Positions 1 through 58,390 of a DNA stretch of 58,390 nucleotides are shown in pieces (within the stretch, counting starts at the first letter, position 1; each line of letters opens with the position of its first letter). The translations under genes were made by a program, and so were the position numbers. Source of the DNA: Oscillibacter sp. (lineage in GTDB: Bacteria > Bacillota > Clostridia > Oscillospirales > Oscillospiraceae). The notes beneath the pieces were generated by a model. The model worked only from the letters and a program-made list of their open reading frames with translations, was not told where the DNA came from and ran no database searches. The stretch is from assembly GCA_014799845.1 (NCBI GenBank), contig JAAVHF010000016.1, positions 1-58,390 on the forward strand. The letters run 5' to 3'.

Positions 1-1868
1 ACAAGAAGGCCCACACTCCCGCTAAGCCCGTACAGGAGAACTGGAACGACTCTACCTGCGCCAACGAAGGCAGCTATGACGAGGTCGTCTACTGCTCCGC
101 CTGCCATGTGGAGCTGAGCCGCGAGACCAAGGTCATCAACAAGAAGGCCCACACTCCCGGCCAGCCCGTGCAGGAGAACCGGAACGACTCTACCTGCGCC
201 AACGAGGGCAGCTATGACGAGGTCGTTTACTGCTCCAAGTGTGGTGATGAAATCAGCCGCGTGACCAAAGTCATCGACAAGAAGGCCCACACTCCCGCTA
301 AGCCCGTACAGGAGAACTGGAACGACTCTACCTGCGCCAACGAAGGCAGCTATGACGAGGTCGTCTACTGCTCCGAGTGTGATGCTGAGATCAGCCGCGT
401 GACCAAGGTCATCGGCAAGAAGGCCCACACTCCCGCTAAGCCCGTACAGGAGAACCGGAACGACTCTACCTGCGCCAACGAAGGCAGCTATGACGAGGTC
501 GTCTACTGCTCCGAGTGTGGTGATGAGATCAGCCGCGTGACCAAGTCCATCGACAAAAAGGCTCATACTCCCAGCCAGCCCGTGCAGGAGAACGTAACCG
601 CCCCCACCTGCATCAATGAAGGCAGCTATGACGAGGTCGTTTACTGCTCCGTCTGCCATGTGGAGCTGAGCCGCGTGACCAGGGAGATTGAGCGGACCTC
701 TCACACTGTGGGCGCCCCCGTTCGTGAGAACGTGACCGACTCCACCTGCATTGATGAAGGCAGCTATGACGAGGTCATCTACTGCTCCGTCTGCCATGTG
801 GAACTGAGCCGCGTGACCAAGGCCATCGACAAGAAAGCCCACACCGAAGTTATTGATGCCGCTGTCCCCGCCGCCTGCGAAGACGCCGGCCTGACCGAAG
901 GCAGCCACTGCTCCGTCTGCGGCGAGATTCTCGTTGCTCAGGAAACTGTTGACGCTCTCGGCCACGACTACGAGGCTGTCGTAACCGATCCCACCTGCAC
1001 CGAGGAAGGCTGCACCACCCACATCTGCACCCGTTGCGGCGACAGCTACGTGGACGATGCGGTCGAGGCTCTCGGCCACGTCTGGGATGACGGCGTAGTG
1101 ACCCAGAGGCCCACGCCCACTGTGGACGGCATTATGACCTACACCTGTGAGCGCTGCGGCGAGACCCGCACCGAGCCCATCCCCTCCTCCAGCGTCTACC
1201 CCGGACTCCCCGCTCCTGATCCCGATGAGGGCGGCGGCCCCGGTACCGGCAATGACACCACGATCATCGATGAGGAAGATACGCCTCTGGCCGATCTTCC
1301 CTTCGAGGACGTCCTGCCCAGCGACTGGTTCTATGATGCAGTCATGTACGTCTATAACCGCGGCCTGATGAACGGCGTGTCCGACACGCTCTTTGATCCC
1401 TACGGCATCCTCAACCGTGCCATGGTCGTGACCATCCTCTACCGCGTAGAGGGCGAGCCCGAGACCGAGCCTTCCTCCTTCAAGGATGTGGAAGCCGGCA
1501 AGTGGTACACTGACGCCATCGGCTGGGGCGCTGCCAACGGCATCGTCAAGGGCTACGATGAGGATCGCTTTGGTCCTCTGGACCCCGTGACCCGCGAGCA
1601 GCTGGCCGCCATCCTGTACCGTTATGCCCAGTACAAGGGCTATGACGTGACGGACGCCACGGATCTGAGCATCTACACGGACGCTGCCGAAATTCATGAG
1701 TACGCTGTTGAGGCCATGCAGTGGGCCATCGCCATTGGCGCTCCCACCGCTCTGGACGGCCTGGTGCTGTCTCCCCGTGAGAACGCCACCCGCGCTCAGG
1801 TTGCCGAGGCTTTCATGAATTTCTGCGAGAAGTACATGCCCCTTGAGGCGGAAGGCGAAGCAGCCTGA
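1..1868 (+). CDS. SLH-domain surface protein with Cys-rich tandem repeats (5' truncated)
   Basis: The reading frame is open from base 3, so the N-terminus lies outside the window; the track start at 108 is only an internal GTG. The visible part begins with six 46-residue repeats, each with a YCSxC motif and a second conserved Cys (STC). Two or three degenerate units with CxxC pairs follow. An acidic Gly/Pro linker then leads to three SLH motifs over roughly the last 190 residues (FEDVLPSDWFYDAV, FKDVEAGKWYTDAI and a weaker third). SLH domains bind pyruvylated secondary cell wall polymers, so this is an exported, wall-attached protein. The paired cysteines suggest small metal-binding or disulfide-stabilised modules, which is an inference. 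Family-level call only; no enzymatic domain is visible. A strong terminator follows. Confidence 0.85.
   Translation, partial: KKAHTPAKPVQENWNDSTCANEGSYDEVVYCSACHVELSRETKVINKKAHTPGQPVQENRNDSTCANEGSYDEVVYCSKCGDEISRVTKVIDKKAHTPAKPVQENWNDSTCANEGSYDEVVYCSECDAEISRVTKVIGKKAHTPAKPVQENRNDSTCANEGSYDEVVYCSECGDEISRVTKSIDKKAHTPSQPVQENVTAPTCINEGSYDEVVYCSVCHVELSRVTREIERTSHTVGAPVRENVTDSTCIDEGSYDEVIYCSVCHVELSRVTKAIDKKAHTEVIDAAVPAACEDAGLTEGSHCSVCGEILVAQETVDALGHDYEAVVTDPTCTEEGCTTHICTRCGDSYVDDAVEALGHVWDDGVVTQRPTPTVDGIMTYTCERCGETRTEPIPSSSVYPGLPAPDPDEGGGPGTGNDTTIIDEEDTPLADLPFEDVLPSDWFYDAVMYVYNRGLMNGVSDTLFDPYGILNRAMVVTILYRVEGEPETEPSSFKDVEAGKWYTDAIGWGAANGIVKGYDEDRFGPLDPVTREQLAAILYRYAQYKGYDVTDATDLSIYTDAAEIHEYAVEAMQWAIAIGAPTALDGLVLSPRENATRAQVAEAFMNFCEKYMPLEAEGEAA
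3..830 (+). repeat. Six in-frame tandem repeats of 138 bp
   Basis: Units start at 3, 141, 279, 417, 555 and 693 and are exactly 138 bp (46 codons) apart. Several are nearly identical at the nucleotide level, for example the units at 3 and 279, which points to recent duplication or gene conversion. The last two are more divergent. The array enters from the left edge, so the true copy number is unknown. Confidence 0.92.
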
Positions 1869-1889
1869 TCCCCGCATTTCATAAGCAAA

Positions 1890-1921
1890 GCCCCGGAGGC
1901 ATCCGCCTCCGGGGCCTTTTT
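1890..1921 (+). terminator. Rho-independent terminator after the SLH gene
   Basis: An 11-bp GC-rich stem (GCCCCGGAGGC / GCCTCCGGGGC) with a 4-nt loop is followed directly by a T run, 20 bp after the stop codon. Confidence 0.9.
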
Positions 1922-1924
1922 ACG

Positions 1925-2974
1925 CTATGCTCCCACCGTCCCTACTTCCGCGCCGGTGTAGTACCATTCCAGGATTTCCCGATAGGTCATCCCGTTTCCC
2001 GCCAGAACGTTCGCGCCGTACTGGCTCATGCCCACGCCGTGGCCGTAGCCGGTAACGGAGAAGATAACGGCGTCCCCGTCAAAAGAAATAGTAAAGCAGG
2101 CGCTGCGCAGGTCCAAAATAGTCCGCAGCCGGTTGCCGCCAATCTCCACGCCGCCCACGGATAAACTGTTCACCGTTCCCCCGGCCTGCTGCCGGATATT
2201 GGTAAACCAGTTGGAGGGACTGCCCTCCAGCTTCGCCTCCGGCAGCGCGTCCAGCAGTTTTTCCCGCAGCTCCGAGGCGGAAAAGCTAGCGGTGGAACGA
2301 TAGTCCGGCACCGTGTCCTCCCCCTCCGGGGTCTCCACGCTTTGCAGATAAGGCAGGCTGGCGCTCCATACGGCCTGTGCGTCCTGGGTAGTTCCCACCG
2401 AGGAGGAGTGAAACACCGCCAGCACCGGCGCGCCGTCATAGAGAACGCACTCGCCGTCCGTGTCAGTGACCGCCCGCTGGATTTTCTCCTCATATTCGCC
2501 AGCCTTCTCCCCCCACTCTCCGGCGGAGGTCTCCTGGCTTTTGAACGCCTGGCAGCAGGAGATGTCGTCGCAGGCGTCGGCCTGAGGGTGGTTGGCGCTG
2601 CCGCCGGAGGCAATTTTATGGAGTATGTACGTTCTGGCGGCAACGGCCTGGGCCTTCAGTGCCTCCGCCTCGAAAGAGGCGGGCATTTCCGCCCGCAGAA
2701 CGCCCGTCAGATAGGTCTTCATATCCATTTGCTGGAGTTTTCCTCCCACCTGCACGGTCAGGGACATCGCACCGTCCACGGAGGAATTTTCTTCTTCCCC
2801 GGGCGTTTCCGGCGGCTCATCCTGGGCCGCAGGCGGGTCCTCTTCCGGCAGCGGCTCTCCGGCGGGTGGATCATCCGTTGGAGGAAGCGAATCCTGTGCG
2901 GGTCCGCCCCACAGCCACGGGAGGAAAAATATAAGAAAAATCAATATAACAGAGAGGACAACATGTTTCCCCAT
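1925..2974 (-). CDS. spoIID: SpoIID/LytB-domain protein (stage II sporulation protein D)
   Basis: The 349-residue protein has an N-terminal membrane anchor (about residues 7-24), a Pro/Glu-rich spacer (about 25-65) and a SpoIID domain. Recognisable family features are EMPASFEAEALKAQAVAARTY, the segment around SSSVGTTQDA, and the C-terminal GYGHGVGMSQYGA block. In the family SpoIID is a lytic transglycosylase that degrades peptidoglycan with SpoIIP and SpoIIM during engulfment of the forespore. The start is supported by AAGGAAGG about 9 nt upstream. It faces the SLH gene tail to tail. A sigma-E-like motif lies upstream, consistent with mother-cell expression. Neither spoIIP nor spoIIM is nearby, so the name rests on the domain. 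Confidence 0.9.
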   Translation of the reverse strand: MGKHVVLSVILIFLIFFLPWLWGGPAQDSLPPTDDPPAGEPLPEEDPPAAQDEPPETPGEEENSSVDGAMSLTVQVGGKLQQMDMKTYLTGVLRAEMPASFEAEALKAQAVAARTYILHKIASGGSANHPQADACDDISCCQAFKSQETSAGEWGEKAGEYEEKIQRAVTDTDGECVLYDGAPVLAVFHSSSVGTTQDAQAVWSASLPYLQSVETPEGEDTVPDYRSTASFSASELREKLLDALPEAKLEGSPSNWFTNIRQQAGGTVNSLSVGGVEIGGNRLRTILDLRSACFTISFDGDAVIFSVTGYGHGVGMSQYGANVLAGNGMTYREILEWYYTGAEVGTVGA

Positions 2975-3023
2975 AGCAGTATCGCCTTCCTTCTACCACA
3001 GGATATGATTTGCTTGTCCAAAA

Positions 3024-3051
3024 AATGAATGACAAATCCAAAATGATATGC
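3024..3051 (-). promoter_or_regulatory. Possible sigma-E-type promoter of spoIID
   Basis: On the minus strand a CATATC element and a CATTCATT element are separated by 13 bp. This is close to the sigma-E pattern (ATA-containing -35, CATACANT -10). The match is weak. The same AT-rich stretch also offers a sigma-A-like ATGACA-18-TATACT in the plus direction (3028-3057), pointing into the adjacent repeat element. Confidence 0.3.
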
Positions 3052-3199
3052 TATACTATATTTTGCCGCGCTGGGCGCGGAAAACGGGAAATTCTTCCGC
3101 GGCCCTGCGGGCCGTCCCCGGCATCAATCTTGTTTTAGATTCGCCCTGCCGGGCCGTGAAGCGCCGCAAGGCGGCGCTTTTAGCGCTAAGACCGCCGCA

Positions 3200-3685
3200 G
3201 GCGGCCCCACGGGGGGCCTACTTTTCCCTTGCAGGAAAAGTAGCAAAAGTGCCCTCAAGGGGGCTTCGCCGCCCTTGAGAATCCCCTAATATGTCGTTTC
3301 GTTTTGCGCTTGTCCTGTAGTCTGTCCGGTCTGAATTAACCGGCTCCCGTGTATGAGGCGAAGCGCCGATCCAACGATGTTATCGGCGGACCCTACCGTA
3401 CCGCTTTGGGTACTCCCGGGGCAGTCGCGTCAGACGGTCCCCCTTGCAAGGCAGTCTCTCTTTAACAGGGCGGCAGCCGGAGTCCTTCAAGCGCCAGGCC
3501 ATCAGAAGGACAACCTCCAACTCAGGGGCACCCAATCCATCAAGTCACCGCCCAATGGTGACAAGCTCCCCCGTATAGGGAAGCGGCACGAACGTGCCGC
3601 CCCGTCACGATTGTGCACGGCCACTCGATGTGGCCGTTGCAGAATCAAGGGGCCGCGCAGGCCCCGGGCTATCGAATAGAACAAT
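3200..3685 (+). repeat. Dispersed intergenic hairpin element, copy A
   Basis: Non-coding copy of a family with five members in this window. Order: hairpin 1 (CTACTTTTCC...GGAAAAGTAG, 3218-3243), hairpin 2 (3252-3279), conserved core GTCCTGTAGTCTGTCCGG at 3312-3329, then about 270 bp that align with copy B almost to 3600 (shared TTTGGGTACTCCCGGGGCAG-like, AACAGGGCG and GGGAAGCGGCACGAACGTGCC-like segments). The distal hairpins differ from B. The track ORFs here (3048, 3353, 3502) have no family resemblance and are not called. The whole 2975-3799 gap is this element plus GC-rich hairpins on either side. Confidence 0.85.
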
Positions 3686-3703
3686 CTAAACTGACTGCCC
3701 GCA

Positions 3704-3746
3704 GGGACGTCATTCAGCCGCCTCCGGCGCCTGAATGACCGTCCCG
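3704..3746. repeat. GGACGTCATTC hairpin
   Basis: Imperfect palindrome GGGACGTCATTCAG...CTGAATGACCGTCCC between copy A and the next gene. A related hairpin with the same outer sequence is found at 33688-33725 next to copy C, so it is probably a module that travels with the element. Confidence 0.6.
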
Positions 3747-3799
3747 GCACTCGGCCAAAGGCCGAGCGCCGGGGGCGGCCGGAGAAAGGAAGTCCCCCT

Positions 3800-4570
3800 A
3801 TGAAAAATTCCCCCTATATGAAAGGCCTCCGCCTCTGGGTGCAGGGCCTCCTGTTCCTCGCCCTCCGCTGGGCGGAGCTGAAAACCGGCTTTGATCCGGA
3901 CACCGGCCTCTCCCGGCACGGAGTACCGGGGATGATCCTGGCCGCCGCCATTCTCTTCTGCGCGGCGGCGGAGCTCTGGCTGTGTATCCGCCTCCCCGGC
4001 GGCAAGCGTACTTACCTCAACTGCCTGGAGCCCCTGGGACAAAGCAGCCTGCCCCTCCTGGCGGCGGGGAGCCTGCTGCTGTGCGCCGGAGCCGTGCTGC
4101 TGCCCGGCTGGAACACGTTGTCCATCGCCGCCGCTGCGGCGGCCGCCGCGACAGCGGCCGGTCTGATCCTTTTTGTCCGGCTGCTGCGAAACGGCGAAAC
4201 GCCGCGCGTTTTCTACCTCCTGCCCGCCATGGTATTTTCCGTCCTGTTCGTGCTGGTCATCTATCTGCCGGAGGAGGTCAACCCGGTCCTGGCCCGGTTC
4301 TATCTCATTGTGCTGGCCGCGGCCATGGTTTCCTGCGCCTTCTATCAGCTGGCGGGCCTTACCTGCCAGGAGGGCAGCCTGCGCTGGTTCGTCTTTTTCG
4401 GCGATCTGGCGGTGCCGCTCTGCCTGGCCTCCATGGCGGACTGCGCCGGCAATCTGGGCCGGATGCTGATTTACTTTGGTTTCGCCCTGGTACTGACGCT
4501 ATTCCTGCTGAGCCGGCGCGGCGAAGTCCTGCCGGAGCCCGAGCCGAAGCCGGAAGCGTCCCGTGAGTAA
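3800..4570 (+). CDS. Polytopic membrane protein of unknown function
   Basis: The 256-residue protein is strongly hydrophobic, with about seven predicted transmembrane segments from residue 10 to 240 and a short charged C-tail (EPEPKPEASRE). I see no catalytic or transport motif and do not recognise the family. AAAGGAAG lies about 8 nt before the ATG. It stands alone between repeat copy A and a bidirectional terminator, so no operon context helps. The DNA is GC-rich like its neighbours, with no sign of recent transfer. Confidence 0.75.
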   Translation: MKNSPYMKGLRLWVQGLLFLALRWAELKTGFDPDTGLSRHGVPGMILAAAILFCAAAELWLCIRLPGGKRTYLNCLEPLGQSSLPLLAAGSLLLCAGAVLLPGWNTLSIAAAAAAAATAAGLILFVRLLRNGETPRVFYLLPAMVFSVLFVLVIYLPEEVNPVLARFYLIVLAAAMVSCAFYQLAGLTCQEGSLRWFVFFGDLAVPLCLASMADCAGNLGRMLIYFGFALVLTLFLLSRRGEVLPEPEPKPEASRE

Positions 4571-4600
4571 GGAGCGCGGGACATCCCTGTAAAACACCAC

Positions 4601-4638
4601 AAGGACGCCGCCGGGGCTGACCCGGCGGCGTCCTTTTC
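4601..4638. terminator. Bidirectional terminator between converging genes
   Basis: A stem of about 14 bp (AGGACGCCGCCGGG / CCCGGCGGCGTCCT) with a short loop is followed by TTTTCC on the plus strand. It lies between two convergent genes. Confidence 0.85.
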
Positions 4639-4644
4639 CTATGT

Positions 4645-4884
4645 TCACTGCCCCTGTCTTACAGCGATCTGCCTCGCGTCAGCGCGGCGCAGGGCGATGA
4701 CCGCGCCGCAGACGGCGTAGGCCACCGGGTCGCCCCAGGGGCTCTCCTGTACCGCCATGACCTGGCCTCCGGGGACAAACCCCAGTTCCAGCAGCCGCCG
4801 GCGCTGGTCCTCCGGGGCTTTCAGGCCGGTGACGGCGGCCTTCCGGCCTACCGGCAGGCAGTCCAGGGTGGTCACATCCTCCAT
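4645..4884 (-). CDS. feoA: Small FeoA-domain protein
   Basis: The track shows a 213-aa ORF, but only its last 79 residues are protein-like. The true start is the ATG at 4884 (MEDVTTLDCLPVG), preceded by AAAGGAGG. The 79 residues form a complete FeoA domain: LPVGRKAAVTGL, then RRRLLELGFVPGGQV and the GDPVAYAVCGAVIALRR strand typical of this SH3-like fold. FeoA assists the FeoB iron(II) permease in the cytoplasm. It lies 79 bp behind the amidase gene on the same strand and 1.1 kb from feoB, which already carries its own FeoA domain, so this is a second, free-standing copy. Confidence 0.88.
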   Translation of the reverse strand: MEDVTTLDCLPVGRKAAVTGLKAPEDQRRRLLELGFVPGGQVMAVQESPWGDPVAYAVCGAVIALRRADARQIAVRQGQ

Positions 4885-4963
4885 AATAAGAGGACCTCCT
4901 TTATTGAATGCGGGACAACGGTCCCACGGATGCTCTACAAGCCAGTCTATGCCGCCTGGGCGG

Positions 4964-5779
4964 TCACTGTGCCAGATAGGCCAGAACGCCGTCAGCGATG
5001 CCCCGGGCCAGCTTGGCCTGATACTCCGGCTGGACCAGCAGCTCCAGTTCGGCGGGCGTGGACATAAACCCGCACTCCACCAGAGCGGCGGGCATAAGGG
5101 AGGTCCGCAGCACCGCCAGATTGGGCCGCTCCTCCATGCCGAAGTCGCCGGCCCCGGTGGCGCCGCGCATGGTCTGGTGGAGCAGCTGGGCCAGCCGCCA
5201 GCCGTTGGTGCCCTCGCCGTAGGCGCAGGTATAGATGCCGGCGGCGTCGTCATGGTCCACGTTGGCGTTGCAATGGACGCTGACAAACAGGTCCGCGTTC
5301 ATGTCGTTGGCCAGGCCGCTGCGGTCATAGAGGTCCACGTAGCTGTCATCGGTGCGGGTCATGACCACCGTAACGCCGGCCTCCTCCAGCAGCTTCGCGG
5401 CCTGCGCCGCGATGGCCAGATTAAGGTCCTTCTCCTGCACGCCGCCATAACTGGCTCCCTCGGCCTCTCCGCCGTGGCCGGGGTCCAGGACCACCAGGGC
5501 GGAATACTGCGGCTCCTCCTCCGGCTGCGCCGGCACGGAGGTGACGGCCGCCGTACGGGTCATGGGGTCCCAGGTCACCTCGCAGCCCAGCGCTTCGGCG
5601 ATGGTCCGGAGGGCCACCATGGCAGTCCCGCCCTGGGATATGTAGGCGGAGGAGTCATCCACTTCCTTTCCGTTCACCAGAATGCGGATGCCGCTCTGAC
5701 TGGCTCCGGACGCGGTCAGGGAGAGCATGAGCACGAGGCCCAGCGCCATCAAAAATGCATAGATCCGTTTCAGTTTCAT
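4964..5779 (-). CDS. N-acetylmuramoyl-L-alanine amidase (Amidase_3) with copper-amine-oxidase-like N domain
   Basis: The start was moved from 5914 to 5779 (MKLKRIYAFL), because a GGAAAGGAAAT site precedes it and a signal peptide (about 25 residues) begins there. A CuAO_N1-like stalk domain follows (ILVNGKEVDDSSAYISQGG...VALRTIAEALGCEVTW), then the amidase domain. The zinc and catalytic residues are in DPGHGG (His), VQEKDLNLAIA (Glu), SVHCNAN (His) and VECGFMS (Glu). The enzyme cleaves the amide between N-acetylmuramic acid and L-Ala in peptidoglycan outside the cell. A sigma-A promoter is visible upstream, divergent from feoB. Vegetative or sporulation role cannot be decided from the sequence. 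Confidence 0.9.
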   Translation of the reverse strand: MKLKRIYAFLMALGLVLMLSLTASGASQSGIRILVNGKEVDDSSAYISQGGTAMVALRTIAEALGCEVTWDPMTRTAAVTSVPAQPEEEPQYSALVVLDPGHGGEAEGASYGGVQEKDLNLAIAAQAAKLLEEAGVTVVMTRTDDSYVDLYDRSGLANDMNADLFVSVHCNANVDHDDAAGIYTCAYGEGTNGWRLAQLLHQTMRGATGAGDFGMEERPNLAVLRTSLMPAALVECGFMSTPAELELLVQPEYQAKLARGIADGVLAYLAQ

Positions 5780-5834
5780 TCGGTCAATTTCCTTTCCGGC
5801 GCCGCCGGCAGATTTCGACGGCGGTGTTTTCTCC

Positions 5835-5864
5835 ATTATATCGGACAGCCCGCGGGGAACGCAA
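5835..5864 (-). promoter_or_regulatory. Sigma-A promoter of the amidase gene
   Basis: TTGCGT, 18 bp and TATAAT on the minus strand, about 55 bp upstream of the amidase ATG. The -10 is perfect and the -35 is weaker. Confidence 0.6.
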
Positions 5865-5907
5865 GGCACAATATCTGGATTTTTCAGAAAATATCCTATG
5901 AATCCCC

Positions 5908-5936
5908 TTGACAAAACCGCGCGGTACGCCTATAGT
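5908..5936 (+). promoter_or_regulatory. Sigma-A promoter of feoB
   Basis: TTGACA, 17 bp, TATAGT, about 40 bp before the chosen feoB start. I looked for a Fur or DtxR/IdeR-type palindrome overlapping it and saw no convincing one. Confidence 0.82.
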
Positions 5937-5974
5937 CAGTGGCGACAAATTTAGATGAAAAAGAGGTCTTCCGC

Positions 5975-8437
5975 ATGAAAGATCATAAGTCGGTCATGAC
6001 ATTGGACAAGCTGCCCGTCGGCGGCAGCTGCGTCATCGAGCAGGTAGGCAACCAGCGGGGCGCGGTCAAGCGCCGCCTCATTGACATGGGCCTGACCCCG
6101 GGCACCACCGTGGAGCTGATTAAGATGGCCCCCTTCGGGGACCCCATGGAGGTCCGCCTGCGGGGCTATGAGCTGAGCCTGCGGAAGGAGGACGCCGCGC
6201 AGATCCGGATCAGCACGGAAACCGTGAAGTCCGTGGAACGGGAATCGGTATCCGAGAGCGCCTACCACCTGGGCGCGGCCTGTCACGGCGACTGCGCCAG
6301 ATGCAGGATGGGCTGTTCCGACCCCAAAGATCTGGAGGCCATGCACCGGGCCCACCGCCACGAGCAGGAGCACCACCCCAGCACCTACGACCCCCGCGCC
6401 CACGACCAGCGTCCCGGTAAGGTGGCCCTGGTGGGCAACCCCAACTGCGGCAAGACCACCCTGTTCAACGCTCTGACCGGCTCCAACCAGTACGTGGGCA
6501 ACTGGCCGGGGGTGACGGTAGAAAAAAAAGAAGGGCAGGCGAAGCTGGGCGGCCTGGAATTCACGGTAGTGGACCTGCCGGGCATTTACTCCCTGTCCCC
6601 CTACTCCATGGAGGAGCTGGTAGCCCGGAAGTTCATCATCGGCGAACAGCCGGACGCCATCATCGACATTGTGGACGCCACCAATCTGGAGCGGAACCTG
6701 TACCTGACCATGCAGCTTTTGGAGCTGGAGCGGCCGGTGGTCCTGGCGGTCAACTTCATGGACGAGGTGGAGAAGAAGGGGGACGTCATCGACTGCGCCC
6801 GTCTCTCCGCCAGTCTGGGGGTGCCGGTGGTGCCCATCTCCGCCCGGGACAACGTAAACATCGACAAGCTGGTCCAGGAGGTACATAAGCAGATGCACAC
6901 CGGCCTCACCGTGGAGCCGGACGACCTCTATGACGACTTCACCCACGCCATCCACCACCGCATCAGCGCCCTGATCCACGACCGGGCCTACGAGAAGGGC
7001 ATCCCGGCCCACTGGGCCTCCATCAAGCTGCTGGGCGGCGACGAAGAGGTGGCAAAAGACCTGGCTCTGGACCAGGCGGCGCTGGACAAGATCGACGCCA
7101 TCGCCCGGGAATACGAGGCCGCCAGTCCTCTGGGCGACCGGGAGACCCTTCTGGCGGACAGCCGCTACCGTTTTGTGGAACGTGTGGTCCGTTCCGCGGT
7201 GAAAAAGAAAAACACCGGCGGCGGGCAGACCGTCACCGAGCGGATCGACGCGGTGGCCACCCACCGGATCTGGGCCATTCCCCTGTTTCTGGGGATGATG
7301 CTGCTGGTGTTTCTCATCACCTTCAGCGGACCGGGAGCATGGCTCTCGGACGGCATCGCTTGGTTTGTGGAGGATGTCCTGTGTCCCGGCGTATCCGGGT
7401 GGCTGACGGCGCTCCACGCGCCGGGGTGGCTGACCGGCCTGCTGGTGGACGGACTGATCTCCGGCGTAGGCGGGGTGCTGACCTTCCTGCCCATGATCGC
7501 GCTGCTGTTCCTGTTCCTCTCCATGCTGGAGGACAGCGGCTACATGGCCCGCGCCGCCTTCGTCATGGACCGGACGCTGCGGCACTTCGGCCTTTCCGGC
7601 AAGGCGTTCATCCCCATGCTCATGGGCTTTGGCTGCACGGTGCCCGCCGTCATGGGCGCCCGGACCATGGAGAATGAGAAGGACCGGCGCATGACCATAC
7701 TGCTGGTGCCCTTCATGTCCTGCGGGGCGCGGCTGCCCATTTACGGACTGATGACCTCCGCCTTTTTCCCCCAATACGCGGGACTGGTAGTCTTTGGCCT
7801 GTACCTGCTGGGTCCGGTGCTGGCGATCATCTCCGGCCTGATCTTAAAGCGCAGCGTCTTTCAGGGCGAACCGGCCCCCTTCCTGCTGGAGCTTCCCCCC
7901 TACCGGATGCCTACCCCCCAGAACATCTGGCTCCATGTCTGGGAGCGGGTGCGGGACTTCCTGACCCGGGCGGGGACCGTCATTGCCGCCATGAGCGTGG
8001 CGATCTGGTTTTTGCAGAGCTTCGGCCCCGACTTCCGCATGGTGGAGGACACCGCCGACAGTATCCTGGCCATGATAGGCGCATGGATCGCGCCCGTGTT
8101 CGCGCCCATGGGCTTTGGCGTATGGCAGGCGGCGGTGGCGCTGCTCACCGGGCTCATTGCCAAGGAGGCCGTGGTCAGCTCCATGAGTTTGTTTTACGGT
8201 TTTTCCCTCACGGATTACGCTGCCGCCGGGGCTGTTATGGCGGCGACGTTCTCCCCTGCCGCGGCGCTGGCGTTCCTGGCGTTCTGCGCGCTGTATACGC
8301 CCTGCGTGGCGGCGGTCGCCACCATCCGGCGGGAGATGGGGAGTCTCAGCTGGACGGCGCTTACGCTGGTCTGGCAGCTGGGGGTGGCCTGGCTGGCCTC
8401 CTTCGCCGTCTACCAGATTGCAGGAATCTTTATGTGA
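5975..8437 (+). CDS. feoB: Ferrous iron transporter FeoB with fused N-terminal FeoA domain
   Basis: The ATG at 5975 (MKDHKSVMTLDKLPVG) is preferred over the track GTG at 5939, because AGAGGT lies just upstream. The 820-residue protein starts with a FeoA domain (about residues 5-80). A Cys/His-rich linker follows (CHGDCARCRMGC, about 102-140, possibly metal-binding), then a G domain with G1 GNPNCGKT (about 154-161), DLPG and NFMD motifs, and a FeoB membrane region with two gate-type halves (GFGCTVPAVMGARTM, TGLIAKEAVVSSM). It imports Fe(II) across the cytoplasmic membrane. The FeoA-FeoB fusion is known in Firmicutes. The gene is monocistronic between its own promoter and a strong terminator. 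Confidence 0.96.
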   Translation: MKDHKSVMTLDKLPVGGSCVIEQVGNQRGAVKRRLIDMGLTPGTTVELIKMAPFGDPMEVRLRGYELSLRKEDAAQIRISTETVKSVERESVSESAYHLGAACHGDCARCRMGCSDPKDLEAMHRAHRHEQEHHPSTYDPRAHDQRPGKVALVGNPNCGKTTLFNALTGSNQYVGNWPGVTVEKKEGQAKLGGLEFTVVDLPGIYSLSPYSMEELVARKFIIGEQPDAIIDIVDATNLERNLYLTMQLLELERPVVLAVNFMDEVEKKGDVIDCARLSASLGVPVVPISARDNVNIDKLVQEVHKQMHTGLTVEPDDLYDDFTHAIHHRISALIHDRAYEKGIPAHWASIKLLGGDEEVAKDLALDQAALDKIDAIAREYEAASPLGDRETLLADSRYRFVERVVRSAVKKKNTGGGQTVTERIDAVATHRIWAIPLFLGMMLLVFLITFSGPGAWLSDGIAWFVEDVLCPGVSGWLTALHAPGWLTGLLVDGLISGVGGVLTFLPMIALLFLFLSMLEDSGYMARAAFVMDRTLRHFGLSGKAFIPMLMGFGCTVPAVMGARTMENEKDRRMTILLVPFMSCGARLPIYGLMTSAFFPQYAGLVVFGLYLLGPVLAIISGLILKRSVFQGEPAPFLLELPPYRMPTPQNIWLHVWERVRDFLTRAGTVIAAMSVAIWFLQSFGPDFRMVEDTADSILAMIGAWIAPVFAPMGFGVWQAAVALLTGLIAKEAVVSSMSLFYGFSLTDYAAAGAVMAATFSPAAALAFLAFCALYTPCVAAVATIRREMGSLSWTALTLVWQLGVAWLASFAVYQIAGIFM

Positions 8438-8476
8438 AAAAATCGGGTGTGCTGACTGCACACCCGATTTTTTCAC
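8435..8476. terminator. Bidirectional terminator, feoB / GNAT
   Basis: GAAAAAATCGGGTGTGC, a 5-nt loop and the exact reverse complement GCACACCCGATTTTTTC. U runs arise in both directions, and it overlaps the 3' ends of both convergent genes. Confidence 0.92.
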
Positions 8477-8970
8477 CGGAACCAGTAATACACATGCTCC
8501 TCCGTCTCCCGGCGGAGCTCCCCGCCGTTGGCCTCGGCTACCCGGCGGGAGGCGGTATTGTCCGGGTTGACCGTCACCAGGATCTCCTCGGTGATCCCCA
8601 TCCGCCTTGCCTCTGCCAGCATGAGCCGCAGCAGCTCCTTGCCGTAGCCCTTCCCCCGCTGGTCGGAGGCGATAGCGTAGCCAATATGACCGCCAACCAC
8701 CCGGAGCGCATCGGTGAGCCGATGGCGCAAGCTGCCCTGGCCCACGGGGACGCCGTCATCCATTAGCCAGAACAGGCTGTCCGGCACCTGCCAATCCTCC
8801 AGGCCGATGCCCTTGGTCCGGTTCACACGCTTTTCCAGCCAGGCGGGAAAATCGGCGTAATCCATACCGTTGACCCTGTTCGTATAACCGTTTTCATTGG
8901 CCCCGACGCGCTGGAGCATGTCGTAGAACTCCCTGCCGTCGGTCAGGGAAACGGGTTGTAAGTATAGCAT
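8473..8970 (-). CDS. GNAT family N-acetyltransferase
   Basis: The start at 8970 (MLYLQPVSLTDG) is chosen because GGGAGG lies 7 nt upstream; the track start at 9033 runs through a hairpin. The 165-residue protein has the GNAT fold: an acetyl-CoA-binding segment IASDQRGKGYGKELLRLML (motif A, Q/RxxGxG) and a C-terminal NPDNTASRRVAEANGGEL segment typical of the RimJ/RimL-like subgroup. Substrate unknown. It is the second gene of a probable small operon with the 50-aa ORF upstream, the two separated by a hairpin that may reduce read-through. Confidence 0.85.
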   Translation of the reverse strand: MLYLQPVSLTDGREFYDMLQRVGANENGYTNRVNGMDYADFPAWLEKRVNRTKGIGLEDWQVPDSLFWLMDDGVPVGQGSLRHRLTDALRVVGGHIGYAIASDQRGKGYGKELLRLMLAEARRMGITEEILVTVNPDNTASRRVAEANGGELRRETEEHVYYWFR

Positions 8971-8990
8971 TTTCATTCCTCCCAAACAGA

Positions 8991-9022
8991 AACCGGGCAA
9001 GGCATTGACACCCTGCCCGGTT
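8991..9022 (-). terminator. Hairpin between the 50-aa ORF and the GNAT gene
   Basis: AACCGGGCA...TGCCCGGTT, a 9-bp stem with no strong U run. It could be an attenuator or an mRNA-processing/stability structure rather than a full terminator. Confidence 0.45.
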
Positions 9023-9029
9023 ATAGATT

Positions 9030-9182
9030 TCACTTCTGGGACATTCCTGTGATATACGCCTTAATCAGCGCCTTGATTTCTTCCGGGGTGTAGGATTCTT
9101 TTCCGTCTGCGGATTCGATGATGTCAATCAAATCGTAGGCCATTGACTTTTTGATCTCGTTGGACTCTCTGTCTGTCGGCAT
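9030..9182 (-). CDS. Small acidic protein, 50 aa, unknown function
   Basis: This ORF is not in the track. On the minus strand AAAGGAGGATTACT precedes an ATG that opens a 50-codon frame: MPTDRESNEIKKSMAYDLID, then ...TPEEIKALIKAYITGMSQK, ending in TGA. It is charged, probably helical, and lacks a signal peptide, membrane segment or Cys pair. A textbook promoter (TTGACA-17-TATATT) lies about 50 bp upstream. The strong promoter and ribosome binding site make it a credible gene. I do not recognise a family; a small regulatory or antitoxin-like role would be speculation. Confidence 0.75.
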   Translation of the reverse strand: MPTDRESNEIKKSMAYDLIDIIESADGKESYTPEEIKALIKAYITGMSQK

Positions 9183-9230
9183 AGTAATCCTCCTTTCATT
9201 CAAGCGGCACCATCACTTTTTCATAATCAA

Positions 9231-9259
9231 AATATACCATGGAGCAGCCGCGATGTCAA
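9231..9259 (-). promoter_or_regulatory. Sigma-A promoter of the 50-aa ORF / GNAT unit
   Basis: TTGACA, 17 bp, TATATT on the minus strand, immediately downstream of the pnp terminator. The perfect -35 is unusual for a gene this small and suggests strong expression. Confidence 0.75.
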
Positions 9260-9296
9260 TAAAAAAGCGGGGCATCTTGAATGACACCCCGCTTTC
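9260..9296 (-). terminator. Terminator of pnp
   Basis: AAAGCGGGGTG...CATGCCCCGCTTTTTT-type hairpin read on the minus strand, ending in a T run 14 bp after the pnp stop codon. Confidence 0.85.
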
Positions 9297-9309
9297 CTGT
9301 TAATTTTGC

Positions 9310-11460
9310 TTACTTGATAACCTCGCCCCTGGCCTTCTTCTCCTCGATCTCGCGGAGAGCGTCCTTATGGCTGAGGTTGACACGGCCCTTCTCGTCGATC
9401 TCGGTGACCTTGACCCACATCATATCGCCGATCTTGCACACGTCCTCCACCTTCTCCACGCGGTGGTTGGCCAGCTTGGAGATATGCACCAGGCCGTCCT
9501 TGCCGGGAGCCAGCTCCACGAACGCGCCGAACTGCATCAGGCGCACCACGCGGCCATAGTACAGGCTGCCCACCTCGGGCACGAACACGATCTGATCGAT
9601 GGCGTGCTTGGCGGCTTCGGCGGACTCGGCGTTGGCGGAGGCGATGCGGATGGTGCCGTCGTCCTCGATGTCGATCTTCGCGCCGGTGTCGGCAACGATC
9701 TTCTGGATGACGCTGCCGCCCTTGCCGATGACGTCCCGGATATTGTCGGGATCGATCTTCATGGTGATCATCTTGGGGGCCCACTTGCTGACCTCAGCGC
9801 GAGGCTCGGCGATGCAGGGCAGCATGATCTGGTCCAGGATCTCGCACCGGGCGTCGTAGGTGATGTCCAGAGCGTTCCGGATGATCTCCATGGTCAGGCC
9901 GTCGTTCTTCAGGTCCATCTGAATGGCGGTGATGCCCTTCTTGGTGCCGCCCACCTTGAAGTCCATCTCGCCGTGGAAGTCCTCCACACCCTGGATGTCG
10001 ATGAAGGTGGTGAAGGAGCCGTCGTCGTCCTGGATGAGGCCGCAGGAGATGCCCGCCACAGGGGCCTTGATGGGCACGCCGGCGTCCATCAGGGCCAGGG
10101 TGCTGCCGCAGATGGAGCCCTGGGAGGTAGAGCCGTTGGAGGAGACGACCTCGCTGACCACGCGGATTGCGTAGGGGAACTCGTCCTCGCTGGGCAGCAC
10201 GGGCAGGAGGGCGCGCTCGGCCAGCGCGCCGTGGCCGATCTCGCGGCGTCCGGGGCTGCGGGAGGGCTTGGCCTCGCCCACGGAGTAGCCGGGGAAGTTG
10301 TAGTGGTGCATGTAGCGCTTGGACTCCTCGGGCCAGATGGTGTCCAGCTTCTGGCAGGCGGAGAGGGTGTCCAGGGTGCAGATGCTCAGCACCTGGGTCT
10401 GGCCGCGGGTAAAGAGGCCGGAACCGTGGACCCGGGGCAGCACGCCCACTTCCGCGCCCAGAGGACGGATCTCATTCTTCTGACGGCCGTCCACGCGGTG
10501 GCCCTGGAGCAGCCAGGCCTTGACGATCTTCTTCTGGAACTTGTAGGTGAACTCCTCCAGGTACTTGTCCATGTCGGGGTACTGCTCCAGATACTTCTCG
10601 TGCCAGTGCTCGATCATGGCGTTCCAGCGGGCCTCGCGGACGTTCTTGTCGTCGGTGTCCATGGCGGCCTTGGCCTCGTCCATGAAGTTGGCCACGATGT
10701 CGTCAAACAGCTCCTGGTTGAAGTCGGCGTGGGGATAGTCGAACTTCTCCTTGCCGATCTCGGAGACCATCTGGTTAATGAGGGCCACCTGCTTCTGGTT
10801 CTCCTCGTGGGCGGTCTTAATGGCCTCGAACATGACGTCATTGGGGACCTCGTTGGCGCCCGCCTCGATCATGACCACCTTCTTGCCGGTGGAGACCACG
10901 GTCACGTCCATGTCGGAGACCTCAGCCTGCTCGGCGTTGGGGTTGACCACCAGCTTGCCGTCCACCAGGCCCATCTTCACCGCGCCCACGGGGCCGTTCC
11001 AGGGAATGTCGGAGATGGCCAGGGCGGCGGAGGTGCCGATGAGGGCGGCAATCTCGGGGGAGCAGTCACGGTCCACGCTCATGACGGTAGCCATGATGGC
11101 CACGTCGTTGCGGAAATCGCCGGGGAACAGGGGGCGGATGGGGCGGTCGATGACGCGGCTGGTAAGGATGCCCTTCTCGCCGGGACGGCCCTCGCGGCGC
11201 ATGAAGCTGCCGGGGATGCGGCCCACGGCGTACATCTTCTCCTCGAAGTCCACGCTGAGGGGGAAGAAATCGATGCCGTCACGGGGACGGGCGGAGGCGG
11301 TAGCGGTGACCAGCACGGTGGTCTCGCCATAGGTGACCAGGACGGCGGCGTTGGCCAGCTCGGCCAGCTTGCCGGTCTCCAGGGTCAGGGGACGGCCTGC
11401 CAGGTCCATGGTGTACTTGCGGTAATTGGGGAACTGCTTTTTGGTGATGATGGTAGACAT
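9310..11460 (-). CDS. pnp: Polyribonucleotide nucleotidyltransferase (PNPase)
   Basis: Full-length (716 aa). Two RNase PH-like domains flank a helical domain. The second has GRREIGHGALAERAL, SNGSTSQGSICG, the acidic MDAGVPIKAPVAGIS and the DFHGEMDFKVGGT active-site segment. A KH domain follows (DNIRDVIGKGGSVIQKI), then an S1 domain (YYGRVVRLMQFGAFVEL). It degrades RNA 3' to 5' by phosphorolysis as a trimer and takes part in mRNA turnover; RNase Y (rny) is encoded later in this window. It sits downstream of rpsO in the widely conserved rpsO-pnp order, with a hairpin in the intergenic region. Confidence 0.98.
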   Translation of the reverse strand: MSTIITKKQFPNYRKYTMDLAGRPLTLETGKLAELANAAVLVTYGETTVLVTATASARPRDGIDFFPLSVDFEEKMYAVGRIPGSFMRREGRPGEKGILTSRVIDRPIRPLFPGDFRNDVAIMATVMSVDRDCSPEIAALIGTSAALAISDIPWNGPVGAVKMGLVDGKLVVNPNAEQAEVSDMDVTVVSTGKKVVMIEAGANEVPNDVMFEAIKTAHEENQKQVALINQMVSEIGKEKFDYPHADFNQELFDDIVANFMDEAKAAMDTDDKNVREARWNAMIEHWHEKYLEQYPDMDKYLEEFTYKFQKKIVKAWLLQGHRVDGRQKNEIRPLGAEVGVLPRVHGSGLFTRGQTQVLSICTLDTLSACQKLDTIWPEESKRYMHHYNFPGYSVGEAKPSRSPGRREIGHGALAERALLPVLPSEDEFPYAIRVVSEVVSSNGSTSQGSICGSTLALMDAGVPIKAPVAGISCGLIQDDDGSFTTFIDIQGVEDFHGEMDFKVGGTKKGITAIQMDLKNDGLTMEIIRNALDITYDARCEILDQIMLPCIAEPRAEVSKWAPKMITMKIDPDNIRDVIGKGGSVIQKIVADTGAKIDIEDDGTIRIASANAESAEAAKHAIDQIVFVPEVGSLYYGRVVRLMQFGAFVELAPGKDGLVHISKLANHRVEKVEDVCKIGDMMWVKVTEIDEKGRVNLSHKDALREIEEKKARGEVIK

Positions 11461-11638
11461 AGCGTACTCCTTTTTATTCTTTTGTTATGTCAGGGCCACC
11501 TTTTAGCACTTGATTTCAACGCCGGAAAACCGGCGGCAAAATCAACTGCTAAAAAATGCGGCCCTGGATCGAAATGGTTCCTGAGGGCCGGCAGCGCCGG
11601 CCTTTGGGGCAAATCCGCCTCCCGCGGGAACGGAAGGC

Positions 11639-11669
11639 GGGGAGAAAGGCCGCAAAGCCCTTCTCCCCG
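11639..11669 (-). terminator. rpsO-pnp intergenic hairpin
   Basis: GGGGAGAAGGGCTTTGCGG...CTTTCTCCCC about 12 nt after the rpsO stop codon on the minus strand. Without a U run it is more likely a processing or attenuation hairpin, as known in the rpsO-pnp intergenic region of other bacteria, than a full terminator. The remaining 170 bp to pnp hold another short GC-rich palindrome and a ribosome binding site. Confidence 0.6.
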
Positions 11670-11679
11670 TAAGGTTTCA

Positions 11680-11946
11680 TTACTTGCGGATACCCAGCTT
11701 GGCGATGAGGGCACGATAACGCTCGATGTCCTTCTTGGCCAGATAGTCCAGCAGGCTGCGGCGCTTACCGATCATCTTGTACAGGCCGCGGCGGCTGTGG
11801 TTGTCATGGATGTGGACCTTCAGGTGCTCGGTGAGCTGGTTGATCCGCTCGGTGAGGATGGCGACCTGGACCTCGGGGGAGCCGGTGTCGGTCTCGTGGG
11901 TGCGGTTGGCCTCGATAATGGAGGTCTTCTGATCTTTCTGCATCAT
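11680..11946 (-). CDS. rpsO: 30S ribosomal protein S15
   Basis: The 88-residue protein matches S15 along its length: [34 protein letters not shown], the signature [23 protein letters not shown] and a C-terminal [13 protein letters not shown]. It binds 16S rRNA helices 20-22 early in assembly of the small subunit. Two consecutive ATG codons are possible starts; AAAGGTG about 11 nt upstream slightly favours the second. It is first gene of the rpsO-pnp unit and has its own promoter. Autogenous translational control is common in the family, but I did not identify a specific leader fold. Confidence 0.98.
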
Positions 11947-12054
11947 AGTGGTTTTATCACCTTTCCAATAAATTCTCCGCAGGCCGCGCCGGGGCAGGTG
12001 CCGCCGCCGCCGAAGCCAGGGAACGCTGGGGCGCTGGGCGCCGCATGCTTCCTT

Positions 12055-12083
12055 ACTATATCACAGACATTTCCTATTGTAAA
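12055..12083 (-). promoter_or_regulatory. Sigma-A promoter of rpsO-pnp
   Basis: TTTACA, 17 bp, TATAGT on the minus strand, about 105 bp upstream of rpsO. The resulting leader contains a GC-rich stretch (CCGCCGCCGCCG on the plus strand) that could fold. Confidence 0.72.
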
Positions 12084-12228
12084 GAGAAAATTCGGGCTTT
12101 ATTCACGGAAATCCATTTTTTTCCACGCTGTGCCCGCCTCCCTTATCTGCAAATAGGGGCGCCCGCATTTCAGAAATGGATTTCTCCTCGTTCCCTGGCA
12201 AAATATGCTTCCTATTTTCTTCCGTTTA

Positions 12229-12237
12229 TGTTATACT
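12229..12237 (+). promoter_or_regulatory. Extended -10 promoter upstream of deoD
   Basis: TGTTATACT, an extended -10 element, about 60 bp before the deoD ATG. No good -35 hexamer is present, which fits the extended type. Confidence 0.5.
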
Positions 12238-12297
12238 GATGGCAGGATTACATCATAACACCCCGGCAAAAACAAAAACGAAAGAAGGAAAAACGAT

Positions 12298-13014
12298 ATG
12301 CCTACTCCCCATAACTCCGCCAATCCCGGCGATTTCGCGAAAACCGTCCTGATGCCCGGCGACCCCCTGCGGGCCAAGTTCATTGCCGAAACCTTCCTGG
12401 AGGATGCCAAGCTGGTCAACAACGTCCGGGGCATCCACGGCTATACCGGCACTTATAAGGGCGTGCCCGTCTCCGTCATGGCCTCCGGCATGGGAATGCC
12501 CTCCATCGGCATCTACTCCTATGAGCTCTACGACCAGTACGGCGTGGAGAACATCATCCGCATCGGCTCCGCCGGGGCCATCAGCGCCAAGCTGAAGCTG
12601 CGGGACGTGGTCGCCGCCCAGGGCGCCTGCACCAACTCCAATTACGCTCATCAGTACGGCCTCCCCGGTCCCTTTGCGCCTATCGCGGACTACACGCTGC
12701 TGGAGACGGCCGTGGCCGCCGCCCGGGAGATCGGCGTGGAGATGCCCGTGGGCAACGTGCTCTCCTCCGACACCTTCTATGACGCCTCCAAATCCGCCAT
12801 GAAGTGGGCGGAGCTGGGCGTGCTGGCGGTGGAGATGGAAGCCGCGGCCCTCTACATGAACGCCGCCAAGCTGGGCAAGCGGGCGCTGGCCATCTGCTCC
12901 ATCTCCGACAGCTTTGTTACCGGCGAGGAGCTGGACGCTGCCGAGCGGCAGACCAGCTTCACCACCATGATGAAGATCGCCCTGGAGACCGCCGCGAAGA
13001 TGGCAGAGAAGTAA
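12298..13014 (+). CDS. deoD: Purine-nucleoside phosphorylase, DeoD type
   Basis: The 238-residue protein is the usual length for the hexameric DeoD (PNP-II) family. Visible features are the phosphate-binding VLMPGDPLRAKFIAE, SGMGMPSIGIYSYEL, IRIGSAGAIS and the substrate segment AVEMEAAALYMNAAKLGKRAL, with the catalytic Asp in CSISDSF. It reversibly cleaves (deoxy)purine nucleosides with phosphate to free base and pentose-1-phosphate in the cytoplasm. GAAGGAAAA precedes the ATG. The next gene begins 39 bp downstream and both end at one terminator, so they probably form a two-gene unit. It belongs with guaB to the purine economy of the cell, though not in one operon. Confidence 0.97.
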   Translation: MPTPHNSANPGDFAKTVLMPGDPLRAKFIAETFLEDAKLVNNVRGIHGYTGTYKGVPVSVMASGMGMPSIGIYSYELYDQYGVENIIRIGSAGAISAKLKLRDVVAAQGACTNSNYAHQYGLPGPFAPIADYTLLETAVAAAREIGVEMPVGNVLSSDTFYDASKSAMKWAELGVLAVEMEAAALYMNAAKLGKRALAICSISDSFVTGEELDAAERQTSFTTMMKIALETAAKMAEK

Positions 13015-13053
13015 AAACTGTATTCCATTCTGAAACTGAGGAGGATTTCCGCT

Positions 13054-13668
13054 ATGACCATCACCTGGCTGGGCCACTCCTGCTTTATGCTGGAGAGCGG
13101 CGGCTTCCGGGTCCTGCTGGACCCCTACCACGAGGTTCAGGGTCTGCCCGATATCGAGACGGAGGCGGACGCCGTCTATTGCAGCCACGACCATTTTGAC
13201 CACGGCTATACTGAAAACGTCCGTCTGACTACCGGCAGGGAAAATCCTTTTGCCGTCCGGGAGGTCCAGACCTTCCATGACGACAAGGGCGGCACGCTGC
13301 GGGGAAAGAATATTATCCGCACCTTTACCGCTGAGGGCGTCACCGTGGCCCACCTGGGCGATCTGGGCCATCAGCTGAGCGAAGAGCAGCTGGCGGCGAT
13401 TGGGCGCTGCGACGCGGTCCTGATCCCCGTAGGCGGATTTTACACCATTGACGCCGCCGGCGCGAAGGCCGTGGCCGACGCCATCAGCGCGGCCGTGGTG
13501 ATCCCCATGCACTACCGCAAGGGCGCTGTGGGCTTCGACGTCCTGGGCGCCGTGGAGGACTTCACAGCGCTGTATCCCCAGGAGCAGGTGAAGCAGTACC
13601 CCTCCAACGCCCTGACCCTGACCAAGGACACGCCCCGCCAGGTGGCGGTGCTGTCACTGCCCCAGTAA
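13054..13668 (+). CDS. Metal-dependent hydrolase, UPF0173-like metallo-beta-lactamase fold
   Basis: A 204-residue MBL-fold protein. The opening TWLGHSCFMLE, the metal motif SHDHFDH and a later HLGDLGHQLSEEQL segment with PVGGFYTID are typical of the UPF0173/UlaG-like branch. A third metal-binding His lies in VIPMHYRKG. The natural substrate is unknown for most of the family. AGGAGG lies about 8 nt upstream of the ATG. It follows deoD closely and is probably co-transcribed with it. Confidence 0.9.
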   Translation: MTITWLGHSCFMLESGGFRVLLDPYHEVQGLPDIETEADAVYCSHDHFDHGYTENVRLTTGRENPFAVREVQTFHDDKGGTLRGKNIIRTFTAEGVTVAHLGDLGHQLSEEQLAAIGRCDAVLIPVGGFYTIDAAGAKAVADAISAAVVIPMHYRKGAVGFDVLGAVEDFTALYPQEQVKQYPSNALTLTKDTPRQVAVLSLPQ

Positions 13669-13670
13669 GC

Positions 13671-13707
13671 AAAAAGGAGGACCGGAACAGATCCGGCCCT
13701 CCTTTTT
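13671..13707. terminator. Terminator after the deoD-MBL unit
   Basis: AAAAAGGAGG(A)CCGGA / TCCGG(C)CCTCCTTTTT with a short loop, directly behind the stop codon. U runs occur in both directions, so it may also serve the convergent pdaA-like gene. Confidence 0.88.
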
Positions 13708-13751
13708 CGACATCAATCTGTATTTTACGGCAAAAAATCAACATCCAGCAA

Positions 13752-14582
13752 TCACGTTATCCCCGGCAGCTCCTTCAGAGACTTGAAGGTATACCCCATT
13801 CCCTCCCACCTGGTCAGCAGATCATCCAGAATTTCCGCGTTTGTCCGGGAGGTGGAGTGGAGCAGGACGATGGCGCCGTCGTGAATGCGGGGCAGCAGCT
13901 TGGCGTAGGCCTGCTCCGCCGTAGGCTGGCTGTCGGTGTTCCAGTCCACGTAGGCCAGGCTCCAGAAGACGGTCTTATATCCCAGGGCCTGGGCCTGTTT
14001 CAGATTTTCCTCGCTGTATTTCCCCTGCGGCGGACGGTAGAAGTGGGAGAGGGGCTGGCCGGTGGTCTGCTGGTAGAGGTCCGCTAGGCTGTCCAACTCC
14101 ATCCGGAAATCCTCCTGCCTGGAGATGCTGGACATATCGGGATGGTGGAAGGTATGGTTGCCCACCACATGGCCCTCCGCCGCCATGCGGCGGACGATGT
14201 CCGGCGCGGATTCCACCATGTGGCCCACCACAAAGAAGGCGGCTGGCGCGTTGTGCTTTTTCAGCGCGTTCAGGATCTGTTCCGTATAGCCGTTTTCATA
14301 GCCGCAGTCGAAGGTCAGATAAATTACTTTTTGTGAAGTATCACCCAGATAATACGTGTCGTATTTTGCCAGATCCTCCGGCGAGGCGTTGCCCACCGGG
14401 GGCTGTCCTTCCGTAGGGAAGGATAATCCCCAGTCGCTGGCGGAGGCGGGGATAATGGCGGGAGCGGAGGCGGGGGCTGTCTCCGCCCCGCTGCCCCAGA
14501 GGGTAAGGATGACAGCGGCGGCCAGCAGCGCCGCCGTCAGGAGTGAGAATACAAGGAGTGATTTTTTATTGGCAGAAGACAT
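13752..14582 (-). CDS. pdaA: Polysaccharide deacetylase, PdaA-like (muramic delta-lactam pathway)
   Basis: The 276-residue protein has an N-terminal membrane anchor (about residues 8-30) and a NodB-type deacetylase domain. The segment YYLGDTSQKVIYLTFDCGYENGYT is characteristic of the PdaA subfamily, with the Asp motif present as TFDCGYENG rather than TFDDG. Metal ligands sit in GNHTFHHPDMS, the catalytic Arg in YRPPQGKYSE, and the last His in VLLHSTSRT. In Bacillus PdaA removes the acetyl group from muramic acid so that delta-lactam forms in spore cortex. AAGGAG lies 8 nt before the ATG. The assignment is by motif; spore use is inferred. Confidence 0.85.
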   Translation of the reverse strand: MSSANKKSLLVFSLLTAALLAAAVILTLWGSGAETAPASAPAIIPASASDWGLSFPTEGQPPVGNASPEDLAKYDTYYLGDTSQKVIYLTFDCGYENGYTEQILNALKKHNAPAAFFVVGHMVESAPDIVRRMAAEGHVVGNHTFHHPDMSSISRQEDFRMELDSLADLYQQTTGQPLSHFYRPPQGKYSEENLKQAQALGYKTVFWSLAYVDWNTDSQPTAEQAYAKLLPRIHDGAIVLLHSTSRTNAEILDDLLTRWEGMGYTFKSLKELPGIT

Positions 14583-14708
14583 ATTGTTTTTCTCCTTCCG
14601 GGCAGGATTTTTCTTATTCTGTCCGGGGGGAAATTATTTATGCGGGGTATTGGTTTTTCCATAAAAAGCTGTTGACGCGTTCACAACAAAATCATATAAT
14701 TGCAAGAG

Positions 14709-15265
14709 ACGCAGCCCCGGGGCCTGCGCGGCCCCGGAACCCCGCGCCTACTTTTTGTGTGAACAAAAAGTAGGCAAAAAGTCACTTGAACCTACGGTTC
14801 AAGACTCCCTTGACGGGGCGGCACGTTCGTACCGCTTCCCTATACGAGGGTGTTCGCGGACATTGGGCGGAAACTTGCCGGATTGAGTGCCCCTGAATTA
14901 GAGGTTGTCCTTCTAGGGGCCTGGTGCTTGAAGAACTCCGGCTGACGCCCTGTTAAAGGGGTACTGCCATGCAAGGGGGACGTTCTACCGCGACTGCCCC
15001 GGGAGAACCCAAAGCAATGCGGTAGGGTCTGCCGTCTGCATCGTCAGACAGACGCTTCGCCCGATACACGGGACCCGGTCAATTTAGCCCGGACAGACTA
15101 CAGGACAAGCGCAAAACAAAACGGCCCATTCGGGGATTCTCAAGGGGCTATGGCCCCTTGAGGGCACTTTTGGTTCTTTTCCTGCAAGGGAAAAGAACGC
15201 CCCGTCGCGGCAGCGACAAATCCAAAACAAGAAACAAGGAGCGTTCGCGCCCGCAGGGCGCGAAA
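14709..15265 (-). repeat. Dispersed intergenic hairpin element, copy B (longest, reversed)
   Basis: Reads in the same order as copy A on the minus strand: GTTCTTTTCC...GGGAAAAGAAC hairpin (15173-15198), CTCAAGGGGC...GCCCCTTGAG hairpin (15140-15162), conserved core at 15089-15106, and about 270 bp aligned with copy A. It ends with CTTGAACCTACGGTTCAAG and GCCTACTTTTTG...CAAAAAGTAGGC (14746-14775). Its two ends are therefore similar hairpins in inverted orientation. It fills most of the 690-bp gap between divergent pdaA and moxR. The track ORFs at 15084 and 15148 are not convincing. Confidence 0.88.
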
Positions 15266-15273
15266 AGAAGATT

Positions 15274-16212
15274 GTGATGAACGAACGAAACCTGGCCTCC
15301 TCCGTGGTCACGGAGGTAAAAAAAGCCATCGTCGGCAAGGACCCCGTCCTTGTCAAGGCCCTGGCCGCCATCCTGGCCAGAGGCCACATCCTATTGGAGG
15401 ACATCCCCGGCGTGGGAAAAACAACCATGGCGCTGGCCTTCGCCAAGGCCCTGAACCTCCAGTTCTCCCGGGTGCAGTTCACCCCCGACGTGATGCCCTC
15501 CGACATCACGGGCTTTTCCATTCTGAACAAGGCCACCGGAAAAATGGAATATCAGCCCGGCGCGGTGATGTGCAACCTGTTCCTGGCCGATGAGCTCAAC
15601 CGCGCCACCAGCCGCACCCAGTCCGCCCTGCTGGAGGCCATGGAGGAGGGCCAGGTCACGGTGGACGGTATCAGCCACCCGGTCCCCCAGCCCTTTATGG
15701 TCATCGCCACCCAGAACCCGGTGGGGGCCTCCGGCACCCAGAAGCTGCCGGACAGCCAGCTGGACCGGTTCCTGCTGCGCCTGAGCATGGGCTACCCCTC
15801 CGAGGCGGAGGAGCTGGAGCTGCTGCGCCGCCGCCAATACGGCCATACCATGGGCGGCGTGGAGCAGGTGGTGGACCAGGCGTCCCTGGAGCAGATGCGC
15901 CAAGCCGCCGACAAGGTCCATGTCAGCGAGGAGATCATGCAGTACATCATCCGGCTGGTGAACGCCACCCGGAAACATCCCCAGCTTCTCCAGGGGGCCA
16001 GTCCCCGGGCCACCCTGGCCGTCACCGCCGTCAGCCGCGCGGTGGCCTTCCTCCGGGCCAGGGACTATGTGGTGCCCGAGGACGTGCAGACCATCTGGGT
16101 GGACGCCGTGGCCCACCGGCTGCTGCTGGTCCCCGGCGCGGAGCGCACCGTCAGCGCCCAGGAGATCGCCCACGCCGCCCTGCGCTCGGTGGACGCCCCC
16201 AGGATCCGCTGA
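15274..16212 (+). CDS. moxR: MoxR-family AAA+ ATPase
   Basis: A 312-residue single-domain ATPase. Walker A is EDIPGVGKTTMA, Walker B is NLFLADELNR, sensor 1 is ATQNP, and the MoxR-specific QLDRFLLRLSMGYPS segment follows. MoxR ATPases act as chaperones for maturation of partner complexes and are usually encoded beside DUF58 proteins. That is the arrangement here: the DUF58 gene starts 4 bp after the stop codon, followed by a transglutaminase. The ribosome binding site is weak (AAAAGAAG). The start lies at the edge of repeat copy B, so the promoter may be inside the element. Confidence 0.95.
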   Translation: MMNERNLASSVVTEVKKAIVGKDPVLVKALAAILARGHILLEDIPGVGKTTMALAFAKALNLQFSRVQFTPDVMPSDITGFSILNKATGKMEYQPGAVMCNLFLADELNRATSRTQSALLEAMEEGQVTVDGISHPVPQPFMVIATQNPVGASGTQKLPDSQLDRFLLRLSMGYPSEAEELELLRRRQYGHTMGGVEQVVDQASLEQMRQAADKVHVSEEIMQYIIRLVNATRKHPQLLQGASPRATLAVTAVSRAVAFLRARDYVVPEDVQTIWVDAVAHRLLLVPGAERTVSAQEIAHAALRSVDAPRIR

Positions 16213-16216
16213 CGCT

Positions 16217-17221
16217 ATGTGGAGGCGGCGGATTCTGTACCTCATCGTCCTGCTGCTGGCCCTGCTGGGCCAGATCCTGGACGTGGGGTATCTGTTTCAC
16301 TTTATTTTTTACGCGGCGCTGTCCATGCCCGTGCTGGGCCTGCTCATCAGCCTGCCGGCCATGCTGGGATGCCGGGCGGAGCTGGTATCCCCCTCCGCGC
16401 GGATTACCAGAGGTTCGGAGGCGTCCTGGTCCCTGCGGCTGACCAACCGCTTCCATCTGCCCGTGGCCCGGGCCTCCTACCGGATGCGGGTGGGCAACCG
16501 CTTTACCGGCGAGGTCCACCGGGCCCGTTCCGTCCTGCGGGGCGTCGCGCCGGAGGAGGACCGGAGCTGGAAGCTGGAGACGGACCACTGCGGCCTGGTG
16601 GAATGCCGGGTGGAGCGTCTGTGGCTGTGCGACTGTCTGGGGCTGTTCGCCCTGCCGGCACGGCTGCCGAAGCCGTCCACGCTGGTGGTGGCCCCGCTGC
16701 CGGAGCATCCGGGACCCATTGAGCTGCCGGAGGGGGCCGGCGCGGCCATCCCCCTGCCCAAGGGGAAGATGGCCTTCGGCGAGACCTACGAGCTGCGCCC
16801 CTACCGGGAGGGGGACAGCCTGCGCATGATCCACTGGAAGATGACCGCCAAGCGGGACGAGCTGGTCACCCGGGAGCCCTGGGAGGACACCCGGCCTCTG
16901 CCGGTGCTGACCTTCAACCACTTCGGCCCCCTGGCCCAGATGGACCGGCTGCTGGACCGGCTGGAGGGATACAGTCTGGCCCTGCTGGAGCAGGAGCGGG
17001 TCCACGAGGTCCGATGGGTCCACCCGGAGACCGGCGCGCCGCGCGTTTACCGGGTAGCCGGGGAGCGGGACTGGGAGGCCTGCCTGACCGCCATCCTGTC
17101 CGACCCCGCGCCTCTGCGGGGCCGCTCCATCCTGTCCGAGACTCTGGTCCAGGGCCCCGGCGCGCCCATCTACCAGATCCACATCCACGGGAAGGAGGAG
17201 CAGGACAATGGGACGGCTTGA
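16217..17221 (+). CDS. DUF58 domain-containing membrane protein
   Basis: The track ORF starts 150 bp too early, inside moxR. The ATG at 16217 (MWRRRILYLIVLLLA) gives 334 residues. Two N-terminal membrane helices (about 5-45) precede a domain of about 130 residues, then the DUF58 signature LRPYREGDSLRMIHWKMTAKRDELVTRE. DUF58 resembles a von Willebrand-like domain and works with MoxR in membrane or envelope assemblies of uncertain function. It starts 4 bp behind moxR and overlaps the next gene by 14 bp, so the three genes are translationally linked. Confidence 0.92.
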   Translation: MWRRRILYLIVLLLALLGQILDVGYLFHFIFYAALSMPVLGLLISLPAMLGCRAELVSPSARITRGSEASWSLRLTNRFHLPVARASYRMRVGNRFTGEVHRARSVLRGVAPEEDRSWKLETDHCGLVECRVERLWLCDCLGLFALPARLPKPSTLVVAPLPEHPGPIELPEGAGAAIPLPKGKMAFGETYELRPYREGDSLRMIHWKMTAKRDELVTREPWEDTRPLPVLTFNHFGPLAQMDRLLDRLEGYSLALLEQERVHEVRWVHPETGAPRVYRVAGERDWEACLTAILSDPAPLRGRSILSETLVQGPGAPIYQIHIHGKEEQDNGTA

Positions 17222-19661
17222 CGACCCCCATTTTGAGGGGAAGCTCCTTCTGGCGGTCTCCGACTTCCTGACGGTGATGCTGCTGACGGCGGGCTCCGCC
17301 CTGGCGGTGCTGTCCGGATACGGCGTCAAGACCGATACGGGAGCGGTCCTTGTTTTCTGCGCGGCGGCGTCGGCGGTGTCCGCCGCGGTACACGCCCTGT
17401 CCCGGCCCTGGTGGCGGATCGGGACGGCGGCGGGGCTGGCCGCTGTGTGCTGGCTGGCCCGGAAGCCGCTGGCCGTCGTTCTGGAATGGCTGGCGCTGAA
17501 AATGGGCGTTTTTTACTTCCTCCCCCTGGACTGGGAGAGAGGCACACCGGAGAAGGAGATCATCCTGCCCTGCCTGCTGCTGCTGACCGCCGTCCTGGCC
17601 TGGGTCATGGGCTGGATGGCGGCGCGGGCGCGGCGGTGGTATCTGGCGGCGATGCTGAGCTTTATCCTGGTGCTGCCCGCCATCCAGATGGGGGTGCTGC
17701 CCAGCTGGGGAGCCATGCTGGCGGCCTTCGCCGGGTGGGGGAGCATGCTGCTCACCGCCCTTTACGGCCGGGAGGAACCGGGCAGTCTGGGCCGGGCCCG
17801 TCTGCTGAGTCTGGCGGGCATGGCGGCGCTGCTTCTGATTCTGGTAATGGCCCTGCCCATGGAAGGCTATGACCGTCCCCAGTGGGCCACCGACGCCCGG
17901 ACAAACCTGATCCTGGGCGTGCGGCACCAGATGGAGCGGTATTTTGATATGGAAGCTCTGGATAACGGCATTCTGGCCGATCTGGGGCTCGACCTCAGCA
18001 TTCCGGAGGAGGGGAGCGGGCAGAGCACGGTCACCGTTTCCGCCCCGGAGGTCTCCGGCGGCGGCAGCGGACAGCGGGAGAATCTGCTGACCGCGGGTCC
18101 CCGGCGGTATATCGGGCGGCGGGTCCTGTCCGTTGCCACGGACCAGCCCGGCGGCGGACGGATCTATCTCCGGGGCGGCTCTCTGGGGACCTACACCGGC
18201 GACAGCTGGGAGATGGTGGAGGAGGGAGGTTCTCCCTTCTTCGCCGAAGGGGGCGGAGCGCCGGAGGCCCAGCCCAGCCTGTACCCGGCTCAGACGGCGG
18301 CGGAGGCCCCGGAATATACCATGAGCGTCCGGGATATCTACGGGGAGGGCGTCCGCTTCTATCCCTACCGTCTGACGGAGGCCGGCGGATGGACGGATGA
18401 GGCCGGCATACTGACCCCCTGGGGTGACCAGGGCTGGATGGACGGCTTTTTCCTGGCCGGTCCGGAGAACTACCAGTCGGACTACATCCCCGGCGGTCCG
18501 GAGGACGGCTTTGTCCCCCTGTCGGGACCTGCGGCAGCGGAAGAGGACCGGTACCGGACGGAGGTAGCCTACAGCTACCGCTATCTGGACGTCCCTGAGC
18601 GGGCGCGGATGGTGTTGGAACCACTGGTAAGCAATGACAGGTGGGAAATGATCATCGAGTCCCTCCAGTGGCAGATAGACGCGGCCGAAGGGGACGAGCG
18701 CGAACAGCTGGAAGCGATCCAGCAGTCGCTGCGCGAGTCGGCGGAAAGCGGTCTCACGCTGGAAGATTTCGACGCCGTGGTGGAACTGCCGGAGGGCGCG
18801 GAACAATTCCAGTGGCCGCTGATCGCGGCCTCCCGGACGGCGGCGCTGCTGGCGGAGCTGGCGGAGTATGACGCGGGAACGCCCGCCATGTCGCCGGGGG
18901 AGGACTTTGTAACCCACTTCCTGACAGAGGGCCGGGGCTACTGCATCCACTTCGCCACCGCCGGGGCACTGCTGCTGCGGATGCAGGGCATTCCCGCCCG
19001 GTACGTTACCGGGTACGTGGTGCAGCTGGACGGCCGGGGCCGGGGGCAGGCCCTGGACAGCGACGCCCACGCCTGGGTGGAGATCTATCTGGACGGCTAC
19101 GGCTGGTATCCGGTGGAGATGACGCCCGGCTACGCCGGCGGCGGAAACGGCATATCGCTGGCGGACGGGTCTGGGGAGGAGGACCCCGGCCTCCCCGATG
19201 AGCAGCTTCCCGAAGAGGAAGCGCCAGAGGAACGCCCGGAGGAGGAACCGGACCAGGCGCTTCGGCCGGAGGAGGTCCTTCCTGAAGAGGACGAGCCGGA
19301 GGAAAGCGCTTTTGCCGCCGCGCTTCTGCGGGTGTTGGCGGGAGCCGGACTGGTCCTGTGCGTCCTGGCCGCTGTGTACGCGCTGGCGCGGCTGCTGCGC
19401 CGGCAGGAGAAGACGGAGCCGGATACCAACCGTTCCGTGCTCCGCGCCTACCGCCGCTACCAGCGTGTCCTGCGCCTGGGCGGCGCGGAGGATGAAACGC
19501 TGGAGGAACTGGGCCGCAAGGCCAAATTCAGCCAGCACGCCCTGACGGAGGAAGAGCGGGAAACGGTCTGGCGCTGTCTGGATGAAGCGGCGGAAACGGC
19601 GGAGAAGAGGCGGAAAAAGAGCCTGCGCTGGCTGTTTTTCCTGCTGCGGCCCATTTTGTAG
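17208..19661 (+). CDS. Membrane-bound transglutaminase-like protein (TgpA-type)
   Basis: The 817-residue protein has about six N-terminal transmembrane helices (residues 15-220) and a large extracytoplasmic region ending in a transglutaminase core. The catalytic Cys is at about 579 in GRGYCIHFATA and His follows in SDAHAWVEIY. The third position reads WYPVEMTPG, with Glu where many members have Asp. A long Glu/Pro-rich linker (EEEAPEERPEEEP), a final membrane helix and a cytoplasmic tail of the DUF4129 kind follow. With MoxR and DUF58 this is the conserved TgpA-like module, probably an envelope protein-processing or crosslinking system. Substrate unknown. Confidence 0.9.
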   Translation: MGRLDDPHFEGKLLLAVSDFLTVMLLTAGSALAVLSGYGVKTDTGAVLVFCAAASAVSAAVHALSRPWWRIGTAAGLAAVCWLARKPLAVVLEWLALKMGVFYFLPLDWERGTPEKEIILPCLLLLTAVLAWVMGWMAARARRWYLAAMLSFILVLPAIQMGVLPSWGAMLAAFAGWGSMLLTALYGREEPGSLGRARLLSLAGMAALLLILVMALPMEGYDRPQWATDARTNLILGVRHQMERYFDMEALDNGILADLGLDLSIPEEGSGQSTVTVSAPEVSGGGSGQRENLLTAGPRRYIGRRVLSVATDQPGGGRIYLRGGSLGTYTGDSWEMVEEGGSPFFAEGGGAPEAQPSLYPAQTAAEAPEYTMSVRDIYGEGVRFYPYRLTEAGGWTDEAGILTPWGDQGWMDGFFLAGPENYQSDYIPGGPEDGFVPLSGPAAAEEDRYRTEVAYSYRYLDVPERARMVLEPLVSNDRWEMIIESLQWQIDAAEGDEREQLEAIQQSLRESAESGLTLEDFDAVVELPEGAEQFQWPLIAASRTAALLAELAEYDAGTPAMSPGEDFVTHFLTEGRGYCIHFATAGALLLRMQGIPARYVTGYVVQLDGRGRGQALDSDAHAWVEIYLDGYGWYPVEMTPGYAGGGNGISLADGSGEEDPGLPDEQLPEEEAPEERPEEEPDQALRPEEVLPEEDEPEESAFAAALLRVLAGAGLVLCVLAAVYALARLLRRQEKTEPDTNRSVLRAYRRYQRVLRLGGAEDETLEELGRKAKFSQHALTEEERETVWRCLDEAAETAEKRRKKSLRWLFFLLRPIL

Positions 19662-19720
19662 CCGGGGCAGCCGGAAAGAAGCAGGATCATCTTTTTCACC
19701 TTGGCAAACTATACAACAGA

Positions 19721-19759
19721 AGCAGGCGGATGGGCGTAAGGCCCAGCCGCCTGCTTTTA
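19721..19759. terminator. Bidirectional terminator, transglutaminase / lipid kinase
   Basis: AGCAGGCGGATGGGC, a 5-nt loop and GCCCAGCCGCCTGCTTTT. It sits between two convergent genes. Confidence 0.85.
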
Positions 19760-19770
19760 TGATGCCCGTC

Positions 19771-20655
19771 TCACAGCAGAAACTCCAGCCGCCGGCGCAG
19801 ATTTTTGATTTCGATCCGCTCCGCGCCGGAGCCGAATTCCCCGTCCAGGGTCCAGGGGAATCCCTCCGGCGTCTCCACGGTCACCGCCGGGACGTGGCGG
19901 AAGATCACGCCGCTGCCGGTAAAATCCTGCATGATCAGGCAGCGGATCAGCTCCTGAAGCTGGGCGGCGCTGGCGGGATTAGGGATCAGCAGCAGTTCAA
20001 AGAGGCCGTCGTCCAGCACCACCTGCCCCTTGTTGAGCTTCATCAGTCCGCCCACGCTGGTGGCGTTGGTGACCGCGCCGAAGAGAAATTCTCCGTCGAA
20101 AATCTCATCCTCCGTGGTCACGACAGCCGGATAGGGCCGCAGGGTGGACAGGTCCCGGACGCCCTCCAGGATGTAGGCCAGATGGCCCAGATCGTTTTTG
20201 ATGGACTGCGGGGCGGAGTAGGAGGCCTTGGTAAACGCGCCGAAGGAGGCCACATACACGAAAGGCCGTCCGTTGTAGGAGCCCACGTCCAGCCGCGTCC
20301 CCTCGCTGGCCGTGATCCGCTCCGCCGCCTGCACGGGGTCGGAGGGCAGGGAGAGGCTGGCGGCAAAATCGTTGGTGCTGCCGCAGGGGATATAGCCCAG
20401 GGGCGGCGGCGAGGCGAGGGCCATCGCGCCCCGGACGGTCTCGTTGAGGGTGCCGTCCCCGCCGCAGCAGACGATGCAGTCGAACTGCCCGCCCTCTTCC
20501 TCCACGATTTCGGAGGCATGTCCAGGGTGGGTGGTGCGGCGCACAGAGACCAGATAGCCCGCCTCGCAGAAGTGGGCCACCGCGTCGAACATGGGGGATG
20601 TAGAGCGGGTGCGGCCCGCCCGGGGGTTTACGATAAGCAAAAGGGTCTTTGCCAT
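19771..20655 (-). CDS. YegS/BmrU-type lipid (diacylglycerol) kinase
   Basis: A 294-residue diacylglycerol-kinase-catalytic-domain protein. The opening LLLIVNPRAGRTRS, nucleotide motif CCGGDGTLNE (GGDGT) and YIPCGSTNDFAASL are diagnostic, and the C-terminal half has the beta-sandwich seen in YegS and DgkB (TVETPEGFPWTLDGEFGSG). It phosphorylates a lipid such as diacylglycerol at the inner membrane face; Gram-positive members recycle diacylglycerol from lipoteichoic acid synthesis. GAGGTAA precedes the ATG, and a clear sigma-A promoter lies upstream. It is monocistronic. Confidence 0.93.
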   Translation of the reverse strand: MAKTLLLIVNPRAGRTRSTSPMFDAVAHFCEAGYLVSVRRTTHPGHASEIVEEEGGQFDCIVCCGGDGTLNETVRGAMALASPPPLGYIPCGSTNDFAASLSLPSDPVQAAERITASEGTRLDVGSYNGRPFVYVASFGAFTKASYSAPQSIKNDLGHLAYILEGVRDLSTLRPYPAVVTTEDEIFDGEFLFGAVTNATSVGGLMKLNKGQVVLDDGLFELLLIPNPASAAQLQELIRCLIMQDFTGSGVIFRHVPAVTVETPEGFPWTLDGEFGSGAERIEIKNLRRRLEFLL

Positions 20656-20702
20656 AGCGCTCTGTTACCTCGTATCCATTCAGAAGTGGGATGCCGGGCC
20701 CT

Positions 20703-20731
20703 ATTATATACCTGACGGACGCATATGGCAA
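20703..20731 (-). promoter_or_regulatory. Sigma-A promoter of the lipid kinase gene
   Basis: TTGCCA, 17 bp, TATAAT on the minus strand, about 48 bp upstream of the ATG. Confidence 0.75.
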
Positions 20732-20850
20732 GTCGGTTTTTGTCCGGCCGCAGGGCATTTTGTGCCGTCCTTGACGGGCGGCATTTCAGAAATTGACAGG
20801 TTCTGACTGAAACGGGCAGCGAGTTTTTCGTTTAGAGGCCGGTTGTCCTG

Positions 20851-21408
20851 TCAGCCGTTTTTCATCCGCCAATACTCCATGCCATTTCTGCCCAAAAGCC
20901 GCTCGCTGACCAGGTCGCGGCGTATGGTACAGAAATCATCATGGAAATCGGCAATTATCACGTTTACTTCCCGCTCGGAATACGTCCTGTCAAACTCAAA
21001 TGCTTCTGCGATCACTTCCAGCACAATGCGCTCCTTTTTCAGCTGGGTGGGAATTGATTTCAATTTCCCATATTCAAAAAAAGCGTCTATTACCCTTTGC
21101 CGGTAATCTGCATCCCGCTGCGCCTGTTTTTGCGCCTCGTCAGATTCCTGCTGCAATATTTCCAATATGCTGGTCTGAAATATCTCTTTGTTCAGGGAAT
21201 ACATCATATAATACTGATTTTTGTACGCAGTCACGGCGCCGGCGTCCGACAGCTTTTTCAAGTGAAAGGAAATGGTAGGCGCGGTAAGGCCCAAACGCCC
21301 GGCCAATCTCTCAACATACATATCCTCAACCGCAAGGGATTTCAAAATCTGCAGCCTTGACTTATCCGCCAGACACTTGAACAGGCTGATTGCTTCTGCT
21401 TCGGTCAT
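20851..21408 (-). CDS. ArsR-like winged-helix regulator with C-terminal DUF2087
   Basis: The start at 21408 (MTEAEAISLFKCLADKSRLQIL) is used because GGGAGG lies 7 nt upstream. The 185-residue protein has an ArsR-type winged helix (residues about 5-85; LGLTAPTISFHLKKLSDAGAV as recognition helix). A C-terminal domain carries the DUF2087 pattern TYSEREVNVIIADFHDDFCTIRRDLVSERLLGR. No ArsR metal-binding CxC is visible, so the signal is not obviously a metal. Its start overlaps the previous gene's stop by 4 bp. It is last of a three-gene operon with lower GC than its surroundings and is probably its autoregulator. Confidence 0.9.
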   Translation of the reverse strand: MTEAEAISLFKCLADKSRLQILKSLAVEDMYVERLAGRLGLTAPTISFHLKKLSDAGAVTAYKNQYYMMYSLNKEIFQTSILEILQQESDEAQKQAQRDADYRQRVIDAFFEYGKLKSIPTQLKKERIVLEVIAEAFEFDRTYSEREVNVIIADFHDDFCTIRRDLVSERLLGRNGMEYWRMKNG

Positions 21409-21773
21409 GTGGTTTCCTCCCAAATCTGCATACACATACGCTTAATTTCCTGAATCGTATCGAGCTTGATGCTTTCAATGTGCATTTTCTCAACATCCCC
21501 ATTCTGTTTTGCCTTTTCATGAGAAGCCGCCCAGCTTGCGGGGATTTGCTCTGCTTTTTGCAGGAAAAAACCCCTCCTGGCTGAATCATCCTTTCCGCAG
21601 ACCCTTTCCGCAACAGAGAGAATTGTTTTGAAAATCTCATAGACGTTTGCGCGGATTTTTTCAAAATTTCCTTCATCCATGCGGTCATCCTCCGCGAGCA
21701 GCTTACCGCGCTGTTTGCAGGCCGCGATCTGTTCATCAAGATAGGCCTCAAATTTCCGTTGCTGTTCATTCAT
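21405..21773 (-). CDS. Hypothetical 122-aa protein of the M29 peptidase operon
   Basis: The start at 21773 (MNEQQRKFEAYLDEQI) is chosen because GGAGGG lies 7 nt upstream. The protein is charged and almost entirely helical by composition, without signal peptide or membrane segment. I do not recognise a family. It lies 15 bp behind the M29-like peptidase gene and overlaps the regulator gene by 4 bp (ATGA), so translation is coupled. AT-rich codon use matches both neighbours and differs from the rest of the window. Confidence 0.75.
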   Translation of the reverse strand: MNEQQRKFEAYLDEQIAACKQRGKLLAEDDRMDEGNFEKIRANVYEIFKTILSVAERVCGKDDSARRGFFLQKAEQIPASWAASHEKAKQNGDVEKMHIESIKLDTIQEIKRMCMQIWEETT

Positions 21774-21788
21774 AACGTTTCCCTCCAA

Positions 21789-22775
21789 TTACAGGGCTAT
21801 TGTGCCATAACCGACAAAATCAATGTGATCCGAGGCCTCATTTGTACCGCCAAACATATGATTCGCGCCAACCGCAATGTGAAAAGTGCCGCACATTTTT
21901 TCATCCAGAACCGTATAGCCGCACAGATCCGTCACATTGGGGTTCATGCCGAAGCCAAGTTCACAAACAATTCTGTTTTCCTGCGGCTGCCTCTCGAAAA
22001 AGGCGTTAATTTCAGGTTGATTACTATTGATTACCTGTCCATCCCTGATATGCAGCCGAACATGCTCGTATCTGGCGCCGTCAAGGTAGAATATGTCAAA
22101 ATAAACCGTCCCCTGCGTTTTGTCCTCGACTGGGGCAATGTAAATCTCACCGCATGGAAGATCGCCATCCCCGGCGTCAATATGCCACACTCTACCGGTC
22201 AGCTCAAAAGTAAGCCCGCAATCTTCCCCCGTGCGGAGCAGCACTTTATTAACGCCCTCAAAACGGCTTTCCGCCTGCCTGCAAGCCTCATAAACCGCAG
22301 TGTAATCAACGTCATACGCTCTCTCCATGCGCTGAATATAATCCTGCGGATCAAGACCGGATTCTTCCGCGTTTGCCGCTGTGGGGATTCTGATTTGCGT
22401 AAAGCGTTTGCAGGTCATGAGCTTTGAGAAGAGCTGCGCCATATACCTGCGGTAAAGCTCAAATTTTTCCCTGTCAATTTCGTATCCAAGGATAACAGGG
22501 CGGTAAGCGAAAACATCCAGCACCGCGTCAAACTTAGTGAACAAGTCAAAATATTGCTCACTGAAGCAGCTTTCTTCTGCCACGAGGAAAATGTCCCGAT
22601 TTACAGAACGGGATTGCTGCAACAATACGGGCGTCGCCCCCACTTCCGCCACAGCCGCCAGGAAGCTGTTTGCAATCTCCTTGTCCGCGTCCTCTCCCCA
22701 AAAATGAACGAGGACCATCTCGCCAGCAGATATGCCGCTGGCCTTAACAATTTTGGATATAATTTTTCTGTCCAT
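21789..22775 (-). CDS. M29-like (thermophilic aminopeptidase family) metallopeptidase
   Basis: The 328-residue protein resembles family M29 (AmpS/AmpT) in its C-terminal half. Likely metal ligands sit in PCGEIYIAP (Glu), VCELGFGMN (Glu), GTFHIAVGAN (His) and the final SDHIDFVGYG (H-x-D). The N-terminal half is a Rossmann-like domain (SGISAGEMVLVHFWGEDADKE) and is less conserved. It is shorter than typical members (about 400 aa), so it may be a divergent or non-peptidase relative. AGGAGG lies about 10 nt before the ATG and a perfect sigma-A promoter precedes it. It is the first gene of the operon with the ArsR-type regulator. Confidence 0.85.
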   Translation of the reverse strand: MDRKIISKIVKASGISAGEMVLVHFWGEDADKEIANSFLAAVAEVGATPVLLQQSRSVNRDIFLVAEESCFSEQYFDLFTKFDAVLDVFAYRPVILGYEIDREKFELYRRYMAQLFSKLMTCKRFTQIRIPTAANAEESGLDPQDYIQRMERAYDVDYTAVYEACRQAESRFEGVNKVLLRTGEDCGLTFELTGRVWHIDAGDGDLPCGEIYIAPVEDKTQGTVYFDIFYLDGARYEHVRLHIRDGQVINSNQPEINAFFERQPQENRIVCELGFGMNPNVTDLCGYTVLDEKMCGTFHIAVGANHMFGGTNEASDHIDFVGYGTIAL

Positions 22776-22800
22776 ATTGGTTCAAACCTCCTATCCTGTT

Positions 22801-22832
22801 TTGATTATATATTTATCAAATTAAAATGTCAA
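22801..22832 (-). promoter_or_regulatory. Sigma-A promoter with candidate ArsR operator
   Basis: TTGACA, 17 bp, TATAAT read on the minus strand (22804-22832). The -10 region lies inside an imperfect palindrome TTGAT-9-ATCAA (22801-22819). That position and AT-rich character suit repression by the ArsR-type protein encoded in the same operon. Promoter certain, operator inferred. Confidence 0.7.
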
Positions 22833-22998
22833 GTCTAATTTTACAATTATGAAACAAGTCCCTATAAAACGCCCTAATCCCTTCACGCTTCTCCGATTGC
22901 CGCACGCTGTTATATCCTGTTATCTGTTTTTGATCCCCCTGTTATTGCCCTTATAAGGTGCAGGGGCAAGGATAAACGGAAAAATTTTCGTCGCCGCA

Positions 22999-23028
22999 TT
23001 GACAAATCTCTCCTGATTGTGATATGAT
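22999..23028 (+). promoter_or_regulatory. Sigma-A promoter of guaB
   Basis: TTGACA, 18 bp, TATGAT, about 60 bp before the guaB ATG. The short leader leaves no room for a purine riboswitch. The rest of 22833-22998 holds nothing I recognise. Confidence 0.75.
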
Positions 23029-23088
23029 TCAAGATTAATAACCCTGCCCGTATTCCGGCGAAAAACATAAAGAAGGAGCGTGTTTCCC

Positions 23089-24603
23089 ATGGCCTACTAT
23101 TACCCCGAGCCCTCCCATACCTTCAGCGAGTATTTGCTGGTGCCCGGCTACACCTCGCCCGAGTGTATTCCCGCCAACGTGTCCCTCCGGACGCCGCTGG
23201 TGAAGTTCCGGAAGGGGGAGGAGGAGTGTCCCCTGACCCTCTCCATCCCCATGGTGTCCGCCATCATGCAGTCCGTGTCCAACGACACCCTGGCGGTAGC
23301 CCTGGCCCGGGAGGGCGGGCTGAGCTTCATTTACGGCTCCCAGTCCGTTGCGGACGAGGCCGCCATGGTGGCCCGGGTGAAGAGCTACAAGGCGGGCTTC
23401 GTCCCCAGCGACTCCAACCTGCCTCCGGAGGCCACGCTCCAGGACGTGCTGGACCTGAAGGCCCGGAACGGCCACTCCACCGTGGCCATCACCGCCGATG
23501 GAACCAACCAGGGCAAGCTGCTGGGCATCGTCACCAGCCGGGACTACCGCGTCAGCCGCATGGACCCCGCCACCCCGGTTTCCCGGTTCATGACGCCCCG
23601 GGAGAAGCTGGTCACCGCCCCGGAGGGCACCAGCCTGAAGGAGGCCAACGACGTCATCTGGGACCACAAGCTCAACTCCCTGCCCATCGTCAGCGCGGAC
23701 GGGCGGCTGCTGTACTTCGTGTTCCGCAAGGACTACGAGCGGCATAAGGAGAACCCCGGCGAGCTTCTGGACGGCCAGAAGCGCTTCATGGTGGGCGCGG
23801 GCATCAACACCAAGGACTACGCCCAGCGGGTGCCCGCCCTGGTGGAGGCGGGCGCGGACGTGCTGTGCATCGACTCCTCCGAGGGCTACTCCTGCTGGCA
23901 GGCCCAGACGCTCTCGTTCATCCGGGAGCGCTACGGCGACAGGGTGAAGGTCGGCGCGGGCAACGTGGTGGACAAGGACGGCTTCCGCTTCCTGGCCGAG
24001 GCCGGGGCGGACTTCGTGAAGGTGGGCATCGGCGGCGGCTCCATCTGCATCACCCGGGAGACCAAGGGCATCGGACGGGGCCAGGCCACGGCGCTGATCG
24101 AGGTAGCGGCGGCCCAGGACGAGTACTTTAAGGAAACCGGCGTATACGTGCCCATCTGCTCTGACGGCGGCATCGTCCACGACTATCACATGACTCTGGC
24201 GCTGGCTATGGGGGCGGACTTCCTGATGCTGGGCCGGTATTTCGCCCGGTTTGACGAGAGCCCCACCAACCGGGTGCTGGTGAACGGGCAGTACATGAAG
24301 GAATACTGGGGCGAGGGCTCCAACCGGGCCAGGAACTGGCAGCGGTACGACCTGGGCGGAGGCCGAGGGCTGGCCTTCGAGGAGGGCGTTGACTCCTATG
24401 TTACTTACGCGGGACCGCTGAAGGACAACGTGGCGAAGAGCCTTTACAAGGTGAAGTCCACCATGTGCAACTGCGGCGTCACTTCCATTCCCGCGCTCCA
24501 GCGGAACGCGCGGCTGACGCTGGTCTCCTCCACGTCCATCGTCGAGGGCGGGTATCACGACGTGGTGCTCAAGGCCCACGGCGGACAGTCGAATAACGGT
24601 TAA
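23089..24603 (+). CDS. guaB: Inosine-5'-monophosphate dehydrogenase
   Basis: The ATG at 23089 ([12 protein letters not shown]) follows AAGGAG; the track GTG at 23080 is less likely. The 504-residue protein has the TIM-barrel IMPDH fold with an inserted CBS pair ([20 protein letters not shown] and nearby). The catalytic Cys is at about 320 in [20 protein letters not shown] and the mobile flap follows. It oxidises IMP to XMP with NAD+, the committed step of guanine nucleotide synthesis. It is monocistronic with its own promoter and terminator. The N-terminal [20 protein letters not shown] style is of the longer bacterial subtype. Confidence 0.97.
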
Positions 24604-24604
24604 A

Positions 24605-24645
24605 GCACGGCAGTGCCGTCCTCCGGGGCGGCACTGCCGTTTTCT
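24605..24645 (+). terminator. Terminator of guaB
   Basis: ACGGCAGTGCCG / CGGCACTGCCGT with a 10-nt loop followed by TTTCTT, right after the guaB stop codon. Confidence 0.88.
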
Positions 24646-24716
24646 TGTATACCGAAAACCACTCGCTGGGCGAGTGGTTCAAAAGAAGCCTTGTGGCGAT
24701 AATGTAGACAGAAAAA

Positions 24717-24775
24717 CTCCCTTTGCTTAGAATAAGAGTGCGGTCTGCCAACTGCACAATAAAAGCAAAGGGAGG
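24717..24775 (+). promoter_or_regulatory. Ribosome-binding-site-sequestering hairpin in tnpA leader
   Basis: CTCCCTTTGCTT (24717-24728) is the exact reverse complement of AAGCAAAGGGAG (24763-24774), which contains the tnpA ribosome binding site. Folded mRNA would hide the site. IS200 of enteric bacteria uses the same strategy to keep transposase scarce. Confidence 0.8.
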
Positions 24776-24783
24776 TCATTACA

Positions 24784-25218
24784 ATGAATGACTTAAACAG
24801 TTTATCGCATACGAAGTGGAATTGCAAGTACCATATTGTATTTGCGCCGAAGTACCGGCGGAAAGTATTCTATGGAGAGAAACGGCGTGAAATTGGAGAA
24901 ATTCTGCGGACGCTGTGCAACTGGAAAAAGATCAAGATCATTGAGGCAGAAGTATGTCCGGACCATGTGCATATGTTGGTGGAAATTCCACCGAAAGTTG
25001 CGGTGTCGAGTTTTATGGGGTATCTGAAGGGGAAGAGCAGCCTGATGATCTACGAGAAGTACCCGGAACTGCGCTATAAGTATAGGAATCGGGAATTTTG
25101 GTGCCGTGGCTATTATGTGGATACAGCAGGAAAGAATGCAAAAAAGATTGAGGAATATATCCGGCACCAGTTGGATGAGGACAAGGCAGGAGAACAGTTG
25201 ACGATGGGGAATTTCTAA
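24784..25218 (+). CDS. tnpA: IS200-family Y1 transposase TnpA
   Basis: A complete 144-residue HUH-type transposase. The opening HTKWNCKYHIVFAPKYRRKVF, the HUH motif PDHVHMLV (His61, His63) and the C-terminal catalytic Tyr125 in KKIEEYIRHQ are all present, so it looks intact. It cuts and joins single-stranded DNA at hairpin ends during replication. Start at ATG 24784 behind GGGAGG, which is sequestered in a hairpin. It sits between guaB and the alpha-galactosidase gene, both apparently undamaged. Confidence 0.96.
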   Translation: MNDLNSLSHTKWNCKYHIVFAPKYRRKVFYGEKRREIGEILRTLCNWKKIKIIEAEVCPDHVHMLVEIPPKVAVSSFMGYLKGKSSLMIYEKYPELRYKYRNREFWCRGYYVDTAGKNAKKIEEYIRHQLDEDKAGEQLTMGNF

Positions 25219-25411
25219 TAAACCCGTTTACGGGTAGCAAGTAGCACATCTCTCGCGGCTGGCAGACCGTATTTGCGCGGCAGGACGCGCACGCTAGTAA
25301 CATAGGGCTTCGCCCGCATATGAAATACCCCCGGCTTGGCCGGGGGATATTTATTTCCGGGCTGGTTCCTTCCAGTCCGCGTCAAAGGGAAGCCAAAAGA
25401 AGAAATTATGA

Positions 25412-25440
25412 TTGACAGGAAGAAATAAACCTCGTATTAT
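25412..25440 (+). promoter_or_regulatory. Sigma-A promoter of the galactosidase operon
   Basis: TTGACA, 17 bp, TATTAT, about 60 bp upstream of the first gene and 60 bp downstream of the IS200 right end. No cre-like or repressor palindrome could be identified with confidence. Confidence 0.72.
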
Positions 25441-25502
25441 CGTAGCAGCGGCGGCGCGGCCGCCTGCGAATACAGTTCAAATTTTTACCGGAGGATCATC
25501 CT

Positions 25503-27689
25503 ATGGGCATTTCATATAGTGAACAAGAACGGACATTCCGGCTGAATACCCCCCATTCCACCTATCTCATCAGCATCGTGGACGAGGCCGGCTTTCTCTG
25601 CCACACCTACTATGGCCGGCGCGTCCCGGAAGACGACATGCGCAGCCTCCTGCGGATCAACGCGGGCAGACTGCCCTTCCGGACCAGCGGACAGCAGGCC
25701 GGTTTTCTGGACGAGCTGCCCGTGGAATACTCCTGCGGCGGCCTGGGCGATTTCCGGGAGAGCTGCCTGCGCCTGGAGACGGCGGAGGGCTGCCGGGTCT
25801 GCGGCCTGACCTACGTTTCCCACCGCATTTACGGCGGCAAGCCCGCCCTGCCGGGCCTGCCCGCCGCCTTCGGCGGGGAGGAGGACTGCGCGACTCTGGA
25901 AATTCTGTGCCGCGACCAGTATCTGGACCTGGAGGTCCGCCTGCTCTACACCGCCTTTGAAAACCTGGACGCCATCTGCCGCAGCGCGCGGATCGAGAAC
26001 CGGGGCGGGAGGGCCATCGAGCTCACCGCCGCCCTGTCCGCCTGCCTGGACATGGACAACAGGAACTTTGACCTCATCACCCTCCACGGCAGCTGGGGCT
26101 ATGAGCGGATGGTGAGCCGCCGCCCCCTCGCCTGGGGCAAACAGGGCGTTTCCTCCAAGCGGGGCATCTCCTCCCACCAGGAGCAGCCCTTCCTGGCGCT
26201 GGCGGAGCATAACGCCGACCAGACCCGGGGCCAGGTCTACGCCATGCACCTGGTTTACTCCGGCAACTTCCTGGCCCAGGCGGAGATGAGCCAGCAGGAG
26301 CAGGTCCGGGCGGTCATCGGCATCCACCCCGAGGGCTTCGGCTGGAAGCTGGACCCCGGCGGGAGCTTCCAGACCCCGGAGGCGGTGCTGGTCTATTCCC
26401 ACACGGGCCTGGGCGGCATGACCCACACCCTCCACGACCTGTACCGGAACCATCTGATCCGGGGCCCCTGGCGCGGCAGGCCCCGCCCCTCCCTGGTGAA
26501 CAACTGGGAGGCCACCTACTTCGATTTTGATGCGGAAAAGCTGCTGGACATTGCCCGCACCGCCGCCGCCCGGGGCGTGGAGATGCTGGTTTTGGACGAC
26601 GGCTGGTTTGGCTGCCGGAATAACGATGACAACAGCCTGGGCGACTGGTTCGTCAACGAGAAGAAGCTGCCCGGCGGGCTGAAATACCTGGCGGACGAGA
26701 TCAACAAACTTGGGATGAAGTTCGGGCTGTGGGTGGAGCCGGAGATGGTGTCCCCCGACTCCCAGCTGTACCGGGCCCACCCGGACTATGCCCTGCAGGT
26801 CCCCGGACGGCCTCCCATTCTGTCCCGGACCCAGCTGGTGCTGGATATCTCCCGGAAGGAGGTCCGGGACTGCGTCTATGACCAGCTCCACAAGGTGCTG
26901 TCCTCCGCCAACATCGAGTATGTCAAGTGGGACATGAACCGGGCGCTGACGGACGCGGCCAGCTTCTGTCTGGACGCGGACCGGCAGGGGGAGCTGTTCC
27001 ACCGGTACGTGCTGGGCGTGTACGAGCTCCAGGAGCGGCTGCTGCGGGACTTCCCCAACCTTCTGCTGGAGAACTGCTGCAGCGGCGGCGGGCGGTTCGA
27101 CCCGGGCATGCTGTACTACAGTCCCCAGATCTGGACCTCCGATAACACCGACGCCATCGACCGCCTGCTGATCCAGGAGGGCACGGCCCTGCTCTACCCC
27201 CTGTCCGCCATGGGGGCCCATGTGGCCGCCTGTCCCAGCCACACCAACGGCCGGGTGACGCCCTTTGCCACCAGAGGCCTGGTATCCCTGCCGGGGTGCT
27301 TCGGCTACGAGCTGGACCTGACCAGGCTGGCAGACGAGGAACTGGCCATGATCCCCGGCCAGCTGGAAAACTACCGGAAGTACGGCCCGGTGTTCCATGA
27401 CGGCGATTACTGCCGTCTGGCCTCCTACAGCGAAAACCACGAATACGACGCCCTGATGGCCGTCAGCAAGGACAAAAAAATCGCGGTCATTGACTATATC
27501 CACGTCATGAGCCGCCAGCAGCGGCGGGACGTGCTGCTGCCCCTGTGGGGCCTGGACGAGGAGACGCGTTACCGCTCCAGCGAGACGGGCGAGATCCGCT
27601 CCGGCGCGGGCTGGATGTACGGCGGCATGCTGCTGCCCAGGATGAAGGGCGACTTCTCAGGAAAACTGATTGTTTTGGAGGCTGTATGA
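25503..27689 (+). CDS. Alpha-galactosidase, glycoside hydrolase family 36
   Basis: The 728-residue protein is full length for GH36. An N-terminal beta-supersandwich (about 1-320) precedes a TIM barrel. The nucleophile Asp is in VKWDMNRALTD (about D477) and the acid/base Asp in IWTSDNTDAIDRL (about D547). LDDGWFGCRN and ENCCSGGGRFDPG are further family blocks. It releases terminal alpha-galactose from raffinose-type sugars or melibiose. No signal peptide is seen, so it acts in the cytoplasm on imported oligosaccharide. GGAGG precedes the ATG. The beta-galactosidase gene overlaps it by 4 bp (ATGA), giving translational coupling. Confidence 0.95.
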   Translation: MGISYSEQERTFRLNTPHSTYLISIVDEAGFLCHTYYGRRVPEDDMRSLLRINAGRLPFRTSGQQAGFLDELPVEYSCGGLGDFRESCLRLETAEGCRVCGLTYVSHRIYGGKPALPGLPAAFGGEEDCATLEILCRDQYLDLEVRLLYTAFENLDAICRSARIENRGGRAIELTAALSACLDMDNRNFDLITLHGSWGYERMVSRRPLAWGKQGVSSKRGISSHQEQPFLALAEHNADQTRGQVYAMHLVYSGNFLAQAEMSQQEQVRAVIGIHPEGFGWKLDPGGSFQTPEAVLVYSHTGLGGMTHTLHDLYRNHLIRGPWRGRPRPSLVNNWEATYFDFDAEKLLDIARTAAARGVEMLVLDDGWFGCRNNDDNSLGDWFVNEKKLPGGLKYLADEINKLGMKFGLWVEPEMVSPDSQLYRAHPDYALQVPGRPPILSRTQLVLDISRKEVRDCVYDQLHKVLSSANIEYVKWDMNRALTDAASFCLDADRQGELFHRYVLGVYELQERLLRDFPNLLLENCCSGGGRFDPGMLYYSPQIWTSDNTDAIDRLLIQEGTALLYPLSAMGAHVAACPSHTNGRVTPFATRGLVSLPGCFGYELDLTRLADEELAMIPGQLENYRKYGPVFHDGDYCRLASYSENHEYDALMAVSKDKKIAVIDYIHVMSRQQRRDVLLPLWGLDEETRYRSSETGEIRSGAGWMYGGMLLPRMKGDFSGKLIVLEAV

Positions 27690-30600
27690 AAGAATTTGAC
27701 TATGAACTGACCAAATCCCCGGAGTTTTTCCAGGACCGCCGGGAGCCGCCCCACTCCGACCACCGCTATATGCTGGCGGGCGGCAAAGAGCCCCGGTTTT
27801 CCCTCAACGGGGACTGGTTTTTCCACTACGCGGAGAACTACCGGGGGACGATCCCCGACTTCTTCGCCCTGGAGAAGGACTGCCGGGGCTGGGACGCCAT
27901 CCCCGTGCCCTCCCATATCCAGCTGCAGGGCTACGGACATCCCCAGTACGTGAATACCCAGTATCCCTGGGACGGCTGCGAGGACGTGCGGCCGGGGGAA
28001 GTCCCCGCGGAGTTTAACCCGGTGGGAAGCTATGTAAAGTATTTCACCCTGCCGGAGCATTTTGCGGGGAAGCGGGTTTTCATCTCCTTCCAGGGCGCGG
28101 AGAGCGGCCTTGCCGTGTGGTGCAACGGGCAGTACGCGGGCTACGGCGAGGACGGGTTCACGCCCTCGGAGTTCGAGCTGACGGACTTCCTCCGGCCCGG
28201 GGAAAACAAGCTGGCGGCCCAGGTGTTCCGGTACACCAACGCCAGCTGGATGGAGGATCAGGACTTTTTCCGTTTCTCCGGCATCTTCCGGGACGTGTAC
28301 CTGTACGCCATCCCGGCGGTCCACATCCGGGATCTGAAGATCACCACGCCCCTCAGCGATGATTTCGCCTCCGGCGAGGTGCGCGTTTCCGTGGAAACCA
28401 TCGGCCAGGGCTGTGCTGTGTGCCGTCTGTACGACGGCCAGCGGCAGATTGCGGAATCCAGCATCCTCTTCCCGGCAGAGAGGGAAGCTGTCCTGCCCGT
28501 GGATGCTCCCAAGCTGTGGAGCGCGGAAAAACCGTTTTTGTACAGCCTGGTCATCGACGTTTTTGACGCTTCCGGCTCCTTGATGGAAAAAGCCGGGGAG
28601 AAAGTGGGCCTGCGCCGGTTTGAGATCAAAAACGGCGTCATGGAGCTCAACGGCAAACGCATCCTCTTCCGTGGCGTGAACCGCCACGAGTTCTCCTCCG
28701 CCACCGGACGCTGCGTCAGCGAGGAGGAGACCGAGCATGACATCCGCACCATGAAGCAAAACAACATCAACGCCATCCGTACCAGCCACTACCCCAATCA
28801 GAGCTTTTTCTACCGCCTCTGCGACCGGTACGGCATCTACGTCATCGACGAAATGAATCTGGAATCCCACGGCGCGTGGGAGATGGTCATGGCGGGCCGC
28901 CTGTCCCGGGAGGACCACATTCCCGGCAGCGCCCCCAAGTGGCGGGAGGCGGTGCTGTCCCGTGCCGGGGCCATGCTGCGCCGGGACCGGAACCATGCCA
29001 GCGTGCTGATCTGGTCCTGCGGCAACGAGTCCTACAGCGGGGAAAACCTCCGGGCGGCGGCGAACTACTTCCGCTCCATGGATGCCCGCCCCGTCCACTA
29101 TGAGAGCGTGATCCATGATCCCGCCTTTGCCGACACCAGCGATATTTTCAGCAACATGTACTGGTCTGCCGAGGGCATCCGGGCGGCATTGGAGAAGGAC
29201 GCCTCCCGCCCCGCCATTTCCTGCGAGTACGGCCACGCCATGGGCAGCTCCTTCGGCGGGCAGGACGCGTATATCCGGCTGGCGGACGAGGTGCCGTCCT
29301 ATCAGGGCGGATTTATCTGGGACTATATCGACCAGGCCATCACCAGAAAGGACCGCTACGGCCTGAAATTCCAGGGCTACGGCGGCGACTTTGACGACCG
29401 GCCCCATGACGGCGATTTCAGCGGCGACGGCATCGTGGACAGCCTGCGCCGCGCTCCGACGCCCAAGATGCAGGAGGTCAAATACCTCTATCAGAATCTG
29501 CAGATCCATGTCGCGGACGGCAAGGCGGAGATCGTCAACCGCAGCCTCTTCACCGGCAGCGGCGAATTTGCCTGCACGGTCCGGCTGTACCGGGAGGGCG
29601 TTCTTCTGGCGGAAGCGCCCATGGACACCGACGTGCCGCCGGGAGAGAGCCGGACCTACGATCTGCCCCTCTGGCCGGAGACGCTGGACACGGAGTACGG
29701 CGTGATCGTCTCCTTCTGTCTGCGGCGGGACGAGGAATGGGCCGGGGCGGGCCACGAGGCGGCCTTCGGCCAGTGGTCCGGCGGGAAGCTGCCGGAGCCG
29801 GTCCACCCTGACGGGCCGCCGGAGATCATCGAGGGCCACTGGAACCTGGGCGTCCGGGGGAAGGACTTCCATGTGCTGTTTTCCAAAACCCTGGGCGGGA
29901 TGGTCTCCTACCGTTACAGCGGCAGGGAGATGCTGCGGTCCATCCCCCTGCCCGGCTTCTGGCGTGCTCCCACCGCCAACGACCGGGGCTGCAAGGCTCC
30001 CCAGCGGTATGCCCAGTGGAAGCTGGCCAGCCTGTACCCCTTCGAGCAGAACCCGGACGGCCTGCGTCCCGGCGAGCAGACCTGGAAGATCGAAAAGGGG
30101 GAGAACTGGGTTGAGATGTCCTATATCTGCCACATGGCGACCACCCCCCGCACCGCCTGCGTCCTGGCCTACCGGGTGTTTGCCGACGGCACGGTGGAGA
30201 CCACCCTGTCCTCCGACGCCCCCAAGGTCCTTGGCCCCGCGCCGGAATTCGGCGTGACGCTGAAAATGGACGCGGACTTCCACCGTCTGCGCTGGTACGG
30301 TCCCGGCCCCGAGGCCACCTACTGTGACCGGAAAATGGGCGGCAAACTGGGCGTATGGGAGACCACCGCCGAGGAGAGCCTTTCCCCCAATCTGGTTCCC
30401 CAGGAGTGCGGGAACCACACGGACGTCCGCTGGGCCGCCGTCACCGACGAGGGCGGGCTGGGCCTGCTGTTCGAGGGGGACAAAATGGAGTTTTCCGCCC
30501 TGCCCTGGACCCCCCACGAGCTGGAGAGCGCCGCCCATCCCCACGAACTGCCCGCCGTCCACAGCACCGTGATCCGGGCCTCGGCCATGCAGATGGGCCT

Positions 30601-30706
30601 GGGCGGGGACGACAGCTGGGGCGCGAGGCCCCGTCCGGAGCATCTGCTCCCAGAGGAAGCCATGACCTTCCGTTTCCGCTTCCGGGGCGTGAAAACCGCG
30701 GACTGA
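27686..30706 (+). CDS. lacZ: Beta-galactosidase, glycoside hydrolase family 2
   Basis: The real start is the ATG at 27686 (MKEFDYELTKSPEFF) behind TTTGGAGG; the track ORF begins inside the previous gene. The 1006-residue length fits LacZ-type GH2 enzymes with sugar-binding, Ig-like, TIM-barrel and C-terminal beta-galactosidase small-chain domains. The acid/base Glu is at about 448 in SCGNESYSG and the nucleophile at about 514 in ISCEYGHAMGSS. RGVNRHEFSS and FRAPTAND-like WRAPTANDRG are further landmarks. It hydrolyses beta-galactosides in the cytoplasm. Together with the GH36 gene it makes a galactoside utilisation pair; no transporter or regulator is next to it. Confidence 0.95.
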   Translation: MKEFDYELTKSPEFFQDRREPPHSDHRYMLAGGKEPRFSLNGDWFFHYAENYRGTIPDFFALEKDCRGWDAIPVPSHIQLQGYGHPQYVNTQYPWDGCEDVRPGEVPAEFNPVGSYVKYFTLPEHFAGKRVFISFQGAESGLAVWCNGQYAGYGEDGFTPSEFELTDFLRPGENKLAAQVFRYTNASWMEDQDFFRFSGIFRDVYLYAIPAVHIRDLKITTPLSDDFASGEVRVSVETIGQGCAVCRLYDGQRQIAESSILFPAEREAVLPVDAPKLWSAEKPFLYSLVIDVFDASGSLMEKAGEKVGLRRFEIKNGVMELNGKRILFRGVNRHEFSSATGRCVSEEETEHDIRTMKQNNINAIRTSHYPNQSFFYRLCDRYGIYVIDEMNLESHGAWEMVMAGRLSREDHIPGSAPKWREAVLSRAGAMLRRDRNHASVLIWSCGNESYSGENLRAAANYFRSMDARPVHYESVIHDPAFADTSDIFSNMYWSAEGIRAALEKDASRPAISCEYGHAMGSSFGGQDAYIRLADEVPSYQGGFIWDYIDQAITRKDRYGLKFQGYGGDFDDRPHDGDFSGDGIVDSLRRAPTPKMQEVKYLYQNLQIHVADGKAEIVNRSLFTGSGEFACTVRLYREGVLLAEAPMDTDVPPGESRTYDLPLWPETLDTEYGVIVSFCLRRDEEWAGAGHEAAFGQWSGGKLPEPVHPDGPPEIIEGHWNLGVRGKDFHVLFSKTLGGMVSYRYSGREMLRSIPLPGFWRAPTANDRGCKAPQRYAQWKLASLYPFEQNPDGLRPGEQTWKIEKGENWVEMSYICHMATTPRTACVLAYRVFADGTVETTLSSDAPKVLGPAPEFGVTLKMDADFHRLRWYGPGPEATYCDRKMGGKLGVWETTAEESLSPNLVPQECGNHTDVRWAAVTDEGGLGLLFEGDKMEFSALPWTPHELESAAHPHELPAVHSTVIRASAMQMGLGGDDSWGARPRPEHLLPEEAMTFRFRFRGVKTAD

Positions 30707-30717
30707 TCCCCACACGC

Positions 30718-30757
30718 AGAACGGGCCTCCGGCGCAATGCCGGAGGCCCGTTCTTTC
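30718..30757. terminator. Bidirectional terminator, lacZ / DUF815
   Basis: AGAACGGGCCTCCGGC, a 5-nt loop and GCCGGAGGCCCGTTCTTT. It separates the convergent lacZ and DUF815 genes. Confidence 0.9.
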
Positions 30758-31947
30758 TATGTTTCTTTTGCCGCGAGGCTGTCCACGAACTGCCGCGCCG
30801 CTCTGGGGGAGCGTCCGCCCCGTCCGAGGGCGAACCGTTCCGCCAGCGCGTCCAGCTCCGGACAATCAACCCCCTGCCGCTGCGCCAGGGCGCGGACGAT
30901 AGCGAGGTAATCGTCCTTCCCCGGCTTCTGGTAGGTGATGTGCAGCCCGAACCGGTCCGACAGGGACACGGTTTCCTGCATGGTGTCGTTGCGGTGGACG
31001 TCGTCGCCCTCCCGGTCAGAGAATTTCTCCTTGACGATGTGCCGCCGGTTGCTGGTGGCGCAGAGGATCACGTTGCCGCCGCGGGCGGAGACGGAGCCCT
31101 CCAGCACCGCCTTCAGGGCGCTGTAGTTGTCATCGTCCTTCTGGAAGGACAGATCGTCGATAAACAGGATAAATTTCAGCGGGTTTTCGCTGAGGCGGTC
31201 CAGCAGGGCGGGGATGTGCCGCAGCTGGTCCCTGCGGACCTCCACGATCCGCAGGCCCTCTTCCTTCAATGCGCTGCACGCCGCCTTGACGGTGGAGGAT
31301 TTGCCGGTGCCCGCGTCGCCGGTGAGGAGCATGTTGGCGGCGCTTCGTCCCGCCAGCAGCGCCCGGAGGTTGTCCAGCACCAGCCCCCGCTCCCGCTCGT
31401 AGCCCACCAGGTCCTCCAGAGAAACCGTATCCGGATGCCGTACCGGGGTGATGTCCCCGGCGCCGTCCAGGCAGAACATATGGTGGCCGGCATAGATGCC
31501 GTAGCCGCAGCGTCCGATCTCCGCGGCCCGGCGGCGGTATTCCTCCGCGAGGTCAACGGCGGTCGTGCCGAAGTCCGGCAGGTAGTCCACGCCCTCCAGC
31601 CCCGCCCGCAGGCGGTCCGGCGTGAGGGACGCGGCTTCCTGCAAGGTCTCCAGCTCCGCCTCCACGCTGCGGGCCATATATTCCGGCGGCGTCTCCCCCC
31701 GGCCAATGGCGCGGATGTAGACGTTCTTGCTCTCCGCCGTGACACGCAGGATGTGCTTTCCCAGATCGCCGTCCTCCGTCCGGTAGAGGCGGCTCACCAG
31801 CTCCGCGTAAGCGGAAATAATCCCCTGGGACCAGTCATTCTCCATGCAGTCCAGATAGGTGCACAGGGATTCCACCACCGGCTCCGACAGCAGGCCCCGG
31901 AACACCGTCAGCGCCCGCAGCCGCATACTTAGCTCCATCAAATCCAT
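30757..31947 (-). CDS. DUF815-family AAA+ ATPase
   Basis: A 396-residue protein with an N-terminal helical region (about 1-190) and an ATPase domain: Walker A LLTGDAGTGKSST, Walker B FILFIDDLSF, sensor ILCATSNRRHIV, and SLSDRFGLHITYQKP. These are characteristic of the DUF815 family, whose role is not established. It begins one base after the ilvD stop codon and is likely co-transcribed with it. Two later ATGs (MELSM, MRLR) could also serve as start, since no strong ribosome binding site precedes the first. Confidence 0.88.
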   Translation of the reverse strand: MDLMELSMRLRALTVFRGLLSEPVVESLCTYLDCMENDWSQGIISAYAELVSRLYRTEDGDLGKHILRVTAESKNVYIRAIGRGETPPEYMARSVEAELETLQEAASLTPDRLRAGLEGVDYLPDFGTTAVDLAEEYRRRAAEIGRCGYGIYAGHHMFCLDGAGDITPVRHPDTVSLEDLVGYERERGLVLDNLRALLAGRSAANMLLTGDAGTGKSSTVKAACSALKEEGLRIVEVRRDQLRHIPALLDRLSENPLKFILFIDDLSFQKDDDNYSALKAVLEGSVSARGGNVILCATSNRRHIVKEKFSDREGDDVHRNDTMQETVSLSDRFGLHITYQKPGKDDYLAIVRALAQRQGVDCPELDALAERFALGRGGRSPRAARQFVDSLAAKET

Positions 31948-31948
31948 A

Positions 31949-33604
31949 TCAGTTCAGAATCGCCCCCGACGCGCCGCTGGACACCAGGGCGGCATACCGC
32001 CTGAGGTAGCTGGTCAGTTCCTTTTTCTTCGGCACGAAGTCCTTCATCCGCGCCGCCAGCTCCGCATCATCGACCAGCAGCTCCAGCTTATTGCCGGGGA
32101 TGTCGATGCGGATGCGGTCGCCCTCCCGCACCACGCCGATGACGCCGCCGCTGGCGGCCTCCGGGGACACGTGGCCGATGCAGGCCCCCCGGGTAGCCCC
32201 GCTGAACCGTCCGTCGGTGATAAGGGCCACGCTGCCACCCAGCCCCATGCCCATGATGGCGGAGGTGGGACCCAGCATCTCCCGCATGCCGGGACCGCCC
32301 CTGGGGCCCTCGTAGCGGATGACCACCACGTCGCCGGGGTTAATCTTCCCGGCATTGATGGCCGCCTGAGCGTCCTCCTCGCACTCAAACACCCGGGCGG
32401 GGCCCTCGTGGACCAGCATCTCCGGCAGCACGGCGGAGCGCTTGACCACGCTGCCCTCCGGGGCCAGGTTGCCCCGCAGCACGGCGATGCCGCCGGTCTG
32501 GCTGTAGGGGTTCTCCACGGGCCGGATGACTTCGCTGTTCCGGTTTTCGCAGCCGGAAATATTCTCCCCCACCGTCTTTCCGGTAACGGTCAGGCAGTCC
32601 AGATCCAGCAGGTTCTTTTTGGACAGCTCGTGCATCACGGCGTACACGCCGCCGGCCTCGTCCAGCTCCTCCACATAGGTCCGTCCGGCGGGGGCCAGAT
32701 GGCAGAGGTTTGGGGTTTTCTCGCTGATGCCGTTGGCGATATCCAGATTGATTTCGATGCCGCACTCATGGGCGATGGCGGGCAGGTGCAGCATGCTGTT
32801 GGTGGAGCAGCCCAGGGCCATATCCACGGTCAGAGCGTTCCGGAAGGCGGCCTCGGTCATGATGTCCCGGGGACGGATGTCCTGCTCGACGAGCCGCATC
32901 ACCGCCATACCGGCGCGCTTGGCCAGCTCGATGCGGCTGGAGTACACGGCGGGGATGGTGCCGTTGCCCCTGAGCCCCATGCCCAGGGCCTCGGTGAGGC
33001 AGTTCATGGAGTTGGCGGTATACATGCCGGAGCAGGACCCGCAGGTGGGGCAGGTTTTGCACTCGTACTCCCGCAGCTTTTCCTCGGTGATCTTCCCGGC
33101 GTTGAACTGGCCCACCGCCTCGGAGATGGAGGAGAAGCTGGTTTTGCCGCCGTCCACATGGCCCGCCAGCATGGGGCCGCCGCTGACGAAGATGGCGGGG
33201 ATATTCAGCCGCGCCGCCGCCATAAGGAGGCCGGGGACGTTCTTGTCGCAGTTGGGGACCATCACCAGCGCGTCGAAGCCGTGGGCCAGGGCCATGGCCT
33301 CGGTGGAGTCGGCGATGAGATCCCGGGTGACCAGTGAGTATTTCATGCCTTGGTGGCCCATGGCGATGCCGTCGCAGACGGCGATAGCCGGGAACACGAT
33401 GGGCGTACCGCCGCCCATGGCCACGCCGATGCGCACCGCGTCCACGATTTTGTCGATATTCATGTGGCCGGGGACGATCTCGTTGTAGGAGCTGACGATG
33501 CCCACCAGGGGCCTTTTGATTTCTTCCTCGGTCAGGCCCAGCGCGTGATATAACGCCCTGTGGGGGGCGTTCTGGGGGCCCAGTTTCAGGGAATCACTTT
33601 TCAT
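31949..33604 (-). CDS. ilvD: Dihydroxy-acid dehydratase
   Basis: The 551-residue protein is a full-length IlvD/Edd-family dehydratase. Iron-sulfur ligands occur in [10 protein letters not shown] and [19 protein letters not shown], with a third Cys in [18 protein letters not shown]. It converts 2,3-dihydroxy-isovalerate and -3-methylvalerate into the 2-oxo acids of valine and isoleucine synthesis. AAGGAAGGAA precedes the ATG. It follows ilvC and the MBL gene after a 585-bp gap that holds repeat copy C, so it may be transcribed separately, though I found no clear promoter. Confidence 0.97.
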
Positions 33605-33654
33605 TTGCGTTCCTTCCTTCTTCGCGCCTCCGGCGCGAGGGGAATTTTTCTTGA

Positions 33655-33965
33655 ATCAGCCCGGGGCTTACGCGGCCCCGGACCACGAGGACGTCATTCG
33701 CGCTGTGGGCGCGAACGACCGTCCTAGGTACTCGCCCTTCGGCCGAGCACCTACCTACTTTTTGTGCGAACAAAAAGTAGGCAAAAAATCGCTTAAACCT
33801 ACGGTTTAAGAATCCCTTATTATTACGGGGGAATTTGTTTTGCGCTCGTCCTGTAGTTTATACGGTCTAAACCGGACTTCTGGCGTAGTTTCTCCTGCTC
33901 TGCGTCTCTTTCAGGATGTTTCCGAGGGTCCCTACCGTCTTGCTTTGGGTTCTCCCGGCGCACCG
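33655..33965 (+). repeat. Dispersed intergenic hairpin element, copy C
   Basis: Contains the GC hairpin CCCGGGGC...GGCCCCGG, the GGACGTCATTC hairpin (33688-33725), hairpin 1 CCTACTTTTTG...CAAAAAGTAGG (33754-33781), hairpin 2 CTTAAACCTACGGTTTAAG, the core (33848-33865, slightly diverged) and the segment ending in GGGTTCTCCCGG, where homology with A and B stops. It is inserted between ilvD and the MBL gene. Confidence 0.85.
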
Positions 33966-34189
33966 CGTATATGTCAATGCTTCCACAAATTCAAAAATTT
34001 TGCGAACGGTTGCCCTCTCCCCGGCAACTTTTCCTTCTTTTCAAATTAAATCTGAGGGAAGACAAACCTCCGAGTTTTGAGGCACTAAAGCAAGTCGAAC
34101 CCCGATCCAGGTACCGGATCGCACGCCGGGCTACACAAAAGGCTGTGCAGATCGAACCTTGAAAACCGAATAGCCAATAGGATTTTTAC
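33966..34189. other. Unassigned AT-richer intergenic stretch
   Basis: About 220 bp downstream of copy C with no convincing ORF. It ends with GAACCTTGAAAACCGAATAG, which resembles sequence found in 16S-23S rRNA spacers of Firmicutes. No rRNA gene is adjacent, so it could be a relic or coincidence. Confidence 0.3.
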
Positions 34190-34807
34190 TCAAACAAAGA
34201 TATACGGGTCCTGCGGGTCCCGGAGGGCATAGATTTCCTCCAGTTCCGCCAGCACGTCCTCTTTCCTGCGGATAAACGCGTCATTGTGGCTCAATAGAAA
34301 ATACTGTGCTTTCAGTGACCGCAGGACCTTCAGCTCATCGGCCAGAAGATTTGCGTTATAAGCCAGCCTGCCCTGGGTATATTTTGCCGTGCAGTATGTG
34401 GCGTCTCCCAGAAAGGCGTATTTTTCATCCACTTCCATTCCGATGCAGCCCTTGGCGTGGCTGGAAGGGATTTCGAAGAGCCGGATCAACGCGCCGTCCT
34501 CCATCGTCAGACAGCCCCGGACGATCTCTCCCACGCCGGTATACCGGAAGGTGTGCGCCCCCTGATAGAGCGTCTCAAATTCCACTTCCCGCCAGTTCCC
34601 GATATGGTCCTGGTGAAAATGGGACAGGGCCACCCGTTTCGTTCCGGGAATGCTCCGGATGCAGTCGGCCGCCTCCGGGCCGTTTCCCACGTCAAAAATC
34701 CAGGTGCAGTGGTCTCCTTCCAGAACGCCGATATCCGCCGACAGGGGTTCCTGGGAGGCTTTCCAATAGGAGAGCCGCTCGTCAATGAAAATTCGTTCCG
34801 GCAGCAT
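34190..34807 (-). CDS. MBL-fold metallo-hydrolase
   Basis: The start at 34807 (MLPERIFIDERLSY) is preferred because GGGAGG lies 7 nt upstream; the track start at 34825 overlaps the ilvC stop. The 205-residue protein has the metallo-beta-lactamase motif LSHFHQDHIG (HxHxDH), then PSSHAKGCIGM and FLGDA for the remaining metal ligands and a late LLSHND. Substrate unknown. It lies 17 bp behind ilvC, so it is very likely co-transcribed with the branched-chain amino acid genes, although it has no known role in that pathway. Confidence 0.85.
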   Translation of the reverse strand: MLPERIFIDERLSYWKASQEPLSADIGVLEGDHCTWIFDVGNGPEAADCIRSIPGTKRVALSHFHQDHIGNWREVEFETLYQGAHTFRYTGVGEIVRGCLTMEDGALIRLFEIPSSHAKGCIGMEVDEKYAFLGDATYCTAKYTQGRLAYNANLLADELKVLRSLKAQYFLLSHNDAFIRRKEDVLAELEEIYALRDPQDPYIFV

Positions 34808-34824
34808 GTCCGTACCTCCCGGCA

Positions 34825-35847
<1,023 letters not shown>

Positions 35848-35894
35848 TTACCTCTCTCAACTTAAATTTTTAGGAAATGCGCAGTGATTTTTGC

Positions 35895-36371
35895 TTAGTT
35901 TATCAAATATTTCATCGGCGTAAACCGAATTCCATGCTTTTCCTGCTCCTCCGACTGCGGGACAAATCCGGTATGAAGGTAGAACCCCTTTCCATAAGGG
36001 GAGGAATTCAGCGTGATCTCCTTCAGGTCCGGGTTATCACGAAGCAGGTCCTGTTTCAGATATTCAAACAGCGCTGTTGCGACGCCCTGGCGGTGATATT
36101 CTTTTTTTGTGAAAACAAGATTGATATGGGTTTTATTGGCGCGCATCCCCATGATGCCGATGATCTTACCGCCGTCAAACGCGGCATAGATCGGACAAAC
36201 GCCCTGCCGGCATTGGCTGATAAACAGCTCATTTTCGATGATATCCCGTTTGAAGGAATCTACACCCTTCGGCCCGTAGTCCGGCGCTTCAAACTCCATG
36301 AACACTTCCAGGGCCAGAGCCAACGCTTCGTCCACCTCGCCGCCGGTTATCTTTCGGATAGAATACATCAT
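35895..36371 (-). CDS. GNAT family N-acetyltransferase inside the ilv cluster
   Basis: A 158-residue single-domain acetyltransferase. The acetyl-CoA motif is FTKKEYHRQGVATALFEYL, and LNSSPYGKGFYLHTGFVPQ is the typical C-terminal alpha/beta segment. Its ATG overlaps the ilvN stop codon by 4 bp, so it is translated from the ilv mRNA. Substrate unknown; it is not a recognised step of branched-chain amino acid synthesis. GC content is a little lower than its neighbours, which could mean it was inserted into the operon. Confidence 0.85.
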   Translation of the reverse strand: MMYSIRKITGGEVDEALALALEVFMEFEAPDYGPKGVDSFKRDIIENELFISQCRQGVCPIYAAFDGGKIIGIMGMRANKTHINLVFTKKEYHRQGVATALFEYLKQDLLRDNPDLKEITLNSSPYGKGFYLHTGFVPQSEEQEKHGIRFTPMKYLIN

Positions 36372-36874
36372 AAATTCGTCACTTTCCGGATGGTATCCGC
36401 GCCCCGCTCCAGGGATACGACGCCTGTGCGGCAGATCTCCAGGATTTCGTAGTCCCGCATAAGATCGATGAAGTCGTCGATGCGCCTGCTGTCGGCGGTG
36501 ACCCGCAGGACGATGGAGTCCCGGGTGTAATCGACGGTTTTCGCCTCAAAGGCGTCCGCCGCCGCCCGGATGTCGCCCCGGCTGGCGGGGTCGTTTTTCA
36601 GCTTGATGAGCAGCAGCTCGAAGCTGACGGAATTTTCGTTGTCCAGTTCCCGGATGGAGCACACGTCCGGCAGCTTGTACAGCTGGTCCACCAGCTGCTG
36701 CTTGGTCACCCGTTCACCGGCGAACTGGACGGTAATGCGGGAGTAATCCGGGGATTCCGTCTCGCTGACGGTCAGGTTGTCGATGTTGAACTGCCGCCGC
36801 CGGAACATACTGGTGACCCGGTTCAACACGCCGAACTGGTTGCGCACCAGCACGGCCACGGTATATCTCTGCAT
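36368..36874 (-). CDS. ilvN: Acetolactate synthase small (regulatory) subunit
   Basis: The track ORF starts inside ilvB; the ATG at 36874 (MQRYTVAVLVRNQFGVLNRV) behind AGGTGG gives 168 residues, the normal length. The N-terminal ACT domain has FGVLNRVTSMFRRRQFNIDNLTV, and the C-terminal domain continues from about residue 80. It stimulates the catalytic subunit and confers valine feedback inhibition. It starts 2 bp after the ilvB stop codon. Confidence 0.96.
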   Translation of the reverse strand: MQRYTVAVLVRNQFGVLNRVTSMFRRRQFNIDNLTVSETESPDYSRITVQFAGERVTKQQLVDQLYKLPDVCSIRELDNENSVSFELLLIKLKNDPASRGDIRAAADAFEAKTVDYTRDSIVLRVTADSRRIDDFIDLMRDYEILEICRTGVVSLERGADTIRKVTNL

Positions 36875-36876
36875 GC

Positions 36877-38544
36877 TCAGCCACCTGCCTTTACAATGAT
36901 ATCGTCCATGCTCCCGCCGGGGGGCAGCATGGGAAGAACGAACTCGTCCTCGCCAATGGCGCAGTCGATGAGATACGGTCCCTGGACCCGGAAAGCCCGT
37001 CCCAGCGCCGCGTCCAGGTCCTCCAGCGTCCCGACCCTCTCGCCCGCGGCGCCGAAAGCCTCCGCCAGCTTCACAAAGTCGGTCTGCCACCCCAGAATGG
37101 TATTGGAGTAGTGCTTGTCAAAGAACAGCGTCTGCCATTGGCGCACCATACCCAGCACGCCGTTGTTCAGCAGCAGGATCACCAGGGGGATCCGGTTGGA
37201 CACGGCGGTAGCCAGCTCGTTGAGATTCATGCCGAAGCTGCCGTCGCCGGTGACCAGCACGGCGTGCCGGCCCGTAGCCATCTGGGCCCCCATGGCGGCT
37301 CCCATGCCGAAGCCCATGGTGCCCAGTCCGCCGCTGGAGATGAATCGGCGGGGGCGGCTGAATTTCAAATGCTGCGCCGCCCACATCTGATGCTGGCCCA
37401 CATCGGTAGCTACCGGGGTATCCGGCGTCAGGTGCTTATTCAGGGCCAGCATGGCGTTCCGGGGGGTCAGGCCGGGGCGGCTGTCCCGGCTCTGGGCCTC
37501 CTCCTCCCGGAAGCCCGCGACGGTTCCGCTCCACTCCGGATGCCGCGCCGGCGTGACCAGCTCGATCAGCTTTTGCAGGGTCAGCTTCACATCGCCCCGC
37601 ATTCCGTGGGTCACGGCCACGTTTTTGCTCAGCTCCGAGCCGTCCACGTCGATATGGACGATCTTAGCCCCTTTGGCAAACTTGGCCCGGTCGCCGGTGA
37701 CCCGGTCGTTGAACCGCGCGCCCAGGGCGATGATGCAGTCCGCGCGGTGCATGGCGGTGGAGCAGGCGTAGTGTCCGTGCATTCCCTGCATCCCCAGGAA
37801 CCGGGGATGGTCCGTGGGAATCCCCGACACGCCCATGAGGGAACAGCCAACCGGCGCGTCGATCTTCTCCGCCAGCTCCAGCAGTTCCTTCTGCGCGCCG
37901 CTGGCGACCAGGCCGCCGCCGAAATAGATAAAGGGCCGGTGGGCGGCGTTGACGCATTCCGCCGCGTCCTGAATGCGCTGGTCCTTGGCGGCGTGGGGCG
38001 GGTCGGGGGCGGCTACGGGCTGAGGCTCGTAGTCGTATTGGGCAATCTGGATGTCCTTGGGGATGTCCACCAGCACCGGGCCGGGACGGCCCGAAACCGC
38101 CAGCCGGAATGCCTCCCGGATGGTGTCCGCCAGATCCTCGATTTCCCCCACAAAGTAATTGTGCTTCGTAATCGGCAGGGTAATACCGGTGATGTCGATC
38201 TCCTGGAAGGAGTCGGTGCCGATCTGGGAGTTCATGACGTTGCCGGTAATGGCGACCATGGGCACGGAGTCCAGAAACGCGGTGGCAATACCGGTGACCA
38301 GGTTGGTAGCCCCCGGGCCGGAGGTGGCGATCACCACGCCGGGCTGGCCGGTGGCCCGGGCCCAGCCGTCGGCGGCGTGGGCCGCGCCCTGCTCGTGGGC
38401 AGTCAGCACGTGGCTGAGCTCGTCCCGGTATTTATACAGAGAATCATAAATATGGATCACCTGTCCGCCGGGATAGCCGAAAACGGTCCTGACGCCCTGT
38501 TCGATCAATGTCCTGACAACGATGTCAGCGCCGGTCAGTTTCAA
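36877..38544 (-). CDS. ilvB: Acetolactate synthase large (catalytic) subunit
   Basis: A 555-residue ThDP enzyme. The N-terminal GYPGGQVIHIYDSLY and HEQGAAHAADGWARATGQPGV (catalytic Glu) are AHAS-specific, and the cofactor motif is GDGSFGMNLNEL...NNGVLGMVRQWQ. It condenses pyruvate with pyruvate or 2-oxobutyrate, the first step of valine/leucine/isoleucine synthesis. The start appears to be TTG at 38544: the in-frame codons just upstream are stops (TGATGA), AAAGGATG lies 9 nt before, and no in-frame ATG exists nearby. The gene is controlled by a T-box leader. Confidence 0.96.
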   Translation of the reverse strand: MKLTGADIVVRTLIEQGVRTVFGYPGGQVIHIYDSLYKYRDELSHVLTAHEQGAAHAADGWARATGQPGVVIATSGPGATNLVTGIATAFLDSVPMVAITGNVMNSQIGTDSFQEIDITGITLPITKHNYFVGEIEDLADTIREAFRLAVSGRPGPVLVDIPKDIQIAQYDYEPQPVAAPDPPHAAKDQRIQDAAECVNAAHRPFIYFGGGLVASGAQKELLELAEKIDAPVGCSLMGVSGIPTDHPRFLGMQGMHGHYACSTAMHRADCIIALGARFNDRVTGDRAKFAKGAKIVHIDVDGSELSKNVAVTHGMRGDVKLTLQKLIELVTPARHPEWSGTVAGFREEEAQSRDSRPGLTPRNAMLALNKHLTPDTPVATDVGQHQMWAAQHLKFSRPRRFISSGGLGTMGFGMGAAMGAQMATGRHAVLVTGDGSFGMNLNELATAVSNRIPLVILLLNNGVLGMVRQWQTLFFDKHYSNTILGWQTDFVKLAEAFGAAGERVGTLEDLDAALGRAFRVQGPYLIDCAIGEDEFVLPMLPPGGSMDDIIVKAGG

Positions 38545-38567
38545 GTTTCATCATCCTTTCACGGGGT

Positions 38568-38610
38568 AAAAAATAAGACCCCGTCTCTTTTCCAACAAAG
38601 AGACAGGATC
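38568..38610 (-). terminator. T-box regulated terminator upstream of ilvB
   Basis: GATCCTGTCTCTTT / AAAGAGACGGGGTC with a short loop followed by TTATTTTTT on the minus strand, 24 bp before the ilvB start. It forms when the T-box antiterminator does not. Confidence 0.88.
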
Positions 38611-38856
38611 GTTTCATGCAACAATCTTGCGGTACCACTCTTTTTGCCGCCAGAGGCGGCCGCTCAGCGTGACTAACATCACTTCCCGACGTAACGGTCG
38701 GGTCCCGTCCGTCCTATTGGAGGTCTTTCCTCGTTCAGACCGGCCGCTCCGGGGCGACTTATACAGAACCTCCCTCCGCCGGCTCGCACCGCCCGCCGGC
38801 TCTCTGAAGCGGGAACTGATCTGCTTTTTCCCCATCACAGCGTTTCTTCTTGAATT
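38568..38856 (-). promoter_or_regulatory. T-box leader of the ilv operon
   Basis: On the minus strand the leader has a Stem I with an AGAGAG bulge and paired GCCGGC arms, further stems, and the T-box sequence GAGTGGTACCGCAAG (38626-38640). The latter pairs with the tRNA acceptor end and overlaps the terminator/antiterminator. By its genes it should sense a branched-chain aminoacyl tRNA (Leu, Ile or Val). I could not fix the specifier codon; the 3' side of Stem I reads TTCTGTATAAGTCG. Confidence 0.9.
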
Positions 38857-38862
38857 GCTTGT

Positions 38863-38890
38863 ATTATATCATGGATTTACGATTTGTCAA
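38863..38890 (-). promoter_or_regulatory. Sigma-A promoter of the ilv T-box operon
   Basis: TTGACA, 16 bp, TATAAT on the minus strand, directly before the T-box leader, with both hexamers perfect. Confidence 0.85.
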
Positions 38891-38953
38891 GGTGAATCGG
38901 GAAAGAAATTCTTTCCGAACATCGGCGGCCCGCTGGAAAGCGGGCCGCTGTTT

Positions 38954-39187
38954 TTATTGAAACGGAAACATGCCCATGACGCTCATGCCAATGACGCACC
39001 CCGCTGCCGCCAGCAGCGCCAGCCCCGGCGCCCGCAGCAGCCACTCATAGTGGCGCGGCGCGCTCCGCTGCCCGTTGGGCCCCCGCTTGTGGAGCATCCA
39101 CCACAGCGGGCGGCTGAAGCCTACCAGCAGCGTGCCTGCCATCAGGCACAGCATGGCGATCGTTAAGGCAGTATCTACACGGTCCAT
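38954..39187 (-). CDS. Small membrane protein, 77 aa
   Basis: Two hydrophobic helices (about residues 8-26 and 52-72) are joined by a basic, Arg/His-rich loop (HKRGPNGQRSAPRHYEW). No family is recognised. AAAGGAG lies 9 nt upstream of the ATG. It stands between repeat copy D and the ilv promoter region on its own, with a GC-rich hairpin (GCGGCCCGCT...AGCGGGCCGC, 38927-38950) at its 3' end acting as probable terminator. Confidence 0.7.
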   Translation of the reverse strand: MDRVDTALTIAMLCLMAGTLLVGFSRPLWWMLHKRGPNGQRSAPRHYEWLLRAPGLALLAAAGCVIGMSVMGMFPFQ

Positions 39188-39229
39188 TCTCTACCGCTCC
39201 TTTCTTTCGTCAGTGGTTTCTTCCGTCAG

Positions 39230-39500
39230 CCCGGGGACTCCTCGCCCCCGGACCCCCCGCCTGCTTTTCCCCCACGGGAAAAGCAGGCAAAAGCGTGCCA
39301 GAACCAACGGTTCTGGACTCCCTCGGGCGTCGCGTGAAGCGCGACGCCTTACTACGGGGGCGTTTGTTTTTGCGCTCGTCCTGTAGTCTGTCCGGCCTAA
39401 ACCGGACTTCTGGAGTGGGGGCTTCTGCTCTGCGGCTGTTTCAGGATGTCGATTTGGTCCCTACCGTATGGCACGAGGGGAACTCCCGGGATTCTGGACA
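39230..39500 (+). repeat. Dispersed intergenic hairpin element, copy D
   Basis: Hairpin 1 GCCTGCTTTTCCC...GGGAAAAGCAGGC (39259-39288), hairpin 2 CCAGAACCAACGGTTCTGG, core GTCCTGTAGTCTGTCCGG (39378-39395) and CCTAAACCGGAC, ending near ACTCCCGGG. Stem sequences differ from the other copies on both sides at once, preserving pairing. It abuts the 3' end of the small ORF behind the ABC permease. Confidence 0.85.
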
Positions 39501-39587
39501 TTACATATCCGCTTCCCTATGAAGCCATTTCAGTAATACGCCCAGTCCCAGAGCGGTCAGAAGAAGGAATATGATACTCTTTTTCAT
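39501..39587 (-). CDS. Possible 28-aa single-span membrane peptide
   Basis: Downstream of the permease, GGAAAGG precedes an ATG that opens a 28-codon frame: MKKSIIFLLLTALGLGVLL, then KWLHREADM. It has one transmembrane helix with positive residues at the start. It starts 5 bp after the permease stop codon and would be the third gene of the ABC operon. Its size is too small for homology by eye, but start context and composition are right for a real peptide. Confidence 0.5.
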   Translation of the reverse strand: MKKSIIFLLLTALGLGVLLKWLHREADM

Positions 39588-39592
39588 GTCGG

Positions 39593-41665
39593 TTACCTTT
39601 CCACAATTTTGTAATAGGTCCTTGCTGTCAGCAGGTACACGATGCCGTAGGCTGCGAAGAATACCAGCACCGTGCCTAGGGTACACAGGGCCGTCAGGGC
39701 GGTATTGTGAATATAGAACATAGTCAGCAGCTTCTCCACCATGTTGAAGTCAAAGACAATATGGATAGAGGCCACCACGATGGGCAGGAAAAACACCATC
39801 AAAATCTGGCTGTGGATGGAGCGCTTGACCTCGCCGCGGCTGAGGCCCACCTTCTGCATGATCTCAAACCGCTCCTTGTCCTCGTAGCCCTCGGAAATCT
39901 GCTTGTAGTAGATAATCAGCACCGTGGCCATCAGGAGGATGAAGCCCAGGAAGATGCCCAGGAACAAAAACCCGCCCGCAAGGCCGTAGGCGTCCTCCGC
40001 GCCGTCGCCGCGCGTCTCCCAGCGGCAGTACATCCAGGAGCCGGTGTCCGCATAGACCTCCTCATACAGTTCGGCCTCGTAATACCCCTGCTGTACCTTT
40101 TCCAGCGCCGCAAGTTCCTCCTCTGTGGCGTCCACGTCCAGATAGGCGTACCAGTTCATACTGGACCAGTCGTCCACATAGGCCTCCGCCTGTCTGGCCC
40201 AAAGTCCGTTGATGACCGCTTCGTCTGAGACTACCACCGTCACCAGACGGGTGATATCGGGGTTGAACTGGGGATTTTCCTTCAGCGTTTTCACAATGCG
40301 GAAGTTGGATTCTCCCAGTTCCGTGCCCTCGTCGGGCACCGTCCAGCGGATGGTCAGCTCGCTGCCCTTTACGTTGTAAACGGCTGCCTCGTCAGGACCA
40401 AGACCCAGTGTCTCACCGGTGGCGGCGGTATAGTTGCTCTCGGTGATGCAGGTGATCAGCACGATCTCCCGGGCGGCGGCGTTGAAACGGTCCGTGGTAT
40501 ACACCCCGTCGGAAATCATGCCCGCCCCGAAACTCAGGTCGTAGCTGGTCCGGACGTTCTCCACCGCCGCGCCCTGCTTCTCAATAAAACCGGTTATCCC
40601 CGCCAGCATGGCGTCAGGGTCGAAGGGAGACCAGTCCTCCTCCCCCTCCACCGGCTGGGGGAAGTAGCGGACTTCAACATTGATATCCCCAGGATACCTC
40701 TCCCGGATCACGTCCGCCGTGCCAAGGTACAGCGACAGCGTGCCGGAGAGCATGACCATCACCATGGTACACAGAATGCAGATATTGGCAAGGCCCACGG
40801 CGTTCTGCTTCATCCGGTAGAGCATGCCGGACACGCCGATAAAATGGCCGGTCTGGTAATAGAATTTCTTGTTCTTCCGCAGGGCCTTCAGCACAAAGAT
40901 GCTCACGGCGGTGAACAGGCAGTAGGTGCCAACGATCACCAGCGCCACCGCCACAAAGTACCACACCATGGCGTCCATGCCGGTTCTGGTAGTGACAGCG
41001 ATATAGTAGCCCCAGCCCAGCGTCACAATGCCCAGCAGGGTCATGAACCACTTGGTCTTTGGCTCCCGCTCACCCACGTTCCCACCGCGCAGCAGTTCAA
41101 TGGGCTTGGACACGCGGACCTTGTTCAGATTCAGCAGCAGCGTCACCGCCAGCAGGACGGCGAACAGCACCGCCGTCTGAGCCATGCCGTTCCAGCAGAT
41201 GTAGAACCCGAAGGGCACCGGCATTCCCATCAGCTTGTGGAGGACCAGGCTCACCAGCTTGTGAAGGGTGATCCCGGTGACGATCCCGCCGCCGATGCCG
41301 AGAACGCCGATGAGCAGCGTCTCAATCACCAGCACCACGGCGATGTGCTGCTTCCCCATGCCCAGGATGTTATACAGGCCCAGCTCCTTTTTCCGCTGCT
41401 TCATGAGAAAGCCGTTGATATACAGCACAAATATGGCGGAGAACATAAAGGCGATGAACATACCGATGGTCATGAACATCTCTACGTACTTGTAGCCGTT
41501 GCCCCGTCCCGGGGTCATATCGCTCACGCCGGGGTCGTTGACCAGAGCGTACATGATGTAGATGGCCGCCACGTCCCCCAGCAGGGCCAGGATATAGGGG
41601 AGATAGAACTTCCGGTTGTTCCGGATGCTCTGGAGAGCCAGCTTGAAATAGAGGGAACTACGCAT
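39593..41665 (-). CDS. ABC transporter permease, FtsX/BceB type
   Basis: The start at 41665 (MRSSLYFKLALQSIRNNRKF) follows GGAGGT. The 690-residue protein has an N-terminal helix, an FtsX domain of three helices (about 55-190), more helices, a large extracytoplasmic region of about 220 residues (about 315-560), and a final FtsX-like helix group. That is the BceB-like architecture of peptide-sensing or exporting permeases in Firmicutes. It overlaps the ATPase gene by 8 bp. No BceRS-like two-component pair is next to it, so its regulation is unknown. Confidence 0.9.
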   Translation of the reverse strand: MRSSLYFKLALQSIRNNRKFYLPYILALLGDVAAIYIMYALVNDPGVSDMTPGRGNGYKYVEMFMTIGMFIAFMFSAIFVLYINGFLMKQRKKELGLYNILGMGKQHIAVVLVIETLLIGVLGIGGGIVTGITLHKLVSLVLHKLMGMPVPFGFYICWNGMAQTAVLFAVLLAVTLLLNLNKVRVSKPIELLRGGNVGEREPKTKWFMTLLGIVTLGWGYYIAVTTRTGMDAMVWYFVAVALVIVGTYCLFTAVSIFVLKALRKNKKFYYQTGHFIGVSGMLYRMKQNAVGLANICILCTMVMVMLSGTLSLYLGTADVIRERYPGDINVEVRYFPQPVEGEEDWSPFDPDAMLAGITGFIEKQGAAVENVRTSYDLSFGAGMISDGVYTTDRFNAAAREIVLITCITESNYTAATGETLGLGPDEAAVYNVKGSELTIRWTVPDEGTELGESNFRIVKTLKENPQFNPDITRLVTVVVSDEAVINGLWARQAEAYVDDWSSMNWYAYLDVDATEEELAALEKVQQGYYEAELYEEVYADTGSWMYCRWETRGDGAEDAYGLAGGFLFLGIFLGFILLMATVLIIYYKQISEGYEDKERFEIMQKVGLSRGEVKRSIHSQILMVFFLPIVVASIHIVFDFNMVEKLLTMFYIHNTALTALCTLGTVLVFFAAYGIVYLLTARTYYKIVER

Positions 41666-42425
41666 CTTCCTCACCTCCGGCGGCAAGGAGGGTCAGGGTG
41701 TCGGAGATCTTCTGGTACATCTCCTCCGTGGAGCTGACGCCCTTGTAAATCTGGTGGAACACCTCGCCGTCCCGGATGAACATGACCCGCTTGGCGTGGC
41801 TGGCGGCCTTGGTGGAGTGGGTCACCATGAGGATGGTCTGGCCCTCGGCGTTCACCTGGTCGAAAAGGCTCAGGAGGCCGTCGGTGGCCTTGCTGTCCAG
41901 GGCCCCGGTGGGCTCGTCGGCCAGTACGATCCGGGGCTCGGTGATCAGCGCCCGGGCCACGGCCGCCCGCTGCTTCTGTCCGCCGGAGACCTCGTAGGGG
42001 TATTTTTTCAGCAGGGCCTCGATGCCCAGCCGCCGGGACAGGGGCAGAAGGCGCTTTTCCATTTCCATGTAGCTCTTCCCCGCCAGCACCAGGGGGAGGA
42101 GGATATTGTCCTTGATGGAAAAGGTGTCCAGCAGGTTGAAGTCCTGGAATACGAAGCCCAGGTGGTCCCGCCGGAAGGCCGCGATGTCCTTCTCCTTGAT
42201 GGTGACGATATTCTTCCCGTCCAGCAGCACCTGGCCGCTGGTGGGCTTATCCAGGGCGGCAAGGATATTCAGAAGGGTGGTCTTGCCGCTGCCGGACTCG
42301 CCCATGATGGCCACATATTCTCCCGGCTCCACGGCAAAGTTGACGCTGGTGAGCGCCTGCACCTGCTGTCCGCCGAAACGGGTGGTATAGATTTTTTTCA
42401 GATCGCTGACTTGAAGGATGGGCAT
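41658..42425 (-). CDS. ABC transporter ATP-binding protein (MacB/BceA type)
   Basis: The start at 42425 (MPILQVSDLKKIYTTRF) is preceded by GAGGAGG; the track adds 23 unsupported residues. The 255-residue protein has Walker A GESGSGKTTLLN, Q-loop FVFQDFNLLD, signature VSGGQKQRAAVARAL and Walker B IVLADEPTGALD, followed by a switch His in VTHSTKAA. It powers the FtsX-like permease encoded immediately downstream. This class works in lipoprotein release, antimicrobial peptide resistance or export. The substrate cannot be told from the sequence. Confidence 0.95.
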   Translation of the reverse strand: MPILQVSDLKKIYTTRFGGQQVQALTSVNFAVEPGEYVAIMGESGSGKTTLLNILAALDKPTSGQVLLDGKNIVTIKEKDIAAFRRDHLGFVFQDFNLLDTFSIKDNILLPLVLAGKSYMEMEKRLLPLSRRLGIEALLKKYPYEVSGGQKQRAAVARALITEPRIVLADEPTGALDSKATDGLLSLFDQVNAEGQTILMVTHSTKAASHAKRVMFIRDGEVFHQIYKGVSSTEEMYQKISDTLTLLAAGGEEDA

Positions 42426-42464
42426 TTTCTTTTCCTCCTCGGGGTTTTGTTTGGTTACAGGCAT

Positions 42465-42493
42465 ATTATAGCGGATTTGTTCTCTCCATTCCA
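42465..42493 (-). promoter_or_regulatory. Promoter of the ABC transporter operon
   Basis: A perfect TATAAT on the minus strand 40 bp before the ATG, with a weak -35 (TGGAAT) 17 bp away. Confidence 0.5.
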
Positions 42494-42504
42494 TCGTTTT
42501 ACCT

Positions 42505-42575
42505 TACAAAAAAGGGAGGAACCTTACATCGGTGTAAGGTTCCTCCCTTCAGACTGTCGAAAAGCGGCCTGTCCG
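42505..42575 (-). repeat. Inverted hairpin repeat, left of the SLH gene
   Basis: AAGGGAGGAACCTTACA / TGTAAGGTTCCTCCCTT hairpin followed by a T run on the minus strand, plus about 25 bp of flanking sequence. It matches, in opposite orientation, a second copy at 44815-44888 on the other side of the SLH gene. It works as an outward-pointing terminator, insulating the ABC promoter. Confidence 0.85.
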
Positions 42576-42712
42576 GCAGTGAACGGTGCGCGGGATGGCA
42601 AATCCAAAAAATTCGAAAAGCAATGCAGCCAGCATATTGTTTTTGTATTTTGAATGCGGTAACATAATATTGAACAGCATTGCCGTTCCACCATAAAAAG
42701 GAGGTTCTTTCC

Positions 42713-44728
42713 ATGAGAAAACAACGGTTTCTGTCCGGCCTGCTGGCTCTCGTGCTGGCGTTGACCTTACTGCCCGCTGCCGCGCTGGCGGCGGAGCCCG
42801 GCCTGTCCAATTTCACGAAGGTCAATACCTACACCCCCGGCACCTTCACCGATGTGTCCAACGAGTGGTACGCACAGAACGTCCAGACCGCTTATGAGCT
42901 GGGCCTGGTCCTGGGTACCAGCGACACCACGTTCTCCCCGGATGAGAATATCTCCCTGGCGGCTGCCCTGACCCTGGCCTGCCGCCTGCACAGCATCTAT
43001 CACACCGGCTCCGCGGACTTCGTCCAGGGCGACCCCTGGTATCGGGTCTATGAGGACTACGCCGTCCTGAACGGCATCATCTCCGCCGGGAGCTTCGACA
43101 ACTACAACGCGCCCGCCACCCGCCGCCAGTTCGTCGGCATTCTGGCCAAGGCCCTGCCCGGAGAGGCCCTGGAGGAGATCAACACCGTGGCGGACGGCGC
43201 GATCCCCGACGTGGCCGCCGGCTCCGCCTATTATGACGACATTTACACCCTCTACCGCGCCGGCATTCTCAGCGGCAACGACAGCGCCGGAAACTTCACC
43301 CCCGACAGCAGCATCCAGCGCTCCGGCGTAGCCGCGATCGTTACCCGTATGGCCAACCCCTCCCTGCGCCAGAGCTTGTATCTGGTCCCCGCGGCGGGCA
43401 GCGTGACCCTCAGCGAGACCGCTCTGACCCTGGACATCGGTAACACCGCGGAGCTTACCGCCGCTGTCAGTCCCGAGGGCGCGGAAGCCGCCGTCACCTG
43501 GACCAGCTCCAACCCCGGCGTGGCCAGCGTCCTTGACGGCAAGGTGACCGCCGTCTCCGCCGGCAGCGCCGTCATCACCGCCTCTACCGCCAACGGCAAG
43601 ACCGCGGCCTGCTCCGTCACCGTCAGGCCGGCCCCCCTCGTCTTCAGCGGCAGCGGCGACAAGGTAATCACCGGCATCAATATCCCCGCCGGAGCCTACT
43701 ACTCCGAGTTCACCCACGACGGCAGCGGAAATGTGATAATGAAGCTGATCTACGGTGAACGGAGCTATGACTACTTTCTGGTGGCCAACGAGATCGGCGC
43801 CTCCGCCAACCGCTGCTGCATGAGTGAAAACGGCCACGCCGCCATCGTCAACGGAACGCTGGAGGTGGAGGCCGACGGCAACTGGACCATCGAGTTCAAG
43901 CCGGTTTCCGGAACCACAACCACCAATATCAAGGGCAGCGGCAATGCCGTCACGGGCATCTTTACCGCCTCCACGGCCCGGAACGTCATCTCCGGCACCC
44001 ACAACGGGAAATCCAACTTCATCGTCTATGCCATCAAGTACAACAGCAGAGTTACCTATGACCGGGAGCTGATCTTCAATGAGATCGGCGCCTATTCCGG
44101 TCAGTCGGCGGCCACCCTGGTGCCGGGCCAGCAGTACTACATCTCCGTAGTGGCGGACGGCGACTGGACCCTGGACTTCGGCCAGGGCGACTCCGTGACC
44201 ACCTATACGGCTCTGCCCGCTCCCGCTCCGGCCAAAAACGGCAATAACGACGGCAGCCGGCCCGGCGGCGGCTACGACGACGACCAGCCCGGCAGCGGCA
44301 GCAGCAGCGACAGCGACCTCTGGAGCTACAGCGAGGCCAAGGACCTGAAGCGCTACGCCGACAATTTCTACAACGGCTTCGACAACGTCTATCAGACGCT
44401 CAGCGGCAAGTCCACCGGCTTCGCCTCCGCGGATGTAAAGCTGGTCCAGCTGGCCCTGGACAGCATTGATCGCCTGGACCGCCATCTGAGCGACGCCGTC
44501 GCTCTGATGCAGCACAAGGCGGACCTGAAGCTGACCGGCGGCAACTACGACACCCTGGAGGACTACGTGGAGGCAATCCGCGGCCGCCTCCGCGACATGA
44601 AGGACACGGAAGTGACTGAGAGCAACGTCGCCAGGGTCAAGCTGGACCTGGCCATGGACGCGGCGGTCATCAACGCCATGGGCGCCGAGTTCCGGCTCCA
44701 CGCGGCGGAGCTGGTCGCGGCATTCTGA
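42713..44728 (+). CDS. Exported SLH and Ig-like (Big_2) domain surface protein
   Basis: The start at 42713 (MRKQRFLSGLLALVLALTLL) is preceded by AAAGGAGG. A signal peptide of about 26 residues ends at ALAAEP. Three SLH-like motifs follow (FTDVSNEWYAQNV; a middle one; ...AYYDDIYTLYRAGILSG) to about residue 220. A Big_2-type domain comes next (SVTLSETALTLDIGNTAELTA... to about 310), then a beta-rich region of about 200 residues, a Gly/Asp/Ser linker and an all-helical C-terminus. It is a wall-anchored surface protein without recognised enzymatic residues. The gene is monocistronic and bracketed by inverted hairpin repeats. Confidence 0.88.
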   Translation: MRKQRFLSGLLALVLALTLLPAAALAAEPGLSNFTKVNTYTPGTFTDVSNEWYAQNVQTAYELGLVLGTSDTTFSPDENISLAAALTLACRLHSIYHTGSADFVQGDPWYRVYEDYAVLNGIISAGSFDNYNAPATRRQFVGILAKALPGEALEEINTVADGAIPDVAAGSAYYDDIYTLYRAGILSGNDSAGNFTPDSSIQRSGVAAIVTRMANPSLRQSLYLVPAAGSVTLSETALTLDIGNTAELTAAVSPEGAEAAVTWTSSNPGVASVLDGKVTAVSAGSAVITASTANGKTAACSVTVRPAPLVFSGSGDKVITGINIPAGAYYSEFTHDGSGNVIMKLIYGERSYDYFLVANEIGASANRCCMSENGHAAIVNGTLEVEADGNWTIEFKPVSGTTTTNIKGSGNAVTGIFTASTARNVISGTHNGKSNFIVYAIKYNSRVTYDRELIFNEIGAYSGQSAATLVPGQQYYISVVADGDWTLDFGQGDSVTTYTALPAPAPAKNGNNDGSRPGGGYDDDQPGSGSSSDSDLWSYSEAKDLKRYADNFYNGFDNVYQTLSGKSTGFASADVKLVQLALDSIDRLDRHLSDAVALMQHKADLKLTGGNYDTLEDYVEAIRGRLRDMKDTEVTESNVARVKLDLAMDAAVINAMGAEFRLHAAELVAAF

Positions 44729-44770
44729 GCCGGGCCGCCCCGCATACGGAATTCCTGTCCATGACTCAGA

Positions 44771-44806
44771 AAGCCCCCGGATACCGCACAGTATCCGGGG
44801 GTCTCT
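44771..44806. terminator. Terminator after the SLH/Big_2 gene
   Basis: CCCCCGGATAC / GTATCCGGGGG with an 8-nt loop followed by TCTCTGTCT, 43 bp after the stop codon. Confidence 0.7.
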
Positions 44807-44814
44807 GTCTGTCC

Positions 44815-44888
44815 CTCCATTCACGAAGCGGACTTCCGACAAGCTGAAGGGAGGAACCTTACATTGGTGTGAGGTTCCTCCCTTTTTT
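44815..44888 (+). repeat. Inverted hairpin repeat, right of the SLH gene
   Basis: AAGGGAGGAACCTTACATTGG...CCAATGT-type hairpin ending in CCTCCCTTTTTT on the plus strand. Its reverse complement aligns over about 60 bp with 42505-42575. It provides a second terminator for the SLH gene. Confidence 0.85.
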
Positions 44889-44919
44889 GCTTTTTCCGCG
44901 GCACGGCGCGTGAACGGGT

Positions 44920-45918
44920 TCAGCGGCCGATGGTCGCCACCAGCACGGCCTTGATGGAGTGCATCCGGTTCTCCGCCTCGTCGAAAACCACGGAGTGGGG
45001 GCCCCGGAATACTTCGTCGGTGACCTCCCGGATATCCACGCCCTTGTCCTTCCACTCCTTGGCAAGCTTGGTCTCAAAGTCGTGGAAGGAGGGCAGGCAG
45101 TGGAGATACAGCACGTCCCGGTTGCCGGTGCGCTCCAGGGTCTGCTCCGTGACCCGGTAGGGGGTCAGCAGCCTGGCCCGCTCGGGAATCAGCGACTCCT
45201 CACCCATGGAGGCCCAGATGTCGCCGTAGATCACATCCGCGCCGGTGAGGGTGCTCTCGTCACTGGTGATCTCAATAGTGGCCCCGGTCTGGTGAGCAGC
45301 CTCCTGAACCCTGCGCAGGACCGACTGGTCCACGCCGTCCACCAGTTCCTGGGGGCCCAGGCCCACGAAGTGCATCCCCATCCTGGCGCAGCCGTACATC
45401 CAGGCGTAGCACATGTTGTTGCGCACGTCGCCGGGGAACACCACCTTCACGTCCCGCAGGGGCTTGGAGCAGTGCTCCTCAATGGTCATCATGTCGGCCA
45501 GGATCTGGGTGGGGTGGTCCACGTCGGTCAGGCCGTTCCACACCGGCACGCCGGAGAATTTCGCCAGGTCCTCCACCACCTTCTGGTCGAAGCCCCGGTA
45601 CTCAATGCCGTCAAAAAACCGGCCCAGGACCCTGGCCGTGTCCTCCAGGCTCTCCTTTTTGCCCATCTGGCTGCTGCCCGCGTCCAGATAGGTGACGTGG
45701 GCCCCCTCCTGGGTGGCGGCTACCTCGAAGGAACAGCGGGTACGGGTGGAGGTCTTCTCAAAAAGCAGGACGATGTGCTTGCCCTTCAGCGCGGGCTCGC
45801 AGACGCCGGAGCGGCGCTTGGCCTTCAGGTCGTGGCCCAGGTCCAGCAGATAGCGGATCTCCGTGGGGGTGAGATCCATTAAGGTGAGGAAATTCTTGCC
45901 TTTCAGGTTTATTGCCAT
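44920..45918 (-). CDS. arcB: Ornithine carbamoyltransferase (catabolic context)
   Basis: The true start is the ATG at 45918 (MAINLKGKNFLTLMDL) with AAAAGGAG upstream; the track extends into arcA. The 332-residue protein has the carbamoyl phosphate site FEKTSTRTRCSFEVAA, VDHPTQILAD, and the ornithine site DVLYLHCLPSFHD. In anabolism (ArgF) it makes citrulline; next to arginine deiminase it more likely runs backwards as ArcB, yielding ornithine and carbamoyl phosphate for ATP formation. It starts 33 bp after arcA. No carbamate kinase or arginine/ornithine antiporter is in the window. Confidence 0.95.
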   Translation of the reverse strand: MAINLKGKNFLTLMDLTPTEIRYLLDLGHDLKAKRRSGVCEPALKGKHIVLLFEKTSTRTRCSFEVAATQEGAHVTYLDAGSSQMGKKESLEDTARVLGRFFDGIEYRGFDQKVVEDLAKFSGVPVWNGLTDVDHPTQILADMMTIEEHCSKPLRDVKVVFPGDVRNNMCYAWMYGCARMGMHFVGLGPQELVDGVDQSVLRRVQEAAHQTGATIEITSDESTLTGADVIYGDIWASMGEESLIPERARLLTPYRVTEQTLERTGNRDVLYLHCLPSFHDFETKLAKEWKDKGVDIREVTDEVFRGPHSVVFDEAENRMHSIKAVLVATIGR

Positions 45919-45950
45919 GGGTGTTCTCCTTTTTGATTGGTTTGCAGAGG

Positions 45951-47192
45951 CTACACGTCCTCCCGGACAAAGGGCATACTCATACATCTGGGCCCGCCCC
46001 GGCCCCGGCTGAGCTCGCTGCACGGGATGGTGTGGACGGTGACGCCGTTCTCCTTCAGGATCTGGTTGGTGACATAGTTGCGCTCGTAGACGACCACCTC
46101 GCCGGGGGCGATGGCAAGGGTGTTGCTGCCGTCGCTCCACTGCTCCCGGGCCGCGTCAATGGGGCTGTCGGACCCGCATCTGATGAGCTGCACGTTGTCC
46201 AGCTCCAGATGCTCCTTCAGAATGTCCTCCAGACTGCCCTGCTCCTCCTGAATGCGGACCTTGCCGTCCACCAGCTCCATGACGTAGACGGTGATCTCAT
46301 GGAGGATATTGGGGTGAACGGTGAATTTGTTCTTATCCACCATGGTGAACACGGTGTCCAGGTGCATGAAGCTGCGGGTCTTGGGGATATTGAAGGCCAG
46401 GACCTTCTTGAAGGTCTGGCTGATGGACAGCACCGTGTGGGCGAATTTGTCGACGCTGTCCTCCTGGGTGCGCTGGGAAATGCCCACGGCGATAACCTCC
46501 GGGGACAGGATCAGAATGTCCCCGCCCTCCAGGGAGCTGTTCTCTCCCCGGTCATACCACTTGGGCGCGTCCTTGTAGACCGGGTGGTACTGGAAAATGA
46601 ATTTCCCGAACAGGGTCTCACGGTTCCGCGTCACCGTGTGCATCCGGTGGAGGGAAACGCCGGTGCCGATGGTGGCGAAGGGGTCCCGGGTGAAATACAG
46701 GTTGGGCATGGGGTCGATGAGAAAGGGATAGTCATCGGAACGGAAGCTGAGGTAGTCCGCCAGCTTCCCCGTCTCAAAGCCCCGCACATCGCTCTTCCGC
46801 ACACCCGCCATCATGGTCTCCACCAGCCGTCCACGCTCCATGGAGTTCAGATAGTCCCTCAAAATGTCCCGGATGCGGTGGTTCTCCAGCCCCGCCTCGT
46901 CCAGAAACTGTTCCGTCAGCTCCTGCCGGACGTCCGCCGCGGCAATGGTCTCCTCCACCAGGTCCGTGAGGTAGACCACCTCCGCCCCGTTCTCCCGCAG
47001 ACACTGGGCAAAGGCGTCGTGCTCCGCCTGCGCTACCTTCAAATAGGGAATGTCGTCAAAAAGAAGCCGTTCCAGATATTCCGGCATCAGGTTCTCCAGC
47101 TCCCGGCCCGGACGGTGGAGCATCACCTTTTTCAGCCGCCCGATCTCCGAAGTATTGTGCAGACCGGTTTTCAGCCGTGTTTCAATTGGCAT
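45951..47192 (-). CDS. arcA: Arginine deiminase
   Basis: The 413-residue length matches the family. Landmarks are [31 protein letters not shown], the [10 protein letters not shown] segment with catalytic His, and the C-terminal nucleophile Cys at about 403 in [13 protein letters not shown]. It hydrolyses arginine to citrulline and ammonia, the first reaction of the arginine dihydrolase pathway, giving ATP and acid resistance. AAAGGAG precedes the ATG. It is first gene of the arcA-arcB pair. Between it and bioY, a hairpin CTTTTTCTTtcAAGAAAAAG (about 47249-47270) is visible in the leader. Confidence 0.97.
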
Positions 47193-47402
47193 ACGCGCAT
47201 CACTCCTTTACTTCCCTTAGGATTGCCGGATTTGGATAAGGCATACATTCTTTTTCTTGAAAGAAAAAGGTCCTGGGCGGACGGCCAATCCCGCTCTTAT
47301 CTGCGCCGCTTTCCCTAATCTCCCGCACGGTAACAAAGCATACCTTTAATTCAAAGAAAAAGAATCAAAAAGAACTTTTGCGGCAAAGCGCTGCTTTGCC
47401 AG

Positions 47403-47457
47403 TTGTTAACCTTGTTTAATTTAACGGTTGACAACAGATGGGCAGATATGGTACTGT
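47403..47457 (+). promoter_or_regulatory. BirA operator overlapping the bioY promoter
   Basis: TTGTTAAC (47403-47410), 16 bp, GTTGACAA (47427-47434) is a near-perfect BirA operator. It overlaps the -35 (TTGACA, 47428-47433) of a promoter with TACTGT as -10 (47452-47457) 18 bp on. Biotinyl-AMP-bound BirA would therefore block transcription when biotin is sufficient. Confidence 0.85.
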
Positions 47458-47489
47458 TTTCCTACAAAACGCAAGAAGGAGATTGCACG

Positions 47490-48044
47490 ATGGAAATGAC
47501 TATGTCAAGATTTCGGGCAAAGGATATTGCCTATATTGCGGTTTTTACCGCGCTGATCGCCGTCGGCGCGTGGATCGCCATTCCTACGCCCGTCAGAATT
47601 GATTTCACCCTCCAGACGCTGGGCATCTTTCTGGCAACCGGCATCCTGGGCGGACGGCGGGGGACCCTGGCGGTAACGGCCTATCTGCTCCTGGGCGCGG
47701 TGGGCGCGCCGGTGTTCTCCGGATTTGCCGGAGGACTGAGCGCGCTGGTATCCCCCAGCGGCGGGTATCTGATCGGCTTTTTCTTCACCGCGCTGTTCAT
47801 GTGGAGCGTGGAGAAGATAACGGGGGACAAAACGTGGAAGCTGGGACTGGCTATGGTGATGGGCGCGATGATCTACTACGCCTTCGGCACCGCCTGGTTT
47901 ATGGTGGTCTACCCCATGGGCGGCGAAAGCGTGGGGCTGTGGACCGCCCTGAGCTGGTGCGTGATCCCCTATATCCCCTTTGATCTCATGAAAATTGCCC
48001 TGGCCCTGGGGCTGACCTCCCAGCTGCGCCGCCATGTCAAGTAA
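47490..48044 (+). CDS. bioY: Biotin transporter BioY (ECF S component)
   Basis: The start at 47490 (MEMTMSRFRAKDIAYIAVF) follows AAGAAGGAG; the track begins upstream inside the operator. The 184-residue protein has six hydrophobic helices and the BioY signatures PVRIDFTLQTLGIFLATGILGGRRG, LLLGAVGAPVFSGFAGG and SPSGGYLIGF. It binds biotin and works with the ECF energising unit or alone. No biotin synthesis gene lies nearby. A BirA operator upstream supports biotin-repressed expression. Confidence 0.95.
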   Translation: MEMTMSRFRAKDIAYIAVFTALIAVGAWIAIPTPVRIDFTLQTLGIFLATGILGGRRGTLAVTAYLLLGAVGAPVFSGFAGGLSALVSPSGGYLIGFFFTALFMWSVEKITGDKTWKLGLAMVMGAMIYYAFGTAWFMVVYPMGGESVGLWTALSWCVIPYIPFDLMKIALALGLTSQLRRHVK

Positions 48045-48438
48045 GCCCCTCCCCCTCCGGCCCCACCACGGGATGTGCATGGCCTATTTCGTGGGCTATG
48101 GCTACAGCGATGGGTTTTCCGCCCACATGGCGCGGCTGCTGGAGGAGCTGGCCCCGGACAGCCCCGTCCGCCTCACGGTGGGGACCGACGCGGTGTGCGG
48201 GCCCTGCCCCAACAACGCGGGCGGGCTGTGCGACAAGCCGGAGCTGGTGGCAGGCTATGACAGAAGGGTGCTGGAACTGTGCGGACTGGAGGAAGGGGAC
48301 GTTCTCCCCTTCGGCGTATTCACCAGCCGGGTACAGGAGAATATCCTGACCCCCGGCCTGCGGTCCGGTATCTGCGGAAACTGCCAGTGGAACGGCATAT
48401 GCGCCTCCCACCCCAGCCGGTGGAGGAAAAACGCCTGA
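48034..48438 (+). CDS. DUF1284 domain-containing protein
   Basis: A 134-residue protein beginning LRPHHGMCMAYFVGYGYS and carrying several cysteines: VCGPCPNNAGGLC and ICGNCQWNGIC, plus the CM near the N-terminus. This His/Cys pattern marks the DUF1284 family, suspected to bind iron-sulfur or another metal. Its ATG lies inside the last codons of bioY (11-bp overlap), so the two are translationally coupled and under BirA control. A link to biotin is an inference from that arrangement. Confidence 0.85.
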   Translation: MSSKPLPLRPHHGMCMAYFVGYGYSDGFSAHMARLLEELAPDSPVRLTVGTDAVCGPCPNNAGGLCDKPELVAGYDRRVLELCGLEEGDVLPFGVFTSRVQENILTPGLRSGICGNCQWNGICASHPSRWRKNA

Positions 48439-48449
48439 CGTTTTTCGCT

Positions 48450-48478
48450 TGACAAACGGCGGAAAAACTATTAGGATA
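48450..48478 (+). promoter_or_regulatory. Sigma-A promoter downstream of the DUF1284 gene
   Basis: TTGACA, 17 bp, TAGGAT. It could drive a short untranslated RNA that ends at the hairpin near 48560, or read on towards mfd. Confidence 0.6.
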
Positions 48479-48484
48479 AAGCAA

Positions 48485-48575
48485 GCGCAGACGGCGTCCG
48501 CGCGGCATAAACGGCATATGATATGGGCACACGCCCTCCCGATGGGGAGAGGCGTGGGCCTTTTCGTGCGTTTTT
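48485..48575 (+). ncRNA. Candidate small RNA
   Basis: A consensus promoter is followed within about 45 bp by a hairpin (CACGCCCTCCC-GATG-GGGAGAGGCGTG, 48529-48556) and TTTT plus a second T run. That gives a predicted transcript of about 80-90 nt without a convincing ORF. I do not recognise a family. Confidence 0.4.
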
Positions 48576-48589
48576 CTCCCGAGGTGGAT

Positions 48590-48870
48590 CAGACCGCCGC
48601 AACGAACCCCGGGAGATTCCGCGTGTATGACGGCAGGGTCTGCGCCAACATCCTGAAACAGACGCTTCGCAGCAGAAACCACACCCGCAGTTCGGTTTAG
48701 ACCGGACAGACTACAAGATAAGCGCAAAAAACAATATCCCCCGTAATGGAGCGTCACCCCTTGGGTGACGCCTTAAGGGATTCTTAAACCGTAGGTTTAA
48801 GTGACTTTTTGCCTACTTTTTGTTCACACAAAAAGTAGGCGCAGGGTTCGGGAGCGCGCAGCTCCCGGGC
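48590..48870 (-). repeat. Dispersed intergenic hairpin element, copy E
   Basis: Reads on the minus strand: GCCTACTTTTTG...CAAAAAGTAGGC hairpin (48811-48840), TTAAACCTACGGTTTAA hairpin (48783-48800), an extra GGCGTCACCC...GGGTGACGC hairpin, core (48702-48719) and GCGAAGCGTCTGTTTCAGGATG, ending near ATCTCCCGGGG. It lies between the DUF1284 gene and mfd. Confidence 0.85.
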
Positions 48871-48922
48871 TATCGATGAGAAACCATTTAGTGCGGTCTG
48901 AAAGACCGCAAAGGAGCACCCA

Positions 48923-51900
48923 ATGGAACGATTACTGCATTCCCTCCTGACGATACCAGAATCTGAGGCGCTGGCCTCCGCCGTGGAGAGCGGCGGGTGC
49001 CCCGCCGCCGTCACCGGCCTGGGGGCCGTCCACCGCGCCCAGATCGCCGCCGCCGTGTCCCGCCGGACAGGGCGGCCCTTAGTCATGCTCTGCGCCGACG
49101 AGACGGAGGCCGGCCGTCTGGCCGGCGACCTGGAAACCCTCCTGGGCGAGGCCGAAAAACCCGCCCGGGTTTTAAAGCTCTTCGCCAGGGAGCTTTTCGT
49201 CCGGGCGGGGACCGTCATCTCCCGCCAGTGGGAGCACAGCCGCATCGCCGCCCTCTACGAGCTGGCCAACAGCGAGAATATCGTGATAGTCGCCACCGCC
49301 GAGGCCCTGCTGCAAAAAACCAGCCCGCCCCAGCGGCTGCGGGAAGCCGCCATCACCCTGGAAAACGGGGGCCGCTGCGACCTGGAGGACCTGCCCCGCC
49401 GCCTGGTGGAGGCGGGCTACAGCCGCGCCGACCAGGTGGAGGGCGTGGGCCAGTTCGCCCTCCGGGGCGGCATCCTGGACGTGTTCTCCCCTCTCATGGA
49501 GGAGCCTGTCCGCTGCGAGTTCTTCGATGACGAGATCGATTCCCTGGGCTCCTTCGATATCCTCACCCAGCGGCGGACCAAAAATCTGGACTCCGCCCTG
49601 CTGCTGCCCGCCATGGAGCTGCTGCCGGGGGCGGAGAAAACCGCCGTCTTCGATTACTTCCCCGCCGACGCCCTGCTGTGCGTCAGCGAGACGGGCCGGG
49701 TGGGCGAGCGGGTGAAAAACGTCCTCTGGCAGGCCAGGGAGGACACCGAGTCCCTGCTGGCCGCCGGGGAAAAGGACGGAGACCTGACCGCCCTGCTGCT
49801 GGGCCAGAGCGAATGGCTGGAAAAGCTGGACGGCTTCGCCCTGTGCATGCTGGAGTCCCTGCCCACCTCCCGCTACCCCCTGCCCCCCAGGACGCTGCTG
49901 TCTATCAGCGCCAAGCAGCTGAGCGCCTATGGCGGCAGCATCGAGACCGCCGCCGCCGACCTGGAGCACTACCGGACGGCGGGCTATAAGGCCCTCCTGC
50001 TCTGCGGCAACGCCGCCCGGGCCAAAAGCCTCCAGCGGATGCTCTTTGACCGGGGCATCCCCGCGGCCCTGGATTTAAACTGCGGCGAGATGCCCGGTCC
50101 GGGGGAGATCCGTATCTCCGTGGGCGCCCTCTCAGCCGGGGCGGAGTATCCGCAAATCTCCCTGGCGGTGCTGACCGAGGGCCAGCTCACCGCCTCCACC
50201 GCCGGAAAGCAGCCCGCCCGCAAGGCGAAGAAAGACAACCGGCAGAAGATCCTCAGCTACGCCGACCTGTCCGTTGGCGACCTGGTGGTCCACTCCGCCC
50301 ACGGCGTGGGCCGGTTCGAGGGCATCCGGAAAATGCCCGTGGACGGCGTGGAGAAGGACTATATCAAGATCGTCTATGCCGGGGGGGACAGCCTCTACGT
50401 CCCCGCCACCGGACTGGACCAGGTCACCAAATATATCGGCGGCGGCGGACTGGGCTCCGACGGCGAGGTCCACGCCGCCAAGCTCAATAAATTGGGCGGC
50501 ACAGACTGGCACAAGCAGAAAACCAGGGCCAAGGCCGCCGCCAAGGACCTGGCCAAGGGCCTGATCGCCCTGTATGCCGAGCGGCAGCGCCGCCCCGGCT
50601 TCGCTTTCTCTCCCGATTCCCCCTGGCAGCTGGAATTCGAGGAGGCCTTCGACTACGTGGAGACCGAGGACCAGCTGCGGTGCATCGCGGACATCAAAAG
50701 GGATATGGAAAAGCCGATGCCCATGGATAGGCTCCTCTGCGGCGACGTGGGCTACGGCAAAACGGAGGTGGCCCTGCGGGCGGTGATGAAGTGCGTGCTG
50801 GACGGCAAGCAGGCCGCCATCCTGGCCCCTACCACCGTCCTGGCCCAGCAGCATTTCAACACAGCCTGCAACCGCTTCCGGTCCTTCCCGGTGGAGATCC
50901 GGGTGCTCAGCCGGTTCCAGACCCCGGGACAGTCCCGGCAGATCCTGGCCGACCTGCGCTCGGGAAAGATCGACCTGCTCATCGGCACCCACAAGCTGAT
51001 CCAGAAGGACGTTGCCGCCGCCTTCAAGGACCTGGGGCTGCTGGTGATAGACGAGGAACAGCGCTTCGGCGTTTCCCACAAGGAAAAGCTGAAGGAAATG
51101 AGCAAGCAGGTGGACGTGCTGACCCTCTCCGCCACGCCCATCCCCCGGACGCTGAACATGGCCCTCTCCGGCATCCGGGATATGTCCACCCTGGAGGAAC
51201 CCCCCCAGAACCGCCAGCCGGTACAGACCTACGTCATCGAGCACGACTGGGGCATCGTCGGCGACGCCATGCGCCGGGAAATTGACCGGGGCGGACAGGT
51301 GTACTACCTCCACAACCGGGTGGAATCCATCGACTCCACCGCCGCCCAGATCCGGCGGCTGGTGGGAGAGGACGTCCGGGTGGTGGTGGGCCACGGGAAG
51401 ATGGACGAGAAGCAGCTTTCCGCCGTCATGCAGCAGATGGTGGAGGGCGAGGCCCAGATCATGGTCTGCACCACCATCATCGAGACGGGCATCGACATCG
51501 CCAATGTGAACACCCTGATCATCGAGGACGCGGATAAAATGGGCCTGGCCCAGCTCCACCAGATCCGGGGCCGCATCGGACGCAGCGCCCGGAGGGCCTA
51601 CGCCTACATGACCTACCGCCCCGGCAAGGTGCTCTCGGAAATCGCCAACAAGCGCCTCACCGCCATCCGGGAGTACGTGGAGTTCGGCTCCGGCTTCAAG
51701 ATCGCCATGCGGGACCTGGAAATCCGGGGCGCGGGGAATCTTCTGGGACCGGAACAGTCCGGGTATATGATGACCGTGGGCTACGATATGTACCTCCAGC
51801 TGCTGGAGGACGCGGTGCTGGAGGAGAAGGGCGAGAAAAAGAAGCAGACCGTGGAGTGCTCCGCCGACCTGGCCGTCTCCGCCAACATCCCGGACCGCTA

Positions 51901-52318
51901 CGTGCCCTCCAATCAGCAGCGGATGGACCTCTACCGCCGCATCGCCGCCATCCGCACCCAGGAGGACGCCTCCGACCTGCTGGACGAGCTGATGGACCGC
52001 TACGGCGACCCGCCCAAATCCGTCTACGCCCTGCTGGACGTGGCCCTGCTCCGCGCCAGCGCCGCCAGGGCGGGAGTCAGCGACATCTCCCAGAAGGAGC
52101 GGCAGGTGAAGTTCGTCATCGCCGACTTCGACGCGGAGGCCATCGCCGGGCTGGTCACCAGCGCCAAGTACCGCCGCCGTCTGGTGGTCAACGCCGGGGA
52201 CGTGCCGTCCCTGACATTGACCCTCCAGCCCAAGGAACCTGTGCTGGAAACCGCCCTGGCCCTGACCGAAGACCTGCGGCTGGCCCGTGAGAGCGGAAGC
52301 GGCGAAAAAGCGCAATAA
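48923..52318 (+). CDS. mfd: Transcription-repair coupling factor
   Basis: The full-length 1131-residue protein has UvrB-like N-terminal domains (LRGGILDVFSPL and neighbours), an RNA polymerase-interaction domain (SVGDLVVHSAHGVGRFEGIRKM, about residues 450-500), and an SF2 translocase with GDVGYGKTEVALRA (Walker A), DEEQRFGVSHKEKLK and GRIGRSARRAYAYM. It strips RNA polymerase stalled at DNA damage and recruits UvrAB. AAAGGAG lies 7 nt upstream of the ATG. It is monocistronic with a strong terminator. Its natural upstream neighbours (spoVG, pth) are not adjacent here. Confidence 0.97.
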   Translation: MERLLHSLLTIPESEALASAVESGGCPAAVTGLGAVHRAQIAAAVSRRTGRPLVMLCADETEAGRLAGDLETLLGEAEKPARVLKLFARELFVRAGTVISRQWEHSRIAALYELANSENIVIVATAEALLQKTSPPQRLREAAITLENGGRCDLEDLPRRLVEAGYSRADQVEGVGQFALRGGILDVFSPLMEEPVRCEFFDDEIDSLGSFDILTQRRTKNLDSALLLPAMELLPGAEKTAVFDYFPADALLCVSETGRVGERVKNVLWQAREDTESLLAAGEKDGDLTALLLGQSEWLEKLDGFALCMLESLPTSRYPLPPRTLLSISAKQLSAYGGSIETAAADLEHYRTAGYKALLLCGNAARAKSLQRMLFDRGIPAALDLNCGEMPGPGEIRISVGALSAGAEYPQISLAVLTEGQLTASTAGKQPARKAKKDNRQKILSYADLSVGDLVVHSAHGVGRFEGIRKMPVDGVEKDYIKIVYAGGDSLYVPATGLDQVTKYIGGGGLGSDGEVHAAKLNKLGGTDWHKQKTRAKAAAKDLAKGLIALYAERQRRPGFAFSPDSPWQLEFEEAFDYVETEDQLRCIADIKRDMEKPMPMDRLLCGDVGYGKTEVALRAVMKCVLDGKQAAILAPTTVLAQQHFNTACNRFRSFPVEIRVLSRFQTPGQSRQILADLRSGKIDLLIGTHKLIQKDVAAAFKDLGLLVIDEEQRFGVSHKEKLKEMSKQVDVLTLSATPIPRTLNMALSGIRDMSTLEEPPQNRQPVQTYVIEHDWGIVGDAMRREIDRGGQVYYLHNRVESIDSTAAQIRRLVGEDVRVVVGHGKMDEKQLSAVMQQMVEGEAQIMVCTTIIETGIDIANVNTLIIEDADKMGLAQLHQIRGRIGRSARRAYAYMTYRPGKVLSEIANKRLTAIREYVEFGSGFKIAMRDLEIRGAGNLLGPEQSGYMMTVGYDMYLQLLEDAVLEEKGEKKKQTVECSADLAVSANIPDRYVPSNQQRMDLYRRIAAIRTQEDASDLLDELMDRYGDPPKSVYALLDVALLRASAARAGVSDISQKERQVKFVIADFDAEAIAGLVTSAKYRRRLVVNAGDVPSLTLTLQPKEPVLETALALTEDLRLARESGSGEKAQ

Positions 52319-52320
52319 AA

Positions 52321-52365
52321 GGACCGGCCTCCATGGGGAAAATCTCCATGGAGGCCGGTCTTTCT
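52321..52365. terminator. Terminator of mfd
   Basis: GGACCGGCCTCCATGG / CCATGGAGGCCGGTC with an 8-nt loop and TTTCT. It sits between the convergent mfd and lipoprotein genes. Confidence 0.88.
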
Positions 52366-52371
52366 ATGCCG

Positions 52372-55044
52372 TTACCGGTTCTCGTTCACATACAGCGTCA
52401 CCCGCCGCTGAATCAGGTCCGCCGTCTCCTCCAGGGTCTTGTCCCCGGCGAAATAGGACTGTGCCTGCTCCACCACGATATTCGGCAGGGTAAAATCTTC
52501 GCCGTACACACTGTCAATGGCGTTGTAAAGATTCCAGAACCGCTCCATTTGCAGCTCGCTGGGCGTCAGTTTGAAAATCACCATCGTGATGTCCGTATCC
52601 GCGTCATATTCGGGCACGCCGATCACATCCTGGGGGCTCTCGATCCGGTTCCCGTCCCGGTCCAGTGCGTATTCCCCGTCCTCGCGCTGGAACCAGAGGG
52701 GTTCCAGCATGCGCTCAAAATCCTCCCGGCGGATGGGAAAGCCATTGCCGAAATATTCCGTGCCGTCGATCATGACCGAGTCGGAACAGCCGGGCAGCAG
52801 GCACTGGCGCATATAGGCCCAGGCCCCCTCCTTATTCCGGCACGAGGCGGACATACCCATCAGAAGGTCGGTATAGCTGAAGGCCTCAGGCAATACAAAG
52901 CTGCTGCCCGCACCGCCGTCCGTGGGCACGCCGGGGTAGGAGGCATACCCGCCCTCGTCCATCGCGCCGAAAACCACGTCCTGAGACAGCGTGTACCAGC
53001 CCTTAAGCTTTCCTTCGCTCCGGGCGTGCCTGATCTGGCTGAGCGCCGGACAGATCAGCGCGCTCTCATCCCGCCAGTTTCCGTTTTCATCGATTTTAGT
53101 AGCAAAAATATTGTTCTCGTTCAGATACGCCTCGTAGTCCGTCAGACACTGGGGACCGCCCATGACCGCGTCGTAATAGAGCAGATCGCCTATGCTCCAC
53201 AGCCTGACGTTCATCAGCAGCTGCCGCCCTTCCCGCAGGTCAATGCCGTTGGCCATCCGGCCCCATTTCTCCAGATCCGGTTCCCCGGCCTCGTCCTCCA
53301 TGCGGCCGCACAGGGCCAGCACGGCCTTGAATTCCTCCGAGTCAAAGCGGCACTCCCCGGTGGTCCAGTCGATCCAGCGGTTGATGCCCTGACGGACCAG
53401 CTGGGAGAGGGTGCCGGTCTTGCCGCTGCGGTACCCGTAGAGAGAGCTGCCCTCCGGCATGGCCTCATAATAGTCCAGCATCTCCTCCAGGGTCCAGCCG
53501 GTCCGGTCCCCGACTACGTCCGTCCGGGCGGCGGCGGTCTCGATGGTGAAGGAGTTGAACACCTGGTACAGCTTCCCATCCACAGACGCGCAGTCCAGCA
53601 CATGGCTCATGAGGTCCTCGCGGCTGATCTCCGGGTCGCTGTCGATCCAGGGCCACAGGTCCTCCATGACCCCCTTCCGGGCGTACAGGCTGATGGGCAG
53701 GCTGGCATCCCAGATGTCCGGGACCTGACCGGAGGCGATCTCCGCGCTGAGCAGCTTCGCGGCGGCCTCCCGTCCGGCGCGGTCCAGCTCAAAGAGCTCC
53801 ACACCCTCCCCCGCGTAGTTGCGCAGCTCGATGTAATACTGGTCGTTGGTCCTGTTGAACCGGTCGATCCGGCTGCGCAGGACGCTGTTGGTGCCGATGA
53901 CCCCATAAACCAGCCTGGTTTTCCCGTCCGCCGGAGTTTCGTCCGTGGGCGAGAGCATGGACAGACGGACGTCCGCTTTATACCAGTAGTCATCGTCGCT
54001 GAGGGAACCGTTCCGCGCGAGGGTCAGCACCGCCATTTCTCCCTTGTCCCGGGGCGCGAAGCACATAACCGATCCGCTCAACGCCGCCGCGGCCCAGCTG
54101 AGCAGCTGCCGGCCCTCTGACCCCTCCGGTTCCCAGGCCCAAAGCGAGCCGCCGCTGGTGTAATAAAACAGGAAGCCGTTGGTGCCGCCGTAGATCAGAT
54201 CCACGGTGGTGGGCAGCTCGTATCTCTCCGCGCCCCAGCCCCTGGCGGAAACATCAATGGGCCGCACCACCCGCTTTCCGCCGGGCTGGATGGTCAGCAC
54301 GGCCATGGTTCCGTCCGGCAGCAGGGCCAGCGGTCCGCCGGAGCTCCCGTCGAAGCCCGCCTGCGGCAGAGCCGCCTCCAGGGTAAAGAGATAGTCCCCC
54401 TTGCTGTTCATCACCGCCACGCCGCCGGTCCCGGCGAAGTAAATATTCCCTTTGCCGTCCACCGCGAATCCGGCTATGTCGAACAAATCTGAGACATCCA
54501 GCGTCCGTACCGCGTCGCTGAGGTCCACCAGCTTTTTCTGCCGCCCGGTGGCGGGGTCCAGCTGCCGCAGGTGGTGGAAGTCCTCCCGGCGGTCAAAATA
54601 TTTCCCCTTGGCCTCCACGGACTCGTCGAAGTCCTCCGGCAGATCGTAGTAGGAGATGCTCCACATCTCATACAGCCACAGCGTCCCGTCCGGAGCCAGG
54701 AAGGGCCCTATGGTGTTTTTGAAGCCGCCGTCCGGCACCACAGTGGCCTCAAATCCGTCCAGCTCCGCCGCCTCCCCGTCCGCCAGGGATGCGCGCAGGA
54801 GATGGCTCGTGACCTCCTCCCCCGTTTTCGTGTCCGCCAGGATGTACATATACGCCCCGTCCGTACAGCTGCCCAGCAGGTCCCCGGTCTCCACCGGCAG
54901 GGCCACGTCCTCCGCCAGGTAGGCGGGGGCCGTTACCCAGTTGACCCTGTGGACCTCTTTCCCTTTACCGTCGCAGGCCGTCATGCCAAGCAGCAGCATC
55001 GCCGCCAGCAGGGCGGCGGTCATTCGTTTCATGGCCGTTCTCAT
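52372..55044 (-). CDS. Large lipoprotein: beta-propeller-like half fused to an extracellular solute-binding domain
   Basis: A type II signal peptide ends at Cys24 (MLLLGMTAC), so it is anchored outside the membrane. Residues about 35-395 look like a beta-propeller, with repeated short strands such as PDGTLWLYEM, VDGKGNIYFAGTGG and LPDGTMAVLT. Residues about 400-890 resemble family-1 solute-binding proteins, with a TRLVYGV strand, IASGQVPDIWDASLP and a C-terminal LPNIVVEQAQSYFAGDKTLEETADLIQRRV. The ATG follows GGGAGG. No ABC permease gene is near. It may be a sensor or orphan binding protein; ligand unknown. Confidence 0.82.
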   Translation of the reverse strand: MRTAMKRMTAALLAAMLLLGMTACDGKGKEVHRVNWVTAPAYLAEDVALPVETGDLLGSCTDGAYMYILADTKTGEEVTSHLLRASLADGEAAELDGFEATVVPDGGFKNTIGPFLAPDGTLWLYEMWSISYYDLPEDFDESVEAKGKYFDRREDFHHLRQLDPATGRQKKLVDLSDAVRTLDVSDLFDIAGFAVDGKGNIYFAGTGGVAVMNSKGDYLFTLEAALPQAGFDGSSGGPLALLPDGTMAVLTIQPGGKRVVRPIDVSARGWGAERYELPTTVDLIYGGTNGFLFYYTSGGSLWAWEPEGSEGRQLLSWAAAALSGSVMCFAPRDKGEMAVLTLARNGSLSDDDYWYKADVRLSMLSPTDETPADGKTRLVYGVIGTNSVLRSRIDRFNRTNDQYYIELRNYAGEGVELFELDRAGREAAAKLLSAEIASGQVPDIWDASLPISLYARKGVMEDLWPWIDSDPEISREDLMSHVLDCASVDGKLYQVFNSFTIETAAARTDVVGDRTGWTLEEMLDYYEAMPEGSSLYGYRSGKTGTLSQLVRQGINRWIDWTTGECRFDSEEFKAVLALCGRMEDEAGEPDLEKWGRMANGIDLREGRQLLMNVRLWSIGDLLYYDAVMGGPQCLTDYEAYLNENNIFATKIDENGNWRDESALICPALSQIRHARSEGKLKGWYTLSQDVVFGAMDEGGYASYPGVPTDGGAGSSFVLPEAFSYTDLLMGMSASCRNKEGAWAYMRQCLLPGCSDSVMIDGTEYFGNGFPIRREDFERMLEPLWFQREDGEYALDRDGNRIESPQDVIGVPEYDADTDITMVIFKLTPSELQMERFWNLYNAIDSVYGEDFTLPNIVVEQAQSYFAGDKTLEETADLIQRRVTLYVNENR

Positions 55045-55214
55045 GGCAATACCTCCCTTGGAGGGGATAAAAATGGCATAATATCCCCAATTTCCGCCAT
55101 TATCGCAAAATTTTGTATCAGGTTTGTATCAAAGTATTATCCCTTTTGCAGCTTTTCTTAAAATCACGACAGGGCTCCCGCTGAAAATTGTTTTCAGGAA
55201 TGGACTCTTTTTGC

Positions 55215-55244
55215 TTGACAGAACACGGGTGAAGCGAGTATTAT
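55215..55244 (+). promoter_or_regulatory. Sigma-A promoter of rny
   Basis: TTGACA, 18 bp, TATTAT. The predicted rny leader is about 290 nt, containing a GGCGGATA...TATCCGCC hairpin (55261-55286) and the MITE. Between the lipoprotein start and this promoter (55045-55214) I see nothing else. Confidence 0.65.
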
Positions 55245-55345
55245 TGAATAGGATTTTTGTCGGCGGATAAAAAGGGGTATCCGCCGATTATTTCCGCGTC
55301 CGGCGGACACGCCGGACAAGCCAAAACCCCCATGCCATAAAGCAA

Positions 55346-55507
55346 GGGAAGGTCTGATTAAATCAACGTGTACGGATTGGCAAGGAAATTTTTCGCCGCG
55401 CGAGGCAAAAAATCGCAGGAATACTTTGTGTATTTCAAGATTTTTTAACGAAGCGGGACGGAAAATTTTCCGCCAAGACGGGCGCGGGGATTTATTCAGA
55501 GCTTCCC
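55346..55507. mobile_element. 162-bp MITE-like element in the rny leader
   Basis: GGGAAGGTCTGATTAAATCA at the left end and GGATTTATTCAGAGCTTCCC at the right end are about 20-bp terminal inverted repeats (GGGAAG-STCTGAWTAAAT). The interior is full of short self-complementary stretches (GGAAATTTTTCGCC, GGCAAAAAATCGC, GGAAAATTTTCCGCC). It has no coding capacity. It ends 34 bp before the rny start, so it is transcribed as leader. No clear target duplication. Confidence 0.75.
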
Positions 55508-55541
55508 AAGATCAAACAGAAGGAAGAGGAGGAAATTCGTC

Positions 55542-57092
55542 ATGCCATGGCAGTATATCGCGATCACGGCAGTGGTCGCAATTGCCGCAGCGGCCGTTTC
55601 CTTCTTTCTCGGCATCACCTATCGGAGAAAAGTAGCGGAAAAGGAAATCTCCAGCGCGGAGGAGGAAGCCCGCCGGATCATCAACGAGGCCATCAAGAGC
55701 TCCGAGAGCAAGAAGCGGGAAGCCCTGCTGGAGGCCAAGGAGGAGATCCTGCAAAGCCGTACCGAGTACGAGAAGGAAGAAAAAAGCCGCCGTGCGGATC
55801 TGCAGAAGCAGGAGCGCCGGTTACAGCAGAAGGAAGAAAATCTGGACCGCAAAACCGAAAACATTGAGAAGAAGGAAGAGGCGCTGGCAGCCAAGCACGC
55901 CGCCGCCGACAAGGCCCAGGAGGAAATCGACCTCATCAAGCGCAGCCAGACCGAGATGCTGGAGCGCATCTCCGGCCTCACCGTGGAAGAGGCCAAGCAG
56001 TACCTGATCTCCCAGGTGGAGGGAGAGGTCACCCATGAGACGGCGCTGAAGATCAAGGAAATCGAAGCCCGTGCCAAGGAGGAGGCCGACCAGAGAGCAA
56101 AAGAAATCGTGGCCACCGCCATCCAGCGCTGCGCCGCAGACCATGCGTCCGAGATCACCGTCAGTGTGGTACCCCTGCCCAATGACGAGATGAAGGGCCG
56201 CATCATCGGCCGCGAGGGCCGCAACATCCGCACCATCGAGACGCTGACCGGCGTGGATCTCATTATCGACGACACGCCGGAGGCCATTACGGTGTCCTGC
56301 TTCGAGCCCGTGCGGCGCGAGGTGGCCAGGGTCGCCCTGGAGAAGCTGATCGCCGACGGCCGCATCCACCCCACCCATATCGAGGAGATGGTGGAGAAGG
56401 CCAGACGGGAGGTAGACGCCGTCATCAAGAGCGAGGGCGAGCGCGCCGCCTTTGAGACGGGCGTGCGGGGCCTGCACCCGGAGGTCATCAAGATGCTGGG
56501 CCGCCTCCACTACCGCACCAGCTACGGACAGAACGTCTTGCAGCACTCTATCGAGGTCAGCCACATTGCGGGCCTGATGGCCTCGGAGCTGGGACTGGAC
56601 GTACACTCCGCCAAGCGGGCGGGCCTGCTCCACGACATCGGCAAGGCCCTGGACCACGAGTACGAGGGCACCCACGTCAACCTGGGCGTGGAGTTCTGCA
56701 AGAAGTACAAGGAGAGAGACGACATCCTCAACGCCATCCAGGCCCACCACGGCGACGTGGAGTGCAAGACGCTGATGGCCTGCCTGGTCCAGGCGGCGGA
56801 CGCGGTCAGCGCCGCCCGTCCCGGCGCACGGCGGGAAAACCTGGAGAACTATATCAAGCGCCTGGAGAAGCTGGAGGAGATCACCGGGACCTATCCCGGC
56901 GTGGAGAAGAGCTACGCCATCCAGGCCGGCCGCGAGGTCCGCGTGATGGTCCGTCCCGAGGCCGTCAGCGAGGACCAGATGGTGATCCTCGCCAGGGATC
57001 TGGCCAAAAAGATCGAAAACGAGCTGGAGTACCCCGGACAGATCAAAGTACATGTTATCCGGGAGACAAAGGTTGTCGAATACGCGAAGTAA
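55542..57092 (+). CDS. rny: Ribonuclease Y
   Basis: The 516-residue length and order of domains fit RNase Y: an N-terminal membrane helix (about 5-22), a long charged coiled coil to about residue 190, a KH domain ([25 protein letters not shown]), and an HD domain with the metal motif [12 protein letters not shown]. It is the main mRNA decay endonuclease in Firmicutes and starts turnover at the membrane, with PNPase (pnp, this window) finishing fragments. GAGGAGG lies about 10 nt upstream of the ATG. It is monocistronic. Confidence 0.97.
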
Positions 57093-57097
57093 AAATA

Positions 57098-57167
57098 AGG
57101 ACGCCTTCCGCGGCTGCGGGAGGCGTCCTCGCTTATCCAGGATGCGCCTGAAGGCGCATTTTTCCTA
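57098..57167 (+). terminator. Two terminator hairpins after rny
   Basis: AGGACGCCTTCCGC...GCGGGAGGCGTCCT (57099-57131) without a U run, then ATGCGCCT-GA-AGGCGCAT followed by TTTTTCC (57142-57165). The second overlaps the stop of the convergent gene. Confidence 0.75.
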
Positions 57168-57785
57168 TCCGGAAATCAGGGAAATACTGCCGCCGTTCTG
57201 ATCGAAAAATTCCAGCTCGTAAGCAGAGTCTCCCAGCAGGAACCAATTGCCGCCCATCGAGACGCGCCCCTCCTCATCCGGTTCCGGGCGGGCGTAGAAG
57301 AGAAAGGCTTCCCCTTCCCGGATGCCCTCAACAACATAATTGCCGCCGTCTATGTGCAGCGTCAGCTCAGCAGCGGCGGCGCCCTCCGGAGGATGGACGG
57401 CAACATAGGCGGCGCAGCTCATCGGCTGTCCCTCCCCGTCCCGCAGTTCAACGGGCCGGGAGACGCTGAGCAGATAGACTCCCTCCTTCAGCGGCTGGGT
57501 AAACGCGTTCGCGTTGGTAAAAAACCTGCCCCGGGCGGGGTAGGACGTCACCGCCATATCGTCTGCCAGCTCGATTCGGTACTTCATGCCGCCGGAGATG
57601 CTGAACTCCACGACTGCCTCCGGCTCGGGAAACAGCATCTGCCGTTCCCTCCGGCGCAGGTCCTCCATATAGGAAAATCCCGGCTGATCCCATAAATCCC
57701 ACATCATGAATCCCAGCAAAACCGTCAGCAGCAGATTCCGCAGGACCTTCGCCCACCGGGGCCAGGGCGCGCGCTTCTTCTTCAT
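57165..57785 (-). CDS. Membrane-anchored protein, 206 aa, unknown function
   Basis: The start at 57785 (MKKKRAPWPRWAKVLRNLLL) follows GAGGAGG; the track start is inside the upstream gene. One N-terminal membrane helix (about 15-31) is followed by an extracytoplasmic domain rich in beta strands, with FFTNANAFTQPLKEGVYLLSV and GGNYVVEGIREGEAFLFY. No family is recognised. It overlaps the preceding gene by 4 bp (ATGA), so the two are co-expressed and may form a complex. Confidence 0.75.
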   Translation of the reverse strand: MKKKRAPWPRWAKVLRNLLLTVLLGFMMWDLWDQPGFSYMEDLRRRERQMLFPEPEAVVEFSISGGMKYRIELADDMAVTSYPARGRFFTNANAFTQPLKEGVYLLSVSRPVELRDGEGQPMSCAAYVAVHPPEGAAAAELTLHIDGGNYVVEGIREGEAFLFYARPEPDEEGRVSMGGNWFLLGDSAYELEFFDQNGGSISLISG

Positions 57786-58390
57786 GTCTCCGCCTCCTCT
57801 GTCAGGCCGATACGCAGCGTCCGCCGCAGCTGTCCGTGGCCGAGATCGACCTCCACCCACTCCGCGTCCTCCGGCAGGTCCTCGATCACCAGCCGGGCCT
57901 TCTGCCAGAACCCCCAGCTGGCGGACGTATCCCAGTAAGCTAAATGCTCGACAGTTCCCGTATTGAGCCGCCCGCCGGATACCGCGTACCACAGCTCCAG
58001 CGGTTCCTCCCACCGGCTCGATGTAATGTCCAGATCAATGTACAGATTCCTCCGGGGTTCTTCCTTGCTAATTTCTTCCAGGACCGCCCGTTCGGCGCGG
58101 ACCGTATAGCCGCCCGTCTCTATCGTCTCGGCGTATGGAACCTCACGCGCCGCCGGAAGGGACTGCGCCTTTACTGTGCAGTCCTCCCAAGTCAGATAGC
58201 GGTACAGCGCCCTCCCCGGCAGCAGCCAGTACCCATTGGGCCGCATCGCCAGCAGCACCAACAGCAGGCAGTACATTACCGCCGCTCCCGCCAGCGCGAA
58301 CCGGCTTATCCGCCACAAATACCCCAGCCAGGGCCGGTGCAGCCGCCCCAGCTCCTCCGCGATCTCGGCGGGGTCGCCCATGGCCCGCAG
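57782..58390 (-). CDS. HAAS/DUF1700-like membrane protein (5' truncated by window)
   Basis: The frame is open to the window edge; the ATG at 58381 is probably internal. The first visible residues, MGDPAEIAEELGRLHRPWLG, are typical of the end of the helical HAAS/DUF1700 signalling domain found in Firmicutes (usual upstream partner: a PadR-type regulator). One membrane helix (about residues 28-46 of the visible part) and an extracytoplasmic beta-rich domain follow. The anti-sigma-like or regulatory role is inferred only from the HAAS resemblance. Confidence 0.65.
   Translation of the reverse strand: MRAMGDPAEIAEELGRLHRPWLGYLWRISRFALAGAAVMYCLLLVLLAMRPNGYWLLPGRALYRYLTWEDCTVKAQSLPAAREVPYAETIETGGYTVRAERAVLEEISKEEPRRNLYIDLDITSSRWEEPLELWYAVSGGRLNTGTVEHLAYWDTSASWGFWQKARLVIEDLPEDAEWVEVDLGHGQLRRTLRIGLTEEAET

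Follow-up and report, generated by a model that had tools for sequence, protein, structure and literature searches.

A dispersed intergenic repeat family of Oscillibacter with stem-loop ends and small-gene cargo, interpreted as putative non-autonomous mobile cassettes

The 58,390-nucleotide stretch of Oscillibacter DNA analysed here (hereafter the window) contains five related intergenic segments, and the question they raise is what kind of element they represent and how it came to be dispersed. An initial annotation had proposed a non-autonomous mobile element, a structured RNA, or both. Direct reading and a repeat search recover all five copies in the orientations given there. Copies A and B match at 84% over 336 nt, plus 88% over 58 nt, and copies C, D and E are mutually alike over 65–123 nt at 65–95% identity; the lengths and identities of these matches rule out chance as the source of the five copies. 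The order first described, i.e. two hairpins followed by a core and TCCCGGGG, is borne out, but the outer start had been placed too far in, and the true start lies further out, with two more stem-loops beyond.

Module mapping shows that each end is ~240 bp long and consists of four stem-loops and a core, in the order hairpin 0, TTTCTATTCGATAG, hairpin 1, hairpin 2, hairpin 3 and a core of ~125 bp. Hairpin 0 is GC-rich with a variable stem sequence, hairpin 1 is CCCGGGGCCTGCGCGGCCCCGG, hairpin 2 has the form TACTTTT-stem-AAAAGTA followed by AAAA, and the core includes GTCCTGTAGTCTGTCCGG and terminates in TCCCGGGG. The stem-loops keep their structure while varying in sequence, and there are two end subtypes, designated A and E. 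In a genome-wide count, hairpin 0 is present at 42 of the 53 E-type ends, compared with 14 of 191 control stretches. In the window it lies at 3100–3114 in copy A, 15244–15262 in copy B, 33623–33639 in copy C and 48895–48914 in copy E, and none is recognisable in copy D.

Copies A and B, mapped by direct reading and module mapping, are long forms without cargo. The extension of ~270 bp noticed in both is real and resolves into two parts, a ~187-bp tail and, beyond it, an inverted second copy of the end module. Copy A (3100–3682, plus strand) continues from hairpin 0 through an A-type stem-loop end (3206–3290), the core (3295–3420) and the tail (3421–3607) to the remnant of an inverted E-type end (3647–3682), and this second end is interrupted by a foreign palindromic repeat (3608–3646). 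Copy B (14708–15262, minus strand) has its hairpin 0, A-type end (15128–15203), core (14998–15123) and tail (14811–14997) followed by an inverted E-type end (14716–14811), and it lies upstream of a polysaccharide deacetylase gene. Other palindromic repeats are likewise nested inside elements, several times within hairpin 2, with instances in the window at 3608–3646 and 33685–33752 and at host loci C63, C98, C74 and C99. One of these repeats, ATTGTGCACGGCCACTCGATGTGGCCGTTGCAGAATC, frequently forms an inverted pair.

Copies C, D and E stop short, as first noted, each having a single end only. Copy C (33622–33965, plus strand; direct reading and module mapping) comprises hairpins 0 and 1 (33623–33683), the foreign palindromic insert at 33685–33752, hairpins 2 and 3 (33754–33818) and the core (33824–33958), and its hairpin-0 end immediately precedes the start codon of ilvD (33604). 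Copy D (39208–39491, plus strand; repeat search, direct reading and module mapping) comprises hairpin 1, hairpins 2 and 3 (39260–39324) and the core (39353–39491). Copy E (48607–48914, minus strand; direct reading and module mapping) has an E-type end (48775–48885) and a core (48607–48745), with its hairpin 0 immediately upstream of the ribosome-binding site of a gene starting at 48923. The segment adjoining copy C (33980–34185), which includes GGAGGTTTGTCTTCCCTCA on the minus strand and has no Rfam match, may be a second dispersed element or a leader; comparable stretches precede ilvD in the relatives G003 and G009 and the deacetylase gene in G019. Further features of the window are a T-box leader (RF00230; 38596–38847) preceding an acetolactate-synthase-like gene, a pair of 38-bp palindromic hairpins (AAGGGAGGAACCTTACA...) that are nearly identical and positioned 2.3 kb apart (42512–42549 and 44847–44884), and a 138-bp unit repeated five times in tandem (1–828), mostly inside the open reading frame at 108–1868.

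The host genome is a gut bacterium draft of 2.39 Mb in 104 contigs, 74% complete. Two DNA searches yield 66 merged loci and module mapping of fetched stretches yields 71 clusters, and because several contigs end inside copies these counts are a lower bound. Copies are abundant beyond the window, as the initial annotation had anticipated; its figure of perhaps a hundred or more per genome compares with 66–71 loci in this 74%-complete draft. Inverted end pairs are present at 33 loci by program count, and most intact loci are two-ended. Cargo-less pairs number 27 (383–628 bp), and 26 of these combine one A-type with one E-type end; each of the six paired elements longer than 700 bp, which are cargo-bearing, has two E-type ends (Fisher p about 6e-6 for the association between end type and cargo). 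About 20 copies, including the window's C, D and E, are apparently truly single-ended; for the remaining singles, either the copy sits at a contig edge or its second end is damaged or distant, as in copy A. Cargo-less versions and single ends make up the majority of the ~70 copies.

Elements above 0.7 kb (the long ones are 0.8–1.3 kb) enclose small genes. Usually these are a divergent pair, one encoding an HTH regulator of the Cro/C1 type and the other a DUF6809 protein, often with a dyad in between that would serve as operator. Pfam profiles identify HTH_3, HTH_26 or HTH_19 together with an above-cut-off DUF6809 (PF20648) in C74, C76, C98 and C37, although at C37 only the right end is near the pair and the left end was not found nearby. 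Variants include C14, with an HTH gene and a small protein that resembles DUF6809 only at E 0.07, C50, with an HTH gene and a small protein without a Pfam assignment, and C73, with an HTH gene alone. The same build is seen in Oscillibacter-like relatives: G002, G004 and G006 have both ends, and at least one end could be recognised in each of G003, G009, G019 and G023. In G006, one orthologous element additionally encloses a methyltransferase-like gene (family judged by eye). Skipping-rope RNAs (RF02924) lie beside fchA in two stretches, L180 (1737–1831) and L261 (3404–3498), the latter within the element itself, where the methyltransferase-like gene and the HTH gene flank it. Inverted repeats between the HTH and DUF6809 genes average 7.4 bp per arm for the best repeat, compared with 5.0 in shuffles, and the longest arms, in the best cases, reach 15–18 bp, as would be expected of an autoregulated operator in those elements. 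Within the order, the DUF6809 proteins that are most typical are located outside these elements. We found no paper on DUF6809, no match to a known defence or phage protein, and no PDB match for its helical structural model (pLDDT 88).

Three orthologous sites differ between species in whether the element is present. At the fhs/fchA junction it is present in G000, G003, G004, G006, G009, G019 and G023 and absent in G001 and G016, and at the other two sites, which precede ilvD and the polysaccharide deacetylase gene, it is found in some species and missing in others, the deacetylase intergenic DNA measuring 148–411 bp in element-free species compared with 694 bp in the window. We infer insertion of the element from this pattern. 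End subtypes differ between species at the same orthologous site, which indicates that ends are exchanged by recombination between copies, and such recombination could mimic some mobility; the G019 deacetylase site keeps an apparent left-end remnant, so loss also occurs. No target-site duplication is visible in the flanks in cross-species comparisons. The inverted ends, the cargo-bearing versions and the presence or absence at orthologous sites together support the mobile-element part of the initial proposal, and our favoured reading, to which we assign a probability of roughly 0.62, is that the family consists of non-autonomous mobile cassettes.

The stems could instead be part of a regulatory RNA with a defined structure, or of a signal for transcript processing (a 3' or 5' UTR element, a terminator or an RNase III site), kept beside genes, and many copies do adjoin ribosome-binding sites or stop codons. 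The stems also covary: in hairpins 1–3 of 47 host ends 99.2% of cells are paired versus 90.1% in shuffles that ignore the relatedness of copies, and there are 13 extra Watson–Crick pair types versus 5.8 in shuffles. The tips of hairpin 2 derive from a small set of sequences, so the stems may reflect copying of sequence from locus to locus in addition to compensatory change. However, there is no consensus fold of the core, which for this reason looks conserved as sequence, orthologous genes manage without the element, and since ends occur in mirror image both strands would need an RNA function. No Rfam family matches at the gathering threshold; the best chance match, Xoo1, scores 22 bits against a cut-off of 70, and a weak match to SorX was likewise rejected. 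We thus consider a purely structured RNA improbable, and the mobile cassette the better of the two readings.

If the elements are mobile cassettes, what moves them? No transposase, reverse transcriptase or integrase was found between the ends examined, no IS or transposase with matching ends was recovered from the incomplete host genome in DNA searches with the end sequences, and about 20 stretches of G004 have no transposase between paired ends as judged by open reading frame lengths and HTH/DUF6809 profiles only. The full-length relatives with a transposase or reverse transcriptase that had been predicted did not appear; the longer relatives carry the HTH regulator and DUF6809 instead. An IS200 gene in the window (24784–25218), together with the palindromes and high copy number, would suit a REP/REPIN-type repeat whose mobility comes from a Y1 transposase of the RAYT or IS200 type. 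REPs are units of 20–40 bp with a GTAG tag and an associated Y1 transposase (PMC3733652, PMC3116915), and the elements resemble them in their dispersed palindromic units and inverted pairing. In contrast to REPs, no GTAG or CGTC tag lies beside a 20–40 bp palindrome, and the hairpin-2 tetranucleotide varies (GTAG, GTAC, GTAA) and is inside the stem. Moreover, Y1 transposases (PF01797) are found in 5 of 25 genus genomes and in none of the copy-rich relatives G004, G006, G009, G021 and G023, which rules out RAYT/IS200 as a general driver and leaves a REP/REPIN origin highly improbable. The IS200-like gene of the window is preceded by an STnc490-family RNA (RF01405, just above cut-off; 24657–25218 with the gene) that is probably an RNA belonging to IS200.

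The failure to find an enzyme would also fit dead remains, i.e. ends of a lost autonomous element whose old copies have been inherited vertically and reshuffled as the repeats recombined with one another. Host-genome copies are 74–91% identical, and with at most ~91% likeness there has been no recent burst; the fhs/fchA insertion is common to seven species with differing end subtypes. Against this explanation, stems remain paired despite sequence change, and copy number varies widely within one genus, 17 of 25 genomes having matches and counts ranging from none detected to 49. A 97%-complete relative has 153 hairpin-2 motifs versus 0 for the reversed pattern, of which ~25 stem from a separate repeat. 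G004 (L295, L296 and L298) has a separate short repeat, ATACTTTTTCTTGAAAGAAAAAGTATCAAAAAGAAC...GAATAGTAT, with ~25 matches and no inverted partner. Order-wide, 90 of 394 genomes contain the hairpin-2 motif, as do 62 of 168 sampled genera, with a maximum of 147 in one genome; the reversed pattern gives mostly 0 and never above 4, and single low counts are at chance level. In one genome of another family, ten copies of a related single-ended element, which has a comparable series of stem-loops, share an identical hairpin 2. This also speaks against dead remains, and the carriers of the motif as a whole are possibly related. Similarity searches found no copies on plasmids or phages, and there are no exact motifs on viral contigs including IMG/VR. 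We regard dead remains as unlikely, though less so than a regulatory RNA.

How do putative mobile cassettes of this kind compare with known systems? Integron gene cassettes are small and arrayed, with structure-conserved recombination sites; the elements are similarly small and have structure-conserved ends, but are dispersed rather than arrayed, have two inverted ends each, and have no integrase seen alongside. The ends of mobile insertion cassettes are those of a known IS, unlike the ~240-bp ends described here, whose four stem-loops and core match no IS found. In such cassettes, e.g. MIC231 of Bacillus cereus (cited in PMC6542083, also PMC5444012), cargo genes lie between inverted ends with no transposase of their own and mobility relies on an enzyme supplied in trans; passengers between inverted ends without a transposase are likewise found in the host genome and its relatives, and their mobility would depend on such an enzyme. 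The cargo-less copies fit bacterial MITEs such as Correia/NEMIS, RUP and ERIC (reviews PMC2229807, PMC10969869) in being short, multicopy, intergenic, without a transposase and with stable stem-loops, and the 27 cargo-less pairs have terminal inverted repeats. They differ from MITEs in their much longer, compound ends, GC-rich hairpins and gene-carrying versions, no TA termini or target duplication are seen, and their ends are common to no autonomous IS found in the incomplete host genome. The best reading is that the element behaves as a mobile insertion cassette would, with MITEs derived from it; we do not claim membership in either group, because neither a helper IS nor a target duplication was found.

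A full cassette consists of an end (hairpin 0, hairpins 1–3 and core), the gene pair, a core or tail and an inverted end, with the HTH repressor and DUF6809 genes transcribed away from a shared control region. A recombinase or transposase acting in trans would recognise the stem-loops of the ends, perhaps when the DNA is extruded or single-stranded, and insert the element beside genes. The HTH protein would repress its own promoter and might keep the gene pair maintained, whether selfishly or usefully. The single-ended copies are counter-evidence to a two-ended transposon in its simple form. A bolder and doubtful extension is that these are a new class of mobile gene cassette, with ends read by shape (stem-loops, probably as single-stranded or extruded DNA) and not by sequence, that disperses HTH/DUF6809 pairs under their own regulation and gives off empty copies. 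If this were true, single-ended hairpin-2 relatives would reach across Oscillospirales (the 62 of 168 sampled genera with the motif, some at chance level).

Literature searches on repeats in Oscillibacter yielded no relevant description, and as far as we found this repeat group, common in gut Oscillospirales, has no earlier description. It now gains an anatomy, a cargo and a defined question, namely which enzyme moves ends that conserve fold over sequence, and DUF6809 gains a recurring partner and setting. Because the repeats break draft assemblies, they also matter for genome reconstruction.
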